This document shows positions 1-64,000 of a stretch of DNA of 64,000 bases, one piece after another (position 1 is the first letter of the stretch; each line of letters opens with the position of its first letter). A program made the position numbers and the translations under genes. Origin of the DNA: Geotoga petraea (lineage in GTDB: Bacteria; Thermotogota; Thermotogae; Petrotogales; Petrotogaceae); assembly GCF_900102615.1 (NCBI RefSeq), contig NZ_FMYV01000005.1:124001-188000 (forward strand), read 5' to 3'. The notes under the pieces are model-generated. The model did not search any database. It was not told where the DNA came from and worked only from the letters and a program-made list of their open reading frames with translations.

Positions 1-634
1 TTGGAGCCAAATTTGAAAATACTGATATAACTCCGTCTCCTCCTGAAAGAATTAGAGGAAAAGCTTGATCATCGTTACCAGATAAAACCTTCATTTTGGA
101 AGAACAAAGATTTATTGTCTTCAAAACCTGGCTCATATCACCACTTGCTTCTTTAATTGCCACTATATTTTCTATTTTGGATAGTTCTTTTGCAGTTTCA
201 GGCAATATGTTAACCCCTGTTCTTGAAGGGACATTGTAGAGTATTATTGGTAGACTTGTATTTTCTGCTATATAGTTATAATTTTTTACAAGTCCTGCTT
301 GATTTGTTTTGTTGTAATAAGGGGTTACAATTAACAAACCATCTGCTCCATCTTCCTCAGCTATTTTGTTGAGCTTAAGTACTTTTTCGGTGTCATTTGA
401 ACCTGTCCCAACTATAACTGGTACTTGACCATTGGACATTTTGACAGCTATCTTAGTTAATTCTCTTCTCTCTTCAATTGAAATTGTTGGAGATTCTCCA
501 GTAGTTCCTAAAACTATCAAAGCATCTATTTCATTCTGTATTTGAAATTCAAGCAAAGCTTCGTATTTTTTGTAATCTATTTCCCCATTGTCTTTAAAAG
601 GGGTTATTAAAGCTGTTCCAACACCTCTAAACAT
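1..634 (-). CDS. dapA: 4-hydroxy-tetrahydrodipicolinate synthase, 3' part cut by window edge
   Basis: Condenses pyruvate with aspartate semialdehyde, the first committed step of lysine/diaminopimelate synthesis in the cytoplasm. The frame is open from the ATG at 634 to the left edge, giving 211 residues of an expected ~290, so the C-terminus lies outside. All catalytic residues fall at the E. coli DapA positions: T44-T45 in GTTGES, Y107 in TPYYN, Y133 in LYNVPSRTG, R138, and the Schiff-base lysine K161 in AIKEASGD. A GGAGGTC ribosome binding site lies 7 nt upstream. It is the third gene of asd-lysA-dapA; the ATG follows the lysA stop by one base, implying translational coupling. The whole operon is under the lysine riboswitch at 2900-3072. 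Confidence 0.96.
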   Translation of the reverse strand, partial: MFRGVGTALITPFKDNGEIDYKKYEALLEFQIQNEIDALIVLGTTGESPTISIEERRELTKIAVKMSNGQVPVIVGTGSNDTEKVLKLNKIAEEDGADGLLIVTPYYNKTNQAGLVKNYNYIAENTSLPIILYNVPSRTGVNILPETAKELSKIENIVAIKEASGDMSQVLKTINLCSSKMKVLSGNDDQAFPLILSGGDGVISVFSNLAP

Positions 635-635
635 A

Positions 636-1859
636 TTAAAGACCTCCTATAATTGTTTTTGTATAATCCTCGTAAGTTTCGTCTCTTCTTATTTTTTTTA
701 TCTTTTTATCTTTGGTATATAGATATTCCGCGTGCCTGAGTTTCCCATTATAGTTAAACCCCATGGAATGTCCATGTGCACCTGTATCGTGTATTGCCAG
801 TAAATTTCCTTCTGAAGTAAATGGAAGAACCCTACTTACAGCAAATTTATCGTTGTTTTCACAAAGTGACCCGACAACATCGTATTTCTCTTCTTCATTA
901 GTTTCAAAGGATAGATTGGTTATATGGTGATAACTACCATACATCCCAGGCCTCATGAGATCTGCCATTGTAGCGTCAACCCCCAAAAAATTTTTAAAAG
1001 TTTTCTTTTTCTTTATCACCTTTGTTACTAAGTATCCTGAATCACCTGTTACATATCTTCCGGATTCTGTAAATATTTTTGGTTTTTTATCAGTATGTTT
1101 AAAAAATTTTTCGTAGTTTTCTTTTATGCTTAAGGAAATTTCTTCCAAGTCTATTTTTTCTTCTGGCTTGTAAGGAATTCCAATTCCACCACCTATATTT
1201 ACAAAGTCAATTATTATTCCACATTCATCTTGAATATCTTTTGCAAACTCGAATATTGATTCTGTATAGTTTGAAAACATCTTGGGATTTTTTTCATTTG
1301 AAACTACCATTGTGTGTAACCCGATTTTTTCAAAACCTTTTTTATAAAGAAAATTTACTGCCTTTTTAATTTGCTCTTTTGTTGATCCAAATTTTGATTC
1401 TGTAGAATCTCCTATTATCTTGTTTTTAACGCCACCTGGATTTAATCTAAAACTTATTTTTTTTGGGGTCATCTTTTTTTCAAAAAGTTCAAAAATATCT
1501 TCATACCAATCGATATTTATTATACAGTTGTTTTTAATTGCAAATTCGTATTCTTCCAATGTTGTAAGGTTTGAAGTGAACATGATGTCTTTACCTTCAA
1601 ACCCTGAATCTATTGCTAATTTTATCTCATTAATAGATGCTGCGTCGACTCCACATTTATTTTCTTTCATTATTTTTAGTATGTGTGGGTTAGGATTCGC
1701 TTTAATGGCAAAAAATTGCTTGTAATCAGCCCAAACAAAAGCATTTTTTAGCTTATCTATTTTACTTAATATAGTACTTTCATCGTAAATGTTGAAAGGT
1801 GTTCCATTTTTATTTGCTATTTCAGACAGAACATCTTTTGGGATGCTTACATCTTTCAT
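636..1859 (-). CDS. lysA: Diaminopimelate decarboxylase
   Basis: PLP-dependent fold-III decarboxylase that converts meso-diaminopimelate to lysine, the last step of the pathway. The 407-residue length is normal. The PLP lysine is K53 in FFAIKANPN. H182 in LHTMVV corresponds to the family HVGS histidine, GGGIGIPY (223-230) binds the PLP phosphate, and ESGRYV (265-270) is the conserved substrate/PLP segment. The active-site cysteine is C333 in SLCENND, where most relatives read CESxD. The start overlaps the end of asd by 4 nt (ATGA-type), so the two are probably translationally coupled. Confidence 0.95.
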   Translation of the reverse strand: MKDVSIPKDVLSEIANKNGTPFNIYDESTILSKIDKLKNAFVWADYKQFFAIKANPNPHILKIMKENKCGVDAASINEIKLAIDSGFEGKDIMFTSNLTTLEEYEFAIKNNCIINIDWYEDIFELFEKKMTPKKISFRLNPGGVKNKIIGDSTESKFGSTKEQIKKAVNFLYKKGFEKIGLHTMVVSNEKNPKMFSNYTESIFEFAKDIQDECGIIIDFVNIGGGIGIPYKPEEKIDLEEISLSIKENYEKFFKHTDKKPKIFTESGRYVTGDSGYLVTKVIKKKKTFKNFLGVDATMADLMRPGMYGSYHHITNLSFETNEEEKYDVVGSLCENNDKFAVSRVLPFTSEGNLLAIHDTGAHGHSMGFNYNGKLRHAEYLYTKDKKIKKIRRDETYEDYTKTIIGGL

Positions 1860-2827
1860 AAATCTACTCCATTTATTTCAATGTGTTTTTTCATTATTCT
1901 TACAGCATTTGTTGCTGCACCAACTCTAACGTTGTTCGCCATGACCCAAATTAAAAATGTTCTTTCGTTTAACTGTCTCAACCGTGATACATAAGTCATT
2001 TTATCGTTTTCAATTTCCAGTGGAGTTATAATTTCATTATTAAACACAACATTTTCTGAATTTGCTATTAAATCCTCAACTAATTGAATATTTGTACTTT
2101 TTTTTGTCTTAAAAGTTATGGATTCTGAATGACCATAAACTACCGGAACTCTAACTGCGGTTGGAATGACTATTATTTCATCGTCTTCGTATATTTTTAT
2201 AGTTTCATTAACCATTTTCATTTCTTCTGTTGTGAATCCATTTTCTTCATAATCACCAATTTTTGGAATTACGTTTCTATGAATTTCCTTTTCAAAATGT
2301 TTTGAAACTTTGTGTCCTTTTTCTTGAGAAATTAATTCTTGAATTCCTTTGTTTCCAGCTCCAGATACAGCTTGGTAAGTAGAAACATTGATTTCCTCTA
2401 TTTTTAACTCTCTCTGAACGTTATTCAAAGCCAAAAGCATTTGAATTGTCGAACAGTTTGGGTTTGCTATAATCCCTCCATAACCTTTTAACTTATGACT
2501 GTTTATCTCTGGTACAACCAGAGGGATTTCCTTTTCCATCCTAAATGCTGATGAATTATCTATAACCACGCTACCGCTATCTGCAGCAATTGGAGCAAAG
2601 CGACTTGATATGTCTCCACCAGCCGAAAAAAGAACATAATCATATTCTTTTTTCATGGATTCTTCTTTCAGTTCTTTAACTACTAATTCTCTATCATTGT
2701 ATTCAAGAATTTCTCCCTCACTTTTTTTGCTTGCATACAAATCTAAGTCCTTTAAATTCAGATCTGATAACTCATCTACTATTTTTCTACCAACTTCTCC
2801 TGTTGCACCTACTACTGCTACTTTCAT
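1856..2827 (-). CDS. asd: Aspartate-semialdehyde dehydrogenase
   Basis: NADP-dependent enzyme that reduces aspartyl phosphate to aspartate semialdehyde, the branch point to lysine and threonine. The N-terminal nucleotide-binding loop is VVGATGEVG (5-13). The nucleophile is C125 in ANPNCST, and H233 in RVPVVYGHSE is the catalytic base. Length (323 aa) is normal. It is the first gene of the riboswitch-controlled lysine operon; the ATG has a CGGAGGTG ribosome binding site directly after the attenuator terminator. No aspartokinase gene is in the window. Confidence 0.95.
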   Translation of the reverse strand: MKVAVVGATGEVGRKIVDELSDLNLKDLDLYASKKSEGEILEYNDRELVVKELKEESMKKEYDYVLFSAGGDISSRFAPIAADSGSVVIDNSSAFRMEKEIPLVVPEINSHKLKGYGGIIANPNCSTIQMLLALNNVQRELKIEEINVSTYQAVSGAGNKGIQELISQEKGHKVSKHFEKEIHRNVIPKIGDYEENGFTTEEMKMVNETIKIYEDDEIIVIPTAVRVPVVYGHSESITFKTKKSTNIQLVEDLIANSENVVFNNEIITPLEIENDKMTYVSRLRQLNERTFLIWVMANNVRVGAATNAVRIMKKHIEINGVDL

Positions 2828-2840
2828 AGTTACACCTCCG

Positions 2841-2877
2841 AAAAATAAAAAACTCCCCTATTAAAAAGGAGAGTTTA
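2841..2877 (-). terminator. Attenuator terminator of the lysine riboswitch
   Basis: On the minus strand a 9-bp stem (AAACTCTCC pairing with GGGGAGTTT, one G-U) is followed by a run of T. It lies between the riboswitch aptamer and the asd ribosome binding site, which is the expected place for a lysine-responsive expression platform. In the family, lysine binding favours this terminator and switches the operon off. Confidence 0.85.
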
Positions 2878-2899
2878 TAATAAATTATATTTATTATCA

Positions 2900-3072
2900 T
2901 TTTGACGGCTCTCCACGTAAAACGTGACAGTAGTACAGGTATTATCTGTACTCCCAGAAAAGAGTTTTGAGTTTCTCTTTCCTTCGGCAACTTTACCTTT
3001 CACATATCTTCATAGCTTCCTCAAGCTCAGATATGTTACTCTTTTCAGTTGCGCCTCCGTTCGTAATACTAA
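2900..3072 (-). promoter_or_regulatory. Lysine riboswitch (L box) aptamer
   Basis: The minus-strand leader upstream of asd carries the L-box signature blocks in order: GAGGCGCAACTG near 3057, a purine-rich GTGAAAGG segment, GCCGAAGG, CTGGGAGTAC, and ACTGTCACG followed by GTGGAGAGC near 2905-2930. An intrinsic terminator follows. Genes downstream are asd, lysA and dapA, exactly the pathway this riboswitch controls. Aptamer edges are approximate. I found no strong consensus promoter in the 60 bases upstream. Confidence 0.92.
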
Positions 3073-3134
3073 CTATTTACTTATATTTAAAATAACATTT
3101 TAAAATTAACTAAAAATAAACTTATTGTTAAAAT

Positions 3135-5075
3135 TCAATTTTCTGGAATTACAAACACTTGGTTTGGAAATATCAAATCAGGATTTTCTATGTTGTTTTT
3201 CTCAGCAATAGACTTATAATCTACCCCGTATATTCTTGATATCTTTAAAAGCCAATCACCAGACTCTACAGAATATTTCAGAGTAATTTGTTCTGCCATA
3301 TCTTTTATATCATTGTAAGTTAAAGGTACTGTGTTGTCTATAGTTAAGCTGCCATCATTGAATATCTTTTCCGCTTTAATTCTGTGAATCTTATTCCAGT
3401 TTGTTCCAATGATTTCCCAATTTTGATCTGGGAACTCTTTTAATATACCATTTTTAACGTTTATTATATAATCCTCTATAAAATCTGGTATATAATAATT
3501 TTTGTATTTTTCAACATCTTTAGAGCTCAAAACCACCTTAGGTAATTCTTCAGTGAATATTTCTCCATTCTTACTAAATTCGTTTTCTGCTCTTTCTGAA
3601 TTAGTAACCAATAAGTATTTTTCTTGATCATATATAGTGTTGCTTCCATAATCTGTCAAATCTACAATTCTGTTTCCATATTCTTTACTAATATCTATTC
3701 TATAATTTATTCCTTTGAAAATATCGTAAAGCTCATGATCTTTACTTGAGCGAGTTATTGTTAAATGCTCTTTTTTATAGGTGTCGTAAAATTCAACAGA
3801 CCATTCTAAATAATCTTTTAGCTGTTTACCAGTCATTTCAACTATATATAAAGTATTTTTCTTTGGGTAGAATTTGTTTATGTACCTTTTAGATATCTCG
3901 TTATTTATTTCTAAATTTTCAGTATATATAGGGGTTGAAGATATTTTTATTTCTTTTTCAAAGATTTGATTTGCATAGTATAGCTGAACTTCATTGATAA
4001 AATCGGTAATTTTTGTTGGTTTTAACCAATAACTATCTATTTGATCTAACCCTTTTTCATAAAAAAAGTCTTGATTAACAACTTCCCCTATAATTTTCGT
4101 TAAGCTCTCTAAAGAATTTTCATGATATTGAATAAAAATTTCTTCTATTCTATGTAATGGTAGTATAACTCTATCGTCATTTTTTACAGGGATCTTGTTA
4201 ATTGTTGCTTCATCTTTTTTTATGTTGTAATATATATTAAAAAGTGTTTCAGAAGAGTTATTTATAATAAATTCTCTTGATGAATCAGTATACTTGTTAT
4301 TTATAATGAATCTATTTTTGTCCTCAAACCTTTCAACTAAAATTTGAATATCTTCCGAAGAGATAATCTCTTCTACTTCATTTCCAAAAACAATGTTTTT
4401 AAAAGATTTTGTAGCATGTGGGGTTAACAATAAATCTAATTTTAAATCAAAACCTTTTATAACATTAAAATCATTTTTAGAAGTTATCCACAAATCGTAG
4501 TTTAGATCTTCAAAAGATTCAAAAATAGCGTTTACCATTTCTTTGTCGCTATTTTTTGAAAAAGTATCACCCAAATTTATAAGAATATCTTCTTCTTCAA
4601 CCTGTTCTTCTATTAATTTCGCCAATTGAGAAAAGCTTCCATCGTAATCTTTTTTATCGTATTCATAGTCATATGTTGTAAAGTCTCCTTTTATATTTGA
4701 AGTGAAATACATGTTTAGAAAAACATTTTCATCAGATACATCTGTAATCTTAGTACTATTTTCTGTTGGCTCTTGTTTATCAACCTTTGATTGCATTGAA
4801 CTGTCTGTTGTTGCTTCATTAACAAGATCAGTTGTAATAGTACTGTTTTCAGTAAATTTCAGTTTGTCAATAATTGTTGATTGAGTTGAAATGTCTGTTG
4901 TTGCTTCATTTTCTGGGTTATAATCATCTTCAAAAATAGTCTCAGCTGTATTTCCATTTTCTTGGGAATTTTCTAAATTTAAATTCTCTTGATTCCCATT
5001 TAAAGTAAAAATAAATACAGTTATTAATAATATGATAACTATAAAAATCATCCATAAAACATTCTTTTTATTCAT
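3135..5075 (-). CDS. Anchored 5'-nucleotidase-like protein with degenerate active site and C-terminal LysM
   Basis: A 646-residue exported protein. The start at 5075 is chosen because GGAGG lies before it; an upstream in-frame ATG at 5108 has no ribosome binding site. One membrane segment lies at about residues 8-25, then a Ser/Thr/Asp/Glu-rich spacer with a 30-residue duplication, a UshA/CpdB-type metallophosphatase domain, the 5'-nucleotidase C-terminal domain (recognisable YIVEMTGKQLKDYLEW and the segment around GNRIVDLTDYG), and a LysM domain at the extreme C-terminus (YSVESGDWLLKI...FPNQVFVIP). The metal motifs are broken: TSNIKGDF instead of TSDxHG and SKNDFN instead of GNHEFN; only the GD of LGDTF remains. 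It is therefore probably not an active nucleotidase. LysM suggests binding to peptidoglycan; the real role is unknown. Confidence 0.8.
   Translation of the reverse strand: MNKKNVLWMIFIVIILLITVFIFTLNGNQENLNLENSQENGNTAETIFEDDYNPENEATTDISTQSTIIDKLKFTENSTITTDLVNEATTDSSMQSKVDKQEPTENSTKITDVSDENVFLNMYFTSNIKGDFTTYDYEYDKKDYDGSFSQLAKLIEEQVEEEDILINLGDTFSKNSDKEMVNAIFESFEDLNYDLWITSKNDFNVIKGFDLKLDLLLTPHATKSFKNIVFGNEVEEIISSEDIQILVERFEDKNRFIINNKYTDSSREFIINNSSETLFNIYYNIKKDEATINKIPVKNDDRVILPLHRIEEIFIQYHENSLESLTKIIGEVVNQDFFYEKGLDQIDSYWLKPTKITDFINEVQLYYANQIFEKEIKISSTPIYTENLEINNEISKRYINKFYPKKNTLYIVEMTGKQLKDYLEWSVEFYDTYKKEHLTITRSSKDHELYDIFKGINYRIDISKEYGNRIVDLTDYGSNTIYDQEKYLLVTNSERAENEFSKNGEIFTEELPKVVLSSKDVEKYKNYYIPDFIEDYIINVKNGILKEFPDQNWEIIGTNWNKIHRIKAEKIFNDGSLTIDNTVPLTYNDIKDMAEQITLKYSVESGDWLLKISRIYGVDYKSIAEKNNIENPDLIFPNQVFVIPEN
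4731..4910 (-). repeat. Two tandem ~90-nt units inside the nucleotidase-like gene
   Basis: Two adjacent units with a 90-nt period encode similar 30-residue segments that both begin NEATTD and contain TENST followed by an ITD- or TTD-like end. On the plus strand both units share the stretch TGTCTGTTGTTGCTTCATT. They lie in the low-complexity spacer after the membrane anchor, so the duplication lengthens the linker. Confidence 0.75.
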
Positions 5076-5122
5076 AATATGCCTCCAAAAGACATTAATT
5101 TTATTCATATAATTTTATAAAT

Positions 5123-5150
5123 TTGACTTAAATTGTATTTGATTTATAAT
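5123..5150 (+). promoter_or_regulatory. Sigma-70-type promoter for the class II aldolase gene
   Basis: TTGACT (5123-5128), a 16-nt spacer and TATAAT (5145-5150) precede the aldolase start at 5213. Predicted from sequence only. Confidence 0.65.
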
Positions 5151-5212
5151 TGTATCGTAATTAAAATTATACCATAATTATTTAGTATGATTTAATATGG
5201 GAGGAATTTTTA

Positions 5213-5860
5213 ATGAAAAGTTTTTTGGATGAAAGATTAGAATTAACCAACGCCTGTAAAAAAATTGCAAATGATAACTTAGTAAAAGGAACTTGGGGGA
5301 ATTTTTCAATTAAAGTTAAAGATAAAATTATCATAACCCCATCTGGATATTCTTATGAGTTGATGACTCCAAACGATTTGGTTATAATTAATTTAGAAGG
5401 AAATATTCTGGAAGGCGATAGAGTTCCGTCTTCTGAATGGATGATGCATTCTGAAATTTATAAAAAAAGAAAGGACGTGGACATCATTTTACACACACAT
5501 CCAAAATATTCTTCAATTGCATCTGTGACTATGGATGAAATCCCTTCTTTAATAGAAGATAGTGCAATGATTTTAGGGCCTTATATAAAAGTTACCGATT
5601 ATAAATTACCAGGAACAAGGGATTTAGCAGTTGAAACTGTTAATAAGATAGGAGATAATAACGCAGTTGTTATGAGAAATCACGGACTGGTTACAGTCGG
5701 AAACTCTTTCAATGAAGTCATTTCTGCAGCTCATATAGTAGAAAAGAATATCATGATCTACATTGAAGCTTTGAAACTTGGTAAAGGTATACATTATATT
5801 AACGATGAAGATTTGAAAATGTTGAGAGACAAATACTTTAAGTCTTATAGACAAAAGTAA
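5213..5860 (+). CDS. Class II aldolase/adducin family protein (L-fuculose-phosphate aldolase type)
   Basis: Zinc-dependent aldolase family; members cleave sugar phosphates such as L-fuculose 1-phosphate, L-ribulose 5-phosphate or 5-methylthioribulose 1-phosphate. The 215-residue protein has the early GNFSIKV and ITPSGYSYE segments, the acidic SSEWMMH segment, zinc-ligand histidines in LHTHPKYSS and the later RNHGLVTVG histidine. A GGGAGGAA ribosome binding site precedes the ATG. It is a single-gene unit with its own promoter and terminator. No sugar-catabolism neighbour identifies the substrate. Confidence 0.85.
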   Translation: MKSFLDERLELTNACKKIANDNLVKGTWGNFSIKVKDKIIITPSGYSYELMTPNDLVIINLEGNILEGDRVPSSEWMMHSEIYKKRKDVDIILHTHPKYSSIASVTMDEIPSLIEDSAMILGPYIKVTDYKLPGTRDLAVETVNKIGDNNAVVMRNHGLVTVGNSFNEVISAAHIVEKNIMIYIEALKLGKGIHYINDEDLKMLRDKYFKSYRQK

Positions 5861-5887
5861 AGCAAGGGGTTTAATCCCCTTGCTTTA
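5858..5887. terminator. Bidirectional terminator between convergent genes
   Basis: A perfect stem (AAAGCAAGGGG paired with CCCCTTGCTTT, loop TTTAAT) begins at the aldolase stop codon. It also lies just downstream of the convergent Nif3-like gene, so it can serve both strands. Confidence 0.85.
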
Positions 5888-5923
5888 TGCATTTAAATTG
5901 GGATAAGACATAAATTCGTCTAT

Positions 5924-6655
5924 TTAAACTTCGTTGTAATATTCGAAATATTTTACCTCTAAGTCAAATTTTTCTTCCAAATATTTCCCCAATCTCTTTA
6001 TACCAAAAGTTTCGGTAGAATAATGACCAGCATTTATGAAATTAACTCCCATGTCTTTTGCAATATCTCTTGTATGCTCTTCCACTGAGCCAGTAATATA
6101 TGTGTCAACTTCGGGGTCGAGTTTTTCTATGAAATTAGCTCCGCTACCAGATACAACTGTAATATTTTTTGAATATTTTTTATTTTCATAATATATAAGT
6201 TTTTGATTGTTAATAATTTCTTTTACTTGTTTTATTAAATTTTGAAATTCAACTTTCTCCTTTAATTTACCTTTGTACCCAAATGTAAATTCTTCAACTA
6301 TTTCTATTCCCAATTTTCTTAAAAATTCTGAATTATTTCCGTATTCAAAGCTTGCATCAAGAGGTAGATGGTATCCCAACAATGATATATCATTTTTAAT
6401 AAGATTTTCTATTCTTTTCTTTTTGTATCCAGTTATATCTATAACCCCTTTTCCAAACAAACCGTGGTGAACCAATATGGCATCTGGTCCCCAAGACTTT
6501 ACACTTTCAAAAAAAGTGTTGTTATAAGAAACCCCAATAGCTATTTTTTTTACTTCATGTCTACCTTCAACTTGTATTCCATTTTTACAATAATCATCAA
6601 ACTGTTCAACCTTAAGTATTTCATTTATATGTTTTTCCAAATCAAATAGGTTCAC
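5924..6655 (-). CDS. Nif3-like dinuclear metal centre protein
   Basis: Nif3/YqfO/YbgI family, often annotated as type 2 GTP cyclohydrolase I; the physiological reaction is uncertain for most members. The 243-residue protein carries metal-ligand motifs VHHGLFG (about 61-67), GYHLPLDAS and near the C-terminus NAGHYSTE. GSGANFIEKL is also characteristic. The long inserted domain present in some homologues is absent. The start is GTG at 6655 with GAGGTGAT upstream. It is the distal gene of a two-gene unit with the adenosine-specific kinase, 4 nt away. Confidence 0.88.
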   Translation of the reverse strand: MNLFDLEKHINEILKVEQFDDYCKNGIQVEGRHEVKKIAIGVSYNNTFFESVKSWGPDAILVHHGLFGKGVIDITGYKKKRIENLIKNDISLLGYHLPLDASFEYGNNSEFLRKLGIEIVEEFTFGYKGKLKEKVEFQNLIKQVKEIINNQKLIYYENKKYSKNITVVSGSGANFIEKLDPEVDTYITGSVEEHTRDIAKDMGVNFINAGHYSTETFGIKRLGKYLEEKFDLEVKYFEYYNEV

Positions 6656-6659
6656 TTTA

Positions 6660-7151
6660 TCACCTCTTATAACCTGTTATATTTCTCAAGAAATCATACC
6701 TTTTCTTTTTGTCTTCTTCTTCTTCAATCCCTTTAGGAACATATCCATCGATAACTCCTAAAACACCTCTACCTTGTTCTGTTTCTGCAACTACAACTTG
6801 TAAAGGATTAGCTGTTGCTGCAAATATGTTTAAAATTTCCTGCACATTCATTAGCTGATTTTTTATACTTATAGGAAATCCATTTTTTATAATCAAAACA
6901 AAAACATGGCCTGCAGCAATTTTTTTTGCATTTTCTACTGCTGTATCAATTAGATGATCGTTATTTCCTTCGTATCTTATTAAGCAAGGCCCAGATGCTT
7001 CATTAAATGCAAACCCAAATTCTAAATTAGGGTTAACTGTTGATAGTACTTCGTATACATCTTCCACAGTTTTTATAAAATGAGACTGTCCAACTATGAT
7101 ATTTGTGTCTTCAGGTATTTTTAAATTCACTACATCAAAATTTATGTTCAT
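6660..7151 (-). CDS. Adenosine-specific kinase (DUF355 family)
   Basis: Small 163-residue protein of the PF04008 family, whose thermophile members are reported to bind adenosine and phosphorylate it. Recognisable conserved blocks are [41 protein letters not shown] and the very conserved [19 protein letters not shown]. It is the first gene of a pair with the Nif3-like gene and has a promoter at 7185-7213. It diverges from the MerR-fusion gene. Function is by family only. Confidence 0.88.
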
Positions 7152-7184
7152 TTTTATCCCTCCCAGTATTTTTGTCTTACTACT

Positions 7185-7213
7185 ATTTTAATTAATAATA
7201 ATATAAAAATCAA
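7185..7213 (-). promoter_or_regulatory. Promoter for the adenosine-specific kinase/Nif3 unit
   Basis: Read on the minus strand: TTGATT (7213-7208), a 17-nt spacer and TAAAAT (7190-7185). It lies in the divergent region shared with the MerR-type gene; on the plus strand only a -10-like TATAAT at 7266-7271 is evident, without a good -35. Confidence 0.6.
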
Positions 7214-7307
7214 GAAAGGTTAATATTTAAGTATTCTTATTATTTTTTATTTAATTTTAAAATGATATAATATTTATTAAGTGCTGATGAATCTTTGGGG
7301 GTGGAAT

Positions 7308-8534
7308 ATGAAAATTGGAAAATTCGCAAAAAATAATAATTTGACAATTGACACGGTCAGGTATTATGTTGAATTGGGTTTATTACTACCTGAAAAAGTC
7401 AACAACCAATTTTCTTTCGATGAAAAATGTCAGAAAGATCTGGAAGAAATTATCAGTTTAAAAAACATGAGGTTTTCTATTTCACAAATCCAAAGTATTT
7501 TTTCAGTTAGAAGATTCACAAAAATTATAAACGATGATGAATTGAATTATTATGTGTCTTTTTTTGAAAATAAAAAGAATGAGTTGTTAAAAGAGAAGAA
7601 GGAAATAGATAAATCAATTAAAAATATTGAAAATAAAATTGTTGAAATTAAAAACAATTATAAAGAAAAAAATGTTGAGTTTGGAATCCCTGTCATTTTT
7701 ATCCAAAATTTTTCTTGTCCAAATTGTAATAAACAATTGAATTTGGTCAAAGGTAATATTGAAAACAACCAATTATTTAATGGAGAGTTTAATTGTGAAT
7801 GTGGATATAAAGCTGAAGTAATAGATGGAATTTTGGTTACAGGTACCGCAGAAACTTCTACCCCTAAAAATCTTGAAAAAGATAACCCAGGAAATATTTT
7901 TGTTAAAAAAACAAATATGTCTTTTGCAAATTTGATTTATAAGGGTATGTCTTGGATTTACAAGAGATTAAACCAAACTGATCTAAGTGATAAAATAATT
8001 CTTGAAATAGGTACAGGCTCAGGCTTTTTTTTAAAAAAGCTTATAGATTCTTTAGATGAAAGATCAGTTTACATAGCTATAGACAATAATTTGGAATTTC
8101 TAAAATCAACCAAGAAGTACCTTCAAGCAATTGGTAAAAAAGCAAACATTATTTTTATTGCATGTGATTTTAAAGATATACCACTAAAAAACGATATGGC
8201 AGATATACTCTTGGATGTTTACGGTACTGCTGATGATTCCTTGGATAAAGATTTTTATCCAATTAGAGACACCAAACACTTGTTAAAGAAAAACGGTGTA
8301 TGGTACGGTACCTATATACATTTCAACGATAATTCAAAAACACTGAATACTATAAATAAAAAAGCTAGAGAAAAATACAAATCAGATTTTATAAAAAAAT
8401 CTTTTTCTAAAAATGGATTCAATGAACAGGAGGTAAGTTTTTTAGGGAAAGCAACTAAATATGGTGAATCTGAGCCTTTTATTGTTGATGGTGATACTGT
8501 TTATCATTGGGGTTTTGTTTGTAGAAAACTTTAA
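7308..8534 (+). CDS. MerR-type regulator fused to zinc ribbon and SAM methyltransferase
   Basis: A 408-residue three-part protein. The ATG at 7308 is chosen because GGGGGTGG precedes it; an upstream GTG at 7281 has no such site. Residues 1-~70 are a MerR winged helix-turn-helix (IGKFAKNNNLTIDTVRYY). Next comes a coiled coil rich in Lys/Glu (~75-120), then a small Cys cluster (CPNC and, about 27 residues later, CEC) resembling the metal site in RlmA-like methyltransferases. A class I methyltransferase domain follows (ILEIGTGSGFFL near residue 240, acidic IAIDNN strand end). The C-terminal domain may modify or sense a small molecule, with the MerR part as switch; this is inference. The next gene, 28 nt downstream, is probably co-transcribed. 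Confidence 0.82.
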   Translation: MKIGKFAKNNNLTIDTVRYYVELGLLLPEKVNNQFSFDEKCQKDLEEIISLKNMRFSISQIQSIFSVRRFTKIINDDELNYYVSFFENKKNELLKEKKEIDKSIKNIENKIVEIKNNYKEKNVEFGIPVIFIQNFSCPNCNKQLNLVKGNIENNQLFNGEFNCECGYKAEVIDGILVTGTAETSTPKNLEKDNPGNIFVKKTNMSFANLIYKGMSWIYKRLNQTDLSDKIILEIGTGSGFFLKKLIDSLDERSVYIAIDNNLEFLKSTKKYLQAIGKKANIIFIACDFKDIPLKNDMADILLDVYGTADDSLDKDFYPIRDTKHLLKKNGVWYGTYIHFNDNSKTLNTINKKAREKYKSDFIKKSFSKNGFNEQEVSFLGKATKYGESEPFIVDGDTVYHWGFVCRKL

Positions 8535-8561
8535 CAATCTTTTGAATAAGGAGTATTAATT

Positions 8562-9257
8562 ATGTATGATAATGATGATTATAACGAAATGATAAAGAAA
8601 ATTTTAGAGAACAACCCTGAATTAAGGAATTTTAATTTAGACTTTTTAAAAGATATCAATCCCGACGATTTAGAAGAAATAATATCAAAGCTAAAAGAAG
8701 CTTCTATGAAATTTCAAAAAGCTGAAGATAAAGTAAAACAAAAAGTTAATGAGAAATTATCCTTTGAAAAGAAAGAGCTGTCTATTGATTATGATAACTA
8801 TTTGAAAACTATTATGATCTTTCCGTTTGCCTTGGCAGTAGGTGAGGATATATTAGAAGATAAATCAGAAGAGGGATATTTGAAAGGTGAGTTTTTTGGT
8901 AAAAAAGTTAATTTTAACTACAACAATATATATGAATTGATATCTATCAAAAAAAACGTAGCTATGAAAATAGGTCTCCTAATTAGAAAGAATTATCCAG
9001 ACTTTTTAGAATTCAGAGAAGACATAATGTCTTATTTGAGAAATACTACTAATAAATATCTTGAATCTTTTGGGTTTGAAGAAGATTTTGAAATTAAAGA
9101 TATCAGGGAATTTAATATGGTTGTAAAATTGAAACCAAAAAATTATGATTCTATTGAACAATTCTATGAAAATCACTTGGATTTAGAAAAAATAGATAAG
9201 TATAAAATTTTGAAAGCCTATCTAATAACAGAGTTTTCAATTGCTATAATTGATTGA
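8562..9257 (+). CDS. Uncharacterised protein co-transcribed with the MerR-methyltransferase
   Basis: Not recognised. A 231-residue, acidic, probably cytoplasmic protein with no signal peptide or membrane segment. The first ~75 residues are charged and predicted helical, with NPELRNFNLDFLKDINPDDL; the rest looks globular and contains no catalytic motif I know. An AAGGAG ribosome binding site precedes the ATG. It is 27 nt after the MerR-methyltransferase gene on the same strand, so a shared function is plausible but unproven. Confidence 0.7.
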   Translation: MYDNDDYNEMIKKILENNPELRNFNLDFLKDINPDDLEEIISKLKEASMKFQKAEDKVKQKVNEKLSFEKKELSIDYDNYLKTIMIFPFALAVGEDILEDKSEEGYLKGEFFGKKVNFNYNNIYELISIKKNVAMKIGLLIRKNYPDFLEFREDIMSYLRNTTNKYLESFGFEEDFEIKDIREFNMVVKLKPKNYDSIEQFYENHLDLEKIDKYKILKAYLITEFSIAIID

Positions 9258-9300
9258 TAGAAATGAAACATAATATGCATAAAATTTAAACATTTATCAC

Positions 9301-9329
9301 TTGATTTTAGATTTTTTATTTGCTATAAT
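9301..9329 (+). promoter_or_regulatory. Promoter of the cold-shock gene
   Basis: TTGATT (9301-9306), exactly 17 nt, then TATAAT (9324-9329). The leader from about 9336 to 9393 contains a small hairpin, GCTAC (9352-9356) with GTAGC (9362-9366). Confidence 0.8.
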
Positions 9330-9393
9330 ATAAATAAGTAACTAACTGCATGCTACATTTGGTAGCGCGGTTGTAAAAAATGGAGGTATTCAC

Positions 9394-9591
9394 GTGAAAG
9401 GTACAGTTAAATGGTTTGACGCAAAAAAAGGTTATGGTTTCATCACAGGAGAAGATGGTAAAGACGTATTTGTTCATTTCTCAGCAGTAGATATGGATGG
9501 ATATAAGAAATTAGAAGAAAACCAAGAAGTAGATTTTGAAATTGTTGAAGGCGAAAAAGGTCCACAAGCTTCAAACGTAACAGTTAGATAA
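9394..9591 (+). CDS. Cold-shock protein, CspA family
   Basis: Single 65-residue OB-fold that binds single-stranded RNA and DNA as a chaperone. RNP1 is KGYGFI (12-17) and RNP2 is VFVHF (25-29); the opening [14 protein letters not shown] is diagnostic. Translation starts at GTG 9394 after TGGAGGT. It is monocistronic, with a near-consensus promoter and a strong terminator, suggesting high expression. The ~58-nt leader with a hairpin could be a temperature-responsive element, but it is much shorter than the E. coli cspA leader. Confidence 0.96.
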
Positions 9592-9624
9592 ATCTAACCA
9601 TAATCCGCCTATTAAGGCTTAAAT

Positions 9625-9660
9625 AAGGGTTGCTGTTTTTACAGCAACCCTTAATATTTT
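9625..9660. terminator. Bidirectional terminator between csp and deoC
   Basis: A 12-bp perfect stem (AAGGGTTGCTGT with ACAGCAACCCTT, loop TTTT) is followed by an AT-rich tail on both strands. It separates convergent csp and deoC. Confidence 0.88.
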
Positions 9661-9665
9661 ATATG

Positions 9666-10403
9666 TTAGCCTTTAATTATTTTTATTCCAGAACTTGCTC
9701 CAATTCTTGTAGCCCCTGATTTGACCATCTTTGAAGCTTTTTCAAAATCTCGTATTCCGCCAGAAGCTTTAACTTCCATATCTTCACCAACGACAAACTT
9801 CATCAAAGAAACATCTTCTTCAGTTGCTCCAGCGGTTCCAAATCCTGTTGATGTTTTAACAAATTCAGCTCCAGCCATTTTAGATAATACACAAGCAGCT
9901 ATCTTTTCAGTTTTATCTAAATAGCAGGTTTCTATTATAACTTTTACCAATTTGTCTCCAGAAGCTTTAACTACCGCTTTTATATCTTCTAATACTTTGT
10001 CATACTGTCTTGCTTTTAACCACCCTATATTGATAACCATATCTAATTCATCTGCTCCATCAGAAACGGCTATTTTTGATTCTTCAGCTTTTGATTTTGA
10101 AGACGTGGCTCCTAAAGGAAACCCTATAACCGTTGCTATTTTAACCTCTGAACCTTCAAGGTTTTCTTTTGAAATTTTGACCATACCTGGATTTACACAA
10201 ACTGAGAAAAATTTATTATCTTTTGCTTCTTCACAAAGTTTTATAACGTCTTTTTCAGTTGCATATGCATGTAGCAATGTGTGATCAATCATATTTGCAA
10301 TATCTTCAGGTTTTACTTCTATATTTCTGTACTCATGTTTATATTCATTTTCTACTCTTTCTACTTCTTTAGATATAGCCGCATTCAAATCTTTTAAATT
10401 CAA
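9666..10403 (-). CDS. deoC: Deoxyribose-phosphate aldolase
   Basis: Class I aldolase cleaving 2-deoxyribose 5-phosphate to glyceraldehyde 3-phosphate and acetaldehyde in deoxynucleoside salvage. The Schiff-base lysine is in EFVKTSTGFG; the proton-relay lysine is in VKASGGIRD; the early catalytic Asp/Lys strand is DELDMVINIG. The 245-residue length fits the family, with an N-terminal ~30-residue helix extension. The start is TTG at 10403, preceded by GGAGTG. It is 13 nt after the TPR gene, so it may be the last gene of the 15910-9666 run. Confidence 0.94.
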   Translation of the reverse strand: MNLKDLNAAISKEVERVENEYKHEYRNIEVKPEDIANMIDHTLLHAYATEKDVIKLCEEAKDNKFFSVCVNPGMVKISKENLEGSEVKIATVIGFPLGATSSKSKAEESKIAVSDGADELDMVINIGWLKARQYDKVLEDIKAVVKASGDKLVKVIIETCYLDKTEKIAACVLSKMAGAEFVKTSTGFGTAGATEEDVSLMKFVVGEDMEVKASGGIRDFEKASKMVKSGATRIGASSGIKIIKG

Positions 10404-10416
10404 TGTTTTTCACTCC

Positions 10417-11634
10417 TTATTTGTATATTCTCTTACAAGTTTTCCACCCATATAATAACCTCAAACTTTCATAAAAAGGAATATCTATTATAAAATCAAA
10501 ATAACTTCTGTATTTTCTTGAAAAACCATCTATAATCTTGTTCAATTCTTCAGAGTAATTAGGCCCTTTTAACCTAATTCTATAACCTGAATCTTCGTTG
10601 AAAAAACCATTTGTTTTCAATCCTTTTTTAACTAAATTGACTTTAGTTTTAAATAACACTATATCTAAACTACCAAACATTTCAACCATTTTATCAAAAA
10701 TAGAATCTGCCCCTTTGTAATTTTTCATGTTGTAAAATTTCAAAAAATTATTTTCAAAGTTATCAGCTACCCCAATTTTTATTTTATTTTGGTCTACGTA
10801 TGAAAATATTTTATTTGAAAACAAACAATAATTTTCTATAGAGTAGTCACTTTTATTAGAATTAAACGCTTGAATACATTTTGTGCAAGGAAATTCGTCT
10901 TTTTTCACTGCTGATAAAGCTGATGTTGATTTGTCAACATCTTTTGTAAACTGAGAGTTATAATAAATAAATAGAGATACAGTCTTTTTGGCTCTACCCT
11001 CTAAAAATGCTTTTGAAATTAAAGATCCAACTTCTTTAAAATTTTTATTATACAAATTGATCGCCATATTAACAAAAGTATAATTAGACAATTCTCCCGC
11101 TATTTTAATAAATTTATAGGCATATTCAAATTTATTTTCCTTCAAAAAAATTAACCCCATCAAAAAGTAAGGATAATAGCTATTTTTCTTTTTTTCAACT
11201 AAACTTTTGGCAAATTTAAGCTTATCTTGGTCACCTCTAAAAACTTTTAACACCCCTAAATTGAAAAGTGATTCTATATCTCTTCCTGATAAAAAAAAGT
11301 TTTCAGCTTTTTCAAAATCATTTCTAAGAAGGTGCATCAATCCAAACTGATTGTTATACTCACTTGGTGACTTTGAAGAAAGCCTGTTTTCAAAATAGAG
11401 AGAGAGTTTTTCATCTGATATGTTAATATCATAAATAACAAAATCCATCCATGTTTTTAACTTAATAATAGGAATATTTAATGTATTACTCTCTAAATCA
11501 TAGTTATATATCGTTGTTTTCTTTTTTTTCATTTCTTCGTTTGATTCGTAGTTAATCCCTTTTTTACTCAAATCTTTTTTAAATTGGTTTCTTAATTTAT
11601 AAATATTTTTTAATTTATCGTTTTCATTAGGCAT
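10417..11634 (-). CDS. TPR-like uncharacterised protein
   Basis: A 405-residue cytoplasmic protein with no signal peptide. The middle (about residues 90-200) consists of helical pairs resembling tetratricopeptide repeats (for example FGLMHLLRNDFEKAENFFLS and YPYFLMGLIFLKENKFEYAY). A CTKC pair lies in the second half. The last ~100 residues show no known motif. The start overlaps the end of radC by 8 nt, so it is translationally coupled to it. I do not recognise a specific function. Confidence 0.72.
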   Translation of the reverse strand: MPNENDKLKNIYKLRNQFKKDLSKKGINYESNEEMKKKKTTIYNYDLESNTLNIPIIKLKTWMDFVIYDINISDEKLSLYFENRLSSKSPSEYNNQFGLMHLLRNDFEKAENFFLSGRDIESLFNLGVLKVFRGDQDKLKFAKSLVEKKKNSYYPYFLMGLIFLKENKFEYAYKFIKIAGELSNYTFVNMAINLYNKNFKEVGSLISKAFLEGRAKKTVSLFIYYNSQFTKDVDKSTSALSAVKKDEFPCTKCIQAFNSNKSDYSIENYCLFSNKIFSYVDQNKIKIGVADNFENNFLKFYNMKNYKGADSIFDKMVEMFGSLDIVLFKTKVNLVKKGLKTNGFFNEDSGYRIRLKGPNYSEELNKIIDGFSRKYRSYFDFIIDIPFYESLRLLYGWKTCKRIYK

Positions 11635-12298
11635 CTTTTTCCACCTTTCTTGAAAGATTAAAGCTATAATACTGGTTATTTCCTATAATGATATGATCGT
11701 TTAGTTTTATACCCAATATTTTGCCCGCTTCTTTAATCTTATCAGTTAACTCTATATCTTGAATACTTGGAGAACTGTCACCTGAAGGATGATTATGCAC
11801 CAATATAATTGATACAGCATTTAGTTTAATAGCAATTTTAAATATATCTCTTGGGTGTGCTATAGAGCTATTTGCAGTTCCTTCACTTATATTTTCTGAA
11901 TGAATTACATTGAGCTTTGAATCTAACAAGTAAACTCTTACAAACTCTTTTTCATAGTAGATCATATCCTGCGAAATCTCGTATGCATCTTGTGGTGATT
12001 TAATTTTTTTATATGTTACTTTTAATTTCTGAAGATGGTATCTTTTACCCATTTCCAAAGCAGCCTTCAAGTTTATAGCAGCGACTTCTCCTATGCCTTT
12101 TATTTTCACTAAATCGTTTAAATCTAATTTCTGTAGTTTGACAAAATCTCCATACTTATCAAGTATTTCTTCTGATAATTCGAAAACATTTTTTTCTTTT
12201 ATCCCTCTTCTTAGAATTATTGCCAATAATTCCTTGTCTTCCAAAGATTCTTCACCATAAATTAACAATTTTTCTCTTGGAAGAAGATTTTCCCCCAA
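11627..12298 (-). CDS. radC: RadC-family JAB/MPN-domain protein
   Basis: A 223-residue protein with N-terminal helix-hairpin-helix region (LVKIKGIGEVAAINLKAA) and C-terminal JAMM metalloprotease-like domain: metal-ligand motif VHNHPSGDSSPS with a downstream Asp. The family was once called DNA repair protein RadC, but a repair role is doubtful. The N-terminus LPREKLLIYGEESLEDKELL is typical. It lies between maf and the TPR gene, a common neighbourhood for radC with maf. Confidence 0.92.
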   Translation of the reverse strand: MGENLLPREKLLIYGEESLEDKELLAIILRRGIKEKNVFELSEEILDKYGDFVKLQKLDLNDLVKIKGIGEVAAINLKAALEMGKRYHLQKLKVTYKKIKSPQDAYEISQDMIYYEKEFVRVYLLDSKLNVIHSENISEGTANSSIAHPRDIFKIAIKLNAVSIILVHNHPSGDSSPSIQDIELTDKIKEAGKILGIKLNDHIIIGNNQYYSFNLSRKVEKDA

Positions 12299-12316
12299 TT
12301 TTATCCCCCCATTAGT

Positions 12317-12874
12317 TTATAAAGTTTTTAGCCTCTGGTAAAGTTCTGATATTGGTAGCCCCATAATATTATAATAATCCCCTCTTATCTCATCTATTAA
12401 AACTGCACCAAAATCTTGTATTCCATATGCTCCAGCTTTGTCATAAACATTATAATTTTCTACGTAATAAAGGACTGTTTCATCTGAAAAAGATCTAAAA
12501 TGAACATCTGTTTTTACAATGAAATCATAAATAGTGTCATATTTTTTAATACATACTCCAGTATAAACTTGATGCCAATTATTCTTCATCTTTTTTAAAG
12601 TATCTATCGCATTTTCTTTTGACTTTGGCTTGAGTAATATTTCCCCATCAAAATATACTATCGTATCTGCTGTTATTAAAATTTCATCGTCATCTATTTC
12701 TATTTCATTTAGCTTTTTTTCTGCTATCTCTTTCACTATTTTTTCGGGAGTTGAGCTTGTATATGACTCGTCGGTTTCTTTTTTCTTAATTTTAAACTCT
12801 TTAACTATCATTTTCAATAGCTCTTGCCTTCTTGGCGAAGACGAACCTAAAACAATCTTTTTACCTTTAATCAT
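12317..12874 (-). CDS. maf: Maf-like nucleoside triphosphate pyrophosphatase
   Basis: Hydrolyses non-canonical or excess nucleoside triphosphates to monophosphates (dTTP/UTP-type in most short bacterial Maf proteins). The signature is LGSSSPRRQELL (8-19), with the ADTIV metal-site strand and later KAGAYGIQDFGA. The 185-residue length is normal. The ATG overlaps the preceding membrane-protein gene by 4 nt. Confidence 0.92.
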   Translation of the reverse strand: MIKGKKIVLGSSSPRRQELLKMIVKEFKIKKKETDESYTSSTPEKIVKEIAEKKLNEIEIDDDEILITADTIVYFDGEILLKPKSKENAIDTLKKMKNNWHQVYTGVCIKKYDTIYDFIVKTDVHFRSFSDETVLYYVENYNVYDKAGAYGIQDFGAVLIDEIRGDYYNIMGLPISELYQRLKTL

Positions 12875-13374
12875 CCATCTAAACTCCTTTTAATAACAGA
12901 TACTATAGAGGAATTTATAAAGGCACTAATTGCTCCAAAAATAACCATGTAAGGTAAATACCAAAATATACCAGATGATTTTACCACAAATATAGCAGCT
13001 ACTATAACTTGAGATACATTACTGAAAAAAGCTCCTAACTCCGAAACACCTAATACGCCTATTTTTTTTATGTTCTTATAAGCAAATACCATAATAAAAG
13101 AACTCACTATACTACCAGTAAATCCTAATAAAAAAGTTGGAGAAAGTATCTTCCCAGAAAGCAAGGACCCAATCATAGTTTTCAAAAAGGCAATAAATAT
13201 TGTGTTGGAATATCCATAACCATTCACTGTCGCCATCAAAACAGGAAAATTTGAAAAACCCCATTTTGCCCCTGGAACTGGTACAGGAAGAGGTAAAAAA
13301 GCCTCAAAATAATATATAGCTGACGCAAGACCTGTAAGTATAGCTAAATAAGATATTTTTTTAGATTTTTGCAT
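12871..13374 (-). CDS. Gx transporter family membrane protein (PF07456)
   Basis: A 167-residue, very hydrophobic protein with about five membrane segments. The region PVPGAKWGFSNFPVLMA is the conserved core of the family, which databases often mislabel heptaprenyl diphosphate synthase component I. It is 3 nt downstream of apbE in the same operon; this pairing is frequent, and the family is thought to move a flavin-related or redox compound across the membrane. No prenyl synthase partner is present, which argues against the old name. The substrate is not established. Confidence 0.82.
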   Translation of the reverse strand: MQKSKKISYLAILTGLASAIYYFEAFLPLPVPVPGAKWGFSNFPVLMATVNGYGYSNTIFIAFLKTMIGSLLSGKILSPTFLLGFTGSIVSSFIMVFAYKNIKKIGVLGVSELGAFFSNVSQVIVAAIFVVKSSGIFWYLPYMVIFGAISAFINSSIVSVIKRSLDG

Positions 13375-13377
13375 ACA

Positions 13378-14421
13378 TCATCTTCCTTTATTTAAAAAGT
13401 AATCAAATCCATCACTCATTCTTATATCATTATCTGTTGAAATAAGGTAAGATTGTACTCCAAATTCCTCCTCATAATAGTCCAACGCTGGGTTATCGAA
13501 CCCCATAATGAATAGAGCAGTAGAATAAGCATCAGCTATCATAGCACTTTCAGATATGACAGTTACACTTGCCAATCCTCTTGCAGGATAACCAGTTTTT
13601 GGGTCTATAAGATGATGATATCTCACGTCATCTTCAACAAAATATCTTTCATAATTCCCAGAGGTCACAACGGCACCAGATTTTAGATATATTTTTTCAA
13701 CACTATCATATGGATTCGAAGAAAAAGGGTTTCTTAAGCCAATAACCCATGACAAGTTATTGTTCTTTGGACCTATAACCCCAACATCTCCTCCCGCTTC
13801 AACAAAACCACTCGCATAGGGATCTATTTGTTTAATCCTTTTAATCACCCTATCTACTGCATAACCTTTTGCTATACCCCCAAGATCTACTTCCATCCCT
13901 TCTTTTAAAAACTTTATAGTGCTTTTTTCTTCATTTATTTCTACAAGCTTATAGCTAACTTTTTCAAGATTTTTTTCTATTTGTTTCTGTGTCGGAACTT
14001 GTTTTTGAGCCTTAGTGTCATCAAATCCCCAAATTTTTATTATTGGCCTGATTGTAGGGTCAAAAGCCCCTCCTGTTATTTGAGCTAAATTTAGAGAGGA
14101 TTGAAACAAAAACAAACTTTCTTCATCTAATTTTAAACTACCATTTTTGTTAAGTTGATTCACAACGCTGGATTCTACATTAGTTGAAAACTTATTGTGA
14201 ATTCTATCTAATTCTTTACCAGCTATATCCAAAAGAGTTTCAGAACTTACCTTATCTCCAGCTACCCTAATATTTACAACAGTTCCAAGGACATCATACA
14301 TTCTATCAGAATAAGTAGGAGTCGGCTTTGATGTAACTAAAAATATTATTAAGCCTATACCTACTATTAGTATACCAATATAAACGAATATTGTTAGATT
14401 TCTATCTCCTTTAACCCGCAC
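13378..14421 (-). CDS. apbE: FAD:protein FMN transferase
   Basis: Exported enzyme that attaches FMN from FAD to Thr/Ser of target proteins such as Rnf/Nqr subunits. The 347-residue protein has one N-terminal membrane anchor (about residues 9-30, no lipobox cysteine), the MYDVLGT opening, DLGGIAKGYAVD, the GGDVGVIG strand and the HLIDPKTGYPARG motif of the metal/FAD site. Translation starts at GTG 14421 after GGAGGT, overlapping the radical SAM gene by 28 nt. No flavinylated target is encoded in the window. Confidence 0.93.
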   Translation of the reverse strand: MRVKGDRNLTIFVYIGILIVGIGLIIFLVTSKPTPTYSDRMYDVLGTVVNIRVAGDKVSSETLLDIAGKELDRIHNKFSTNVESSVVNQLNKNGSLKLDEESLFLFQSSLNLAQITGGAFDPTIRPIIKIWGFDDTKAQKQVPTQKQIEKNLEKVSYKLVEINEEKSTIKFLKEGMEVDLGGIAKGYAVDRVIKRIKQIDPYASGFVEAGGDVGVIGPKNNNLSWVIGLRNPFSSNPYDSVEKIYLKSGAVVTSGNYERYFVEDDVRYHHLIDPKTGYPARGLASVTVISESAMIADAYSTALFIMGFDNPALDYYEEEFGVQSYLISTDNDIRMSDGFDYFLNKGR

Positions 14422-15386
14422 TTAATACAACCTCCATTTTTATCTAAATTTTTAAACTTTATATTGTATCCACTTCTTTCTATTAAAGTTTCTCCACATT
14501 TTGAACAATATGTAGATTCATAATTCTTGTTCCAAACATTTCCCAAATAAACATGGTCAAGATATTTTTTTGCTAAATGATAAAATTCTTTCATAATGCC
14601 TATATCTGTTGGCATTTGATCGTACTTATATCTTGGGAAATATCTGCTTAAATGCAATGGTATTTTTTGAGAAACACTCGATATGAATTTGAATTCATTT
14701 TCTAACAATTTTAGATCGTTGCTGATACCAGGAACTATAAGAGTGGTTATTTCTACATGTTTTCCCTGTTTATATAAAAACTCAATGTTATTTTTGATAT
14801 TTTCTAGTTCACCTTTTAATTCCTTTTTATATATTTTTTCGTCAAATGTTTTTAAGTCAATATTAAAAGCATCAATATAAGGCAACAATTCTTTTAATGG
14901 TTCTTTTTCTATAAACCCATTAGTAATCATAACATTGTAATTTTTTTCATTTTCTTGTTTTACTAATTTTGATGTTTCTAAAACATATTCATACCAGACA
15001 ACTGGCTCTGAATATGTATAAGCAACACCATTAACCTTATATTTTTTCATTAAGCCTACGATCTCGAATGGTTGAATTATCTTTTTTTCTTGAGGAGAGG
15101 TTTTTGAAATCTCAAAATTTTGGCAGAACGGACAACTCAAGTTGCAGCCCCAGGTACCTAAAGACAAAATTTCTTCACCAGGTTTAAAATGAAAAAGAGG
15201 CTTTTTTTCAATAGGATCCAATCCAAAAGCTGTTATTTCTGAATAGTTTAATGAAATTAATTTGCCGTCCTGATTTTTTCTTACATCGCAAATTCCTGTT
15301 TTCCCATCTTGAATTCTACAATGATGCGGACACAAATTGCAAACTACTATATCATCTTCACTTTCATAAAATTTAGCTTCTATCAT
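14394..15386 (-). CDS. amrS: AmmeMemoRadiSam system radical SAM enzyme
   Basis: Radical SAM protein of the AMMECR1/MEMO-associated family, relative of pyruvate-formate-lyase activating enzymes. CNLSCPFC is the CxxxCxxC cluster motif (near residue 80). An N-terminal Cys cluster (CNLCPHHC, then GICDVR) and a C-terminal zinc-ribbon-like tail (CSKC and, about 25 residues on, CIKC) match the family layout. It is 14 nt downstream of the AMMECR1 gene. The reaction and substrate are unknown. The third partner, MEMO (AmrB), is not in this window. Confidence 0.9.
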   Translation of the reverse strand: MIEAKFYESEDDIVVCNLCPHHCRIQDGKTGICDVRKNQDGKLISLNYSEITAFGLDPIEKKPLFHFKPGEEILSLGTWGCNLSCPFCQNFEISKTSPQEKKIIQPFEIVGLMKKYKVNGVAYTYSEPVVWYEYVLETSKLVKQENEKNYNVMITNGFIEKEPLKELLPYIDAFNIDLKTFDEKIYKKELKGELENIKNNIEFLYKQGKHVEITTLIVPGISNDLKLLENEFKFISSVSQKIPLHLSRYFPRYKYDQMPTDIGIMKEFYHLAKKYLDHVYLGNVWNKNYESTYCSKCGETLIERSGYNIKFKNLDKNGGCIKCGLKEIEI

Positions 15387-15400
15387 TTTATTCAGCTCCT

Positions 15401-15910
15401 TTATTCATACCTGTTTACCTCAAATTTAAAAATATCAAAATCATCAGAATTTATACCAGCTTTCATCTTTGTTATATAAATTTGTTTTTCGACAGTATCC
15501 ACTCCTTCCAAATTAGGAAGAAGAACACCTCTATGAAATCCTTTTTGTAATACAATCCCAAATTTTTGCGGGTTTAGTTCATCTTTTTTGTTTACTTTTT
15601 TCAAATCTCCTAAAACATCTACACTTATCTTTATATTTTTTAATTCTTTTTCTCTCAGTTCATCAAAACGAGGATCTTTAAAAGCTGCTGAAATCGCATT
15701 ATGATAAATTTCTTCATAAAGATTCTCATAATAAGGCTCAATAGTTCCTATACAGCCTCTCAAAGAATCGTCATTATTATGAATGGTTACAAAACATCCT
15801 CTTTTAATCTTAAAATCTTCATCATTTTTATAAATACTGAAATCAGAAACACTCTCTTTTTCAAACTGTGATTTGATTACCTCGAAAGCTAATTTTACAT
15901 ATTTATGCAT
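15401..15910 (-). CDS. amrA: AmmeMemoRadiSam system protein A (AMMECR1 domain)
   Basis: A 169-residue AMMECR1-fold protein. The invariant block is LRGCIGTIEPYYEN, preceded by CFVTIHNND and followed by AAFKDPRFDEL and the ISVDVL strand. The biochemical role is unresolved; occurrence with the radical SAM protein defines the AmmeMemoRadiSam system. It is the first gene of the minus-strand operon that continues through amrS, apbE, the Gx transporter, maf and radC. Confidence 0.92.
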   Translation of the reverse strand: MHKYVKLAFEVIKSQFEKESVSDFSIYKNDEDFKIKRGCFVTIHNNDDSLRGCIGTIEPYYENLYEEIYHNAISAAFKDPRFDELREKELKNIKISVDVLGDLKKVNKKDELNPQKFGIVLQKGFHRGVLLPNLEGVDTVEKQIYITKMKAGINSDDFDIFKFEVNRYE

Positions 15911-15961
15911 AATATCACCCCCTATATTATAACATGAAATATATTTCTATGTAGGTATGGT

Positions 15962-15990
15962 TTGAATTTATAGGCAAAAAAATGTATAAT
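15962..15990 (+). promoter_or_regulatory. Promoter of the ATP synthase operon
   Basis: TTGAAT (15962-15967), a 17-nt spacer and TATAAT (15985-15990), about 30 nt before the ribosome binding site of the first gene. Confidence 0.75.
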
Positions 15991-16026
15991 TTTTATTGAA
16001 ACCAAATTCAAAGGGTGGAAAATAAT

Positions 16027-16302
16027 ATGAAACTTGATTTAAATGGTTTTAATCAGTTAAATATGATTTTGATGTTTGGTATAACTGTTTTATCAAATAT
16101 ATTTGTAGGGTTAGGTCTTGGCTGGATTTTTGATGAATTTTTCAACCAAAATTTTTTTAAGATCATTTTTATGTTTTTAGGAATCGCATCAGGATTATAT
16201 TTTGGGATTAAAGATCTTATCAGAGAGGCTGATAAATATGACAAAGCTGAAAGAACTTCTAAGAAGACTGACGATAAAAACGATAATAATTTCGATAATT
16301 GA
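16027..16302 (+). CDS. AtpZ/AtpI-family small membrane protein
   Basis: A 91-residue protein with two hydrophobic helices separated by a short loop (VGLGLGWIFDEFF, then FFKIIFMFLGIASGLYFGIKDL) and a charged C-terminus. This matches the AtpZ family, linked to Mg/Ca transport or Fo assembly and found at the head of atp operons. The ATG at 16027 is preferred over an in-frame GTG at 16015, because the GTG lies inside the GGGTGG ribosome binding site. It overlaps the next gene by 65 nt. Confidence 0.82.
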   Translation: MKLDLNGFNQLNMILMFGITVLSNIFVGLGLGWIFDEFFNQNFFKIIFMFLGIASGLYFGIKDLIREADKYDKAERTSKKTDDKNDNNFDN

Positions 16303-16582
16303 ATTTTTAATTTTATTGATTTTTTATGGTTTATATTCTTTTTGGATATTTTGGGGATCCTTGGGAGCTATTTTGGGATTTTGGTTAATCGGTAGTGACA
16401 TAAAAAAAATGGTTTATAATATTGACGTTAAAAAAAAGAAAAAGTTAGATAAAGGTTATATTTTTAGGTATATTTTATATGGTATAATATTATTCATACC
16501 AGCTATATTTTCAGAAAAATCAATTGTGCCTGTTATAGTTGGAATATTTAATTTGAAAATTGTTCCTTTTTTCGAAAAATAA
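16238..16582 (+). CDS. AtpI-like ATP synthase accessory membrane protein
   Basis: A 114-residue protein with about four membrane helices and a Lys-rich cytoplasmic loop (KKKKKLDKG). Size, topology and position just before atpB fit AtpI, which helps assemble the c-ring; sequence similarity is weak, so this rests largely on context. The ATG at 16238 is used, with GAGAGG upstream. The coding region starts inside the upstream gene, unusual for the operon, whose other overlaps are at most 4 nt. Confidence 0.7.
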   Translation: MTKLKELLRRLTIKTIIISIIEFLILLIFYGLYSFWIFWGSLGAILGFWLIGSDIKKMVYNIDVKKKKKLDKGYIFRYILYGIILFIPAIFSEKSIVPVIVGIFNLKIVPFFEK

Positions 16583-16608
16583 TATGGAAATACCCGGGGG
16601 TGTTTTAA

Positions 16609-17436
16609 TTGGTAAAAGAAAAGCGTTTAAACCGTAGTATTTTAGTTTTTTTTATTCTTTATGTAGCTTTGGGTATTGTTAATTTTTTTATTTATGACCA
16701 AGAATTAACAGGCGTAGCCCAGAGATGGAGTGTTAATCTTGGAGAGAGTAGCAGTATCTGGACACAGATAAATCCAATGACTTTAATTATGTCTGGACTG
16801 ATTATTTTGATTTTAATATTCTTTGCAAGAACTGTTAAATTCGAAAGAATCCCTGGTAGAAAACAAAGCTTAATAGAATTAATGTTCGATTATTTTTGGG
16901 AGTTGGTAGAAGATTCAGTTCCTGACAAAAAATTTAGAAAATCTACTTTCATTATTTCTATGAGTTTATTTCTTTTTATTGCTTTCGCAAATGTAATAAG
17001 TGGAATTCCCGGTATAGATGTAGTTCCTACTGGTGATGGAGGACTAAGTATCGAGCTATTTACTAACACTTGGTATACTCCTACATCTGATTTAAACACT
17101 AATTTGACTTTTGCTTTAATGGTTTTTGTTATTAGCCATTTTTTTGCAATAAGGTCAAAAGGATTTGGAAAATGGCTTAAATCATTTTTCGAACCAACTC
17201 CTATTATGTTTCCAATGAATTTAATCAGTGAACTTGCAAAACCAATTTCTCACTCATTAAGGCTTTTTGGCAATATCATGGGTGGAAGCATATTGGTATT
17301 GATTATTTCTTATATGCTTAAATATTTTGTTCTCCCTGTATTTTTATGGGGATTTTTTGGTTGGTTTGTTGGCCTTATTCAGGCTTTTGTTTTTGCATTA
17401 TTGGCTATTGCTTATATAGGATCATTATTAGAATAA
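16609..17436 (+). CDS. atpB: ATP synthase Fo subunit a
   Basis: The stator membrane subunit that forms the ion half-channels. At 275 residues with about six helices it contains the invariant arginine in SHSLRLFGNIMGG near residue 225 and an acidic C-terminal end (IGSLLE). FFEPTPIMFPMNLI is the usual preceding block. Translation starts at TTG 16609 after GGGGGTG. With the Na+-type c subunit encoded next, the channel is expected to conduct Na+. Confidence 0.95.
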   Translation: MVKEKRLNRSILVFFILYVALGIVNFFIYDQELTGVAQRWSVNLGESSSIWTQINPMTLIMSGLIILILIFFARTVKFERIPGRKQSLIELMFDYFWELVEDSVPDKKFRKSTFIISMSLFLFIAFANVISGIPGIDVVPTGDGGLSIELFTNTWYTPTSDLNTNLTFALMVFVISHFFAIRSKGFGKWLKSFFEPTPIMFPMNLISELAKPISHSLRLFGNIMGGSILVLIISYMLKYFVLPVFLWGFFGWFVGLIQAFVFALLAIAYIGSLLE

Positions 17437-17460
17437 AACCTAAAAAGGAGGAGTATTTAT

Positions 17461-17751
17461 ATGGATTTACAACAAATGCTTCAAAGTTTAATTACAGAAG
17501 GCGGAGCAATCGGTTGGGGATTGTATTACTTAGGTAAATTGTTAGGCGCAGGATTGGCTATGGGTATTGGAGCTATTGGACCTGGTATAGGAGAAGGTAA
17601 CGTTGGAGCTCACGCCATGGATTCAATTGCAAGACAACCTGAAATGTCAGGTACTATAACAACCAGAATGCTTTTAGCTATGGCTGTTACAGAGTCAACA
17701 GGTCTTTACTCACTTGTTGTTTCATTAGTATTATTATTTGTTCTTCCGTAA
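17461..17751 (+). CDS. atpE: ATP synthase Fo subunit c, two-carboxylate Na+ type
   Basis: The rotor-ring subunit, 96 residues with two helices joined by the polar loop ARQPE (57-61). Aligned with the Ilyobacter tartaricus Na+ ring (offset 13 residues), V76, E78, S79, T80 and Y83 match the sodium ligands V63, E65, S66, T67 and Y70. Position 45 is Glu (in PGIGEGN) where Ilyobacter has Gln32. The E45/E78 pair matches the two-carboxylate motif described for Fusobacterium nucleatum. Strong ribosome binding site AGGAGGAG. Na+ coupling is an inference from these residues. Confidence 0.95.
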   Translation: MDLQQMLQSLITEGGAIGWGLYYLGKLLGAGLAMGIGAIGPGIGEGNVGAHAMDSIARQPEMSGTITTRMLLAMAVTESTGLYSLVVSLVLLFVLP

Positions 17752-17788
17752 GATTCAAGATTAAAACCCAAAAAAGGGGTGAAGTATA

Positions 17789-18283
17789 TTGTTATCATTT
17801 AATTTGACTTCAATAATAAACTTATTGGGTTTTTTAGTTTTCATGCTATTTATGTATAAACTATTATATAAACCTTATTTTGATATGACTGATAAAAGAA
17901 AAGAAGAAGTCGAAAAAAACCTAAATGAAGCTGAAAGATTGAGAGTAGAAGCTCAAAATTTAAAAGAAAAAAATGAAAAAGAAATGTCTGAAGTGAGAGA
18001 CAAAAAAGACGAGATAATAAAAAACGCCGAAGAAAATGCTAAAAATATAACAAAAAAAGCAAAAGAAGAAGCAGAAACTGAAAAGAAAAGAATTATTGCT
18101 TCTGCAGAAAAAGAAGCTGTAGAACTGAAAGAAAAAGCAATGCAAGATGTTCAAGCTAAAGTTGTTCAAATGGCTTTAAATGTTTCTTCTATGATTTTAA
18201 AAGAAAAAATAGACAGAAAAACAAACGAAGAGCTTGTAAGTAGGGCATTAAAAACCTTGAATAATCAAGGTGATAATTTATGA
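17789..18283 (+). CDS. atpF: ATP synthase Fo subunit b
   Basis: Peripheral-stalk subunit of 164 residues: one N-terminal membrane helix (about 8-26), then a long, highly charged helix rich in Glu/Lys/Ala (about 35-135) that dimerises as the stator stalk. Translation starts at TTG 17789 after AGGGGTGA. The stop overlaps the atpH ATG by 4 nt. Confidence 0.94.
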   Translation: MLSFNLTSIINLLGFLVFMLFMYKLLYKPYFDMTDKRKEEVEKNLNEAERLRVEAQNLKEKNEKEMSEVRDKKDEIIKNAEENAKNITKKAKEEAETEKKRIIASAEKEAVELKEKAMQDVQAKVVQMALNVSSMILKEKIDRKTNEELVSRALKTLNNQGDNL

Positions 18284-18837
18284 GAAACTCATATTCAGTA
18301 GCTAAAAGATATTCTGACGCACTAATTAACTTACTTTCTGAAAATAAAAAATTAAATGAATTGGATACTTATATATCAAACCTTCAGAATATCATTAGCG
18401 AGATGAATGAGAATCAGGTTTTTTATGATTTAATCAATAGCCCTTTACTTCCAGATGATTTGATTACAAAAAAAATTGTAGAAAAAGCTAACACAGAAGA
18501 TGAAGTATTTAAAAAATTTTTAAATTTCATTGTAATAAAAAAGAGGCAGAATCTTTTGCCTCTAGTTTCAAAATTATTGATTAATTTTTCTTATGAACTG
18601 AAAAACATAGTTTTAGTAGATTTAATTTCAGCTAAAGAATTAGAAGAGTCAACTATCGATACAATTAAAAATAACCTTAAATCTAAAACTGGCAGAAATG
18701 TTAATTTGGATTTGACTATTGACGAGAGCCTAATAGGAGGAATCCAAATTTACCTCGATGATAAACTGTTTGATTATTCTGTTAAAGGATATTTGAATAG
18801 TGTCAAAGAAATTTATGCCGTAAATGGGGGTGATTGA
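18280..18837 (+). CDS. atpH: ATP synthase F1 subunit delta
   Basis: The 185-residue subunit linking the b stalk to the top of the alpha3beta3 head. The N-terminal helical domain begins [12 protein letters not shown], and the C-terminal [22 protein letters not shown] is the family's most conserved element. ATG overlaps the end of atpF (ATGA), so translation is coupled. Confidence 0.94.
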
Positions 18838-18839
18838 TT

Positions 18840-20357
18840 TTGCGAATTAATCCTGATGAATTAACAAAGGTTATTGAAGAAAGAATTAAAAGCTATGAAA
18901 GCGGCGAAATAAAAGAAGTTGGCTGGGTTATGCAAGTAAGTGATGGAATAGTTAGAGCTTACGGAATGAAAGAAACAATGGCCAACGAATTAGTTGAAAT
19001 ACATACTCAGTCTGATAAAACTGTTTATGGGCTTGCAATGAATTTAGAAGAGGATAATATAGGTATTATTGCCCTTGATGATTTCAAAGAAATTAAAGAA
19101 GGGGATAAGGTTTTAAGAACCAATAGAGTTATCGAAATTCCAGTTGGAGAAAATCTACTTGGAAGAGTAGTTAATCCTTTGGGTATACCTTTAGATGGCA
19201 AAGGTGAAATAAAAGAAAATGATTTTTTCCCAATAGAAAGAAAAGCACAAGGGGTTATTACAAGAAAGCCTGTTGATACTCCTCTACAAACTGGTTTAAA
19301 GATCATTGACGCTATAATACCTATTGGTAGAGGTCAAAGAGAACTGATAATAGGTGACAGACAAACTGGTAAATCAGCAATTGCAATAGATACTATTATC
19401 AATCAAAAAGGTCAAAATGTTAAGTGTATATATGTTGCAATAGGTCAAAAATCATCTGCTGTAGCAAGAAATATAGCCCAATTAGAAAAACATGGGGCTA
19501 TGGAATATACAACTATAGTTTCTGCTTCAGCTTCTGATCCCGCCTCATTACAATATTTGGCTCCATATGCAGGTGCAGCTCTTGGAGAATATTTTATGTT
19601 CAAGGGAGAGGATGCTTTAGTTGTTTATGATGATTTATCAAAACATGCATCTGCTTATAGAGAAATTTCATTGTTGTTAAGAAGACCACCTGGTAGAGAA
19701 GCTTATCCAGGAGACATTTTTTATTTGCATTCAAAGTTATTAGAAAGAGCGGCAAGATTAAATGATGATTTTGGTGGTGGGTCTTTAACTGCATTACCAA
19801 TTATTGAGACTCAAGCAAATGATATATCAGCTTATATTCCTACAAATGTTATTTCAATAACAGACGGCCAGATTTACCTTGAACCAAGTTTATTTTATTC
19901 CGGATTTAGACCTGCTATAAACATAGGGTTATCTGTTTCAAGAGTTGGTGGTTCTGCTCAAACAAAAGCTATCAAAAAAGTTTCTGGATCTTTGAAGCTT
20001 GATTTAGCTCAATATAGAGAACTTGAGTCTTTTTCTCAATTTTCTTCAGATTTAGATGAGTCAACTAAGAAACAGTTGTTAAAAGGTGAAAAGTTGATGG
20101 AATTACTAAAACAAAAACAATATTCTCCATTATCAGTTGAAGAACAAGTTGTGCTACTTTATGCGGCTAACGAAGGCTACCTTATGGAAATTGAAACAGA
20201 AAATATAAGCAATTTTGAAAAATCAATTTTGTCTTTTATGAAAACAGAAAAATCAAATTTAATGAATAAATTAGCTGAAAAGAAAGAACTAACAGATGAT
20301 ATTAAAGAAGAGCTTAATTCTTCTATTAAACAATTTATGAAATCTTTCAATGCCTAA
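18840..20357 (+). CDS. atpA: ATP synthase F1 subunit alpha
   Basis: Regulatory nucleotide-binding subunit of F1, 505 residues from TTG 18840. An in-frame TTG at 18834 abuts the GGGGGTGA site directly, so the one 6 nt downstream is preferred. The P-loop is [10 protein letters not shown] near residue 170. The arginine-finger region [10 protein letters not shown] and the long conserved [14 protein letters not shown] block are present. The family's usual length and domain order (beta-barrel, nucleotide-binding, helical) are intact. Confidence 0.96.
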
Positions 20358-20371
20358 TGGCGGTGATTTAA

Positions 20372-21208
20372 TTGAGTAGAGGAAAATTACGTGTTATAAA
20401 AAGAAGGATAGCATCTACCAATTCTACAAAACAAATAACAAGAGCTATGCAAATGGTTGCTTCGGCAAGGTTAAATAAAATAAAAAAAGGTATAGACCCT
20501 ATTAGGGAATACGCTAAAGAAGCTCGAAAAATTATTCAGAAAATTTCGCCTCAAGATGATTCTATTTATAATAGAAAAAATGGTGAAACGGTTATAGTTA
20601 CAATAACTCCTGACATGGGACTTGGTGGATCCTTTGCTTCTGATTTAGCCAACAGAGCTAAAAAAGAAGCAGAAAAAATAGACAACTTTAAAGGGTATTA
20701 TGTAGTAGGTACTCGAGGTAACATTGAATTAAAAGGGACTAACAAAGTTTTATTATCAAGAACAAACTTATATGAGATTCCTAACGAAGTAAATGCTGAA
20801 TATATACTTGATGATATTTTAGATTTTTTAAAAGATGAAAGTATTTCAGACATAAAAGTAGTTTATGGTGAATTGAAAAACCCATTAATACAATTACCAA
20901 AAACTGTAGATCTTTTACCCATAAAATATGAAGCTGAAATCGATTCAAGATATGAATATGAACCAGATTCAACAGTTTTGTTCGAAGAAGCATCTTATCT
21001 TTATTTGTTATCACAAGTTTTTTTGTATATTTACGAAACAAAATTATCAGAACTATATGCAAGGCAAAATGCAATGAAAAATGCAACAGAAAATGCTGAA
21101 AATTTAATTGAAGAACTAAACTTAGAATATAACAAAATGAGACAAGCTTCTATAACACAAGAATTAATAGAAATTGTTAACGGAGCTCAAGCATTGCAAG
21201 ATAGCTGA
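20372..21208 (+). CDS. atpG: ATP synthase F1 subunit gamma
   Basis: Central-shaft subunit, 278 residues. The N-terminal coiled-coil helix starts LRVIKRRIASTNSTKQITRAM with conserved MVASARL, and the C-terminal helix (ARQNAMKNATENA...RQASITQELIEIVNGAQAL) completes the shaft. Translation starts at TTG 20372 after GGCGGTGA. Confidence 0.95.
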   Translation: MSRGKLRVIKRRIASTNSTKQITRAMQMVASARLNKIKKGIDPIREYAKEARKIIQKISPQDDSIYNRKNGETVIVTITPDMGLGGSFASDLANRAKKEAEKIDNFKGYYVVGTRGNIELKGTNKVLLSRTNLYEIPNEVNAEYILDDILDFLKDESISDIKVVYGELKNPLIQLPKTVDLLPIKYEAEIDSRYEYEPDSTVLFEEASYLYLLSQVFLYIYETKLSELYARQNAMKNATENAENLIEELNLEYNKMRQASITQELIEIVNGAQALQDS

Positions 21209-21221
21209 TGAACGGAGGTGA

Positions 21222-22637
<1,416 letters not shown>

Positions 22638-22651
22638 AAGGGGGGTTTTTA

Positions 22652-23053
22652 ATGTTTAACGTTAAATTAGTAACTCCCTCCGGAATAAAATATCAAGGTA
22701 AAGCAAAATATGTAGAATATGATACAGTAGACGGTGGTATGGGAGTTTTGCAGAATAGACTCCCAATAGTTGCAAAACTAAAATTAGCTCCACTTAAGAT
22801 TGTTGAAGAAAACGATAATGAAGTATATTATGCAGTTTTGGGTGGGTTAGTTGATATGGATGGCGATAATTTAACAATTATTTCAACTGATGCTGAAAAA
22901 CCTGAAGATATTGATGTGGATAACGCTATGAAGGCTGTTAAACAAGCTGAAGAAAGATTAAAAAATGAAGATGATAAAATTCAAAGGACAAAGATCAAAG
23001 CATATATCGAAAAAAACATGACAAAAGTAAATATAGCAAAAAAAACAAAATAA
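22652..23053 (+). CDS. atpC: ATP synthase F1 subunit epsilon
   Basis: Rotor subunit of 133 residues: N-terminal beta-sandwich (KLVTPSGIKYQGKAKYVEYDTVDGG is the conserved start region, GVLQNRLP follows) and C-terminal helical hairpin (VKQAEERLKNEDDK) that can inhibit ATP hydrolysis. Last gene of the operon, followed at once by a strong terminator. Ribosome binding site AAGGGGGG. Confidence 0.93.
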   Translation: MFNVKLVTPSGIKYQGKAKYVEYDTVDGGMGVLQNRLPIVAKLKLAPLKIVEENDNEVYYAVLGGLVDMDGDNLTIISTDAEKPEDIDVDNAMKAVKQAEERLKNEDDKIQRTKIKAYIEKNMTKVNIAKKTK

Positions 23054-23087
23054 AAAATCGGTGATTTAAAATCACCGATTTTTTTAC
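23053..23087. terminator. Terminator of the ATP synthase operon
   Basis: A stem AAAATCGGTGATTT / AAATCACCGATTTT followed by a T run starts at the atpC stop codon. The convergent gene ends within it, so it probably works in both directions. Confidence 0.9.
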
Positions 23088-23767
23088 TTATTTATTAATT
23101 TCAATACTTTTTCTCCAAATACATCTTTTTGCTTTAATTTGTTTTTCAAACTTTCTAATTCTTCAAAATTTAATTTTAAATAATTGCTTTTTAGTTCTAT
23201 TATGTTGTTAAAAGCAATGGGTTTAAAAATTTTGCCATTAACATTAATTACTATTGAAAAAGTAGCATTTGAAAAATTTTGCATCAATTCTTCATCTAAA
23301 CTATTTGTAAATACAATAGAATTTTCAGTTAAATTACATATACTCAAAGCTGTAATATCAAGTAATTTTTTCTCTTCTAAAAAAACAAAGCGTTTATCAA
23401 TATTTTTCTGTAAATGTACTTGTAATCCCTTTTTATAAACCATATTTTGATATAAATAATAATAATCTTTACCTATAAAAAACAAATGAATCCCAAAAAA
23501 ATCAACAATCTGAGATATCAATTTAACATCAAAACTTTTTAAATTCTTTTTTTTGATAAAAAAAACGTAGTAAAAAATCCCTTTTTCCAGGTTTTTTTGT
23601 ACACTTTTAATTAGAGAAGAATTATCCTTATAATTTTCTAAAAATAAAACGTCTCTTTTTATTTTTTTTGGCATTTCAATAGAATTAGTTTTCAACAATT
23701 TCACATATTTTTTTAGCTTATATTCCTCATAGATAATCTTAAACTTTTTTATCAACATTTCTCTCAA
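23084..23767 (-). CDS. Uncharacterised protein
   Basis: Not recognised. About 225 residues, basic and rich in Phe/Leu/Lys, with no signal peptide or clear membrane helix. The centre (VKLISQIVDFFGIHLFFIGK) looks like an alpha/beta segment. Start is uncertain: TTG 23767 or ATG 23758, neither with a strong ribosome binding site; both overlap the upstream gene, implying coupling. It is the third gene of a unit with the M18 aminopeptidase and another unknown gene. It may be a lineage-specific protein. Confidence 0.6.
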   Translation of the reverse strand: MREMLIKKFKIIYEEYKLKKYVKLLKTNSIEMPKKIKRDVLFLENYKDNSSLIKSVQKNLEKGIFYYVFFIKKKNLKSFDVKLISQIVDFFGIHLFFIGKDYYYLYQNMVYKKGLQVHLQKNIDKRFVFLEEKKLLDITALSICNLTENSIVFTNSLDEELMQNFSNATFSIVINVNGKIFKPIAFNNIIELKSNYLKLNFEELESLKNKLKQKDVFGEKVLKLINK

Positions 23768-24317
23768 CTTCTTTAATGTATCTACTGTATTTTTTTATTA
23801 AAATTTCTTTTTCCTTGTTGAGTACAACAAATTTGTTATTTTTGTCAATGTCCAAAACAAAATAATGTTCACTTTCATAACTTACTTTATTTTCTTTTAT
23901 ATAATAATTATAAAGTTTTATATTTAGACCATTTCTCATTAAAACAAGTGTTGGTAATTTATAAAAATAAACATAACTTTTTATTGTTTCTAACATTTTC
24001 AATATGTTATCAGCGTTGAGGATTTTTAAGTGTAAAACGACTAAATCAGTTCTTATCAAGCTTGAATATAAATAAAAATTGTTATTTAATGACTCATAAA
24101 ATTTACCATATATTATTTTTGTACCATTTATATTGAATAAAAAATTTTCGTTGTTAATTTCGTATTTCTTATCCTTGAAGTATAAGTACAAATTATCCTT
24201 ATCTAAAACTGTACAAACAGAATCCCAGTCCGAAAAGGACCAAGATTCTGTTGATATAGTATAAGTAATTTGATCAAATTCTAAGCTGTTTACAGGATTA
24301 CCTGCAAAGATTTTCAT
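23739..24317 (-). CDS. Uncharacterised protein downstream of aminopeptidase
   Basis: Not recognised. 192 residues, soluble, rich in aromatic residues and Asn/Lys, probably mostly beta-sheet (alternating strands such as NLYLYFKDKKYEINNENFLF). Its ATG overlaps the aminopeptidase stop (TAATG), and its end overlaps the next unknown gene by 29 nt, so all three are one translationally coupled unit. No catalytic motif is seen. Confidence 0.65.
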   Translation of the reverse strand: MKIFAGNPVNSLEFDQITYTISTESWSFSDWDSVCTVLDKDNLYLYFKDKKYEINNENFLFNINGTKIIYGKFYESLNNNFYLYSSLIRTDLVVLHLKILNADNILKMLETIKSYVYFYKLPTLVLMRNGLNIKLYNYYIKENKVSYESEHYFVLDIDKNNKFVVLNKEKEILIKKYSRYIKEVERNVDKKV

Positions 24318-25720
24318 TAGTTATTCTCCATAAATGCCTTATACGCTTTGTGTGTTTCGTATAAATCTCCTTTTGAAGCAATTTCAAGAGGGGCATGCAT
24401 TCCTAACAAAGGAACCCCTGCGTCTATTACATCCATATTTTTTTCAGCGAAAAATTTTGCTATTGTTCCTCCACCTCCAAGATCTGTTCTTCCCAATTCT
24501 CCAGTTTGCCATAGAATTTCATTGTCATTCCATATTTTTCTAATTCTACCTACTACCTCGGCATTAGCATCGTTTGTGCCACCTTTTCCTCTCACGCCTG
24601 TATATTTTGTCAATACTATTCCATAATTTAGTTTAGGAGCATTATAAGAGTCATGAGCGTCCTTATAATTTGGGTCTAGTGCTGCAGATACATCTGATGA
24701 CAACATAGTTGAATTTACTAACGCTTCTTCAATTGCAACTGAAACATCTTTACCTTCTAACTTAAGCAATCTTTTCAAAATAGGAATCCAAAAATGGTTT
24801 TTTGCACCTGTATTACTGTCTGAACCAATTTCTTCCTTATCAACTAATAGAATAGCTGGGGATTTCCCTTTTGGTTTCACTTCACTAATTGCCGTTAATG
24901 AAGTATAAGCACATATTCTATCATCATGACCATAAGCTGCAATAAGGCTTCTATCCAAGCCTACATCTCTTGAATTAAATGCTGGAACAATTTCGAGTTC
25001 TGCTGAAATAAAATCTTCTTCAGTTAGTCCATATTTTTCATTTAAGATATTCAATACGTTTAGTTTCACTGGATCTTTAATTTTATCTTCATCTTCGTAA
25101 GAAATAGCAATTGTTCCCAAAATCATATTCATTTTTTCAGCTTCAAAAGCTTCTGGTAAAGATTTCTTATTTCTATCTAAATGTGGTAATAAATCAGAAA
25201 TTATAAAAATAGGATCTTTTTCATCATCTCCTATAGATACTTCAACTTCTTCGCCTTTCGAGTTTATAACAACACCATGCAATTCTAAAGGAATATTAAA
25301 CCAATGATATTTTTTAATTCCTCCATAATAATGTGTTTTTGCCATAGCTATTTCAGTATCTTCATAAAAAGGTTGAGGTTTAAAATCTATTCTTGGAGCA
25401 TCTAAGTGACTTCCAACAACATTAATACCCTTTGAAATTTCATCATTATAAACTAAAGCAAAGATTGATTTACCCCGGTTTATATAATAAACTTTATCCC
25501 CTTTCTTTATTTTTCCTTCATTTTCATAAAAATCAAGAGGTTTAAAACCTTCTTTTTTTAAAATTTCTATAGAGTTTTTTACTGCTTTCCTCTCGGTTTT
25601 TGAAATATCCATGAATTTCTTATAAGATTCTGCATATTCAAAAACTTGTTCCTTTGAATTCTTTTCCCATACGTTTTTTCGGTTTATGGTTAATTTTTTT
25701 TGTAGTTCTTTGAAATCCAT
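24317..25720 (-). CDS. M18-family aminopeptidase
   Basis: Zinc aminopeptidase of the aspartyl aminopeptidase/ApeA family that removes N-terminal residues from peptides in the cytoplasm. At 467 residues it shows the metal-site blocks GSHLDAPRIDFKPQP (about 101-115), DKEEIGSDSNTGA with the catalytic glutamates, YGHDDRICAY, and LGMHAPLEIASKGD with the terminal zinc histidine. Ribosome binding site GGAGGTGAG. It may degrade peptides imported by the oligopeptide transporter at 28100-36811; that link is inference. Confidence 0.92.
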   Translation of the reverse strand: MDFKELQKKLTINRKNVWEKNSKEQVFEYAESYKKFMDISKTERKAVKNSIEILKKEGFKPLDFYENEGKIKKGDKVYYINRGKSIFALVYNDEISKGINVVGSHLDAPRIDFKPQPFYEDTEIAMAKTHYYGGIKKYHWFNIPLELHGVVINSKGEEVEVSIGDDEKDPIFIISDLLPHLDRNKKSLPEAFEAEKMNMILGTIAISYEDEDKIKDPVKLNVLNILNEKYGLTEEDFISAELEIVPAFNSRDVGLDRSLIAAYGHDDRICAYTSLTAISEVKPKGKSPAILLVDKEEIGSDSNTGAKNHFWIPILKRLLKLEGKDVSVAIEEALVNSTMLSSDVSAALDPNYKDAHDSYNAPKLNYGIVLTKYTGVRGKGGTNDANAEVVGRIRKIWNDNEILWQTGELGRTDLGGGGTIAKFFAEKNMDVIDAGVPLLGMHAPLEIASKGDLYETHKAYKAFMENN

Positions 25721-25776
25721 AATCTCACCTCCAAATATATTTTATCATATTTAACATAAAATAATTACAATAATAT

Positions 25777-25805
25777 TTTCATTTTTTATATTTTTACGCT
25801 ATAAT
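25777..25805 (+). promoter_or_regulatory. Candidate promoter for glpX
   Basis: TTTCAT (25777-25782), a 17-nt spacer and TATAAT (25800-25805). The -35 is poor. The transcript would carry the inverted repeats at 25821-25875. Confidence 0.45.
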
Positions 25806-25820
25806 ATAGTTGTAATAACA

Positions 25821-25875
25821 AATATATTATTTTCATTATGAAAATAATATATTATAGTTAACTTGACTAACTATA
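25821..25875 (+). repeat. Two adjacent inverted repeats in the glpX leader
   Basis: First: a perfect 14-bp inverted repeat, AATATATTATTTTC (25821-25834) and its complement (25840-25853), with a 5-nt loop. Second: an 8-bp repeat TATAGTTA (25853-25860) and TAACTATA (25868-25875), with a 7-nt loop. Both lie between the candidate promoter and the ribosome binding site. They could be repressor operators or RNA stems; neither is followed by a T run, so they are not terminators. Confidence 0.7.
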
Positions 25876-25903
25876 TTATATCATAATTGAAGGGGGAAGT
25901 TCA

Positions 25904-26965
25904 ATGGCTAAAGAGTTATATCCTGAAATAACTTTAGATTTAGTAAGGGTTACAGAAGCTGCTTCTTTGATGAGCAGTTTGTATTTAGGTTTTGGTAATA
26001 AAGAAGCTGTAGATGGCGCTGCTGTTGATGCAATGAGGGGAATGCTTGATTATATTGATATTAAAGGAAGAGTTGTTATAGGTGAAGGTGAAAAGGATGA
26101 AGCGCCTATGTTGTACTATGGCGAAAAAGTAGGTATGTGGGATGATGAATCAATAGAAATGGATATAGCCGTCGATCCCATAGATGGGACAAGATTGGTT
26201 GCTTATGGCCTTCCAAATGCTTTGAGTGTAATGGTCGGAGCTGAGAACGATAAGATTTTATGTTTACCGACATTTTATTCTTACAAGCTTGCAGTAGGAC
26301 CCGAATTAAAAGGAAAACTTGATTTGAATGCTTCTTTGAAGGAAAACATAAAAGTAGCCGCTGCAATTTTAGGTTTACCAATTTCTGAATTAACAGTTGT
26401 AGTTTTAAATAGAGAAAGACATAGAAAAATAATTGATGAAATAAGAGAAATAGGAGCAAGAATTAAGCTTATAGGTGATGGGGATATTGCTGGAGCAATT
26501 GCTACGTGCATGCCTGAAAGTGGTGTCAATATGTATGTTGGCATAGGAGGATCTCCTGAAGCTATATTAGCTGCAGCAGCTTTAAGAACTTTAGGCGGTG
26601 AAATGCAACTAAAAATCTGGCCAAGAGATGAAGAAGAAAGAAAGAAAATTAATTTGGAAGAATGGGATTTGAATAGAATATATATAACGGAAGAGTTAGT
26701 TGGTGGTGAACACGTTATATTCGCTGCTACTGGTGTAACAGACGGAGATTTTCTCAAGGGTGTAAAATATATAAAGGGAAAAGCAATAACAGAATCTATA
26801 GTTATGAGAACCTCTTCTGAAACTGTTAGAAGGATTACAACATACCATGACTTAAAAAAGAAAAAAATAAGGATTAAATCTCTTGACGGTGACGAAAAAT
26901 TCATCAATTTAAATAAAATAGAAGATGAAGGAACCTCAATATTAAAAAACAAATTATTTAGTTAA
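25904..26965 (+). CDS. glpX: Class II fructose-1,6-bisphosphatase
   Basis: Gluconeogenic phosphatase that converts fructose 1,6-bisphosphate to fructose 6-phosphate. The 353-residue protein has the inositol-monophosphatase-like metal motif DPIDGTRLVAYG near residues 91-102, GEGEKDEAPML upstream of it, the GDGDIAGAI strand and the GIGGSPEAILAAAALR block, all typical of GlpX. The ribosome binding site is GGGGGAAG. It is monocistronic with its own terminator; the leader has two inverted repeats suggesting regulation. Confidence 0.94.
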   Translation: MAKELYPEITLDLVRVTEAASLMSSLYLGFGNKEAVDGAAVDAMRGMLDYIDIKGRVVIGEGEKDEAPMLYYGEKVGMWDDESIEMDIAVDPIDGTRLVAYGLPNALSVMVGAENDKILCLPTFYSYKLAVGPELKGKLDLNASLKENIKVAAAILGLPISELTVVVLNRERHRKIIDEIREIGARIKLIGDGDIAGAIATCMPESGVNMYVGIGGSPEAILAAAALRTLGGEMQLKIWPRDEEERKKINLEEWDLNRIYITEELVGGEHVIFAATGVTDGDFLKGVKYIKGKAITESIVMRTSSETVRRITTYHDLKKKKIRIKSLDGDEKFINLNKIEDEGTSILKNKLFS

Positions 26966-26997
26966 AAAAAATACGAGCTTAAGCTCGTATTTTTTTT
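26964..26997. terminator. Terminator after glpX
   Basis: Near-perfect palindrome AAAAAAATACGAGC-TTAA-GCTCGTATTTTTTT starting at the glpX stop. It is symmetric and lies before the end of the convergent ferritin-like gene, so it acts on both strands. Confidence 0.92.
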
Positions 26998-27003
26998 AAT
27001 CAA

Positions 27004-27504
27004 TCAAAAAATTGGATCTGTTTCCATATGTTCCCAAAAATCTTTTGATAATTTTTGATATAAATCGTAAATTCTATCTCTATGTACTTTTTCCCATTGA
27101 GCTAAATGTCTTAATATTTCTTTTATTTCTTTTCCTTCAACACTTTCTGAAGCTTTATTGTAAAATTCCATAAAATCTTGTTCTATTAAATATGCCATTC
27201 TCAAAACGGGAATGTCTGTTTTTAACTTTTTGAAATCACCTTGATTTACAATTTCTTTTTTTTGCCTATCTCTGAAAGCATCTCCTATATCTTCTCCGTT
27301 ATATCTCAAAGGTTCGTCTTCATTGATTTTATTTATTAAATTGTTTATATAATCAACATGATCGGATTCCATTTTACTAAGTTCTAAAAATGTTTTTTTA
27401 ACTTCTTCATTGTGAACTGTTTTGGACTTTGATTCATAAAAACTCATACCTTCCATTTCTTTTGATAAAGCATATTCTAAAATACCTAAGATTTTACCTG
27501 ACAT
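27004..27504 (-). CDS. Ferritin-like diiron protein (rubrerythrin-type, no rubredoxin domain)
   Basis: A 166-residue four-helix bundle with two ExxH sites: KMESDHVDY on helix 2 and AQWEKVHRDR on helix 4, with ligand-position glutamates in KEMEGMSFYE (helix 1) and IEQDFMEFY (helix 3). This is the rubrerythrin/COG1633 pattern; the C-terminal rubredoxin domain is missing. Such proteins act in peroxide reduction or iron handling in anaerobes. It appears to be a single gene. Confidence 0.85.
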   Translation of the reverse strand: MSGKILGILEYALSKEMEGMSFYESKSKTVHNEEVKKTFLELSKMESDHVDYINNLINKINEDEPLRYNGEDIGDAFRDRQKKEIVNQGDFKKLKTDIPVLRMAYLIEQDFMEFYNKASESVEGKEIKEILRHLAQWEKVHRDRIYDLYQKLSKDFWEHMETDPIF

Positions 27505-27572
27505 ATGAACACCTCCATAATTTTAAAACTATTTTTTACTTTTAGTTTAATACTTCCTATTTAAATTATATC

Positions 27573-28049
27573 TTATATATCTATTTTTTCAAAATTTATT
27601 TTATATTCTTTTACTTTCATTTCCATAACTATATAATATCCGTCGCACAATGCTCCTGGATTAATTACTCTTATATCGCTTATATTTTTATCAAATCTTT
27701 TGTGTGAATGGCCAAAGATCATAATATCAATTTTTTTGTCAAACATTTTTATTAGTTTATCTGCATTGGCAATTCCAGTTTGATGACCATGAATGATTCC
27801 AATTCTTATACCTTCAATTTGAAGGGTTCTTTTCTGGGGTAATTTTTTCTTAATAAAATATTCATCCATGTTTCCATGAACACCTATGAATCCTGGTTTT
27901 TGATTTATTAATTCAAAATATGTGTTGTCATCTACAATATCCCCAGCAGAGATTATATAATCAAAGCTATTAAAATCAAATTTTTGGAATAATTCACTAT
28001 TCGCTCTTGTAGGAACATGGGAATCAGAAAAAATAAATATTCTTTTCAT
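27573..28049 (-). CDS. YfcE-type metallophosphoesterase
   Basis: A 158-residue calcineurin-like phosphodiesterase. All five metal motifs are intact: FSDSHVP, SAGDIVDD, GVHGNMDE, GIIHGHQTG and FGHSHKRFD, followed by the usual INPGAL. Relatives hydrolyse phosphodiesters in vitro; the natural substrate is unknown. It lies 50 nt downstream of the binding-protein gene but past that gene's terminator. Confidence 0.9.
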   Translation of the reverse strand: MKRIFIFSDSHVPTRANSELFQKFDFNSFDYIISAGDIVDDNTYFELINQKPGFIGVHGNMDEYFIKKKLPQKRTLQIEGIRIGIIHGHQTGIANADKLIKMFDKKIDIMIFGHSHKRFDKNISDIRVINPGALCDGYYIVMEMKVKEYKINFEKIDI

Positions 28050-28064
28050 ATTATTCCTCCTACT

Positions 28065-28090
28065 AAAAAAGCCTCCCTATGAGGGAGGCT
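28065..28090 (-). terminator. Terminator after the second binding-protein gene
   Basis: Minus-strand stem AGCCTCCCT / AGGGAGGCT with a 3-nt loop and a T run. It ends the oligopeptide transporter operon. Confidence 0.88.
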
Positions 28091-28099
28091 AATTTGTTT

Positions 28100-29851
28100 T
28101 TATTGTTCTTTCCATACACCCCATATTCTCCATAATGTTCCAACATATGGTTTTGGTTCTTCTATCATAAGGTGTAAATCATCTGATTTTGCAATTAAAA
28201 TGTTCTGAGCAAAAGTGTATATAAGTGGTTGATGCTTTGCTATTAAGTTGTTCATTTCAGTAAACAATTCTATAACTTTATCTTCGTCAAGGGTAACTTT
28301 TTCTAATTGATAAATTTCGTCAATTCTTCTTTCAAAGTCAGGAACATAATAATCTTCTGGATCTAATAAATCTGGATTACCTTTCTCAGCTAAAGTCTCT
28401 GGTGAAAAGTTCCAGAAATGCCAAGCTTCGTCTAACTGCCACATGTTCCATCCATTGTGTGGATCTGGAGAATCTCCAGAAAATCTAATAATCATACTTT
28501 GGTATTCACCAGAAGATAACTCTGTAACCAATGTATTAAACTGCAAAGGTCTAAAATTAACTGTCATACCCAATTTTCCTAAAGCATCAGATAAAATATT
28601 TCCAATTTCAACCCATACAGTTGTTGAAACATTTGTGGTCAAATCAAATTTAACGTGGTTCCCTTCTGGACCATATAACTTACCTTTGTTATCCCATGTG
28701 AACCCACCTTGTTGTAATTCTCTTCTCGCACTTGCCAATGAATATCTATATCCTAATGAATTTATGTATTCTTCATCATAATAAATAGAACCCGGTACTT
28801 GTTCAGTGTATACGGCTGCACCTAAACCGTTTAAGTTGTTATCAACAATTGCTTGTCTGTTTAGAGCATAAGAAACAGCTCTTCTAAAGTTATCGCTTCT
28901 AAACCAAACTCTTTGTTCTTTTATTGGAGAATTCCAATTAAATCCAATAATACTTGGTCCAGGAACTAAACCGCCTATTACGGTTGAGTAGTTACTTTCT
29001 GATTCTTTTTCTTTCATTGAAACATAGTTAGATGCCGATAATGATAATAAATCTAATTCACCAGCTTGGAACTTAAGAACTTCTGTTTCGTTGTTTTGAA
29101 CAATTTGATATACAATTTGATCTAAATAAGGTAATTGAGTTCCATTGTTATCTACTGCAAAGAAATTTGGATTTCTTTTTAATATTACCCTTACGCCTTC
29201 TCTGTAGTCGTCAATGATAAATGGGCCTATACCAACTATTTTATCTATTTGCTCAACCGTCCACATTTGAGCAAATTTTTCAGGGTCCCCAACAATTCCA
29301 GAAAAAACATGCTCAGGCAAAATATAAGTTGATCCAATTGATTCTGTAACTGTTCTTAATGGTGTCTCATAGATAAATTTAACTGTATAATCATCTACTT
29401 TTACCACTTCTGGTAAGTTATCTTCTGAATCTAAATAACTATTATTTCCGTTGTATGACATACTACTATCAAAAGCCAACTTGGTAAATGAAAAAACAAC
29501 ATCGTCAGCATTGAAATCTTCACCATCAGTCCATTTAATTCCTTCTCTTAGTTCAAATGTGATTTCCATTTTGCCTTCTTCAGTGATCTTTTCGTTGTAG
29601 TCTTTTGCTAAATAAGGATGTGTAAAAAAACCATTTTCATCTTGACTTAACATCATTCCTGCAAATAAACTGATAAAATCGTCTGAATTTTGATCACTAT
29701 ACCAATAAGGGTTTAATGTTTTAGGGCCCGTTGTTGTGGATACATAAAGGCTTCCCCCTCTTTCACCATTCACATCAGTTTTTAACCAATCAACTGAGAA
29801 TACCGTTAGAGACAATACTAATACCGTTAATAAGGTTAGTAGCTTTCTCAT
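28100..29851 (-). CDS. Oligopeptide-type ABC transporter substrate-binding protein (family 5), copy 2
   Basis: A 583-residue exported solute receptor. The signal peptide is residues 1-~19 (MRKLLTLLTVLVLSLTVFS) without a lipobox cysteine, so the mature protein is probably free in the periplasm. Early GPKTLNPYW and FELREGIKWTDGEDFNADDVVFS are the diagnostic SBP_bac_5 blocks; FRRAVSYALNRQAIV lies in the centre. It is similar along its length to the product of 32750-34483 (same GPKTLN start and same PLPYLDQ/K and IYQIVQ segments), indicating duplication. Ligand could be peptides or oligosaccharides; thermotogal members of this family often bind sugars. Confidence 0.9.
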   Translation of the reverse strand: MRKLLTLLTVLVLSLTVFSVDWLKTDVNGERGGSLYVSTTTGPKTLNPYWYSDQNSDDFISLFAGMMLSQDENGFFTHPYLAKDYNEKITEEGKMEITFELREGIKWTDGEDFNADDVVFSFTKLAFDSSMSYNGNNSYLDSEDNLPEVVKVDDYTVKFIYETPLRTVTESIGSTYILPEHVFSGIVGDPEKFAQMWTVEQIDKIVGIGPFIIDDYREGVRVILKRNPNFFAVDNNGTQLPYLDQIVYQIVQNNETEVLKFQAGELDLLSLSASNYVSMKEKESESNYSTVIGGLVPGPSIIGFNWNSPIKEQRVWFRSDNFRRAVSYALNRQAIVDNNLNGLGAAVYTEQVPGSIYYDEEYINSLGYRYSLASARRELQQGGFTWDNKGKLYGPEGNHVKFDLTTNVSTTVWVEIGNILSDALGKLGMTVNFRPLQFNTLVTELSSGEYQSMIIRFSGDSPDPHNGWNMWQLDEAWHFWNFSPETLAEKGNPDLLDPEDYYVPDFERRIDEIYQLEKVTLDEDKVIELFTEMNNLIAKHQPLIYTFAQNILIAKSDDLHLMIEEPKPYVGTLWRIWGVWKEQ

Positions 29852-29904
29852 CTAATCCCTCCTATAAATTTTTTCTCAACCCCCTGAGAAATATTTATAG
29901 AAGT

Positions 29905-29936
29905 TAAAAATAAAGGATGGGATAATATCCCACCCT
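29905..29936 (-). terminator. Intercistronic hairpin after the permease gene
   Basis: On the minus strand GGGTGGGAT-ATT-ATCCCATCC (one G-T pair) followed by TTTATTTTT. It separates oppC from the downstream binding protein and may be a partial terminator or 3'-end stabiliser. Confidence 0.75.
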
Positions 29937-30015
29937 ATTAACTTTTAATTAGTGTTCTTTACAAAATTCTAATAATTTAAGTATAATTCCTATTTGAAAC
30001 ATTTATATTTTGTTA

Positions 30016-31692
30016 TTAATTTCCTAATGATCTTGGATCTAAAGCATCCCTAATTGCATCGCCAAACAAGTTATATGAAATAACTGTTAAAAATATAAAT
30101 AAACCAGGCAATAATAACCAAGGATAATTTGTCAACGCTTCTATGTTTTGGGCTTGAGATAACATAAGACCCCAAGAAGCCGAAGGTTCTGTTATACCTA
30201 TTCCTAAGAAGCTCAAACCGGCTTCACCGAGAATATATTGAGGAACTTGTAGTGTAGCAGAAACTATAACATAAGTTGCTGTGTTTGGTAATAAATGTCT
30301 TGAAATTACCTTACTTGGTGGATAACCCAAAGCTATAGCTGCCTCAACAAACTCAGACTGTTTTAATCCTAAAGTCATGCCTCTGATTACCCTTGTCATT
30401 CCTGGCCATCCAATGAATGAAAGAATGACGATGATAAACAGATATCTCAGTGCAGGACTTATTCCCGTAGGCAGAACAGCTGCTAACGAAATAATCAAAT
30501 AGAATCCGGGGATAGACATAAGTATTTCGGTTAATCTCATGAGTATCTCATCTGTCCACCCACCATAAAAACCGGCAACACCACCAAGAAATAATCCAAT
30601 AGTAAATGTAATAGCTATACCTATAAGACCTATTGTTAGAGATATTCTTGATCCAAATAGAATCCTACTAAACATATCTCTACCGTATTTATCTGCTCCC
30701 CATGGATAATAAATTCCATCATCAGAAAGATGATCACTATATTCAGGTAGTAAACTCTTTTCAACACCAAATAAATGCAAATCAGTAGGGATAAAACCTA
30801 ATAATTTGTAATCCCATGATCTTACAAACCATTCTAAATCATATCTCTTAAAGCTAACCGCTTCTATATCTTCAGGATATATTTCAAGGGGAAATACAGT
30901 AAAATCAGAAAATTGAACTTCAACAAAATTAAGCTGTTTATAAGTAACTATTTCTTCAATTTCTTTATCAGCAATTTTAGGACCATATTGCCAGTGATTT
31001 TTGTATTCTTCTATAGCGTAATCTCTTGTGTCAGTATTTACTAATACTTCTGAACCTCTCATCATTTTTAATAAATCAGCATCATACATACCATCAATTT
31101 TTTCAAGATTGCCACTGACATTTTCAGATTTGAAATAAGTTAATGGTATCAAACTTTTAAGAGGATCTGTTGATGTAGTTAGATCAATTAATTCTCCATC
31201 TGAGGTTTTTGCCCTAATTATTTCTTTAAAAGAATATTGAATATTTGTGACTGTTGCGCCATAAGTTTCGTTGTATTTTCCTAATTCAAGAGTAGCTGTA
31301 ACATCCTCAAAAGGATCATATGCTCTAAATTTATCAAAGTGAGTAGCCTCTACAAAAGAACCTTTTCTTGTTATAGGATCTCTTGTCAATGTATATAAAT
31401 AAACATGTCTGTCTACCTTTTCACCAGTTATTTGATCAGTTGTATAAGTATCCATTGGTTGCATATATCTATATTTAATGTGGTTGTTGTATGGATCCAT
31501 GGGTGAAAAGAAGTCAGCAAAAATTGCTAATAAATATAACACTATTAAAATAAACATTGCCGTTAAACCAAGTCTATGTCGTTTTAATATTCTCCAAACC
31601 AGCTGAGGCTGAGAGAGAAATTCATTTTCAAAAATTTCTTCATTAGACTTATTTTCAATGTTCTTTTCTTGTTCTTTCTTTTTCTTCGCCAT
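30016..31692 (-). CDS. ABC transporter permease, OppC/DppC type with long external insert
   Basis: Membrane subunit of the oligopeptide-type importer. The N-terminal helix is near residues 40-62 and the permease core begins at GADKYGRDMFSR near residue 335, with ATP-subunit contact (EAA) loop around FVEAAIALGYPPSKVI. Normal family length is ~300; here 558, because ~220 extra residues lie between helix 1 and the core, on the outside. That insert contains no motif I know. It lies 14 nt after oppB and before the second binding-protein gene. Confidence 0.9.
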   Translation of the reverse strand: MAKKKKEQEKNIENKSNEEIFENEFLSQPQLVWRILKRHRLGLTAMFILIVLYLLAIFADFFSPMDPYNNHIKYRYMQPMDTYTTDQITGEKVDRHVYLYTLTRDPITRKGSFVEATHFDKFRAYDPFEDVTATLELGKYNETYGATVTNIQYSFKEIIRAKTSDGELIDLTTSTDPLKSLIPLTYFKSENVSGNLEKIDGMYDADLLKMMRGSEVLVNTDTRDYAIEEYKNHWQYGPKIADKEIEEIVTYKQLNFVEVQFSDFTVFPLEIYPEDIEAVSFKRYDLEWFVRSWDYKLLGFIPTDLHLFGVEKSLLPEYSDHLSDDGIYYPWGADKYGRDMFSRILFGSRISLTIGLIGIAITFTIGLFLGGVAGFYGGWTDEILMRLTEILMSIPGFYLIISLAAVLPTGISPALRYLFIIVILSFIGWPGMTRVIRGMTLGLKQSEFVEAAIALGYPPSKVISRHLLPNTATYVIVSATLQVPQYILGEAGLSFLGIGITEPSASWGLMLSQAQNIEALTNYPWLLLPGLFIFLTVISYNLFGDAIRDALDPRSLGN

Positions 31693-31706
31693 AAATTATC
31701 CCTCCA

Positions 31707-32678
31707 TTAGCCTAATCTTATTCTTACTCTCGGATCAACTGCTGCAAGTAATATATCTGCAATCAAATTACCAACAACTAATAACAATGCACTAAGCATC
31801 AAGTTTGCCATAACCAAAAATATGTCTTGTTGTTCTAAGGCTTCAATTATCAAACTTCCCATTCCTGGCCATGAAAAAACTCTTTCGGTTAATACCGCTC
31901 CACCAAGCAACGTTGCAATGTTAAAACCTAATGAAGTAACAACGGGATTTATGGCATTTCTCATTGCATGTTTGTAGGTAACAATTCTATCTGGCATTCC
32001 TTTCGCTCTGGCAAATTCTACATAATCTTTATTCATTTCATCCAATAATTGACCTCTCATAACCCTCATAGTACCAGCAAGGCCAGCTGTACCAAGCGTT
32101 ACCATAGGCCCTATAACATGCCAGAAATAATCTACCATCTGTTGGAACCAATTCATATCATCAAAACCTAAGGAAATAATACCTCCAATCGGAAATAGTC
32201 CCGTCGCTGCTGCCATAAACAGCCACAACAGGGCAAAAAAGAAATTAGGTATTGATATTCCAATAAATCCAAATGTAGATAATGCTTGGTCTGTAAATGT
32301 ATATTGTTTTAGCGCGCCAACAATACCCAGCGGGATACCTATCCCCCAGGTAAAAATGAATGTCGTTATACTCAGAAGTAATGTTGCTTCTAACCTTCTA
32401 AACAAAATATTCCAAACTGGGACTTTATATGTAAATGAGTATCCCCAGTCTCCTTGAACAATATTTCCTAACCAAATGAAATATTGAGTAACAGGATCTT
32501 TGTCTAGCCCAAACTGTGTTTCCAAAAGGTCAATTTGTTCTTTTGATATACTTGGATTCAGTCTGTACTGATCTAAGAAATCTCCTGGAGCTGCTTGAAT
32601 TACAAAAAAAGCAACAATTGACACCCCAATCAAAACAGGAATTGCCATAATCAGCCTTCTAATGATGTACTTTAGCAA
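31707..32678 (-). CDS. ABC transporter permease, OppB/DppB type
   Basis: Membrane subunit with six predicted helices and 323 residues, normal for the family. The opening YIIRRLIMAIPVLIGVSIVAF and the EAA loop DYVEFARAKGMPDRIV are typical. It pairs with the OppC-type subunit encoded 14 nt downstream. It lies between the two binding-protein genes, after an intercistronic hairpin. Confidence 0.93.
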   Translation of the reverse strand: MLKYIIRRLIMAIPVLIGVSIVAFFVIQAAPGDFLDQYRLNPSISKEQIDLLETQFGLDKDPVTQYFIWLGNIVQGDWGYSFTYKVPVWNILFRRLEATLLLSITTFIFTWGIGIPLGIVGALKQYTFTDQALSTFGFIGISIPNFFFALLWLFMAAATGLFPIGGIISLGFDDMNWFQQMVDYFWHVIGPMVTLGTAGLAGTMRVMRGQLLDEMNKDYVEFARAKGMPDRIVTYKHAMRNAINPVVTSLGFNIATLLGGAVLTERVFSWPGMGSLIIEALEQQDIFLVMANLMLSALLLVVGNLIADILLAAVDPRVRIRLG

Positions 32679-32702
32679 GATGAGCTACCTCCTTTTATTA
32701 AT

Positions 32703-32735
32703 TAAAAGGGCAGGAAAAAGCTCCCGCCCTCCCTT
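32703..32735 (-). terminator. Intercistronic hairpin after the first binding-protein gene
   Basis: Minus-strand stem AGGGCGGGA / TCCTGCCCT (one G-T) with a short T tail, between the binding-protein gene and oppB. Such leaky terminators commonly keep binding-protein mRNA in excess over permease mRNA; that role is inferred. Confidence 0.7.
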
Positions 32736-32749
32736 AACTTATATTAATA

Positions 32750-34483
32750 TTATTGTTCTTTCCATATTCCCCAAGGTCTCCATAATACTCCTGCTAATGG
32801 ATTTGGTTCTGGGTTATATATGTGTAACTCTTCTACGTGAGCAAATAATACGTTTTGGGAAACTGTGTAAACAAGTATTTGATTTTCAGCAATCAACATT
32901 TGCCATTCATCCCAAAGTGCTTGTAATTTTTCTTCATCAAAAATTGATTTGTTAACTCTCATTATTTCGTCTATTCTTCTTTCAGCTTCAGAAACATAAT
33001 AGTCTTCTGGGTCTACCCAATCTTGAACTTCAGGACTCCAGTTCCAGAAATGCAATCCGCCATCAAGAGCCCATACATTTGAACCCCAAGCAGGATCGTC
33101 TCCACCTGTTAATCCAATAATTATAGCATCCCAATTTGCAGAAAACATTTGTCCAACCAATGTGTTAAATTGTACTGGTCTAAATGTTACTTCAATACCC
33201 AATTTTGATAATGAATCAACTAATATATTAGCAATTTCTTCTCTTGTGTTATTTCCTGAGTTAGTACTTAATGAGAATGCAACTACGTTACCTTCTGAAT
33301 CAATTAATTTACCCTCATTGTTCCAACTGAAACCGCCTTCTTGTAATTTTCTTCTTGCTGTGGCAAGTGAATATCTGTAACCAATTTCTTCTATTTCAGG
33401 ATTATAGAATGCTGATGATCTTGATCTTGGCCCGTACATAGGCTCTCCAAGTCCATTCATCAATGTGTCTATTATTGATTGTCTATCAAAAGCATATGCA
33501 ACTGCTTGCCTAAAGCTTGTATTTCTAAACCATTTTCTATGAACTGGGTCTTCAGCATTAAAGTTGAATGCGATAAATTGTGAACTGTTTACTGGTCCAC
33601 CAACTATTGTTTTCCAACCTTTTTCTGAAGCTTGTGCTCTGATTGATGGGAAATTTTCTGCTGTTGGTGCAAATACATCAATTTCTCCAGCTTCGAATTT
33701 AAGTCTTTCTGTGTTTAAATCTTGAACGATTTGATAAATAACTTTGTCTAAGTATGGTAATTGTACTCCGTCTTTTGATTTTGCAAAGTAGTAAGGGTTC
33801 CTTTCTAATACAACTCTTACACCTTCTACGTAATCAGTAACGATGAAAGCACCCAAACCTACAATGTCATCAATTTGTTCAACTGTCCATGTTTGTGCAA
33901 ATGTGTCTGGATCTGAAACTCTGTCTTTGAATTTGTGTTCTGGTAATATAGCAAATTGTCCACCCAAAGCTTCGAAACCAAATCTGAATTTTGTAGGATA
34001 TGTAAAAATCAAGTGATTTCCGTCTACTGTTAATTCAGGTAAGTTTCCAGCTTCATCTTTGTAAACATCATTTCCATCTGCTTGCATACCTTCAGGAACA
34101 ATTACATTATTCCAAGTGAATACAATGTCATCAATGGTAAAAGGTGTACCATCTGACCAGCTTAAACCTTCTCTTACTATAAAATGATAAGCTGTTCCGC
34201 CGTCTTCAGTTTCTTCCATCCAGTGTTCTTTTGCCAAACCTGGTTCAGACCATCGGGCTCTGTTGTCAGTGTGTAACAATGTTTCCCTAAAATAATCTGT
34301 AATATCTGTAGATGATGTTTCTTGAGCCCAATATTCGTTCAATGTTTTAGGACCAGAAGTTGTACTTAAATATAAAGTACCTCCTTTTTGTCCACCTTCT
34401 ACATTTTCAATGAGCCATTCAGGCTCTGCAAATAAGAACAAAGATGTTAATAAAACAAGTGTAAATACCAAAAGCTTTTTCAT
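32750..34483 (-). CDS. Oligopeptide-type ABC transporter substrate-binding protein (family 5), copy 1
   Basis: A 577-residue exported receptor. The start at 34483 is chosen for its GGGGAGGG ribosome binding site; an upstream in-frame codon at 34513 would add ten residues before the signal peptide. Signal peptide about 1-19 (KKLLVFTLVLLTSLFLFA), no lipobox. SBP_bac_5 blocks are SGPKTLNEYW, REGLSWSDGTPFTIDDIVFTW and FRQAVAYAFDRQSII. It is a paralogue of the gene at 28100-29851; the two flank the permease pair in one operon. Confidence 0.92.
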   Translation of the reverse strand: MKKLLVFTLVLLTSLFLFAEPEWLIENVEGGQKGGTLYLSTTSGPKTLNEYWAQETSSTDITDYFRETLLHTDNRARWSEPGLAKEHWMEETEDGGTAYHFIVREGLSWSDGTPFTIDDIVFTWNNVIVPEGMQADGNDVYKDEAGNLPELTVDGNHLIFTYPTKFRFGFEALGGQFAILPEHKFKDRVSDPDTFAQTWTVEQIDDIVGLGAFIVTDYVEGVRVVLERNPYYFAKSKDGVQLPYLDKVIYQIVQDLNTERLKFEAGEIDVFAPTAENFPSIRAQASEKGWKTIVGGPVNSSQFIAFNFNAEDPVHRKWFRNTSFRQAVAYAFDRQSIIDTLMNGLGEPMYGPRSRSSAFYNPEIEEIGYRYSLATARRKLQEGGFSWNNEGKLIDSEGNVVAFSLSTNSGNNTREEIANILVDSLSKLGIEVTFRPVQFNTLVGQMFSANWDAIIIGLTGGDDPAWGSNVWALDGGLHFWNWSPEVQDWVDPEDYYVSEAERRIDEIMRVNKSIFDEEKLQALWDEWQMLIAENQILVYTVSQNVLFAHVEELHIYNPEPNPLAGVLWRPWGIWKEQ

Positions 34484-34574
34484 AAAAAGCCCTCCCCTCT
34501 GAGTAATTTTCAAAAAGTGATTTAACTGACATTACTTTTTATTCAATTGATCCAAAATTCCTTAAAATTATAAA

Positions 34575-35756
34575 TCAATCTCCCTTAACTACTTCATTTT
34601 CTTTATATAAGTAACAAGCTACAAAATGTTTATCGTTTATGGCGTAGTATGGTGGATATTTTTGTTTACATTCATCCATTGCAAATTTACATCTTGGATT
34701 AAAGAAACAACCTTTTGGCCTGTTCATAGGACTAGGTACTTGTCCAGTTATTATAAATTGCTTTCTATCTCTTCTTTTATTTGGATCCGGTACTGGTGCA
34801 GCATTTAACAATGCTTGAGCGTATGGATGTTCGGGTTTATCGAATACTTCGTCTCCAACACCATATTCAACCATTCTACCCAAATACATTACACCAACAT
34901 AATTGGATATGTATCTTACAACACCTAAATCATGTGATATAAACAAGTATCCTGCGTTCAATTTATCTTGAAGTTCTTTTAACAGCCTTATTATTTGAGC
35001 TTGAACTGATACATCAAGAGCACTTGTTGGTTCGTCAAGAATAATTAAATTTGGATCTAAGACTATAGCTCTTGCAACAGCTACTCTCTGTCTTTGCCCA
35101 CCAGAAAACTGATGAGGATATCTATCAGCGTGGTAAGCTTTAAGACCAACTGTTCTAAGCATTTCTAATATTCTTTCTTTAGCCTGCAATTTATTTTTTA
35201 CAACGCCATGAAATAAAAGAGGCTCCATGAGTGCCTGCCCAACTGTCATTCTTGGATTTAAAGACGAAGTTGGATCTTGGAAAACAATTTGTACATTTCT
35301 TCTGAAGTTCATTCTTTTCTTTTTTATGTCTTTCATCATAAAATCATAGAACTTTTCTTCACCATTATCAAAATAGTATTTATAATATTGATTTTCGTAT
35401 TCTTCTGTATTTGCCATTACACCATCTACAGATTTGTACTGTTTTTTTAAACCTTCAGCTTTGTCAACATATTCTCTTTTTAAAAATTCTTTTGCTTCTC
35501 TTTTTTTCATGAAAAAATGAGATGTTTCTTTGTCATCAACCATTATCTTACCTGCTGAAGGGTCATGAAGTCGCAATATGGTTTTACCTATTGTTGTTTT
35601 ACCACATCCCGATTCACCAACCAATCCGTAAGTTTCTCCTCTTTCAAGGTGCAAATTTACATTGTCGACAGCTTTTACGTGACCAACTGTTCTTTCTATA
35701 ACAAAACCGTGCTTAACGGGAAAATATTTTTTCAAGTTCTTAACTCTTAATAACAT
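34575..35756 (-). CDS. Oligopeptide ABC transporter ATPase, OppF/DppF type
   Basis: Cytoplasmic ATPase of 393 residues. Walker A is GESGCGKTT, Q loop IVFQDPTSSLNPRM, signature FSGGQRQRVAVARA, Walker B LIILDEPTSALD, and the C-terminal oligopeptide-transporter tail has the Cys-containing GCFFNPRCKFA...ACYL segment. Between Walker A and the Q loop there are about 105 residues instead of ~45; the extra ~60 are highly charged (around KKREAKEFLKREYVDK). The start overlaps the oppD-type stop (TAATG). Confidence 0.93.
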   Translation of the reverse strand: MLLRVKNLKKYFPVKHGFVIERTVGHVKAVDNVNLHLERGETYGLVGESGCGKTTIGKTILRLHDPSAGKIMVDDKETSHFFMKKREAKEFLKREYVDKAEGLKKQYKSVDGVMANTEEYENQYYKYYFDNGEEKFYDFMMKDIKKKRMNFRRNVQIVFQDPTSSLNPRMTVGQALMEPLLFHGVVKNKLQAKERILEMLRTVGLKAYHADRYPHQFSGGQRQRVAVARAIVLDPNLIILDEPTSALDVSVQAQIIRLLKELQDKLNAGYLFISHDLGVVRYISNYVGVMYLGRMVEYGVGDEVFDKPEHPYAQALLNAAPVPDPNKRRDRKQFIITGQVPSPMNRPKGCFFNPRCKFAMDECKQKYPPYYAINDKHFVACYLYKENEVVKGD

Positions 35757-36811
35757 TATTTATCATCCTCCGTTTTTGCAACTTTATCCCCACTATCTAC
35801 TTTATCAGTTTTATAAGGGTTGAAACATCTCAAAAAATGACCTTTTTCTACTTCTACAAGTTCTGGCCATTCTTTTCTACATCTTTCAGTGGCCTTCGGA
35901 CATCTTGGTAAAAATGGACATAATGCTGGAGGATTTAACATTATTGGAGGTTGACCTTTTATAGGGTTCAACTCATCCTTTTTAACGTCATGCCTTGGAA
36001 TACATGACAACAATGCATTTGTATATGGGTGCATTGGTCTATCAAAGATAGTATAAACATCTGCCATTTCCATTTGGTTTCCACCATACATTACCAATAC
36101 TTTATCTGCAATTTCTGCAACAACAGATAAATCATGAGTGATGTAAACCATGGCTGTGTTAAATTCATTCTGCAAATCTTTCATCAATTCAAGAATTTGC
36201 GCTTGTATGGTAACGTCTAAAGCGGTTGTCGGTTCATCAGCGATTAATACTTCTGGGCTACAGGATAGACTAATAGCTATAATAATTCTCTGCCTTTGTC
36301 CTCCAGAGAATTGGAAAGGATAATCGTCTATTCTTTCTTCGGCGTTTGGCAAACCCACTGTTGTGAGCAAATCAATTGCTCTTTTTCTTGCTTCTTCTAT
36401 TGTAACATCTTGATGATATACTATAGTTTCGATCATTTGATCGGCTACTGTATACATAGGATTCAAAGATGCCATCGGATCTTGGAAAACCATACCTATA
36501 TGTTTACCTCTGATCCTTGTAAAAGCTTTTTTATTGAGTTTTGCAAGATTCACATATTCTTTTTCCCCGTTTTTAGAAAATTCATCTGTATTAAAAAGAA
36601 TTTGTGTACCTTCCGCCAAATAACCAGGTTTCTTAATCATACCCATTACGGACTTCATAGTTACTGACTTACCCGAACCTGTTTCTCCAACTACCCCAAG
36701 TGCTTCATTCATATTGAGCTCAAAAGAAACCCCGTTTACAGCTTTTACAGTTCCCTCAGCTATATCGAAGTAAGTTTTAAGATCTTTTACAATCAAAACT
36801 GGTTCGTTCAA
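35756..36811 (-). CDS. Oligopeptide ABC transporter ATPase, OppD/DppD type
   Basis: Partner ATPase, 351 residues from TTG 36811; an in-frame GTG at 36820 lies inside the GGGGTGAG ribosome binding site and is less likely. Walker A GETGSGKSVT, Q loop MVFQDPMASLNP, signature FSGGQRQRIIIA, Walker B VLIADEPTTALD, and the C-terminal Cys-containing PALCPFLPRCPKA with a later FLRCFNP. First gene of the operon, with a promoter at 36849-36878. Confidence 0.93.
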   Translation of the reverse strand: MNEPVLIVKDLKTYFDIAEGTVKAVNGVSFELNMNEALGVVGETGSGKSVTMKSVMGMIKKPGYLAEGTQILFNTDEFSKNGEKEYVNLAKLNKKAFTRIRGKHIGMVFQDPMASLNPMYTVADQMIETIVYHQDVTIEEARKRAIDLLTTVGLPNAEERIDDYPFQFSGGQRQRIIIAISLSCSPEVLIADEPTTALDVTIQAQILELMKDLQNEFNTAMVYITHDLSVVAEIADKVLVMYGGNQMEMADVYTIFDRPMHPYTNALLSCIPRHDVKKDELNPIKGQPPIMLNPPALCPFLPRCPKATERCRKEWPELVEVEKGHFLRCFNPYKTDKVDSGDKVAKTEDDK

Positions 36812-36848
36812 TATTCTCACCCCAATGTATTAAATTCATCTAAGATAT

Positions 36849-36878
36849 ATTATAATAAATATGAAGATTAAATGTCAA
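36849..36878 (-). promoter_or_regulatory. Promoter of the oligopeptide transporter operon
   Basis: Minus strand: perfect -35 TTGACA (36878-36873), an 18-nt spacer and perfect -10 TATAAT (36854-36849). The transcript leader would be about 30 nt. Confidence 0.82.
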
Positions 36879-37006
36879 GTGTTAAATTATTTGTTAAACT
36901 TAAATATACGTTTTAAACTGCGAATAATTGCTTTTATTGAAAAATATTTCAGTATTTTAAATTTTAATCTTTTTTACGAAAATTATTTCATTGAGGAGGC
37001 TGTATA

Positions 37007-37240
37007 ATGCGTTTAGACAAGTTTTTAAAGAAAAATAAAATAGTTAAAAGAAGGGTAATTGCCCACGATTTATGTGTTAATGGAATGGTTTTAAAAGAAA
37101 ACAGAGAATTAAAACCAGGTTACGATGTAAAAGATGGAGATTTAATCACCTTAAATTTTGGAAAGAAAGTTTTAAGTATTAAGGTAATTGATGATTATGA
37201 TTTTGAGATTATTGAAGAAAAATTTATTAAAGGGGATTGA
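37007..37240 (+). CDS. Small S4-domain RNA-binding protein (RqcP/Hsp15-like)
   Basis: A 77-residue single S4 domain. The motif MRLDKFLKKNKIVKRR followed by VNGMVLKENRELKPGYDVKDGDLITL is the complete RNA-binding fold. Stand-alone proteins of this size include RqcP (YabO), which assists the RqcH ribosome quality-control cycle, and Hsp15, which recognises stalled 50S-nascent-chain complexes. MutS2 (RqcU in Bacillus), encoded at 51514-53826, acts in the same process, but the genes are not linked. Ribosome binding site GAGGAGG. Confidence 0.88.
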   Translation: MRLDKFLKKNKIVKRRVIAHDLCVNGMVLKENRELKPGYDVKDGDLITLNFGKKVLSIKVIDDYDFEIIEEKFIKGD

Positions 37241-37248
37241 TCCCCTTT
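37229..37248. terminator. Hairpin between the S4 gene and rarA
   Basis: Perfect 8-bp stem AAAGGGGA-TTGA-TCCCCTTT that includes the S4-gene stop codon. The T run is weak on both strands, so efficiency is uncertain. Confidence 0.7.
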
Positions 37249-37253
37249 AATTT

Positions 37254-38489
37254 TCAATAATCTTTCAACCAATCCCATATTTTCTTTATTCTTTCCCCTA
37301 TCTTTTTCTCTATACCATTATTACTCGGGTAATAAAATATATCTTTTTCATATTTTTCGGGCATATATTTTTCTTTTACAAATCCACCGAAATCGTGCGG
37401 ATATTTATAATTTTTTCCATAACCCTGTTTTTTCATATTTTTGTTTATTGCATTCATTAAATGCTTTGGAACTGAAAAATTATTTTTATGTATAAATTCT
37501 TTTGCATTTAAATATGCATTATAAGACCGGTTAGATTTTGGTGCAGCGGCAAGATAAACAGTTGCTTCAGATAATGGAATAACACATTCCGGATAACCTA
37601 TTTGTTCAGTGGCTGTCATTGCCGAAACAGCAATATTTAAAGCATTAGGATCAGCAAGCCCTATATCTTCACTCGCAAGTATAACTATTCTTCTTGCAAG
37701 GTACATTGGGTCTTCTCCGTTTTCAAGCATATAACTCAAATACAATATTGCTGCATCTGGATCACTTCCTCTGACACTTTTTATGAATGCTGATATATAC
37801 GAATATTTATCATCAACATCATAATGCATTGTTTTTCCGGTAAAGTCATCAACTTCTTGTGTTGTGATTTTTTTTGTTCCACTTTCAACTAAAGCTTCCA
37901 CGAAGTTTATTATTCTTCTAAGATCGCCATTGGCGTAATTAATTATTTCTTTCTTTGCTTTTTCATCTATTTTAACATCTTTATAAAAATTTTCTATTCT
38001 ATCAAAAACTATTTCATATTCTTCTTCATTGAACTCCTTTATTTTGAAAACGTTTACTCTCGATAATAGAGCAGGATTTAATCTAACTGCGGGATTTTCT
38101 GTTGTAGCTCCAAATAGAATTACATCTCCATTCTCTACACTCAAGAGTAGAGTGTCCTGTTCAGCTCTATTCAGCCTATGAATTTCATCAATAAAAAGTA
38201 TTTTTTGTTTAGAAAATAGATTATCCTCTTTATTGACTATACTTTTTAAAGTCTTTGCCCCTTCTAAAGCTCCAGATATTTGATAAATTTCATAATCATT
38301 TTCTATTTCATTTATTATAGCTTTTATAAATGTAGATTTGCCAGATCCCGGAGGACCGTAAACTACAAATGATTTTATAGAATCATTATCTAACCATTTT
38401 CTAAAGATATTTTTTAATTTTTCGTTCCCTATTATATCTTCAATTTTTTTTGGTCTAAGAATTTCTGACAAAGGATTATTGCTTTTCAA
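37254..38489 (-). CDS. rarA: Replication-associated recombination protein A (RarA/MgsA)
   Basis: AAA+ ATPase acting at stalled replication forks. The 411-residue protein has Walker A GPPGSGKST (about 45-53), Walker B LFIDEIHRLNRAEQD, sensor 1 GATTENPAV, and the C-terminal tetramerisation region including SDPDAAILYLSYMLENGEDP and ASEDIGLADPNAL. The opening LSEILRPKKIEDIIG is typical. It lacks a fused C-terminal domain. Confidence 0.94.
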   Translation of the reverse strand: MKSNNPLSEILRPKKIEDIIGNEKLKNIFRKWLDNDSIKSFVVYGPPGSGKSTFIKAIINEIENDYEIYQISGALEGAKTLKSIVNKEDNLFSKQKILFIDEIHRLNRAEQDTLLLSVENGDVILFGATTENPAVRLNPALLSRVNVFKIKEFNEEEYEIVFDRIENFYKDVKIDEKAKKEIINYANGDLRRIINFVEALVESGTKKITTQEVDDFTGKTMHYDVDDKYSYISAFIKSVRGSDPDAAILYLSYMLENGEDPMYLARRIVILASEDIGLADPNALNIAVSAMTATEQIGYPECVIPLSEATVYLAAAPKSNRSYNAYLNAKEFIHKNNFSVPKHLMNAINKNMKKQGYGKNYKYPHDFGGFVKEKYMPEKYEKDIFYYPSNNGIEKKIGERIKKIWDWLKDY

Positions 38490-38545
38490 AATACTCTCCC
38501 CTTTTTTCTAATCACTTATATAACAATAGTATCATAAAATTAATT

Positions 38546-38573
38546 AAAAAAAAGGAGAGATTATATTCTCTCC
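38546..38573 (-). terminator. Terminator of the thioredoxin-like gene
   Basis: Minus-strand stem GGAGAGA-ATATAA-TCTCTCC, whose loop holds the stop codon, followed by eight T. Confidence 0.88.
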
Positions 38574-38824
38574 AAATAATATTTTGTTTCTTCTTCTAAA
38601 TCTTGAATTGAAAAATTTCTTACCCATCTGTTTAACTCTTTATTTTCATGTTCTACGATTAGAACAGGAACAGTAAAGATAAGTTTTTGAGCTGCAATAT
38701 CGGGGTGTTTCTTTGTATCTATTATTTCAATTTCTATATCATATTTTTTCGCTACATTCTCAACTTTTGGAAGTATTGCTTTACAAACTCCACAGTCATC
38801 ATGCTTAAAATATCTGAATTTCAT
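38561..38824 (-). CDS. Small thioredoxin-family protein
   Basis: An 87-residue thioredoxin-fold protein with redox motif CGVC (positions ~11-14 after FKHDD) and the cis-proline segment FTVPVLIVE. The size suits a glutaredoxin/mini-thioredoxin such as those used for disulfide exchange in anaerobes. The likely partner is unknown. The stop codon lies inside the terminator loop. The ribosome binding site is AGGAGG. Confidence 0.85.
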   Translation of the reverse strand: MKFRYFKHDDCGVCKAILPKVENVAKKYDIEIEIIDTKKHPDIAAQKLIFTVPVLIVEHENKELNRWVRNFSIQDLEEETKYYLERI

Positions 38825-38945
38825 TTATACCCCTCCTATGTATATCGGTATAATAATATTATAATATATAAATATGAATTAATAATGTATTATTTCTTTC
38901 AAATATGTATGTTATAATAGTCTTATAATACCGGGAGGTGTGAAA

Positions 38946-39941
38946 ATGGCAGAATATGAAGTTTTTAATCCTGAGGAAAACAAAAATCAGGAGCCAAAAC
39001 GTAGGCAAACTCCACATATAAAAACTATTGTGAGTATAATTATCATAATTTTAATTGGCATTTATTTATCCACAGGAGTTTACCAAGTTGGTTCATCTGA
39101 AGTGGCTTTGGTAAAAACATTTGGTAAATATCAAACTACACAAGGACCAGGCATACACATTCATGCTCCAATTCCTTTTCAATCACATGTAATTGTTGAT
39201 ACAAGAAGTGTTAAAAAGGTTGAAATAGGTTTCAGAACAACAAGAGGTGGTTCTAACCCCACTTATTCAACATTAGATCAAGAATCAAATATGATAACTG
39301 GTGATGAAAATATTTTACATATTGAAGCAGTAGTTCAATATAGAATAAGGGATCCTGAAAAGGCCGCTTTTAGAATTATTGATGATTATAATCTTGTTAA
39401 ATTCACGACAGAAAGTATTTTAAGAGAAAGAGTTGCATTATCCAATATAGATGATGTTTTAACAGCTGAAAGAGATTCAATAGCGATGAAAACTGCTGAA
39501 TTGGTTCAAGAAACGCTCGACTTATATGACTCAGGAATCATGGTTGAAAGTGTTTTCTTGCAAGATGTAACTCCTCCAGATTCTGTAGTTGCAGCCTTTG
39601 ACGATGTCAACAATGCTAAGCAAGACAGAGAAAAAATCATAAATGAAGCAAATAGATATTCTAATGACATTTTACCAAGAGCTGAAGGTGAAGCAGAACA
39701 GATTTTGAGGCAAGCAGAAAGCTATGCTTTTGAGCAAGTCGCAGATGCTGAAGGTGAAACACAGAGGTTCCTTGCAATACTTGATGAATATAAAAATTCT
39801 GAGGACGTTACAAGAAAAAGATTAATCCTTGACGCTATAAACGATATGCTTCAGAGTTCAAAAATTAAAGTTATTTCAGAAAATGACAGCACTCTAAAAC
39901 TTTTAAACTTAGATCAAATCTTAGGTGGTGATTCTAAATGA
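38946..39941 (+). CDS. hflK: HflK, SPFH-domain membrane protein
   Basis: Inner-membrane SPFH/band 7 protein that forms a cage with HflC around FtsH protease. Start ATG 38946 after GGGAGGTG; a GTG at 38940 overlaps that site. One membrane helix lies at about residues 25-45, then YQVGSSEVALVKTFGKYQ begins the SPFH domain; the coiled-coil region ends with GEAEQILRQAESYAFEQ and AEGETQRF. A TATAAT at 38913-38918 may be its -10. Stop overlaps hflC by 4 nt. Confidence 0.93.
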   Translation: MAEYEVFNPEENKNQEPKRRQTPHIKTIVSIIIIILIGIYLSTGVYQVGSSEVALVKTFGKYQTTQGPGIHIHAPIPFQSHVIVDTRSVKKVEIGFRTTRGGSNPTYSTLDQESNMITGDENILHIEAVVQYRIRDPEKAAFRIIDDYNLVKFTTESILRERVALSNIDDVLTAERDSIAMKTAELVQETLDLYDSGIMVESVFLQDVTPPDSVVAAFDDVNNAKQDREKIINEANRYSNDILPRAEGEAEQILRQAESYAFEQVADAEGETQRFLAILDEYKNSEDVTRKRLILDAINDMLQSSKIKVISENDSTLKLLNLDQILGGDSK

Positions 39942-40798
39942 AAAAAATAGGAACTTGGATAACTTTGGGAATTATCGCCATTTTAGTAATAGTTTTCCTT
40001 TCTACATCATTGGTTATTTTAGATGAAACTCAACAAGGGGCTATTGTAAGATTTGGTGATATAAAAAAAATAATAACTGAACCAGGCATTTATTTTAAAA
40101 CTCCATTTGTAGATAATGTTTTAAAATTTGAGAAAAGAATAATGCTTTATGATATTGATACTGAGAGAGTTATAACTCAGGATAAAAAAACCATAGTTGT
40201 AGACACTTATTCTATTTGGAGAATTTCAAACCCACAAACCTTTATTGAAAGTATGAGAACCATAAATAATGCATTAACAAGAATTGATGACGTTGTTTAT
40301 TCTCATGTACGTGATGTTATTGCAAAATATACTTTTGAAGAAATTTTATCAAAAAAAAGATTAGAACTTTTAGAAGAGATCAAGGTTAGAAGTGAAGAAT
40401 CTCTAAAAACATACGGAATAAATATTGTTGACGTCAGAGTTAAAAGAACTGATCTTCCAGATGACAACAGAAAAGCTGTTTATGAAAGAATGAATGCAGA
40501 AAGATATTCAATTGCAGCACAAATTAGAGCTGAAGGTGAAAAAGAAGGTCAAAAAATAAGAGCTGAAGCAGACAAGGAAAAAGAGATCATTTTATCCCAA
40601 GCAAACAGGGATGCAAAAATTATAATGGGTACTGCAGACGCAAGCGCTTTAAATATTTATGCTGATGCTTACAACGAAGATTCAGATTTTTATGAATTAC
40701 AAAGACTTACAACTATTTATAAAGAATCATTGAATAATTCTGTAATATCAATTCCTTTAGATTCTCCATTAATGAGATATTTTTACGAGGTGGAATAA
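39938..40798 (+). CDS. hflC: HflC, SPFH-domain membrane protein
   Basis: Partner of HflK, 286 residues. The N-terminal membrane helix is residues ~7-25, then ILDETQQGAIVRFGDIKK; ERMNAERYSIAAQIRAEGEKEGQKI is the conserved region before the coiled coil. The start overlaps hflK (ATGA) and the end overlaps the following lipoprotein gene (TAATG), so three envelope genes are translated together. No ftsH is in the window. Confidence 0.93.
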   Translation: MKKIGTWITLGIIAILVIVFLSTSLVILDETQQGAIVRFGDIKKIITEPGIYFKTPFVDNVLKFEKRIMLYDIDTERVITQDKKTIVVDTYSIWRISNPQTFIESMRTINNALTRIDDVVYSHVRDVIAKYTFEEILSKKRLELLEEIKVRSEESLKTYGINIVDVRVKRTDLPDDNRKAVYERMNAERYSIAAQIRAEGEKEGQKIRAEADKEKEIILSQANRDAKIIMGTADASALNIYADAYNEDSDFYELQRLTTIYKESLNNSVISIPLDSPLMRYFYEVE

Positions 40799-42531
40799 TG
40801 AAAAAAATAATGGGGTTATTAATTATTTTAACTCTATTAGTATTTACTTCCTGTTCTAACGAAACCAAGGAAAAATTAGTCATGATTGAAACAACAAGAA
40901 TATCTCCTAATCAAAGTTTGAAATTTAACACTAATTTTGATTATGACTATTATAATGTTTATATAAATGAATCTCCGGTGAATTTTCAAAGTTCACCGGG
41001 GTCATTTTTTATAAAAAATTTGGAGTATGGTAATAAAAATCTTAAATTAGAATTTTTTAACGACGATGAAGAATTAATAACCCAATATTCTACAACTGTT
41101 TTTTTTGATAATGAAGGCCCAAATATAACCAAAAATAATATTTTTATAGAAAAAAGTGTTTTGAATATAAATTTCGAAACAAACTCTGATGATTATAATT
41201 ATTCAGAACTTAAAATAGGGGACACATTGGTCGCGTCTTCGGTAAACACTTCTTTCTCTAAAAACATTAATAAAGATAGCGGCGATATTAATTTATCTGT
41301 TATCCTTTATGATAATACTATGAACACAACTAATTTTTCAACCATTATCAATACAAATATAGATAGACCACCAAAAATTATTTCAGAAGAGATAAAAATA
41401 AATTTATTTTCTGAATATAAACTAAAATTTTATGATGATTGGGATAAAGAATTGAATATATTCGTAGCAAATAATGAAGATGATAGTTATTTTTATCCGT
41501 ATAATTTGTTAGAATCTAACCTATCAACATCTACAATTAATGCTTTTGATTCATCCAATAATTTTGATACTAAAGTTCTAAAAATATCTAAAGATCTTAA
41601 TATCCCTTTAAGTCCAAACGTTAATTCAAGGTTGATTTCTTCTGACTCTGGATTTTTCTCATGGAATCCTGAAGGTGAATCAACACAATATATTATAGAA
41701 GTTTTTGAAAATAATTTTGGTTGGTACCCTAAATATAAAACTAATTCAACTTTTTTTGAAATTAAAGATGAAAATTTGTCGTTTGTGAGAAAAGTTTCAA
41801 AAAACAATACTAAAGGGCTCCCTTCGCCTCCAATTATAAAATTTACCGATACTTTAAAACCCTATGAATCAGGTATTTTAGACAATATAAAACAAAATTC
41901 TATCTTAAATCAGATAAATTCACCTTTTATTATAGCTTCAGATATCTTGATAGAAGAAGGAACAACATTGTTTATAGAATCTGGAACTACTTTAAGATTT
42001 TTTGCAGATTCAAGATTAATCGTGAGAGGAAATCTTTTTATAATGCCAGGTTTGGTAAACAGCAATCTCATAGGTAGGGGTATCATAGTAATGGATGGAG
42101 GAAATTTAATTATTTCTGACTCTGATATTGAAAACATTAATATCAGTGGGAAAAGAGGGAATCTAATATTTCTTGAAAATACGAAATTTTCTACTGATTC
42201 AAGAATTAATTTAAATAATATATCAAGGGTTCAGTTTTATAATGTGATAAAAAATCAAGGAAGCAACAATTTAGAAAATATTTCTGGTATTTATATACTT
42301 AATAGTGAATTTTCTGATTTAAATATAAAAAATTCATATGAAACTATGATTTATAATAGCAATATTAATAGTTTTCAACAAAATTTTAGAACTAGAACTG
42401 TAATAGAAAACAGTATGGTAAATGAACTTTATAATCAGAATTTTAGTTATTTTAATTCAATAAATAGTATAGTTGAAAATGTTAATAACATAAATTTCTC
42501 TCTTTATTTGGAAGATGATTCCGTTGATTAG
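40798..42531 (+). CDS. Putative lipoprotein with C-terminal beta-helix-like region
   Basis: A 577-residue exported protein of unknown function. The signal peptide ends at C19 (VFTSC), a lipobox variant with Phe at -3. Residues ~25-330 look like several Ig/fibronectin-like beta domains (repeated DNEGPNITKNN- and SWNPEGEST-like strands). From about 365 on there is a right-handed beta-helix pattern (IEEGTTLFIESGTTLRF, then many short IxNS/IENS turns). It is translationally coupled to hflC and overlaps the downstream methyltransferase by 17 nt. Confidence 0.7.
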   Translation: MKKIMGLLIILTLLVFTSCSNETKEKLVMIETTRISPNQSLKFNTNFDYDYYNVYINESPVNFQSSPGSFFIKNLEYGNKNLKLEFFNDDEELITQYSTTVFFDNEGPNITKNNIFIEKSVLNINFETNSDDYNYSELKIGDTLVASSVNTSFSKNINKDSGDINLSVILYDNTMNTTNFSTIINTNIDRPPKIISEEIKINLFSEYKLKFYDDWDKELNIFVANNEDDSYFYPYNLLESNLSTSTINAFDSSNNFDTKVLKISKDLNIPLSPNVNSRLISSDSGFFSWNPEGESTQYIIEVFENNFGWYPKYKTNSTFFEIKDENLSFVRKVSKNNTKGLPSPPIIKFTDTLKPYESGILDNIKQNSILNQINSPFIIASDILIEEGTTLFIESGTTLRFFADSRLIVRGNLFIMPGLVNSNLIGRGIIVMDGGNLIISDSDIENINISGKRGNLIFLENTKFSTDSRINLNNISRVQFYNVIKNQGSNNLENISGIYILNSEFSDLNIKNSYETMIYNSNINSFQQNFRTRTVIENSMVNELYNQNFSYFNSINSIVENVNNINFSLYLEDDSVD

Positions 42532-43186
42532 TTCTGTTGAGAACTTATTTAGAAATTTAATTTTGGAAACTAATTCTAATACTCATCTTCCTAATTCGGC
42601 ATCTGTATTTTTGGCAAATTCTAGTTTAAATCTTATAAAAGATAAAATGAAAATTCTTGAAATAGGATCAGGGATTGGACATGTGAGTTTAGTTCTTTCA
42701 AAACTATTTAAAAACTGCCATTTCACTGGAATTGAAATACAAAAAGAGCTTTACGAACTATCAAAAAGAAATCGAATCATTAACAAGTGTGAAAATGTAA
42801 AGTTCATAAACGACAATATTGCAAACATAAGCAGTTATTTTGAACATGAAAGTTTTGATTTGATTATATCAAATCCTCCACATTATACTTCTGGAAGGGA
42901 AAGTTTAAAAAACGATAGAAAAATAGCGAGAACATTTGGTGAAGACGATATTATATCTTTTGTTTTAAACTCTTGGAAAATGATTAAAAATAAAAAAACC
43001 ATAAGTTATGTCGTACATAATAATACTTTTAGGTCGTTTTTTTATCATTCTATTAAAAATAATTTAGAACCTTATGAAATCATTCCTGCATTGGGAGAAA
43101 AAAGTAAAAACATTCAATTAATTAATATCAAAGTTAGAAAAAATGGTGGGAAAAATTTAAATTTTAAAAGGCCTTATATTATATAA
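42515..43186 (+). CDS. TrmN6-like adenine-N6 methyltransferase
   Basis: Class I SAM methyltransferase of 223 residues. Motif I is LEIGSGIGHVSLVL (about 47-60), an acidic GIEIQKE follows, and the catalytic motif IV is SNPPHYTSG, of the NPPY type that methylates adenine N6. The downstream DRKIART matches TrmN6 (YfiC), which modifies A37 of tRNA-Val. NPPH instead of NPPY is an uncommon variant. The ATG lies within the lipoprotein gene. Target assignment is by similarity only. Confidence 0.78.
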   Translation: MIPLISSVENLFRNLILETNSNTHLPNSASVFLANSSLNLIKDKMKILEIGSGIGHVSLVLSKLFKNCHFTGIEIQKELYELSKRNRIINKCENVKFINDNIANISSYFEHESFDLIISNPPHYTSGRESLKNDRKIARTFGEDDIISFVLNSWKMIKNKKTISYVVHNNTFRSFFYHSIKNNLEPYEIIPALGEKSKNIQLINIKVRKNGGKNLNFKRPYII

Positions 43187-43209
43187 CTTAAAAATTAGGA
43201 GTGATTTTT

Positions 43210-43899
43210 TTGAGTAATGGAAAACTTATTGTTTTGGAATCTGGCACAGATTCCAGTGGTAAAGAAACACAAACAAATTTATTATTTAAAAGATTAAAAG
43301 AAAAAAAAATAAATGTTTTAAAAGTGGAATATCCTGATTATATGAGTGATTCTTCTTCTTTAATTAAAATGTATTTAAACGGAGACTTTGGTAAGGACCC
43401 TTATTCTGTTAATCCTTTCGCAGCTTCATCTTTTTTTGCAGTTGATAGATACGCCTCTTTTAAAACAAAATGGCAAAATTTTTATGAAAATGGAGGGCTC
43501 ATAATAGCTGATAGATATACGACATCAAACATGGTTCACCAAGCGTCAAAAATTGAAAACAAGGAAGAAAAAGATTTTTTTCTTGATTGGCTATATGATT
43601 TTGAATTCAATAAAATTTGTATACCAGAACCTGATATAGTCTTTTTTCTCGATGTCCCACCTGATATTTCATCTATTTTAATGAAAAATAGAAAAAATAA
43701 AATAAATGGGTCAGCTAAAAAAGATATTCATGAAGATAACGCACAATATCTTTTAAATACATATAAAAATGCTTTATATGTAGCAAAGAAATACAAATGG
43801 GAGATAATAAATTGTGTATCTGGAAATAGACTTAAACCTATTGAAACAATCAATGACGAAATTTTAAAAAAAACAAAAGAGCTTATAAACTCACAATAA
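43210..43899 (+). CDS. Thymidylate-kinase-like nucleotide kinase
   Basis: P-loop kinase of 229 residues from TTG 43210; the in-frame GTG at 43201 lies within the AGGAGTGA ribosome binding site. The phosphate loop reads GTDSSGKET, with Glu where S/T normally follows the lysine. AASSFFAVDRYASF carries the DR[YF] nucleotide motif, ADRYTTSN the second DRY segment, and VFFLDVPPDIS the Walker-B-like strand. Overall layout is that of dTMP kinase, but the altered P-loop leaves substrate and activity open. It overlaps the convergent Nudix gene by 9 nt. Confidence 0.75.
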   Translation: MSNGKLIVLESGTDSSGKETQTNLLFKRLKEKKINVLKVEYPDYMSDSSSLIKMYLNGDFGKDPYSVNPFAASSFFAVDRYASFKTKWQNFYENGGLIIADRYTTSNMVHQASKIENKEEKDFFLDWLYDFEFNKICIPEPDIVFFLDVPPDISSILMKNRKNKINGSAKKDIHEDNAQYLLNTYKNALYVAKKYKWEIINCVSGNRLKPIETINDEILKKTKELINSQ

Positions 43900-44496
43900 G
43901 TCTATAAACTCTTTAGTTAACCTTGCAGTTAGTCCCCAAATTATATTTTTTTTATATTGATAAAAATAGATTGGGTATTTCCCTTTTCTCCATTTGTAAT
44001 TTTTCCCATTTGGGATTAATTCATAAGGGAATCCATCTTCTGTACTAGTTATGATTTCCGCATAGTGAATAGCAGGGCTGTTATTTTTCAAGAACTCTAT
44101 CGGAACGGTAAATAAACTATCGACTTCGTCTCTTGAAAATTCTATAGTGTGTAGTTCTCTATCTATAAAACCAATGTAAGAATTAATAATGAAATTATAA
44201 GGCGATATGAAATAATCGCCTTTTTTTATTACCTCTATTTCTTCTGAATATATGTTCAGCTCTTCTATAGTTTCCCTTATAGCTGCCTCCAAATAGCTTT
44301 CACCTTTTTCTACCATTCCACCAGGGAAAGACACTTCTCCCGGCTGTTTACTTAATGAAAGTGCTCTTGTTTCGTATAATAAAGATAATTCCCCATCAAC
44401 GTATATTAAGGGGATCAATACTGAATATATATTTTTAATTCCCAATGACCTTGGCTCATGTTTCGCTAATTTTCTCTTTAATTTTTCTAAATCCAT
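43891..44496 (-). CDS. Nudix hydrolase, CoA pyrophosphatase-like
   Basis: A 201-residue hydrolase. The Nudix box is complete: GGMVEKGESYLEAAIRETIEEL. It is preceded by LSKQPGEVSFP, matching the NudL/PCD1 signature LxxHxGxxxFPGG, which points to CoA or CoA-disulfide pyrophosphate hydrolysis (Gln replaces His). Its ATG immediately follows the stop of the GAF/fRMsr-domain gene. It is the last gene of a long minus-strand run. Confidence 0.85.
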   Translation of the reverse strand: MDLEKLKRKLAKHEPRSLGIKNIYSVLIPLIYVDGELSLLYETRALSLSKQPGEVSFPGGMVEKGESYLEAAIRETIEELNIYSEEIEVIKKGDYFISPYNFIINSYIGFIDRELHTIEFSRDEVDSLFTVPIEFLKNNSPAIHYAEIITSTEDGFPYELIPNGKNYKWRKGKYPIYFYQYKKNIIWGLTARLTKEFIDLL

Positions 44497-45450
44497 TTAC
44501 AAATACCTTTCGGTTATTAGCTGGCATATATCTTCTAACAATTCACTATCTTTTTCATCAAAAGGATTAACTTCATGGCTATCTATGTCTATCTCACCAG
44601 CTATTTTCCCATTTTTATCAAATAAAGGTACTACAATTTCAGATTTTGTTTTTGGACTACACGACAAATAATTGTCTTCTTTAGACACATCAGATATGAC
44701 GAATGTTTTTTCTGTACTCGCTGCTTGGCCACATATTCCCTGACCAAATTCAATCTCTACATGTTCAGTTTTTTCTCCAATATATGGTCCTACCTTGAGT
44801 TTATTATTCCCGTCAACAAGATAAAATCCAGTCCAATTATAATAATCTATCTTTTTATCTAATAATTCACATATTTTATATAGAGCTTTGGTGAATTCAA
44901 GGTCTTTACCATTTATTATCTTTTTTGCTTCATCATAAACCACCCAAAATAAAGCTTTTTTTTGATTAGGTTCATATTTATCGTTGTATTCTTTCACAGA
45001 TTTTTTAAAAAGTTCTTTTAAATTAATTTCGCTTTTATGATCGTAGTACCATATATAATCTAAGATTATGATATTTTTCTTGTATGTTTCAAAAACTACG
45101 TAAGGTTTTTCACCATCTAAATTTAAAATAAGTACTGAAAAATCAGCCCTTTTTAGATTAAAATTTTCTGAGTTTTGAGTTATCATATTTATAATATTTG
45201 ACTTTTCTTCGGCAATTGTTTCTTCTCTAAACCAATTTATTTTGTCTAATTTCCTTCTGCCTAAACTATCTTTTAAATATTTTATATATGAATTTTTATC
45301 ATAACCAATACTAAAAATTACTTTTTCAAATAGTCCATTAGTTTTATTACTGAAATAATAAAACCATTTATCCCAGTTTTCTTGCGGATAAGAAAGTAAT
45401 TCAAAATAGTCTTTCGTTATGTCATTAAAAATACTTCTCACTAAATTCAC
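44497..45450 (-). CDS. GAF-domain protein of free methionine-R-sulfoxide reductase type with extra N-terminal domain
   Basis: A 317-residue two-domain protein. Residues ~200-317 match fRMsr, which reduces free methionine-(R)-sulfoxide: YNWTGFYLVDG, EFGQGICGQAAST, NYLSCSP, KSEIVVPLFD and GEIDIDS. C240 and C264 align with the E. coli C94 (resolving) and C118 (catalytic) cysteines; the position of C84 is His. The first ~195 residues are not part of fRMsr and I do not recognise them; they contain alternating strands and helices (ILNLDGEKPYVVFETYKKNI). Activity is plausible given both cysteines, but the fusion may be a sensor. Confidence 0.8.
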   Translation of the reverse strand: MNLVRSIFNDITKDYFELLSYPQENWDKWFYYFSNKTNGLFEKVIFSIGYDKNSYIKYLKDSLGRRKLDKINWFREETIAEEKSNIINMITQNSENFNLKRADFSVLILNLDGEKPYVVFETYKKNIIILDYIWYYDHKSEINLKELFKKSVKEYNDKYEPNQKKALFWVVYDEAKKIINGKDLEFTKALYKICELLDKKIDYYNWTGFYLVDGNNKLKVGPYIGEKTEHVEIEFGQGICGQAASTEKTFVISDVSKEDNYLSCSPKTKSEIVVPLFDKNGKIAGEIDIDSHEVNPFDEKDSELLEDICQLITERYL

Positions 45451-45455
45451 CTCAA

Positions 45456-46649
45456 CTAAAATATTTTTTTTATGAATATATCGGGTTCTTTATTCTTATA
45501 ATATAATGAGAAAAAAACGTATTTGCCATTATCCGAGAATGTTGGATAATATGAATCACTATCAATTTCTTTTGTTAAATTCAGTAAATTGTTTTCATAC
45601 AAGAAGAAAATATCATAAGATGCATCTAAATTGTAAGAAAATACAATTTTATCAGAGTTATCTGACCATGAATCCATTTGATTTCTTGATAAATCAAATA
45701 ATCTAATAGGCTTTTCATCGTTTAAGTAAATTCTTACCTCTGCAGTTTCTGGATTTATTCCATAATATATAATTTTATTTTTATACAATGAAGGTCTATA
45801 TTTTAAAAATTCTTTATCATCTGTTAAAACTTTTTTTTCTTCTGAGATTAGATCATACTCAACTATTTGATTGTATTTTACTTCATTTTCAATTTCCTCT
45901 GAATATATTATTTTATAATCATCAATAAAATATGGTGAATAACCATATGTTTTATCTGTTATTTTTTTAAAATCATTTTTAATCCTATCATAAATTACAA
46001 TGTCCCAGTTTCCAAAAAGCGTTGATTGAAAAACAAAATAATTTCCATTAGGTGATATATCTGGGAAATACTCTGAAGATAATTCTAATGGTATTTTGTT
46101 AATTTTTACTTTATTCAAATCATAGAAAAATACCTCTCTATTACCCTTGTACCTATCACTTATAAAAGCTATTGTGCTGTTTCTTTTTATTGGATATTCA
46201 TCCACACCTTCATAAAAAGTCATCTGAAGTGTTTCCCATGTATTATCATATTTCAACCTATTTAAAGAAATTTCCTCTAATAAATTCACAGAAAATTGTT
46301 CTACCCAATCTGAGGAATCTTTTAATTCACTTTTTTTATAAAAACTTTTCCCTTCGATTTCATAATAAGTATTTATAGTTTTAGTGGAATTATTTGTTAT
46401 TCTTAGAAAAACATCTACATCGTAACTCATGGAATCTTCAAAATCATATTGATTTGTCAAATAAACTGTTTTTTTAGAATCTATAATTTCAAAATCATAG
46501 AAATAACTTCCCAAACGAGTGATTTTTTCAACCACACTGTTTTGGTACCAGTTTGATCTGTTGTATTCAATTATCATGTCACTCTTTTGAAAAGAAAAAA
46601 TAAATATATTTATTAACAAAAAAAATAATATAAGGTACACTTTTTTCAT
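45456..46649 (-). CDS. Exported TolB-like beta-propeller protein
   Basis: A 397-residue exported protein with a signal peptide (about 1-19, KKVYLILFFLLINIFIFS). The second half repeats WD40-like PD40 units: FISDRYKGNREVFFYD, YFPDISPNGNYFVF, YSPYFIDDYKIIYSEE, and the final YYPTFSDNGKYVFFS. This resembles TolB/DPP-type six-bladed propellers that bind partners in the periplasm. The first ~150 residues are unassigned. It is a hypothetical envelope protein; there is no Tol-Pal system here. Confidence 0.78.
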   Translation of the reverse strand: MKKVYLILFFLLINIFIFSFQKSDMIIEYNRSNWYQNSVVEKITRLGSYFYDFEIIDSKKTVYLTNQYDFEDSMSYDVDVFLRITNNSTKTINTYYEIEGKSFYKKSELKDSSDWVEQFSVNLLEEISLNRLKYDNTWETLQMTFYEGVDEYPIKRNSTIAFISDRYKGNREVFFYDLNKVKINKIPLELSSEYFPDISPNGNYFVFQSTLFGNWDIVIYDRIKNDFKKITDKTYGYSPYFIDDYKIIYSEEIENEVKYNQIVEYDLISEEKKVLTDDKEFLKYRPSLYKNKIIYYGINPETAEVRIYLNDEKPIRLFDLSRNQMDSWSDNSDKIVFSYNLDASYDIFFLYENNLLNLTKEIDSDSYYPTFSDNGKYVFFSLYYKNKEPDIFIKKIF

Positions 46650-46650
46650 T

Positions 46651-47088
46651 TTAATCCAACTTTTTTTGTACTAATTTTTTTACGATATTTCCATCTGCTT
46701 TTCCTTTTACTTTTGGCATTATTTTCCCCATAACCTTCCCAAAGTCTCTTTTATCTTTTGCTCCTACTTGCTCAATCACTTCATCAACAATTTTTTCTAT
46801 TTCTTCTTCTGATAATTGCTCTGGTAAATATTTTTCTAATATTTTGATTTCTTGGCTCTCTTGTTCTGCTAAATCATCTCTACCTGCATTTTTATATTGT
46901 TCTACAGAATCTCTCCTGTTTTTAATTTGTTTTTCTATAACAGCTATTATTTCTTCGTCAGTAAGATCTTTTTGTTTGTCTATTTCTTGGTTTTTTATTT
47001 CAGCATTGACCATTTTTATTGTATTAAGTGCTAATTTGTTCTTATCTTTCATATATTTTTTCATATCTTCAATCAATTGCTTTTTCAT
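46651..47088 (-). CDS. GatB/YqeY domain protein
   Basis: A 145-residue all-helical protein of the YqeY family, related to the tail domain of GatB amidotransferase. LNTIKMVNAEIKNQEIDKQ, KQIKNRRDSVEQYKNAGR and the C-terminal DFGKVMGKIMPKVKGKADG are the conserved blocks. The function is unknown in most bacteria; a tRNA-related role is assumed. It lies 11 nt downstream of ligA. Confidence 0.92.
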   Translation of the reverse strand: MKKQLIEDMKKYMKDKNKLALNTIKMVNAEIKNQEIDKQKDLTDEEIIAVIEKQIKNRRDSVEQYKNAGRDDLAEQESQEIKILEKYLPEQLSEEEIEKIVDEVIEQVGAKDKRDFGKVMGKIMPKVKGKADGNIVKKLVQKKLD

Positions 47089-47099
47089 ATAAGTCCCTC

Positions 47100-49103
47100 C
47101 TATTTGAATTGAGTAAAAAAGTCGTCTTCCTCTAAAATTTTAATTCCGTATTTTTCAGCTTTTTGCAACTTGGAACCAGGATTTTCTCCTATAACCAAAA
47201 TGTCTGTATTTTTTGTGACATTTGAAGAAAATTCTCCACCTCTTTTTTCCACATAGTCAGAAAAATCTTTTCTCGTCATGCTTTTAAGGCTACCCGTTTG
47301 AGATATTATCTTATCTTGCAGAACATTGTTTTTAAAGCTAACTTCTTTTTTAGAAAATTGAACTCCATATTTTTTCATTTTTTCAAGAACTCTTTTAGTC
47401 ATTTCTTCTTCAAAAAATGATTTTATAGATTCAGCTAATTCTTTTCCAATACCATCTATATTTGTTAGTTCTTCTTTGGCGGCTTTTAATAAATTATCTA
47501 TATTTTTAAATTTGTTAGACAAATCTTTGGCTATTTTTTTCCCTACTCCTGGAACACCAATGGCATAAATTATATTTTCTAAAGGCCTATTTTTTGATTG
47601 TTCTATCTGTTTGATAAGATTATTAGCTGTTTTTTCACCTATCCCTTCTCCTAAAGAAAGAATTTTTTGTTTATCAAGCTTATAAATATCTCCCAAATCT
47701 TCTATCAATCCAGAATCAAATAGCCTTTCAATAAGTTTTGGACCTAAACCTTCTATATTCATACCTGAATTGGAAGCAAATTTTTCTAATGTTCTTTTTA
47801 ATTTTGCTGGACATAGTGGATTTAAACATCTTATGGCAACTTCTTCTTCATCTAATTTACCTGTTTCACTATCACATATAGGACATTTAGATGGAGGGTG
47901 GATTTTTATTTCTTCACCTGTTCTTTTTTCTTTTATAGGTTCTAATATTTGAGGGATAATTCCCCCAGCTTTCTGTATCAAAACATAGTCCTTATCTCTT
48001 ATGTCCCTTTGGTCTATATAGTCAAAGTTGTGCAAAGATGCCCTTTGAACAGTACTTCCTTCTAGGTTTACAGGTTCCAATATCGCAACTGGAGTTATAA
48101 TTCCTGAGCTACCTACCTGCAATTTTATTTCTTTTATCTTTGTTTCCTTTTGTTCGGCTTCAAATTTGAATGCTATAGCCCATCGTGGTGATCTCACAGT
48201 GGTTCCTAACTTTTTTTGTATTTCAAAATCGTTTATTTTGAGCACAATTCCATCTGTATCATATTCAAGTTCTTTCCTATTTTTATTCCAATATTTCCAA
48301 TAGTTTATTACCTCATCCACATCTCTTAACATTTTATTGTGTTTGTTTATCTTGAACCCGATTTCTTTTAAGAAATCTAAAGCTTCTGTTTGAGTTTTAA
48401 TTCCATATTTTTCTGGATTGATTAGATAATAAATAAAGTTATCAAGCCTTCTTTTTGCAACTTCTTTTGTGTCAAGAAGTTTTAAAGTGCCAGCTGTTGA
48501 ATTTCTTGGATTTGCAAAAACATCTTTTCCAGAATTCTCTCTTTCTTCGTTTATTCTCTCAAATTCTTTGTTGGGCATAAAAATTTCCCCTCTAACTTCG
48601 ATATCTATATCTTTTGAAATTTTAAGGGGTATAGTTCTTATAGTTTTTACGTTTTGAGTTATATCTTCACCAGTTATTCCATTTCCCCTGGTTATGGCTC
48701 TCTTTAATACGCCACTTTCATAAATTAAAGAAATTGATACACCGTCAATTTTAAGCTCTCCAGAATAATTATAATCGCTTTTTATATTCTTTTTTATTCT
48801 TTTATCAAATTCTATTATTTCTTCTTCTGAATATGTATTATCTAAAGAAAGCATGGGGATTGAATGGTTTACTTTTTCAAACCCTTCATTTTTCAATCCA
48901 CCTACTCTATTTGAAGGAGAGTCAGGGGCTTTTATTTCAGGATGTTTCTTTTCAATCTCCAGCAACCTATTGAACATTTCATCGTATTTTCTATCATCTA
49001 TTATAGGCTTACTTTCAACATAATAAAGTTTATCATGTTTTTGTATTTCTTTTTTTAAATTTTCATATTCTTTTTTTATATTTTCTGTTGAAATATCAAT
49101 CAA
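47100..49103 (-). CDS. ligA: NAD-dependent DNA ligase
   Basis: Joins DNA nicks using NAD+. The 667-residue protein has all domains: Ia region with YYVESKPIIDD, adenylation domain with nucleophile K118 in ELKIDGVS, OB fold, zinc finger (CPICDS and CLNPLCPAKL), helix-hairpin-helix repeats (IEGLGPKLIERL, GVPGVGKKIAKDL, NIDGIGKELAES) and C-terminal BRCT (TKNTDILVIGENPGSKLQKA). Overlaps acpS by 8 nt. Confidence 0.96.
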   Translation of the reverse strand: MIDISTENIKKEYENLKKEIQKHDKLYYVESKPIIDDRKYDEMFNRLLEIEKKHPEIKAPDSPSNRVGGLKNEGFEKVNHSIPMLSLDNTYSEEEIIEFDKRIKKNIKSDYNYSGELKIDGVSISLIYESGVLKRAITRGNGITGEDITQNVKTIRTIPLKISKDIDIEVRGEIFMPNKEFERINEERENSGKDVFANPRNSTAGTLKLLDTKEVAKRRLDNFIYYLINPEKYGIKTQTEALDFLKEIGFKINKHNKMLRDVDEVINYWKYWNKNRKELEYDTDGIVLKINDFEIQKKLGTTVRSPRWAIAFKFEAEQKETKIKEIKLQVGSSGIITPVAILEPVNLEGSTVQRASLHNFDYIDQRDIRDKDYVLIQKAGGIIPQILEPIKEKRTGEEIKIHPPSKCPICDSETGKLDEEEVAIRCLNPLCPAKLKRTLEKFASNSGMNIEGLGPKLIERLFDSGLIEDLGDIYKLDKQKILSLGEGIGEKTANNLIKQIEQSKNRPLENIIYAIGVPGVGKKIAKDLSNKFKNIDNLLKAAKEELTNIDGIGKELAESIKSFFEEEMTKRVLEKMKKYGVQFSKKEVSFKNNVLQDKIISQTGSLKSMTRKDFSDYVEKRGGEFSSNVTKNTDILVIGENPGSKLQKAEKYGIKILEEDDFFTQFK

Positions 49104-49452
49104 CCCCCTCTACTATCACAAAGGCTATTGCATATTCTTTTTCATGACTTATTGATAGTTTAATATTAAAATCTCCAATAACATTTTTTAAATATGTTAT
49201 TGTTTTATCACTTAAATAAGGTTCTCCTTTATCGTTCTTTAAAACTTCTATCTTTTTGAAATCAAAAGATGTTTCAAGCGCTTTGAACAATGACTCTTTT
49301 ACAGCAAATCTACCTGCTGCAAATTCTTTTTTCCTATTTTCATTTGAAAAGGTATGATATATTTTCAACTCTGAATCAGATAGTATTCTGTTTATTACCC
49401 TTCCATTTAATCTTTCTATTTTTACTATATCAGTACCTATACCTTTAACCAT
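49096..49452 (-). CDS. acpS: Holo-[acyl-carrier-protein] synthase
   Basis: Transfers 4'-phosphopantetheine from CoA to apo-ACP in fatty-acid synthesis. The 118-residue protein has the Mg-binding GTDIVKIERL (6-15) and FAAGRFAVKESLFKAL motifs, and ends with LSISHEKEYAIAFV. The start overlaps the FtsA-like gene by 8 nt and the end overlaps ligA by 8 nt, so it is translationally coupled on both sides. Confidence 0.95.
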   Translation of the reverse strand: MVKGIGTDIVKIERLNGRVINRILSDSELKIYHTFSNENRKKEFAAGRFAVKESLFKALETSFDFKKIEVLKNDKGEPYLSDKTITYLKNVIGDFNIKLSISHEKEYAIAFVIVEGVD

Positions 49453-51511
49453 TGTATTTAAAAGTGATCGTTGAATTCTCTGGTATTTTTTGCATAAAAG
49501 ATGTCACCTTTTCCCCATTTATTTTCAAATCGAACGATTTGATGTTTTTTGTGTCTATATCTAAATGCGAAAATAGATCAATTATATTTGGCTTGTATTC
49601 TTCTTTTATTATTTTATAGTTTGATCCACTTTTAACTTGAGAATCTAAATCTGTATTTTTAGAGCCATTTTTTATATATATCTTCTCTTTTTCCAAATTT
49701 ATTTTTTTCCCATTGTAAGTAACTTCAAATGTTTTTACATCTGTATCAATAAATTCTTTTATTTTTGGCAACTTTAACCTTTTAACTTGAAAACTATCGC
49801 CATCTTTAATTATTTCTTCTTCATCTACTATCTGGTCATTTCTTATTATTGTAAATTCCCCAGGAATTTCATAAGGAACATTATCCAAAGTGAAATAAAT
49901 AGATTCTGAATGTTCTTCAACTATATCTTTTACTTTTGGAGTAACTGTTTTTATTTTTTGCCCATCTTTTAATTGTGTATTTATTGAGACCTCATTATCA
50001 TCTATAATAACTTTTGGATATATTTTTTTTGGTTCACCGTTTAAGAAATAGTTAATTGAATTAATTATTTCTTTTAAAGTTACCTCTACATCTTCTCCTT
50101 TTTCAGGAGGGTATAATTCTATTTTATCCCCAGGTTTGACCTTTGACTTTAAATTGGCTTTTTGATTGTTAATTTTTATCATGGCTTCTTTACCCAAGTT
50201 CCCTTTTTTTATTTTAAATTCTCCATTAAGCTCATACGTAATGGCTTTAGAAGGTTTCCCAATTAACTGATTTGGCGAGTATCCCATTTGTAATAATACT
50301 TGCATTACAGATAAATCAGTTCCTATCATCATCATGTTTACAACAGTTCCATTAACTGTAACAGAGTTGAAAACATTTCCCTCTTTTTTCAATGCAGAGT
50401 TCGCTATTCCAATTGGAGTGATGTATTCACTTCCAAACATTTTTTCTTCTTCAAATTTTATTTTTGTTAAGCTATCTGTTGATTTTAGAGCTATTCTATT
50501 TTCTTCGAGCTCTAAATATTCCGCTATTTTTTCTTTAAATGATGGCACTTTGCCTCCACCACCAACTAACATTACGGCTACAGGTGATTTACCATTGAGT
50601 TCTAATATTTTGTTCGAGATTTCAGAAGTTATCTTATCAATTGGTTCCTTTATTATTTCCATTATCTTCTCTTTTGAAATTTCGTGTTCAAAATCTAAAA
50701 TATCTTTGTATTTAAATGAATCTTTGTTTATAAGATCTTTTTTTATTTTTTCTGCTGAGTTGAAATCTATTAACAGTTCTTTTGTTATAGCATCTGTTAT
50801 TTCGTCCCCAGCTAAAGGAACCATTCCATAGCCCGTAATCGTGCCTTCATTTGAAATTGCTATGTCTGATGTGCCAGCTCCGACGTCAACCATAGCTATA
50901 TTCAATGTTCTCAAATCTTCAGGTACTACTAAATTCATAGCCGCTATTGGTTCTAAAGTTATATGAATTGGATTCAATCCATTCATTTCCAAAACAGTTA
51001 ACATTGCTTCTACAACATTTTTTGGTAAGAATGCAGCTATTACCTTTACTTTTGCTTTTTTACCTTTCTGGCCTTCTAAATGCTTTATCCATTCATCATC
51101 AACTTCATAATATAAAACAGAATAACCTACACAATACATACCTTTTGAATAATCTAACTTCTCTGTAGCTTCTTTTACAGCTTCTAATTCAATTTTTCTA
51201 ACTTGAGGTCTATCTACATAACCTTGAGAGCTTATATCTAATTCATACTCTCCAGTTGTTGTGATTAAAAATCTTCCTGCAAGAGCTACTGCAACTTCAT
51301 GTGGAGTTTCTCCAGTTTTTTCGTTTATACTTTCCAATATTCTTTTAACACCTTTTGCAACCTTATTTACATCATGAATTTGACCATCCATCATGGCTCT
51401 GTTTTCATGTTCTTTTTCAAAAGAATGATTTATTATGATGTTTTCATCATCATCTATTTCTGCAAGTATACCAACCAAATTTCTTGTACCTAAATCCAAT
51501 GAAAAAACCAT
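49445..51511 (-). CDS. FtsA-like actin-fold protein with extended beta-repeat tail
   Basis: A 688-residue member of the FtsA/PilM actin superfamily. The first ~380 residues hold the nucleotide-binding motifs: phosphate 1 FSLDLGTRNLVG, phosphate 2 MVDVGAGTSDIAI and adenosine-site LVGGGGKVPSFKEK; GRFLITTTGEYELDI lies where the FtsA 1C-type subdomain sits. The C-terminal ~300 residues have five similar units built on an Asn-Gly/Asp turn followed by VKPGDKIEL, LKDGQKIKTV, IKDGDSFQVK, VKSGSNYKII and PENSTITFKY, resembling small beta-grasp folds. No FtsA membrane-targeting helix is evident at the end. Long FtsA-like proteins of this kind are found next to mutS2 in some Firmicutes and Thermotogota; the role is not established. 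Confidence 0.82.
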   Translation of the reverse strand: MVFSLDLGTRNLVGILAEIDDDENIIINHSFEKEHENRAMMDGQIHDVNKVAKGVKRILESINEKTGETPHEVAVALAGRFLITTTGEYELDISSQGYVDRPQVRKIELEAVKEATEKLDYSKGMYCVGYSVLYYEVDDEWIKHLEGQKGKKAKVKVIAAFLPKNVVEAMLTVLEMNGLNPIHITLEPIAAMNLVVPEDLRTLNIAMVDVGAGTSDIAISNEGTITGYGMVPLAGDEITDAITKELLIDFNSAEKIKKDLINKDSFKYKDILDFEHEISKEKIMEIIKEPIDKITSEISNKILELNGKSPVAVMLVGGGGKVPSFKEKIAEYLELEENRIALKSTDSLTKIKFEEEKMFGSEYITPIGIANSALKKEGNVFNSVTVNGTVVNMMMIGTDLSVMQVLLQMGYSPNQLIGKPSKAITYELNGEFKIKKGNLGKEAMIKINNQKANLKSKVKPGDKIELYPPEKGEDVEVTLKEIINSINYFLNGEPKKIYPKVIIDDNEVSINTQLKDGQKIKTVTPKVKDIVEEHSESIYFTLDNVPYEIPGEFTIIRNDQIVDEEEIIKDGDSFQVKRLKLPKIKEFIDTDVKTFEVTYNGKKINLEKEKIYIKNGSKNTDLDSQVKSGSNYKIIKEEYKPNIIDLFSHLDIDTKNIKSFDLKINGEKVTSFMQKIPENSTITFKYNG

Positions 51512-51513
51512 TA

Positions 51514-53826
51514 TTACACCTCCACAACAGTTACTCCACTTCCACCTTCACCAGTTTTACCCAATCTAAAGTTTTTAATATCTTTGTTCTTCCTTAAATA
51601 ATCCCAAATTCCTTCTGCTAATTTACCTGAACCTTTTCCGTGAATAATATATCCTTCGTCCATCTCATTTAACATGATGTCTGATAGAAGCTTTTCTATT
51701 TCAGGAATTGCTTCTTGGACAGTATATCCTCTCAAATCAATTTCAGGTATTACCTTTTTTGTTGGAGTATAGGTCATTTTATCGGATAAACTTGTCTTTC
51801 TATTGTTTTCTTTTTTAACTGGTTTTAGTTCTGAAAGATCATACGTAATCTCTATTGGAGAATCTTCTAAATTGACTTTTGCTTTTTTACCTCTTATTTC
51901 AGAAATCTCTCCTTTTTTATTCCCTTGTACTAATACTTTCATACCTTTTTCAAAATTATATTTGATTTTCTTGTTTTTCGCTTTATCCATATCTCTACTT
52001 TTGAAGTTATTCTGAATATTCTCTAATTTTTTTAAAGAATTTTTCGCATCTTCAAGGTTTTTAGAATACTTTATATTTTTTATCAAGTTTTCCATTTCTT
52101 TTTTTGCTTCTCTTATTTGAGAGTTTAAGTTTCCTATTTCATTATCTAATTCCTCAATTTTTTTATCCTTTAATAACTCATATTTTTTGTTGAACTCTCT
52201 TTCCTTTTTTTCAAGTTGTTTTCTTTTATTTTCATGAAACTCTTTATTTGATTGCATCTCTTCATAAGTCTTTGAAATTTTGCTGAATATATTTTCACTG
52301 TTTGAATGTTCAGATGAAATATATTCAGTTGCTTTTTCTATTATTTCTTTTATAAAACCCATTCTGCTTGCAATTTCTATGGCATGTGATGCGCCTGGAA
52401 CCCCCATCATAAGATGATAGGTCGGTTTTAAAGTATCCATATCAAAGGACATAGATGCAGATGTTAAATTAGAATTTTCTATAGAATAAAGCTTTATTTC
52501 AGATAAATGTGATGTAATAAAAAGCTTCACGTTTTTTTTGATGAGATAGTCTATTATAGACTTTCCTAAAGCTGAACCTTCAATTGGGTCAGTTCCAGTC
52601 CCAAGTTCATCTATTAAAACCAAGCTATTTTCATCAGCATTTTTTATGATTTCGTTTATATTTACCAAATGTGCAGAAAAAGTGCTCAAATTTTGAGTTA
52701 TGCTCTGCTCGTCACCCATATCAGTATATATAGAATTTATAAAAGGCATTTCTGCTTTCATACTCAAAATTGGTAACCCTACATGTGATAGGAAAAAGGC
52801 AACTCCTATTGACTTAAGAGTGACTGTTTTACCTCCGGTATTTGGTCCTGTTATAATCATCCCATTGTTTTCTAAATCTATGTCTAAAGGAACAGAGCCA
52901 TCTCCTAACAAAGGATGTTTTAAATCTTTAAAATATATTTTTTTATGGTGCTTTTTTGGAATGAAATAGTCCGCCTTCCTATAAAAAGAATAATTTGCCT
53001 TTGCAATATGATAATCTATATAAGATACAACATCTATGTTTTTGTATATTGTTTCAATATTTCGGCTTATCATTAATTTTAACTCAGACAATATTCTCGA
53101 TATTTCATTTCTTTCTTTGTTTTGAAGATCTATCAACTCTTCATTTGAGGCACTTATTCTTTCGGGCTCTATAAAATATGTCGCTCCAGAATCAGATTTT
53201 GCTACAAAAATACCTTTTATATATTTTCTGTTCTCTGCCTTTACAGCTAAACAGAGCCTACCGTTTTTAAAAACAGGTTTTTCAATACTAAGATATTTTG
53301 AGTATTTGTTTGTGTAAGAACTGTATAAAGAATCTATTTTTTGTTTTGTTTTTTTTATTTGACTTCTCAAATTTCTCAAAAGTTCTGAAGCTGTATCTTT
53401 TATTTCTCCATCTATATCTATGGCGTTGAATATTTCTTTTGCCATATCTCTTAAAAAAGAAAACTTAATAAATACATCTGTAACATTTTTGTCAAAATTA
53501 TTGTTGTTTTCCTTATATTCTCTGTACACGACTTCATGAAATTCAGCTATTCTTCTAAAGTCTTTGGTTTCCGATATAGAGTTTGATTTTAACTTTTCTA
53601 AAGTTTCTTTTATATCTGGAATTCCTTTAATGTTAAACAGTAACTGGTTGTTCTTTAACATAAAAAAACTTCGGGAAATTTCTATTTCCCGCTGTAAATT
53701 TTCTAAATTTTTATAAAATTGTATTTTTGATTTTAAATATCTTTTGCCATATACACTATGAGAATAGCTACCTATAATTCCAAGTACTTTGTCTATCTCA
53801 AGATCTCTGTATGTTTTCTCTAAAAT
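51514..53826 (-). CDS. mutS2: MutS2 ATPase with Smr domain, probable ATT start
   Basis: MutS2 (RqcU in Bacillus) acts in recombination control and in splitting collided ribosomes. From ATG 53661 the protein has 715 residues, but the frame is open upstream and encodes the conserved MutS2 N-terminus (YRDLEIDKVLGIIGSYSH, then YGKRYLKSK). Between the preceding stop at 53858 and 53661 there is no ATG, GTG or TTG. GGGGGTGG (53841-53834) stands 7 nt before ATT 53826, giving 770 residues, the usual family length. Walker A is GPNTGGKTVTL, Walker B ENSLVLIDELGTGTDP, then a long coiled coil, a KOW-like segment (MKVLVQGNKKGEIS) and the C-terminal Smr domain (IDLRGYTVQEA, IIHGKGSG). It overlaps the upstream outer-membrane gene by 7 nt. 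Confidence 0.9.
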   Translation of the reverse strand: MLEKTYRDLEIDKVLGIIGSYSHSVYGKRYLKSKIQFYKNLENLQREIEISRSFFMLKNNQLLFNIKGIPDIKETLEKLKSNSISETKDFRRIAEFHEVVYREYKENNNNFDKNVTDVFIKFSFLRDMAKEIFNAIDIDGEIKDTASELLRNLRSQIKKTKQKIDSLYSSYTNKYSKYLSIEKPVFKNGRLCLAVKAENRKYIKGIFVAKSDSGATYFIEPERISASNEELIDLQNKERNEISRILSELKLMISRNIETIYKNIDVVSYIDYHIAKANYSFYRKADYFIPKKHHKKIYFKDLKHPLLGDGSVPLDIDLENNGMIITGPNTGGKTVTLKSIGVAFFLSHVGLPILSMKAEMPFINSIYTDMGDEQSITQNLSTFSAHLVNINEIIKNADENSLVLIDELGTGTDPIEGSALGKSIIDYLIKKNVKLFITSHLSEIKLYSIENSNLTSASMSFDMDTLKPTYHLMMGVPGASHAIEIASRMGFIKEIIEKATEYISSEHSNSENIFSKISKTYEEMQSNKEFHENKRKQLEKKEREFNKKYELLKDKKIEELDNEIGNLNSQIREAKKEMENLIKNIKYSKNLEDAKNSLKKLENIQNNFKSRDMDKAKNKKIKYNFEKGMKVLVQGNKKGEISEIRGKKAKVNLEDSPIEITYDLSELKPVKKENNRKTSLSDKMTYTPTKKVIPEIDLRGYTVQEAIPEIEKLLSDIMLNEMDEGYIIHGKGSGKLAEGIWDYLRKNKDIKNFRLGKTGEGGSGVTVVEV

Positions 53827-54383
53827 TGGAACGCCACCCCCATTGAAATTGGAAATTGGTTAACTTTGACGTAACTGTCCTCAGCTTCATCTGTCAACTT
53901 ATAATACCTTGTTTCATAACCAGCGAGAACATATATGTTACTGTATGATAATCCTGCTTGCACTAAGATTTCTGTTGAAAAAGATTTCAAATAATCTGGT
54001 GAATTGACACCACCATAAGCATTCACGACAAAATAGATTTCTTTGAATATTGGGGTAGTATATTTTACATTAAGCCCTAAAGATAAACCTATTGATTTTA
54101 AATCCTCATTATAAGCTGCCAAATAAGTATTTTCAAAACCCTGTATATATGATAAACCAACATAAGGTCCATATTTTATCTCGCCGGTATCTTCGGTATC
54201 TATTAGATAAGATATTCTACCTCCCAAATAATCAAATGGGTAGTTTCCCGATGTTAATTCAGTGACAACTTGAGAAGTTGCTTGCTGAGTTAATGAATAA
54301 GAGGGAGATATAAATATCTCCGATGAAAAACTCACCAACGAAATAATTGTTATAGTTAAAAATAAAAGTATATTTTTCTGCAC
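53820..54383 (-). CDS. Putative outer-membrane beta-barrel protein
   Basis: A 187-residue exported protein: signal peptide 1-~20 (KNILLFLTITIISLVSFSS), then alternating amphipathic strands rich in Tyr, Gly and Ser (for example YGPYVGLSYIQGF, YVLAGYETRYYKL) ending in Phe (VAFQF), the usual C-terminal signal of outer-membrane barrels. This suits the toga of Thermotogota. It lies between dxs and mutS2, one base after the dxs stop, with which it has no functional relation I can see. Confidence 0.75.
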   Translation of the reverse strand: MQKNILLFLTITIISLVSFSSEIFISPSYSLTQQATSQVVTELTSGNYPFDYLGGRISYLIDTEDTGEIKYGPYVGLSYIQGFENTYLAAYNEDLKSIGLSLGLNVKYTTPIFKEIYFVVNAYGGVNSPDYLKSFSTEILVQAGLSYSNIYVLAGYETRYYKLTDEAEDSYVKVNQFPISMGVAFQF

Positions 54384-56216
54384 CTATACCACCCTTTTAT
54401 AATTATTTATGATCTGCTCAATTTTGATATTTAATGTTTTTACATCCAAACCACAAAGTTCTAACTGTTTTTCTCTTGTAGCGTGAGTTATGAATTCATC
54501 TTTTATTCCAAATGAGTAAATCTCTTTATTCGAGAAAATGGAGTGTATTGTCTCTCCAAACCCACCACTCAAGCTCCCTTCTTCCACGGTAATTATCTTT
54601 TCTGCTTTTGATTTAATTTCTTCTATTATTTTTTTATCTAATTCTTTTATCGTTCTAACTCCTATTACATTAATGTCCATTGATTCTGTAGCTTTCAATA
54701 CGTTTTTTGATATTGTTCCTACCGATAAAACATAAGCTGAGCTATCTGAAACTTTTAATTTTTTCCAAGATAAATCAGTATATTCAAGATTATCAATTAT
54801 ATAATCTTTGTCTTTCTCGTAATTTTCTTTAGGAAAACGAATAAAAGTTGGTTTTTTTATTCCTTTTTTAACACACGTATAAATAGTGTTAGCTAAATCC
54901 TGACCATCTAAAGGAGTGATTAACTCGATATTCGGAATCAATTTCAAATATGAAATATCAAAAACACCGTGATGTGTTGGTCCGTCTTCTCCAACTAAAC
55001 CCGCTCTATCTAATAGGAAAAGAGAAGGTATATTTTGCAAGGCAACGTCATGAATTATTGAATCAAATGCCCTCTGCATAAAAGTAGAGTACAAGTCAAC
55101 AACAGGGAGTACCCCTCCTAACGATAAACCAGCTGCAGCAGTCACTATACTGGCTTCTGTTATACCCATATCGATTAATTTTTCAGGATCTTTTTCTTTT
55201 AATATATTCAAACCAGTTCCATCAGCCATAGCACCTGTAAAAGCCAGAAAGTTTTCATCAGATAAATAAGCTAAAACATTACCTACGATTTTAGAATGAG
55301 ATATACCTTTTTTTTCAATAGGCTTAGATACTCCATGAAATTTAGAGGGTTCATTTTCTGCGTTTATATAACCTTTACCCTTTTTAGTCAAGACATGTAA
55401 AACAACAGGACCTTCGTCATATTGTTTTAGATAATTTAAAAACAATTCCATTTCTTTTATGTTGTGACCATCAATAGGTCCTATGTACTTTATACCCAAG
55501 TCTTCAAAAAAACCTATGGGTTCAGAAAAAACTGTGTGCTTGAATCCTTCTTTCATTTTTTTGATCATGTTTTCTAAATCTTGGCCTAATTCTGAATCTC
55601 CTAAAATATCTTTTACCAATTTTTTCAAGGAGTTATAATTTTTTTTCATCCTAATTTTTGAAAATAAATACGAAAAAGTTCCAACGTTTGGAGAAATAGC
55701 CATATCGTTGGAGTTTAATATAATTTTAACATTTGTCTTCTGAAATTTAAGTTGGTTAAGCGATTCCAATGCCATACCACAAGTAAAAGACCCATCACCA
55801 ATTATTGATATAATATTTCTATCTCTTTTTTTTATCTTATCAGCTAAAGTAAAACCTAAAGCGGCAGATATGGAGGTTCCTGCATGTCCTGCTCCAAATT
55901 TATCTGCCTCAGATTCCTTTATATTCGTAAATCCAGATAAACCGTTATAGCGCCTCAGAGTTTTGAATTCATCCCATCTATCAGTTAGTAATTTATGAAC
56001 GTACGCTTGATGAGAAGTATCCCATATAACTACATCTTCATATGGATCAAACACTCTATAGAGAGCTAAAGTTAATTCAACAACTCCAAAATTTGATGCT
56101 AAATGTCCGTTATTGGAATAAACCACATCGTAAATATATTTTCTTATTTCATCAGAAAATTCATAGAGTTGAGTATAATTCATTTCTCTTATTTTTTTAT
56201 ATAATTTTTCTTTCAT
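54384..56216 (-). CDS. dxs: 1-deoxy-D-xylulose-5-phosphate synthase
   Basis: Thiamine-diphosphate enzyme, first step of the MEP isoprenoid pathway, from pyruvate and glyceraldehyde 3-phosphate. Start ATG 56216, 4 nt after the nusB stop and preceded by AAGGATGA; upstream in-frame starts (56231, 56255) lie inside nusB. The 610-residue protein has IWDTSHQAYVHKLLT, thiamine motif GDGSFTCGMALE to NSNDMAIS, the transketolase centre DRAGLVGEDGPTHHG and GSLSGGFGE. It produces precursors for quinone and bactoprenol synthesis. Confidence 0.95.
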   Translation of the reverse strand: MKEKLYKKIREMNYTQLYEFSDEIRKYIYDVVYSNNGHLASNFGVVELTLALYRVFDPYEDVVIWDTSHQAYVHKLLTDRWDEFKTLRRYNGLSGFTNIKESEADKFGAGHAGTSISAALGFTLADKIKKRDRNIISIIGDGSFTCGMALESLNQLKFQKTNVKIILNSNDMAISPNVGTFSYLFSKIRMKKNYNSLKKLVKDILGDSELGQDLENMIKKMKEGFKHTVFSEPIGFFEDLGIKYIGPIDGHNIKEMELFLNYLKQYDEGPVVLHVLTKKGKGYINAENEPSKFHGVSKPIEKKGISHSKIVGNVLAYLSDENFLAFTGAMADGTGLNILKEKDPEKLIDMGITEASIVTAAAGLSLGGVLPVVDLYSTFMQRAFDSIIHDVALQNIPSLFLLDRAGLVGEDGPTHHGVFDISYLKLIPNIELITPLDGQDLANTIYTCVKKGIKKPTFIRFPKENYEKDKDYIIDNLEYTDLSWKKLKVSDSSAYVLSVGTISKNVLKATESMDINVIGVRTIKELDKKIIEEIKSKAEKIITVEEGSLSGGFGETIHSIFSNKEIYSFGIKDEFITHATREKQLELCGLDVKTLNIKIEQIINNYKRVV

Positions 56217-56220
56217 ATAA

Positions 56221-56646
56221 TCATCCTTCATTGCTGCTATAAATTCCTTTTGCAAATCTATCTAATAATCCGTTTACAAATTTTATAGATTTTTCCTCTC
56301 CATATTTTTTAGTAAGTTTTATACTCTCGTCTATTGCAACTTTAAAAGGGACATTTTTTCTGAATTCAAGCTCGTAAAATCCCATTCTTAGAGAAGTTTT
56401 TTCTACAAAACCTAATCTTTCGAATTTCCAATTTTTAAGTTGTTTTTTTATATTGTTATCTATTTCTTCTCTTTTACTAAGTAGATCTTGTATATATTTT
56501 TTTGATTGGTTAATGCTTTTTTGATCTAACTTGGCATCTTTTGAATTTTCTTCAATTAAAAACTCAATATCTTCTTCGTTAAGTTCTCTATAGTTTAACT
56601 GAAATAGAATTGTAAAAGAAAATTCTCTAACAGGAGATATATCCAT
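56221..56646 (-). CDS. nusB: Transcription antitermination factor NusB
   Basis: Helical RNA-binding factor for rRNA antitermination, 141 residues. [13 protein letters not shown] at the start, [19 protein letters not shown] in the middle and [28 protein letters not shown] at the end are the family's conserved blocks. It starts with a one-base overlap with the Asp23 gene stop and is followed by dxs, an arrangement also common in Firmicutes (asp23-nusB). Confidence 0.93.
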
Positions 56647-57071
56647 TATTCAGATCCTTTCTGATCATCTTCTTCATCTTTTTCTTCTTCATATTCTTCA
56701 GAATAATCATTTTCTGGATTTTCTTCTATTTCTTCTCCCATGTTGATATATTCTAAAGATTCTATGGTGATATCAACATTGGTAATAAATATTTCTGACA
56801 TTTTTTCAAGTTCTTCTTTTATTGATTTTTGTACTTTTTTTGAAAATTCGACTATGTTTTCTCCATATTTTGCAGGTATTTTTAAATTTAAACTCAAACT
56901 GTCATCTTCGTTATGAACGATCTTTATATTTTTTGATAGGTCTTTTTCAATTTTTTCATTGTATATTTTTTCTTCTTTCATGAATTTTTCAACAGTTTTG
57001 TAAGTTATGTCTCTTAATACTGTTTCAGAAATTGTGATTTCTCCAAAATTATTTTCTTCTTTTATAGGCAT
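56646..57071 (-). CDS. Asp23/Gls24 (DUF322) family protein
   Basis: A 141-residue protein; residues 1-~105 match the Asp23 fold ([21 protein letters not shown], then [19 protein letters not shown] and [12 protein letters not shown]), followed by a ~30-residue tail of Glu/Asp. The family is associated with the cell envelope and alkaline stress, and in Thermotogota and Firmicutes lies before nusB. Ribosome binding site GGGAGGTA. Molecular function is unknown. Confidence 0.88.
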
Positions 57072-57121
57072 TTTAATACCTCCCTTATATGTTTTCTTTC
57101 CACCTAAAATTATATCATACT

Positions 57122-59572
57122 TTAAAACATTTTTAATTGTCCTTGTGGAGTTTTATATTTCTTTCTATTTATATTTCGCATCTTCTTCAATCTGTTTTCT
57201 AAATCCACTTTATCAGAAAGATTTTCCAGAACTTCTTTAGCCCTATCGACTATTTCACTTGGAAAACCTGCTAACCTTGCTACTTCTATGCCGTAACTGT
57301 TATCACTGACACCATTCTCTATTTTATGCAAAAAAAGAACACCTTCTTTTGTTTCTTTTACTTGAACTCTTTTTGTAATAACATTATCATATATTTCTGA
57401 AAGCATTGTCAACTCAGTATAATGGGTGGCAAAAATCGTATTAGATTTTAGAATTTGAAAAAGATATTCAGAAATAGCCCATGCTACTGATATTCCGTCT
57501 AATGTTGACGTCCCCCTACCAACTTCATCAAGCAAAACCAATGATCTTTCAGTTGCTTGGTTTAGAATAGTTGACATTTCCATCATTTCAACTAAAAAAG
57601 TTGATTTACCAGTTACAATATCATCTTTTGCACCTATTCTTGTAAACACTCTATCATACAAAGGTATATGTGCTTTTTTTGCTGGGACAAAACATCCAGC
57701 TTGAGCGAGTATACTCAAAATTCCAATTTGCCTAAGATAGGTAGATTTACCACTCATGTTAGGGCCAGTTAAAACTATAAAATTCTTGTCTTCTATTTCA
57801 AAATCATTTTGTGTAAAATTATCAACAAATTTTTCAACAACAGGATGTCTCGAACTTTCGATTTTGGCCTTATTCCCTTTTACAAAATAAGGTCTTGTAT
57901 ATCTATTTGTTTTACTAATTTCAGCAAAACTCCGTATTACATCTAAATATGATATTTTTTCAGATATAGTTTTCAAATCTTTTACGGAATCAGATAAGTC
58001 TTTTATGAAATTTAAAAAAATCGTTTTTTCAATTTTTTTAACCTTTTCCTCTGCTATGATAACTTTTTTTTCAAGTTCTCTAAGCTCTTCAGTGATAAAC
58101 CTTTCTGTATTAGTTAAAGTTTGTTTTCTAATATACTCATCTGGAACTTCTTTTGATTGAGCTTTTGATATTTCAATATAAAAACCATATATTTTATTTC
58201 TTCCTAATTTCAGTGTGGTTATTCCTGTTTTTTCTTTTTCTCTTTTTTGTATATTTTCTAAAAAAGTATCTATATCTGTTATTAGACTTCTGTATTCGTC
58301 TAATTCTTTAGAAATACCTTTTTTTATAACTTTTCCATCACCAGGTTCATTAGAAGGTTCATCAAATATATGTTTTTCTATTTTTTGTTTCAAATCAGTT
58401 CTTATATTAACATTAGAAAAAAACCCTTGAGTTTTTTCATTGGTTTCTAAAGCTTCTTTAATATATGGAACTTGAGTTAAAGAATCTTTTAGGGCAATTA
58501 AATCTTTTGGAGTAGATTTTAAGAGCGATATTCTTGATATAATTCTATCGATATCTTTTATTGATGATAAGTATTCTTTTATTTCTTCTGATAAAAAATT
58601 GTTCTCAAAAAAAACTTCAACAAGATCTAATCTTTGATTGATTTGTTTTTCATCAATCAAAGGTCTACTTAAAAAGTCTTTTAGCTTTCTATGCCCCATA
58701 GGTGTTTTTGTTTTTCTCAAAATATCATATACAGATTTCCCTCTATTTTCATTTGAAACTATATTCAAATTGTTTAAGGTATTTATATCTATGTACATAA
58801 ATTCTTTTGATTTTAACTTTTTTGGTATGTTCAAATGCTTTATTTTTTTGAATTGGGTTAGTTCCAAATACTTCAAAACTGCGTCCAGACTTTTTAACTC
58901 TTCTTGGTCAAACGGAAGATGACCTAAAGTTAAAATATCATAAGATTCTTTTATATGTTCTTCGTAATTTGAAGAGAAATACCACTCTTCTAAAACTTCT
59001 GTATAAATTTTGGATGATAATGTTTTTATTTCATTTTTCAAATATCTAAGTTTAAAACTTAAAAGCACTTGAGAATAATTATTGGAAATTATCATGTCCA
59101 ACAACTCATTTTGAGAAATATCAAATCTATCTATATATAATTCCCCAGTTGAAAAATCAAATAAAACTATTAAAAATTCTTCATCTTTTTCATCATAATC
59201 CACTAAAATGCTGAATCTATTGTTTTCGTCCAGCATATTTTCTTCTATTATTGTTCCTGGAGTAATAACCCTTGTGACTTCTCTTTTCACAATACCCTTT
59301 GCTTCAGAAGGATCTTCAACTTGATCACAAATAGCCACTTTTAAACCATTATCTAATAACTTTTTTAAATAGTTATCTAAAGCATGATAAGGTATCCCCG
59401 CCATAGGATGATTGTTTCTCTTAGTTAGAACTATTTGAAGTATTTCAGATACCTTTTTTGCATCTTCAAAAAATGTTTCATAAAAATCTCCAAGCCTAAA
59501 AAGTAAAATTGAATCATTATTCTTTTCTTTTATCTCCAAATATTGCTTCATCATTGGTGTATATTCAGCCAT
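57122..59572 (-). CDS. mutS: DNA mismatch repair protein MutS
   Basis: Mismatch recognition ATPase, 816 residues. The Phe-X-Glu mismatch wedge is in GDFYETFFEDA near residue 35; Walker A is GPNMSGKSTYLRQ, followed by GAKDDIVTGKSTFLVEM and Walker B LVLLDEVGRGTSTLDG, then FATHYTEL. A complete MutS with a short ending (QGQLKMF) instead of a longer beta-clamp tail. It is separated from clpP by a terminator. No mutL is in the window. Confidence 0.96.
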   Translation of the reverse strand: MAEYTPMMKQYLEIKEKNNDSILLFRLGDFYETFFEDAKKVSEILQIVLTKRNNHPMAGIPYHALDNYLKKLLDNGLKVAICDQVEDPSEAKGIVKREVTRVITPGTIIEENMLDENNRFSILVDYDEKDEEFLIVLFDFSTGELYIDRFDISQNELLDMIISNNYSQVLLSFKLRYLKNEIKTLSSKIYTEVLEEWYFSSNYEEHIKESYDILTLGHLPFDQEELKSLDAVLKYLELTQFKKIKHLNIPKKLKSKEFMYIDINTLNNLNIVSNENRGKSVYDILRKTKTPMGHRKLKDFLSRPLIDEKQINQRLDLVEVFFENNFLSEEIKEYLSSIKDIDRIISRISLLKSTPKDLIALKDSLTQVPYIKEALETNEKTQGFFSNVNIRTDLKQKIEKHIFDEPSNEPGDGKVIKKGISKELDEYRSLITDIDTFLENIQKREKEKTGITTLKLGRNKIYGFYIEISKAQSKEVPDEYIRKQTLTNTERFITEELRELEKKVIIAEEKVKKIEKTIFLNFIKDLSDSVKDLKTISEKISYLDVIRSFAEISKTNRYTRPYFVKGNKAKIESSRHPVVEKFVDNFTQNDFEIEDKNFIVLTGPNMSGKSTYLRQIGILSILAQAGCFVPAKKAHIPLYDRVFTRIGAKDDIVTGKSTFLVEMMEMSTILNQATERSLVLLDEVGRGTSTLDGISVAWAISEYLFQILKSNTIFATHYTELTMLSEIYDNVITKRVQVKETKEGVLFLHKIENGVSDNSYGIEVARLAGFPSEIVDRAKEVLENLSDKVDLENRLKKMRNINRKKYKTPQGQLKMF

Positions 59573-59589
59573 GATAGCCCTCCTACTTT

Positions 59590-59616
59590 AAAAAAGTAGG
59601 GCGCTAAATAGCGCCC
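59590..59616 (-). terminator. Terminator after clpP
   Basis: Minus-strand stem GGGCGCT-ATTT-AGCGCCC followed by TACTTTTTTA. It splits the remA/clpP unit from mutS. Confidence 0.85.
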
Positions 59617-59622
59617 AATTTA

Positions 59623-60225
59623 TTATGACTTTTGTGCTTCTTCCTTTGAATTTATAACTTTATCTATTAATCCATATTCTTTTGATTCTTCTGATGACAT
59701 AAAAAAGTCTCTGTCTGTATCTTTTTGTATTTTTTCAATTGGTTGTCCGGTATGATGACTTAAAATTCTATTTAGTTCTTTTCTCATCCTTAAAATTTCT
59801 TTAGTTTGAATTTCTACATCAACTGCTGTGCCTTGACTTCCACCCCAGGGCTGGTGGATCATTATTCTTGAATTTGGTAAGGCAAATCTCTTTTTTTCTG
59901 CTCCAGCAGCTAATAAAACAGCACCCATTGAAGCAGCTTGACCTAAACAAATTGTTGAGACGTCATTTTTGATATATTGCATTGTATCATAAATTGCTAA
60001 GCCTGCAGTAATTGAACCACCAGGAGAATTTATGTATAAATAAATATCTTTCTCTGGATTTTTTGATTCTAAAAATAGCATTTGAGCTATTATTACATTT
60101 GCTACTGTATCATTTACTTCTGTGCCTAAAAATATTATGTTGTCTTTTAATAACCTTGAATAAATATCATAAGATCTTTCATACCTTCCATCACTTTCAA
60201 TAACTACTGGCATTGGAATACTCAT
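59623..60225 (-). CDS. clpP: ATP-dependent Clp protease proteolytic subunit
   Basis: Serine protease chamber that works with ClpX/ClpA-type ATPases in protein quality control. The 200-residue protein has nucleophile S99 in GQAASMG, H124 in IMIHQPWGG and the catalytic aspartate region [10 protein letters not shown]. The [15 protein letters not shown] loop and NDVSTICLG are conserved. It begins two bases after the stop of the RemA-like gene. Confidence 0.97.
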
Positions 60226-60227
60226 TA

Positions 60228-60524
60228 TTAAAACCTCCTACCTTTGTTAACTTTTTCTATAACTTTTTTTGTATCCACAGATGATAAAATTAATTGCCCA
60301 CTATCCATAAATATTACTGTTTCAACACTTCTTCCATAGGTAATATCTATTAAAGATGTATTTCCTTTTACTTCATTATTTTCATCTTTTTTTTCTTCTT
60401 CTGTTAAAACATCATTACCCTGGAAAATTTTTTTTACCTTTCTGAATTGTATATATTCTTGAGGTAAAATTGAATGAACTCTTTCCGCTGTTATATAAGA
60501 ATCTTTTGTAATTGGTACAAGCAT
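60228..60524 (-). CDS. RemA-like DUF370 protein with internal insert
   Basis: A 98-residue protein. [20 protein letters not shown] followed by [15 protein letters not shown] corresponds to the conserved end of RemA (extracellular-matrix regulator, DUF370), and the opening [18 protein letters not shown] to its first half. Between them are ~25 acidic residues (around [12 protein letters not shown]) absent from Bacillus RemA. In Bacillus, RemA is a DNA-binding activator of matrix genes; role here unknown. First gene of the unit with clpP, with its own promoter. Confidence 0.78.
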
Positions 60525-60556
60525 TTTGCACCTCCGTTTTGTTTTTTCCTAATACA

Positions 60557-60585
60557 ATTATACCTTAATAGATATATTTTTCCAA
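60557..60585 (-). promoter_or_regulatory. Promoter of the remA-like/clpP unit
   Basis: Minus strand: TTGGAA (60585-60580), a 17-nt spacer and TATAAT (60562-60557), about 30 nt before the start codon. Confidence 0.72.
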
Positions 60586-60721
60586 AATAAAATGGATTTA
60601 ATAGGTATATATTATAAGTATATGCTCATTTATTTAAATATATTTTATAACTAAAAAACCTTTTTATTAACAAATATTTGCTATAATTGTTTTTGACTTA
60701 AATTATTTTGGGGGTAAAATT

Positions 60722-61669
60722 ATGACAGAGCAAATTTCATATCGAGAAAAAGAAGCACGAAAATCCTCTATTGTGGGAATAATTTTAAATAGTTTTTTGG
60801 GAATTGTAAAAGTATCTATTGGTTTTTTTACTAATTCGTTAGCTATTTTGGCTGATGGAATTGACTCCGTAACAGATATTATCACTTCTTTTTTAACTTT
60901 GATAGCTTCAAAAATAGCAAACAAACCGGCTGATGAATCGCATCCTTATGGACATGAAAAAATAGAGCCTATAATCACAAAAATTCTTTCAATTGTTATT
61001 CTTTTTGCTGGTTACCAAGTCTTATATAACGCTCTTTCAAGGCTCTTTAGTGAACAAGTCACTATTGAACAACCTTTTTTGATTTTTATAATATCTATAA
61101 TATCTGTTTTAACAAAACTTTTTTTATATTTCTACAAAAAAAATATTGGAAATAAAATAAATAGTTCATCTGTAATTGCAGATGCGATGAACATGAGGAA
61201 TGATGTTCTCACTTCACTGAGTGTAGCTGTGGGAATTCTTATATTTTATTTAACAGGCATAGACTGGTTAGACTCAGTAATAGCTATTTTTGTTTCGATA
61301 ATTATCTTTAAAATAGGAATAGAAATGTTCTTAGAAACTTCTAATGAATTAATGGATGGTTCTAAAGAACTGGGAGAAATTTACAAAATAACAATAGAAG
61401 CAGCAGACAATTTTGATTGCATCAAAAACCCCCATAAAATAAGGGCTAGAAAATCAGGATATGTTTATTTTGTTGACTTACACATAGAGTTGGACCCTGA
61501 AATGACTATAAAAGAGGCTAATAAAATAACAGAAAAATATGAAAATAAAATTAAAGAATTGAATAATTATATAAAAGATGTTGTAATACATACAGAACCA
61601 TTTGAAAATGATGAAAATGAAGGTTATGGGCTTGATAAAAAACAAATAAATAAATATTTTGGAGAATGA
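60722..61669 (+). CDS. Cation diffusion facilitator transporter, probably Mn/Fe type
   Basis: A 315-residue CDF exporter with six helices and a C-terminal cytoplasmic domain (HPYGHEK and the terminal YENKIKELNNYIKDVVIHTEP). In the metal site, helix 2 reads DSVTD (D48, D52) and helix 5 reads NMRND (N157, D161), where zinc transporters have HxxxD. The DD/ND set is associated with Mn2+ CDFs in the family; metal choice is inference. A GGGGGTAA ribosome binding site precedes the ATG. It starts a unit with obg and nadD. Confidence 0.9.
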   Translation: MTEQISYREKEARKSSIVGIILNSFLGIVKVSIGFFTNSLAILADGIDSVTDIITSFLTLIASKIANKPADESHPYGHEKIEPIITKILSIVILFAGYQVLYNALSRLFSEQVTIEQPFLIFIISIISVLTKLFLYFYKKNIGNKINSSSVIADAMNMRNDVLTSLSVAVGILIFYLTGIDWLDSVIAIFVSIIIFKIGIEMFLETSNELMDGSKELGEIYKITIEAADNFDCIKNPHKIRARKSGYVYFVDLHIELDPEMTIKEANKITEKYENKIKELNNYIKDVVIHTEPFENDENEGYGLDKKQINKYFGE

Positions 61670-61681
61670 GAGGTTAATAAT

Positions 61682-63007
61682 ATGCAATTGGATTTTTTAG
61701 ATGAAGCGAATATATTAGTAAAAGGTGGAAAAGGTGGAGATGGAGCAATCAGCTTCAGAAGAGAAAAGTATGTACCAAAAGGTGGCCCAGATGGCGGAGA
61801 TGGAGGCAATGGTGGCAGTGTAATTATAAGAGCCACTCCAAACAAAACCACTCTGTTAGAATTTAAATACAAAAGAAAATATTTTGCAGAAGACGGAGAA
61901 AATGGCAAAGCAAAAAACATGTATGGAAAAGCAGGTGAAAATCTAATAATTGATGTACCATTAGGAACTATGATCTTTAATTCAGAAACTAATGATTTAT
62001 TAACTGACTTGAAAAACCCTGGAGATTATTATATCGCAGCCAGAGGTGGAAAAGGTGGAAGGGGTAATTCTAAGTTTGCCAATTCTACTTTACAAGCACC
62101 AAGAATCTCTGAAAATGGTGCAGATGGAGAGTTTAATAGACTACACCTTGAACTGAAGTTAGTTGCAGATATAGGAATTATAGGTTACCCAAATGTAGGT
62201 AAGTCAACTTTAATATCAAGAATATCAAAAGCAAAACCAAAAATCGCAAATTACCATTTTACAACCTTAACGCCAAATTTGGGAGTCGTGAAAGTTGATG
62301 AAGCTAAATCTTTTGTTGTTGCAGACATTCCAGGCCTTATCGAAGGCGCCCATGAAGGTACAGGTTTAGGGGATCAATTCTTAAAGCATATAGAAAGATG
62401 TTATGGAATTTTACATCTCGTTGATATATCTGGAGTTGAAGGGAGAGACCCTATAGAAGACTATAAAAAAATAAGAGAAGAATTGGAAAAGTATTCGACG
62501 ACTTTGGCTGAAAAAGATGAAATCATAGCTGGTAACAAAATAGATATAATAACTGAAGAAGAATTAGAAAAGAATATTCAAAATTTTGAAAGGGAACTTG
62601 ACATAGAAATTACCCCTATTTCAGCATATTCAAATAAAAATTTAGACGCTATAATTATGAAAATGTGGAATATGATAAAAGATTATAAAGAAGATGAACT
62701 CAAGAACATAGAAAAAATCAAGAGAACCTATGAAGACTTTAAAAAACTTAAGGTTGAGCCTGTTGTAAATGAAGTGTATGAATATTTCAATATAGAAGTA
62801 ACCAAAATTTCTGACCATGAATACGAAATTCATAGTGAAGGAATAGATCTCCTTTTAAAAAAATACGATATAAGCGAAACCGATTCAAGGAGAAAGATTT
62901 TGAATATATTAGAAAGAAATGGTTTAAGCAGAACACTTGGTAAAGCTGGTGTTGAGGAAGGGGACACCATCTACATTGCTGATTATGCATTTGATTACAT
63001 ACCTTGA
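61682..63007 (+). CDS. obgE: Obg-family GTPase
   Basis: Ribosome-assembly and stress GTPase, 441 residues. Glycine-rich Obg fold (VKGGKGGDGAISFRREKYVP, then GGDGGNGGSV), G1 GYPNVGKSTL, G3 DIPGLIEGAHEG, G4 GNKID, and a C-terminal OCT domain (RRKILNILERNGLSRTLGKAG) are all present. It begins 12 nt after the CDF gene and is followed 9 nt later by nadD, an arrangement seen in many bacteria. Confidence 0.96.
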   Translation: MQLDFLDEANILVKGGKGGDGAISFRREKYVPKGGPDGGDGGNGGSVIIRATPNKTTLLEFKYKRKYFAEDGENGKAKNMYGKAGENLIIDVPLGTMIFNSETNDLLTDLKNPGDYYIAARGGKGGRGNSKFANSTLQAPRISENGADGEFNRLHLELKLVADIGIIGYPNVGKSTLISRISKAKPKIANYHFTTLTPNLGVVKVDEAKSFVVADIPGLIEGAHEGTGLGDQFLKHIERCYGILHLVDISGVEGRDPIEDYKKIREELEKYSTTLAEKDEIIAGNKIDIITEEELEKNIQNFERELDIEITPISAYSNKNLDAIIMKMWNMIKDYKEDELKNIEKIKRTYEDFKKLKVEPVVNEVYEYFNIEVTKISDHEYEIHSEGIDLLLKKYDISETDSRRKILNILERNGLSRTLGKAGVEEGDTIYIADYAFDYIP

Positions 63008-63016
63008 GGTGATTTT

Positions 63017-63568
63017 ATGATTATCTTTTTTGGGGGATCTTTTAACCCTCCACATGTGGGCCATAAAATCATAGCTAATATTGCTTATGATGAGTTAAAA
63101 CCTAATAGATTCATAATTTCAGCAACACCAAATCCACCACACAAAAAAAATGATTGTATTCTGAACACAAAAAAAAGAATCTTTTTCTGTAAAGCAACTT
63201 TTGGAGATAATTTCGAAATAAGTGATATAGAACAATCTCTATCAAAACCTTCTTATACTTTAAAAACATTGGAACATTTAAAAGTTCAGGACGATGATAT
63301 TTTTCTTTTGATTGGAGAAGATAGCCTTTTTAACTTTTATAAATGGTATAAATACGAGGAAATTTTGAAAATTTCTAAATTGCTTGTTTATCCAAGATTA
63401 GGATATAATACAGAAAAAAGTGTTATCCCTCATATTAAATTAAACGCCCCTATAATAGAAATATCTTCAACAGATATAAGATACAGAATACTTAATAAAA
63501 AGACTATAAAAGGTATGGTAGATGAAACTATAGAAGAAGAAATTAAGAATGTATACATAAACACTTAA
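63017..63568 (+). CDS. nadD: Nicotinate-nucleotide adenylyltransferase
   Basis: Forms deamido-NAD from nicotinate mononucleotide and ATP. 183 residues. FGGSFNPPHVGHK is the nucleotidyltransferase HxGH region, and EISSTDIRYRI the SSTxIR motif; SATPNPPHKK is the substrate loop. The stop lies at the start of the tRNA promoter. Confidence 0.94.
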   Translation: MIIFFGGSFNPPHVGHKIIANIAYDELKPNRFIISATPNPPHKKNDCILNTKKRIFFCKATFGDNFEISDIEQSLSKPSYTLKTLEHLKVQDDDIFLLIGEDSLFNFYKWYKYEEILKISKLLVYPRLGYNTEKSVIPHIKLNAPIIEISSTDIRYRILNKKTIKGMVDETIEEEIKNVYINT

Positions 63569-63597
63569 TTGACAAAATAATTTTTCTATTGTATAAT
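63569..63597 (+). promoter_or_regulatory. Consensus promoter of tRNA-Leu
   Basis: TTGACA (63569-63574), a 17-nt spacer and TATAAT (63592-63597): a perfect sigma-70 promoter, 20 nt before the tRNA. It begins one base after the nadD stop. Confidence 0.92.
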
Positions 63598-63617
63598 AAC
63601 TTTCAGTTAGAAAATTT

Positions 63618-63706
63618 GCCGAGGTGGTGGAATTGGTAGACACGTATGGTTGAGGGCCATATGGGCAATTGAGCTCGTGCGGGTTCGAGTCCCGCCCTCG
63701 GCACCA
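63618..63706 (+). tRNA. tRNA-Leu, anticodon GAG
   Basis: Acceptor stem GCCGAGG (63618-63624) pairs with CCTCGGC (63696-63702), discriminator A, CCA encoded in the gene. The anticodon stem TATGG/CCATA encloses the loop TTGAGGG, giving anticodon GAG (reads CUC/CUU). The long variable arm (TGGGCAATTGAGCTCG) and GGTTCGAGTCC T loop are typical of leucine tRNAs. The length of 89 nt is right for class II. Confidence 0.97.
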
Positions 63707-63738
63707 AAAACAGGAGACATTAAGAGTCTCCTGTTTTT
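63707..63738. terminator. Terminator after tRNA-Leu
   Basis: Stem AACAGGAGAC / GTCTCCTGTT followed by eight T on the plus strand; on the minus strand it starts at the stop of the convergent membrane-protein gene and is also followed by T. It can serve both. Confidence 0.9.
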
Positions 63739-64000
63739 TTTGGCCTCAATATAAACAGAATTATACCTACAAAAATTACAAAATAATATGTAACTAGTCT
63801 CCATATGAAAACAGACGTATTTATCGTAAAAATATCTGCTGTTTCTGAAAATATCAAATAATAAAATCCTTCTGCTGCTCCAGCAGTACCCGGTGTAGGA
63901 ACAATTGCAGCACCAATATCTAAAACTAAAGATTTAAAAAACAAATCAATGTTAAAATCAATTTTAAAGCCCATTAGCACAAAAATTATAGAAAAAATAT
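63720..64000 (-). CDS. Lysylphosphatidylglycerol-synthase-TM/flippase-like membrane protein, 3' end only
   Basis: The C-terminal ~93 residues of a membrane protein whose start lies beyond the right edge; the frame stays open past the in-frame GTG at 63980 to the end of the window. The segment IVPTPGTAGAAEGFYYLIF matches the PTPGG.GxxE motif of UPF0104/LPG_synthase_TM proteins (as in MprF or AglD). Two hydrophobic helices follow, then a basic tail (LRPKKTGDS). Substrate unknown. Confidence 0.8.
   Translation of the reverse strand, partial: IFSIIFVLMGFKIDFNIDLFFKSLVLDIGAAIVPTPGTAGAAEGFYYLIFSETADIFTINTSVFIWRLVTYYFVIFVGIILFILRPKKTGDS

Follow-up and report, generated by a model that had tools for sequence, protein, structure and literature searches.

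The window analysed here, a stretch of 64,000 nucleotides from Geotoga petraea, carries a gene for a MutS2 (RqcU-like) protein in a tightly packed gene string on the minus strand. The following features are relevant, listed in the direction of transcription:

54384 to 56255, minus strand: dxs, upstream in the same gene string
53820 to 54383, minus strand: gene for an OMP-like beta-barrel protein with a signal-peptide-like N-terminus and a C-terminal Phe, no Pfam match
53860 to 53862, minus strand: in-frame TAA, read directly, that shuts the mutS2 frame on its 5' side
53834 to 53841, minus strand: Shine-Dalgarno (SD) site GGGGGTGG, score 19, inside the upstream gene, where GVA is encoded
53824 to 53826, minus strand: ATT start codon of mutS2, the sole candidate with an SD site
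53820 to 53826, minus strand: 7-nt overlap ATTTTAG, formed by the mutS2 start and the Phe and stop codons of the upstream gene
53659 to 53661, minus strand: first canonical start (ATG) of the mutS2 frame, whose use would cost 55 conserved residues
51514 to 53826, minus strand: mutS2 coding sequence from ATT, 770 codons plus stop (TIGR01069, Pfam MutS_V and Smr)
49445 to 51511, minus strand: gene for an FtsA/PilM-like ATPase, directly 3' of mutS2 with a 2-nt gap

Behind the TAA at 53862-53860 the mutS2 frame begins with PISNFNGGGVPILEKTYRDLEIDKVLGIIGSYSHSVYGKRYLKSK, and neither ATG nor GTG nor TTG occurs in the window sequence from there to the ATG at 53661. An earlier, sequence-only reading had described this frame as open and devoid of canonical starts before 53661, with GGGGGTGG at 53841-53834 lying 7 nt ahead of ATT 53826 and with a product of 770 residues, the usual length of the family. 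All of these coordinates and counts were reproduced by direct reading. The product matches TIGR01069 with 685 bits, above the cut-off, over profile positions 2-789 of 790; as the match reaches profile position 2, the N-terminus read from ATT belongs to the family. Pfam recognized MutS_V and Smr only and the mismatch-recognition domain is absent. A KOW-like stretch, KGMKVLVQGNKKGEISEIRGKKAKVNLEDSPIEI, is visible by eye ahead of the SMR domain, while the Pfam search gave no KOW match. In Bacillus subtilis, MutS2 is an ATPase that splits collided ribosomes, to which it is recruited by its SMR and KOW domains (PMC10897456). The genome of the window also encodes an RqcH homologue, which starts at ATG. 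RqcH is the partner of MutS2 in B. subtilis and acts downstream of splitting.

ATT 53826 has an SD score of 19 and ATG 53661 one of 6. For comparison, the best-scoring canonical candidates of 350 non-dominated coding frames in 371 kb have a median score of 16. A score of 19 was reached by only 4 of 7,959 internal in-frame ATT, ATA or ATC codons. We surveyed the same 371 kb (about 17% of the genome, 350 coding frames) for frames in which at least 50 coding codons precede the first canonical start, this start has no SD site and a near-cognate codon has an SD score of at least 16. Only mutS2 and tsaE combined all three properties. The start region of mutS2 is less structured than shuffled sequences (z +2.06), and the RNA structure check of this region revealed no hairpin of note. 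We conclude that mutS2 has a true near-cognate ATT start, for which chance is an unlikely explanation. Three features of the near-cognate class are present: no ATG, GTG or TTG codon at the true N-terminus, a strong and well-spaced SD site and a conserved start codon.

Conservation was assessed in 21 genomes from eight genera of the same family, in all of which the mutS2 start was read. ATT followed by TTR stands at the homologous codon in 14 of the 21 genomes, representing seven of the eight genera. The alignment of relatives that the sequence-only reading had proposed thus yielded ATT in 13 further genomes and ATG in seven, all from the sister genus g6, where it occupies exactly the homologous codon (MNQKTYKDLEI versus ILEKTYKDLEI). 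ATT directly follows an in-frame TAA in g3, g7 and g8. Three of the 14 ATT genomes (L037, L040, L044) are ambiguous, as they have TTG at codon 2 that could serve as a start. The conservation claimed for the N-terminal 55 residues holds as well: they are kept in the relatives and are under purifying selection, with pN/pS for codons 2-55 of 0.085/0.246 in g3, 0.150/0.735 in g4 and 0.072/0.276 in g8, which resembles the rest of the gene.

A feature absent from the earlier reading, and seen by direct reading, is that the ATT shares bases with the stop of the upstream gene. The OMP-like open reading frame (54383-53820) ends in GCG TTC CAA TTT TAG, with TTT TAG at 53825-53820. Without exception, the 14 family genomes with ATT encode an upstream protein with a C-terminal Phe, and the stop of the upstream gene forms the 7-nt overlap with the ATT. 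The upstream gene of g6, the genus with ATG, terminates before the ATG, and the overlap is absent. If the 7-nt overlap were combined with an NTG start, the last upstream codon would read TGN (Cys or Trp) instead of TTT for Phe; an ATG placed immediately ahead of ATT would introduce a TGA into the upstream reading frame. Outer-membrane barrels are usually recognized by a C-terminal Phe. As judged from these sequences, the overlap together with the C-terminal Phe would force NTT, and the codon is probably at least partly locked as AUU in this family. Taken by itself, conservation of the A in ATT is weak support, because this A is the wobble base of an upstream codon and is expected from codon usage (wobble A makes up 83-86% in the AAR and CAR codons of this genome). 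With a 7-nt overlap, stop and start are as close to each other as translational coupling demands. An OMP-like gene precedes mutS2 in the family of the window and, to go by the C-terminus of the encoded protein (TFIPIKLGVGGEY), in family f11 as well, where in L083, L102 and L074 the upstream stop ends 7 nt into the open mutS2 frame.

A phylum-wide survey of 103 genomes provided 95 usable mutS2 starts. In family f3, all 11 genomes have an AUH start (10 ATA, 1 ATT), located 6-8 nt after GGAGGTG and at offset -8 from the L(E/D)(F/Y) motif, the same offset as in the window family. The third base of the f3 start is equalled in conservation by only 2 of 205 other codons, none of the 205 being invariant. 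The upstream gene in f3 differs from that in the window family and its stop lies upstream of the mutS2 start in most f3 genomes. In a third clade (f11/g38), GGAGGTG is followed after 7 nt by ATA in both genomes. A tree built from the N-terminal 205 columns needs three changes of the start label versus 23.7 in shuffles, a contrast that is inflated by near-copies, and the three changes may also represent one gain followed by losses. Among 30 mutS2 genes of Lactobacillales, every one has a canonical candidate, the commonest being an ATG at the same position, -8 as counted from the L(E/D)(F/Y/I) motif. A contig search with the MutS2 protein gave one distant true mutS2 only, and a literature search on mutS2 start codons in Thermotoga found nothing relevant.

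The ATG at 53661 is the first canonical start of the frame and the one that standard gene callers would be expected to take. That it is the true start, giving a protein without the first 55 residues, is nevertheless very improbable, since it lacks an SD site and the residues in question are conserved and under purifying selection in relatives; the evolution of codons 2-55 as protein argues strongly against this ATG as the start of the main product. A single wrong base would be enough to turn ATG into ATT, and we give a sequencing or assembly error a vanishingly small probability, as ATT recurs in 13 other genomes of different genera and an ATG at this place would convert the upstream Phe codon TTT into TGT. 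The relatives refute such an error, with ATT in 14 of 21, ATG at the same codon in the eighth genus and protein-like codons 2-55. A barrel-MutS2 fusion that needs no start codon, generated by -1 frameshifting where the upstream gene ends, could be suspected from the -1 relation of the frames in the 7-nt overlap and from the run of T. This is highly improbable: CAA TTT TAG contains no slippery heptamer in the zero frame, tRNA-Phe on ATT would mismatch at the first base, the signal-peptide-like N-terminus of the upstream protein would cause the fusion to be exported, and the overlap is absent in the sister genus as well as in most genomes of the second family. Both the frameshift fusion and the internal start were rejected, the former for want of a slippery site, the latter for the missing SD site at ATG 53661 and the conserved N-terminus.

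A more serious alternative accepts the ATT start and takes it as a mere by-product of the overlap: Phe plus stop force NTT, AUU is the sole workable NTT codon, and no selection for weak or IF3-sensitive initiation need be assumed. Overlap and Phe codon do occur together in all 14 ATT genomes, and the sole genus without the overlap has ATG. However, AUA or AUU is used in 11 of 11 genomes of the second family despite a different upstream gene and a stop that is mostly located upstream of the start, and the third clade has ATA, too. The overlap is therefore not the whole story, and we regard this explanation as possible but do not favor it.

Near-cognate starts are not confined to mutS2 in these genomes. 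The gene for IF3, infC, is the textbook IF3-discriminated gene. In the window family it starts at ATA (GGTGA..ATA AGC GAT). In most of the genomes an in-frame stop lies a short way upstream and no canonical alternative exists; the start is ATC in genus g11 and ATA in g9. Likewise, infC of L063 (G000:C13, near 9189-9686, minus strand) has the apparent start ATA (AAAAAGGATGGTGATACTC-ATA-AGC). The ATA start of infC provides a calibration of the method and hints that the check by IF3 operates in these genomes. The second gene from the survey, tsaE (L156, G000:C2:8204, plus strand), starts with ATT TTA GAA after GGGGG with an SD score of 16, and its survey frame in the window genome contains no ATG, GTG or TTG before the P-loop. 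In several relatives tsaE apparently starts at ATT or ATA, as judged by eye from SD spacing. A frame for a McrB-like AAA ATPase (G000:C5:19728-21482, minus strand, 585 codons) has 50 coding codons before its first ATG. It may be a weaker third case, with either an ATA start (score 13) or a damaged gene. As tsaE is near-cognate too and RqcH starts at ATG, the near-cognate class is not specific to collision rescue.

Taken as a whole, we consider it likely that mutS2 is initiated at AUU 53826 by means of a strong SD site, at a codon locked by the overlap, under discrimination by IF3 and with low output. On the best reading, mutS2 is one of a small class of near-cognate, IF3-discriminated starts that are rescued by strong SD sites. 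The SD site in the last upstream codons would place 30S or terminating ribosomes at the AUU, and ribosomes terminating at the overlapping UAG probably help by re-initiating there; gene overlaps are known to promote translational coupling (PMC10666635). Initiation at AUU would be slow and limited by IF3. Since IF3 discriminates against AUU, output per message is expected to be low and to track IF3 activity, as for infC, and MutS2 production is probably held low deliberately. Noncanonical starts are repressed by IF3, and infC and Streptomyces sigR are controlled in this way (PMC5472188); an excess of IF3 also lowers re-initiation (PMC2268962). AUA and AUU starts with extended SD sites gave about 10% of AUG output in Staphylococcus aureus in poor medium (PMC13009471). 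Against this stands a survey in E. coli, cited in PMC10666635, in which ATT reached only about 0.3% of the efficiency of ATG.

By analogy with these systems, the proposal of the sequence-only reading that mutS2 is tied to translation-initiation status through IF3 is plausible. As infC starts at AUA in the same family, both genes should be subject to the same discrimination by IF3. Since MutS2 is not itself an initiation factor, control by IF3 would run in one direction only, unless feedback exists; a feedback between IF3 or initiation fidelity and ribosome rescue is likewise plausible by analogy. A further-reaching idea casts MutS2 as a read-out of initiation fidelity: scarce IF3 or a 30S/70S shift would increase AUU/AUA use and hence MutS2, selection would have kept this arrangement in at least three clades, and infC, possibly with tsaE, would belong to the same IF3 regulon. 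We put this forward as speculation that we think rather unlikely to hold in full.

Several known systems resemble mutS2 in part. infC (AUU, AUA or AUC), whose autoregulation by IF3 is established in E. coli (reviewed in PMC5472188), shares with it an SD-driven near-cognate start conserved over a bacterial group. In contrast to infC, mutS2 encodes no initiation factor and its start overlaps the upstream gene. In S. aureus, the non-canonical starts of ccpN (AUA), cvfC1 (AUU) and citZ (AUA) keep output strongly below that of AUG, and those of ccpN and cvfC1 are conserved and have extended SD sites (PMC13009471). These are other genes, and their effect was shown by experiment, whereas for mutS2 it is deduced. 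Streptomyces sigR is a regulated gene with a non-canonical start that gene callers mis-annotate and IF3 represses (PMC5472188); its start is GUC, unlike the AUU/AUA of mutS2, and was demonstrated experimentally. Coupled pairs of the ATGA or TAATG type likewise combine start-stop overlap with a tight gene string (PMC10666635), but differ from mutS2, in which a near-cognate start lies in an overlap of 7 nt instead of the usual NTG.

The start of mutS2 provides a clear example of an OMP-like gene whose C-terminal Phe determines the start codon of its neighbour. As the comparison of genomes demonstrates, rather than a single aberrant base, gene calling restricted to ATG, GTG and TTG would miss the conserved N-terminal part of MutS2 in three clades of the phylum. 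With mutS2, a ribosome-rescue ATPase joins the few genes whose start codons are conserved and probably discriminated by IF3, and the tuning of ribosome rescue by the level of IF3 becomes a directly testable question.
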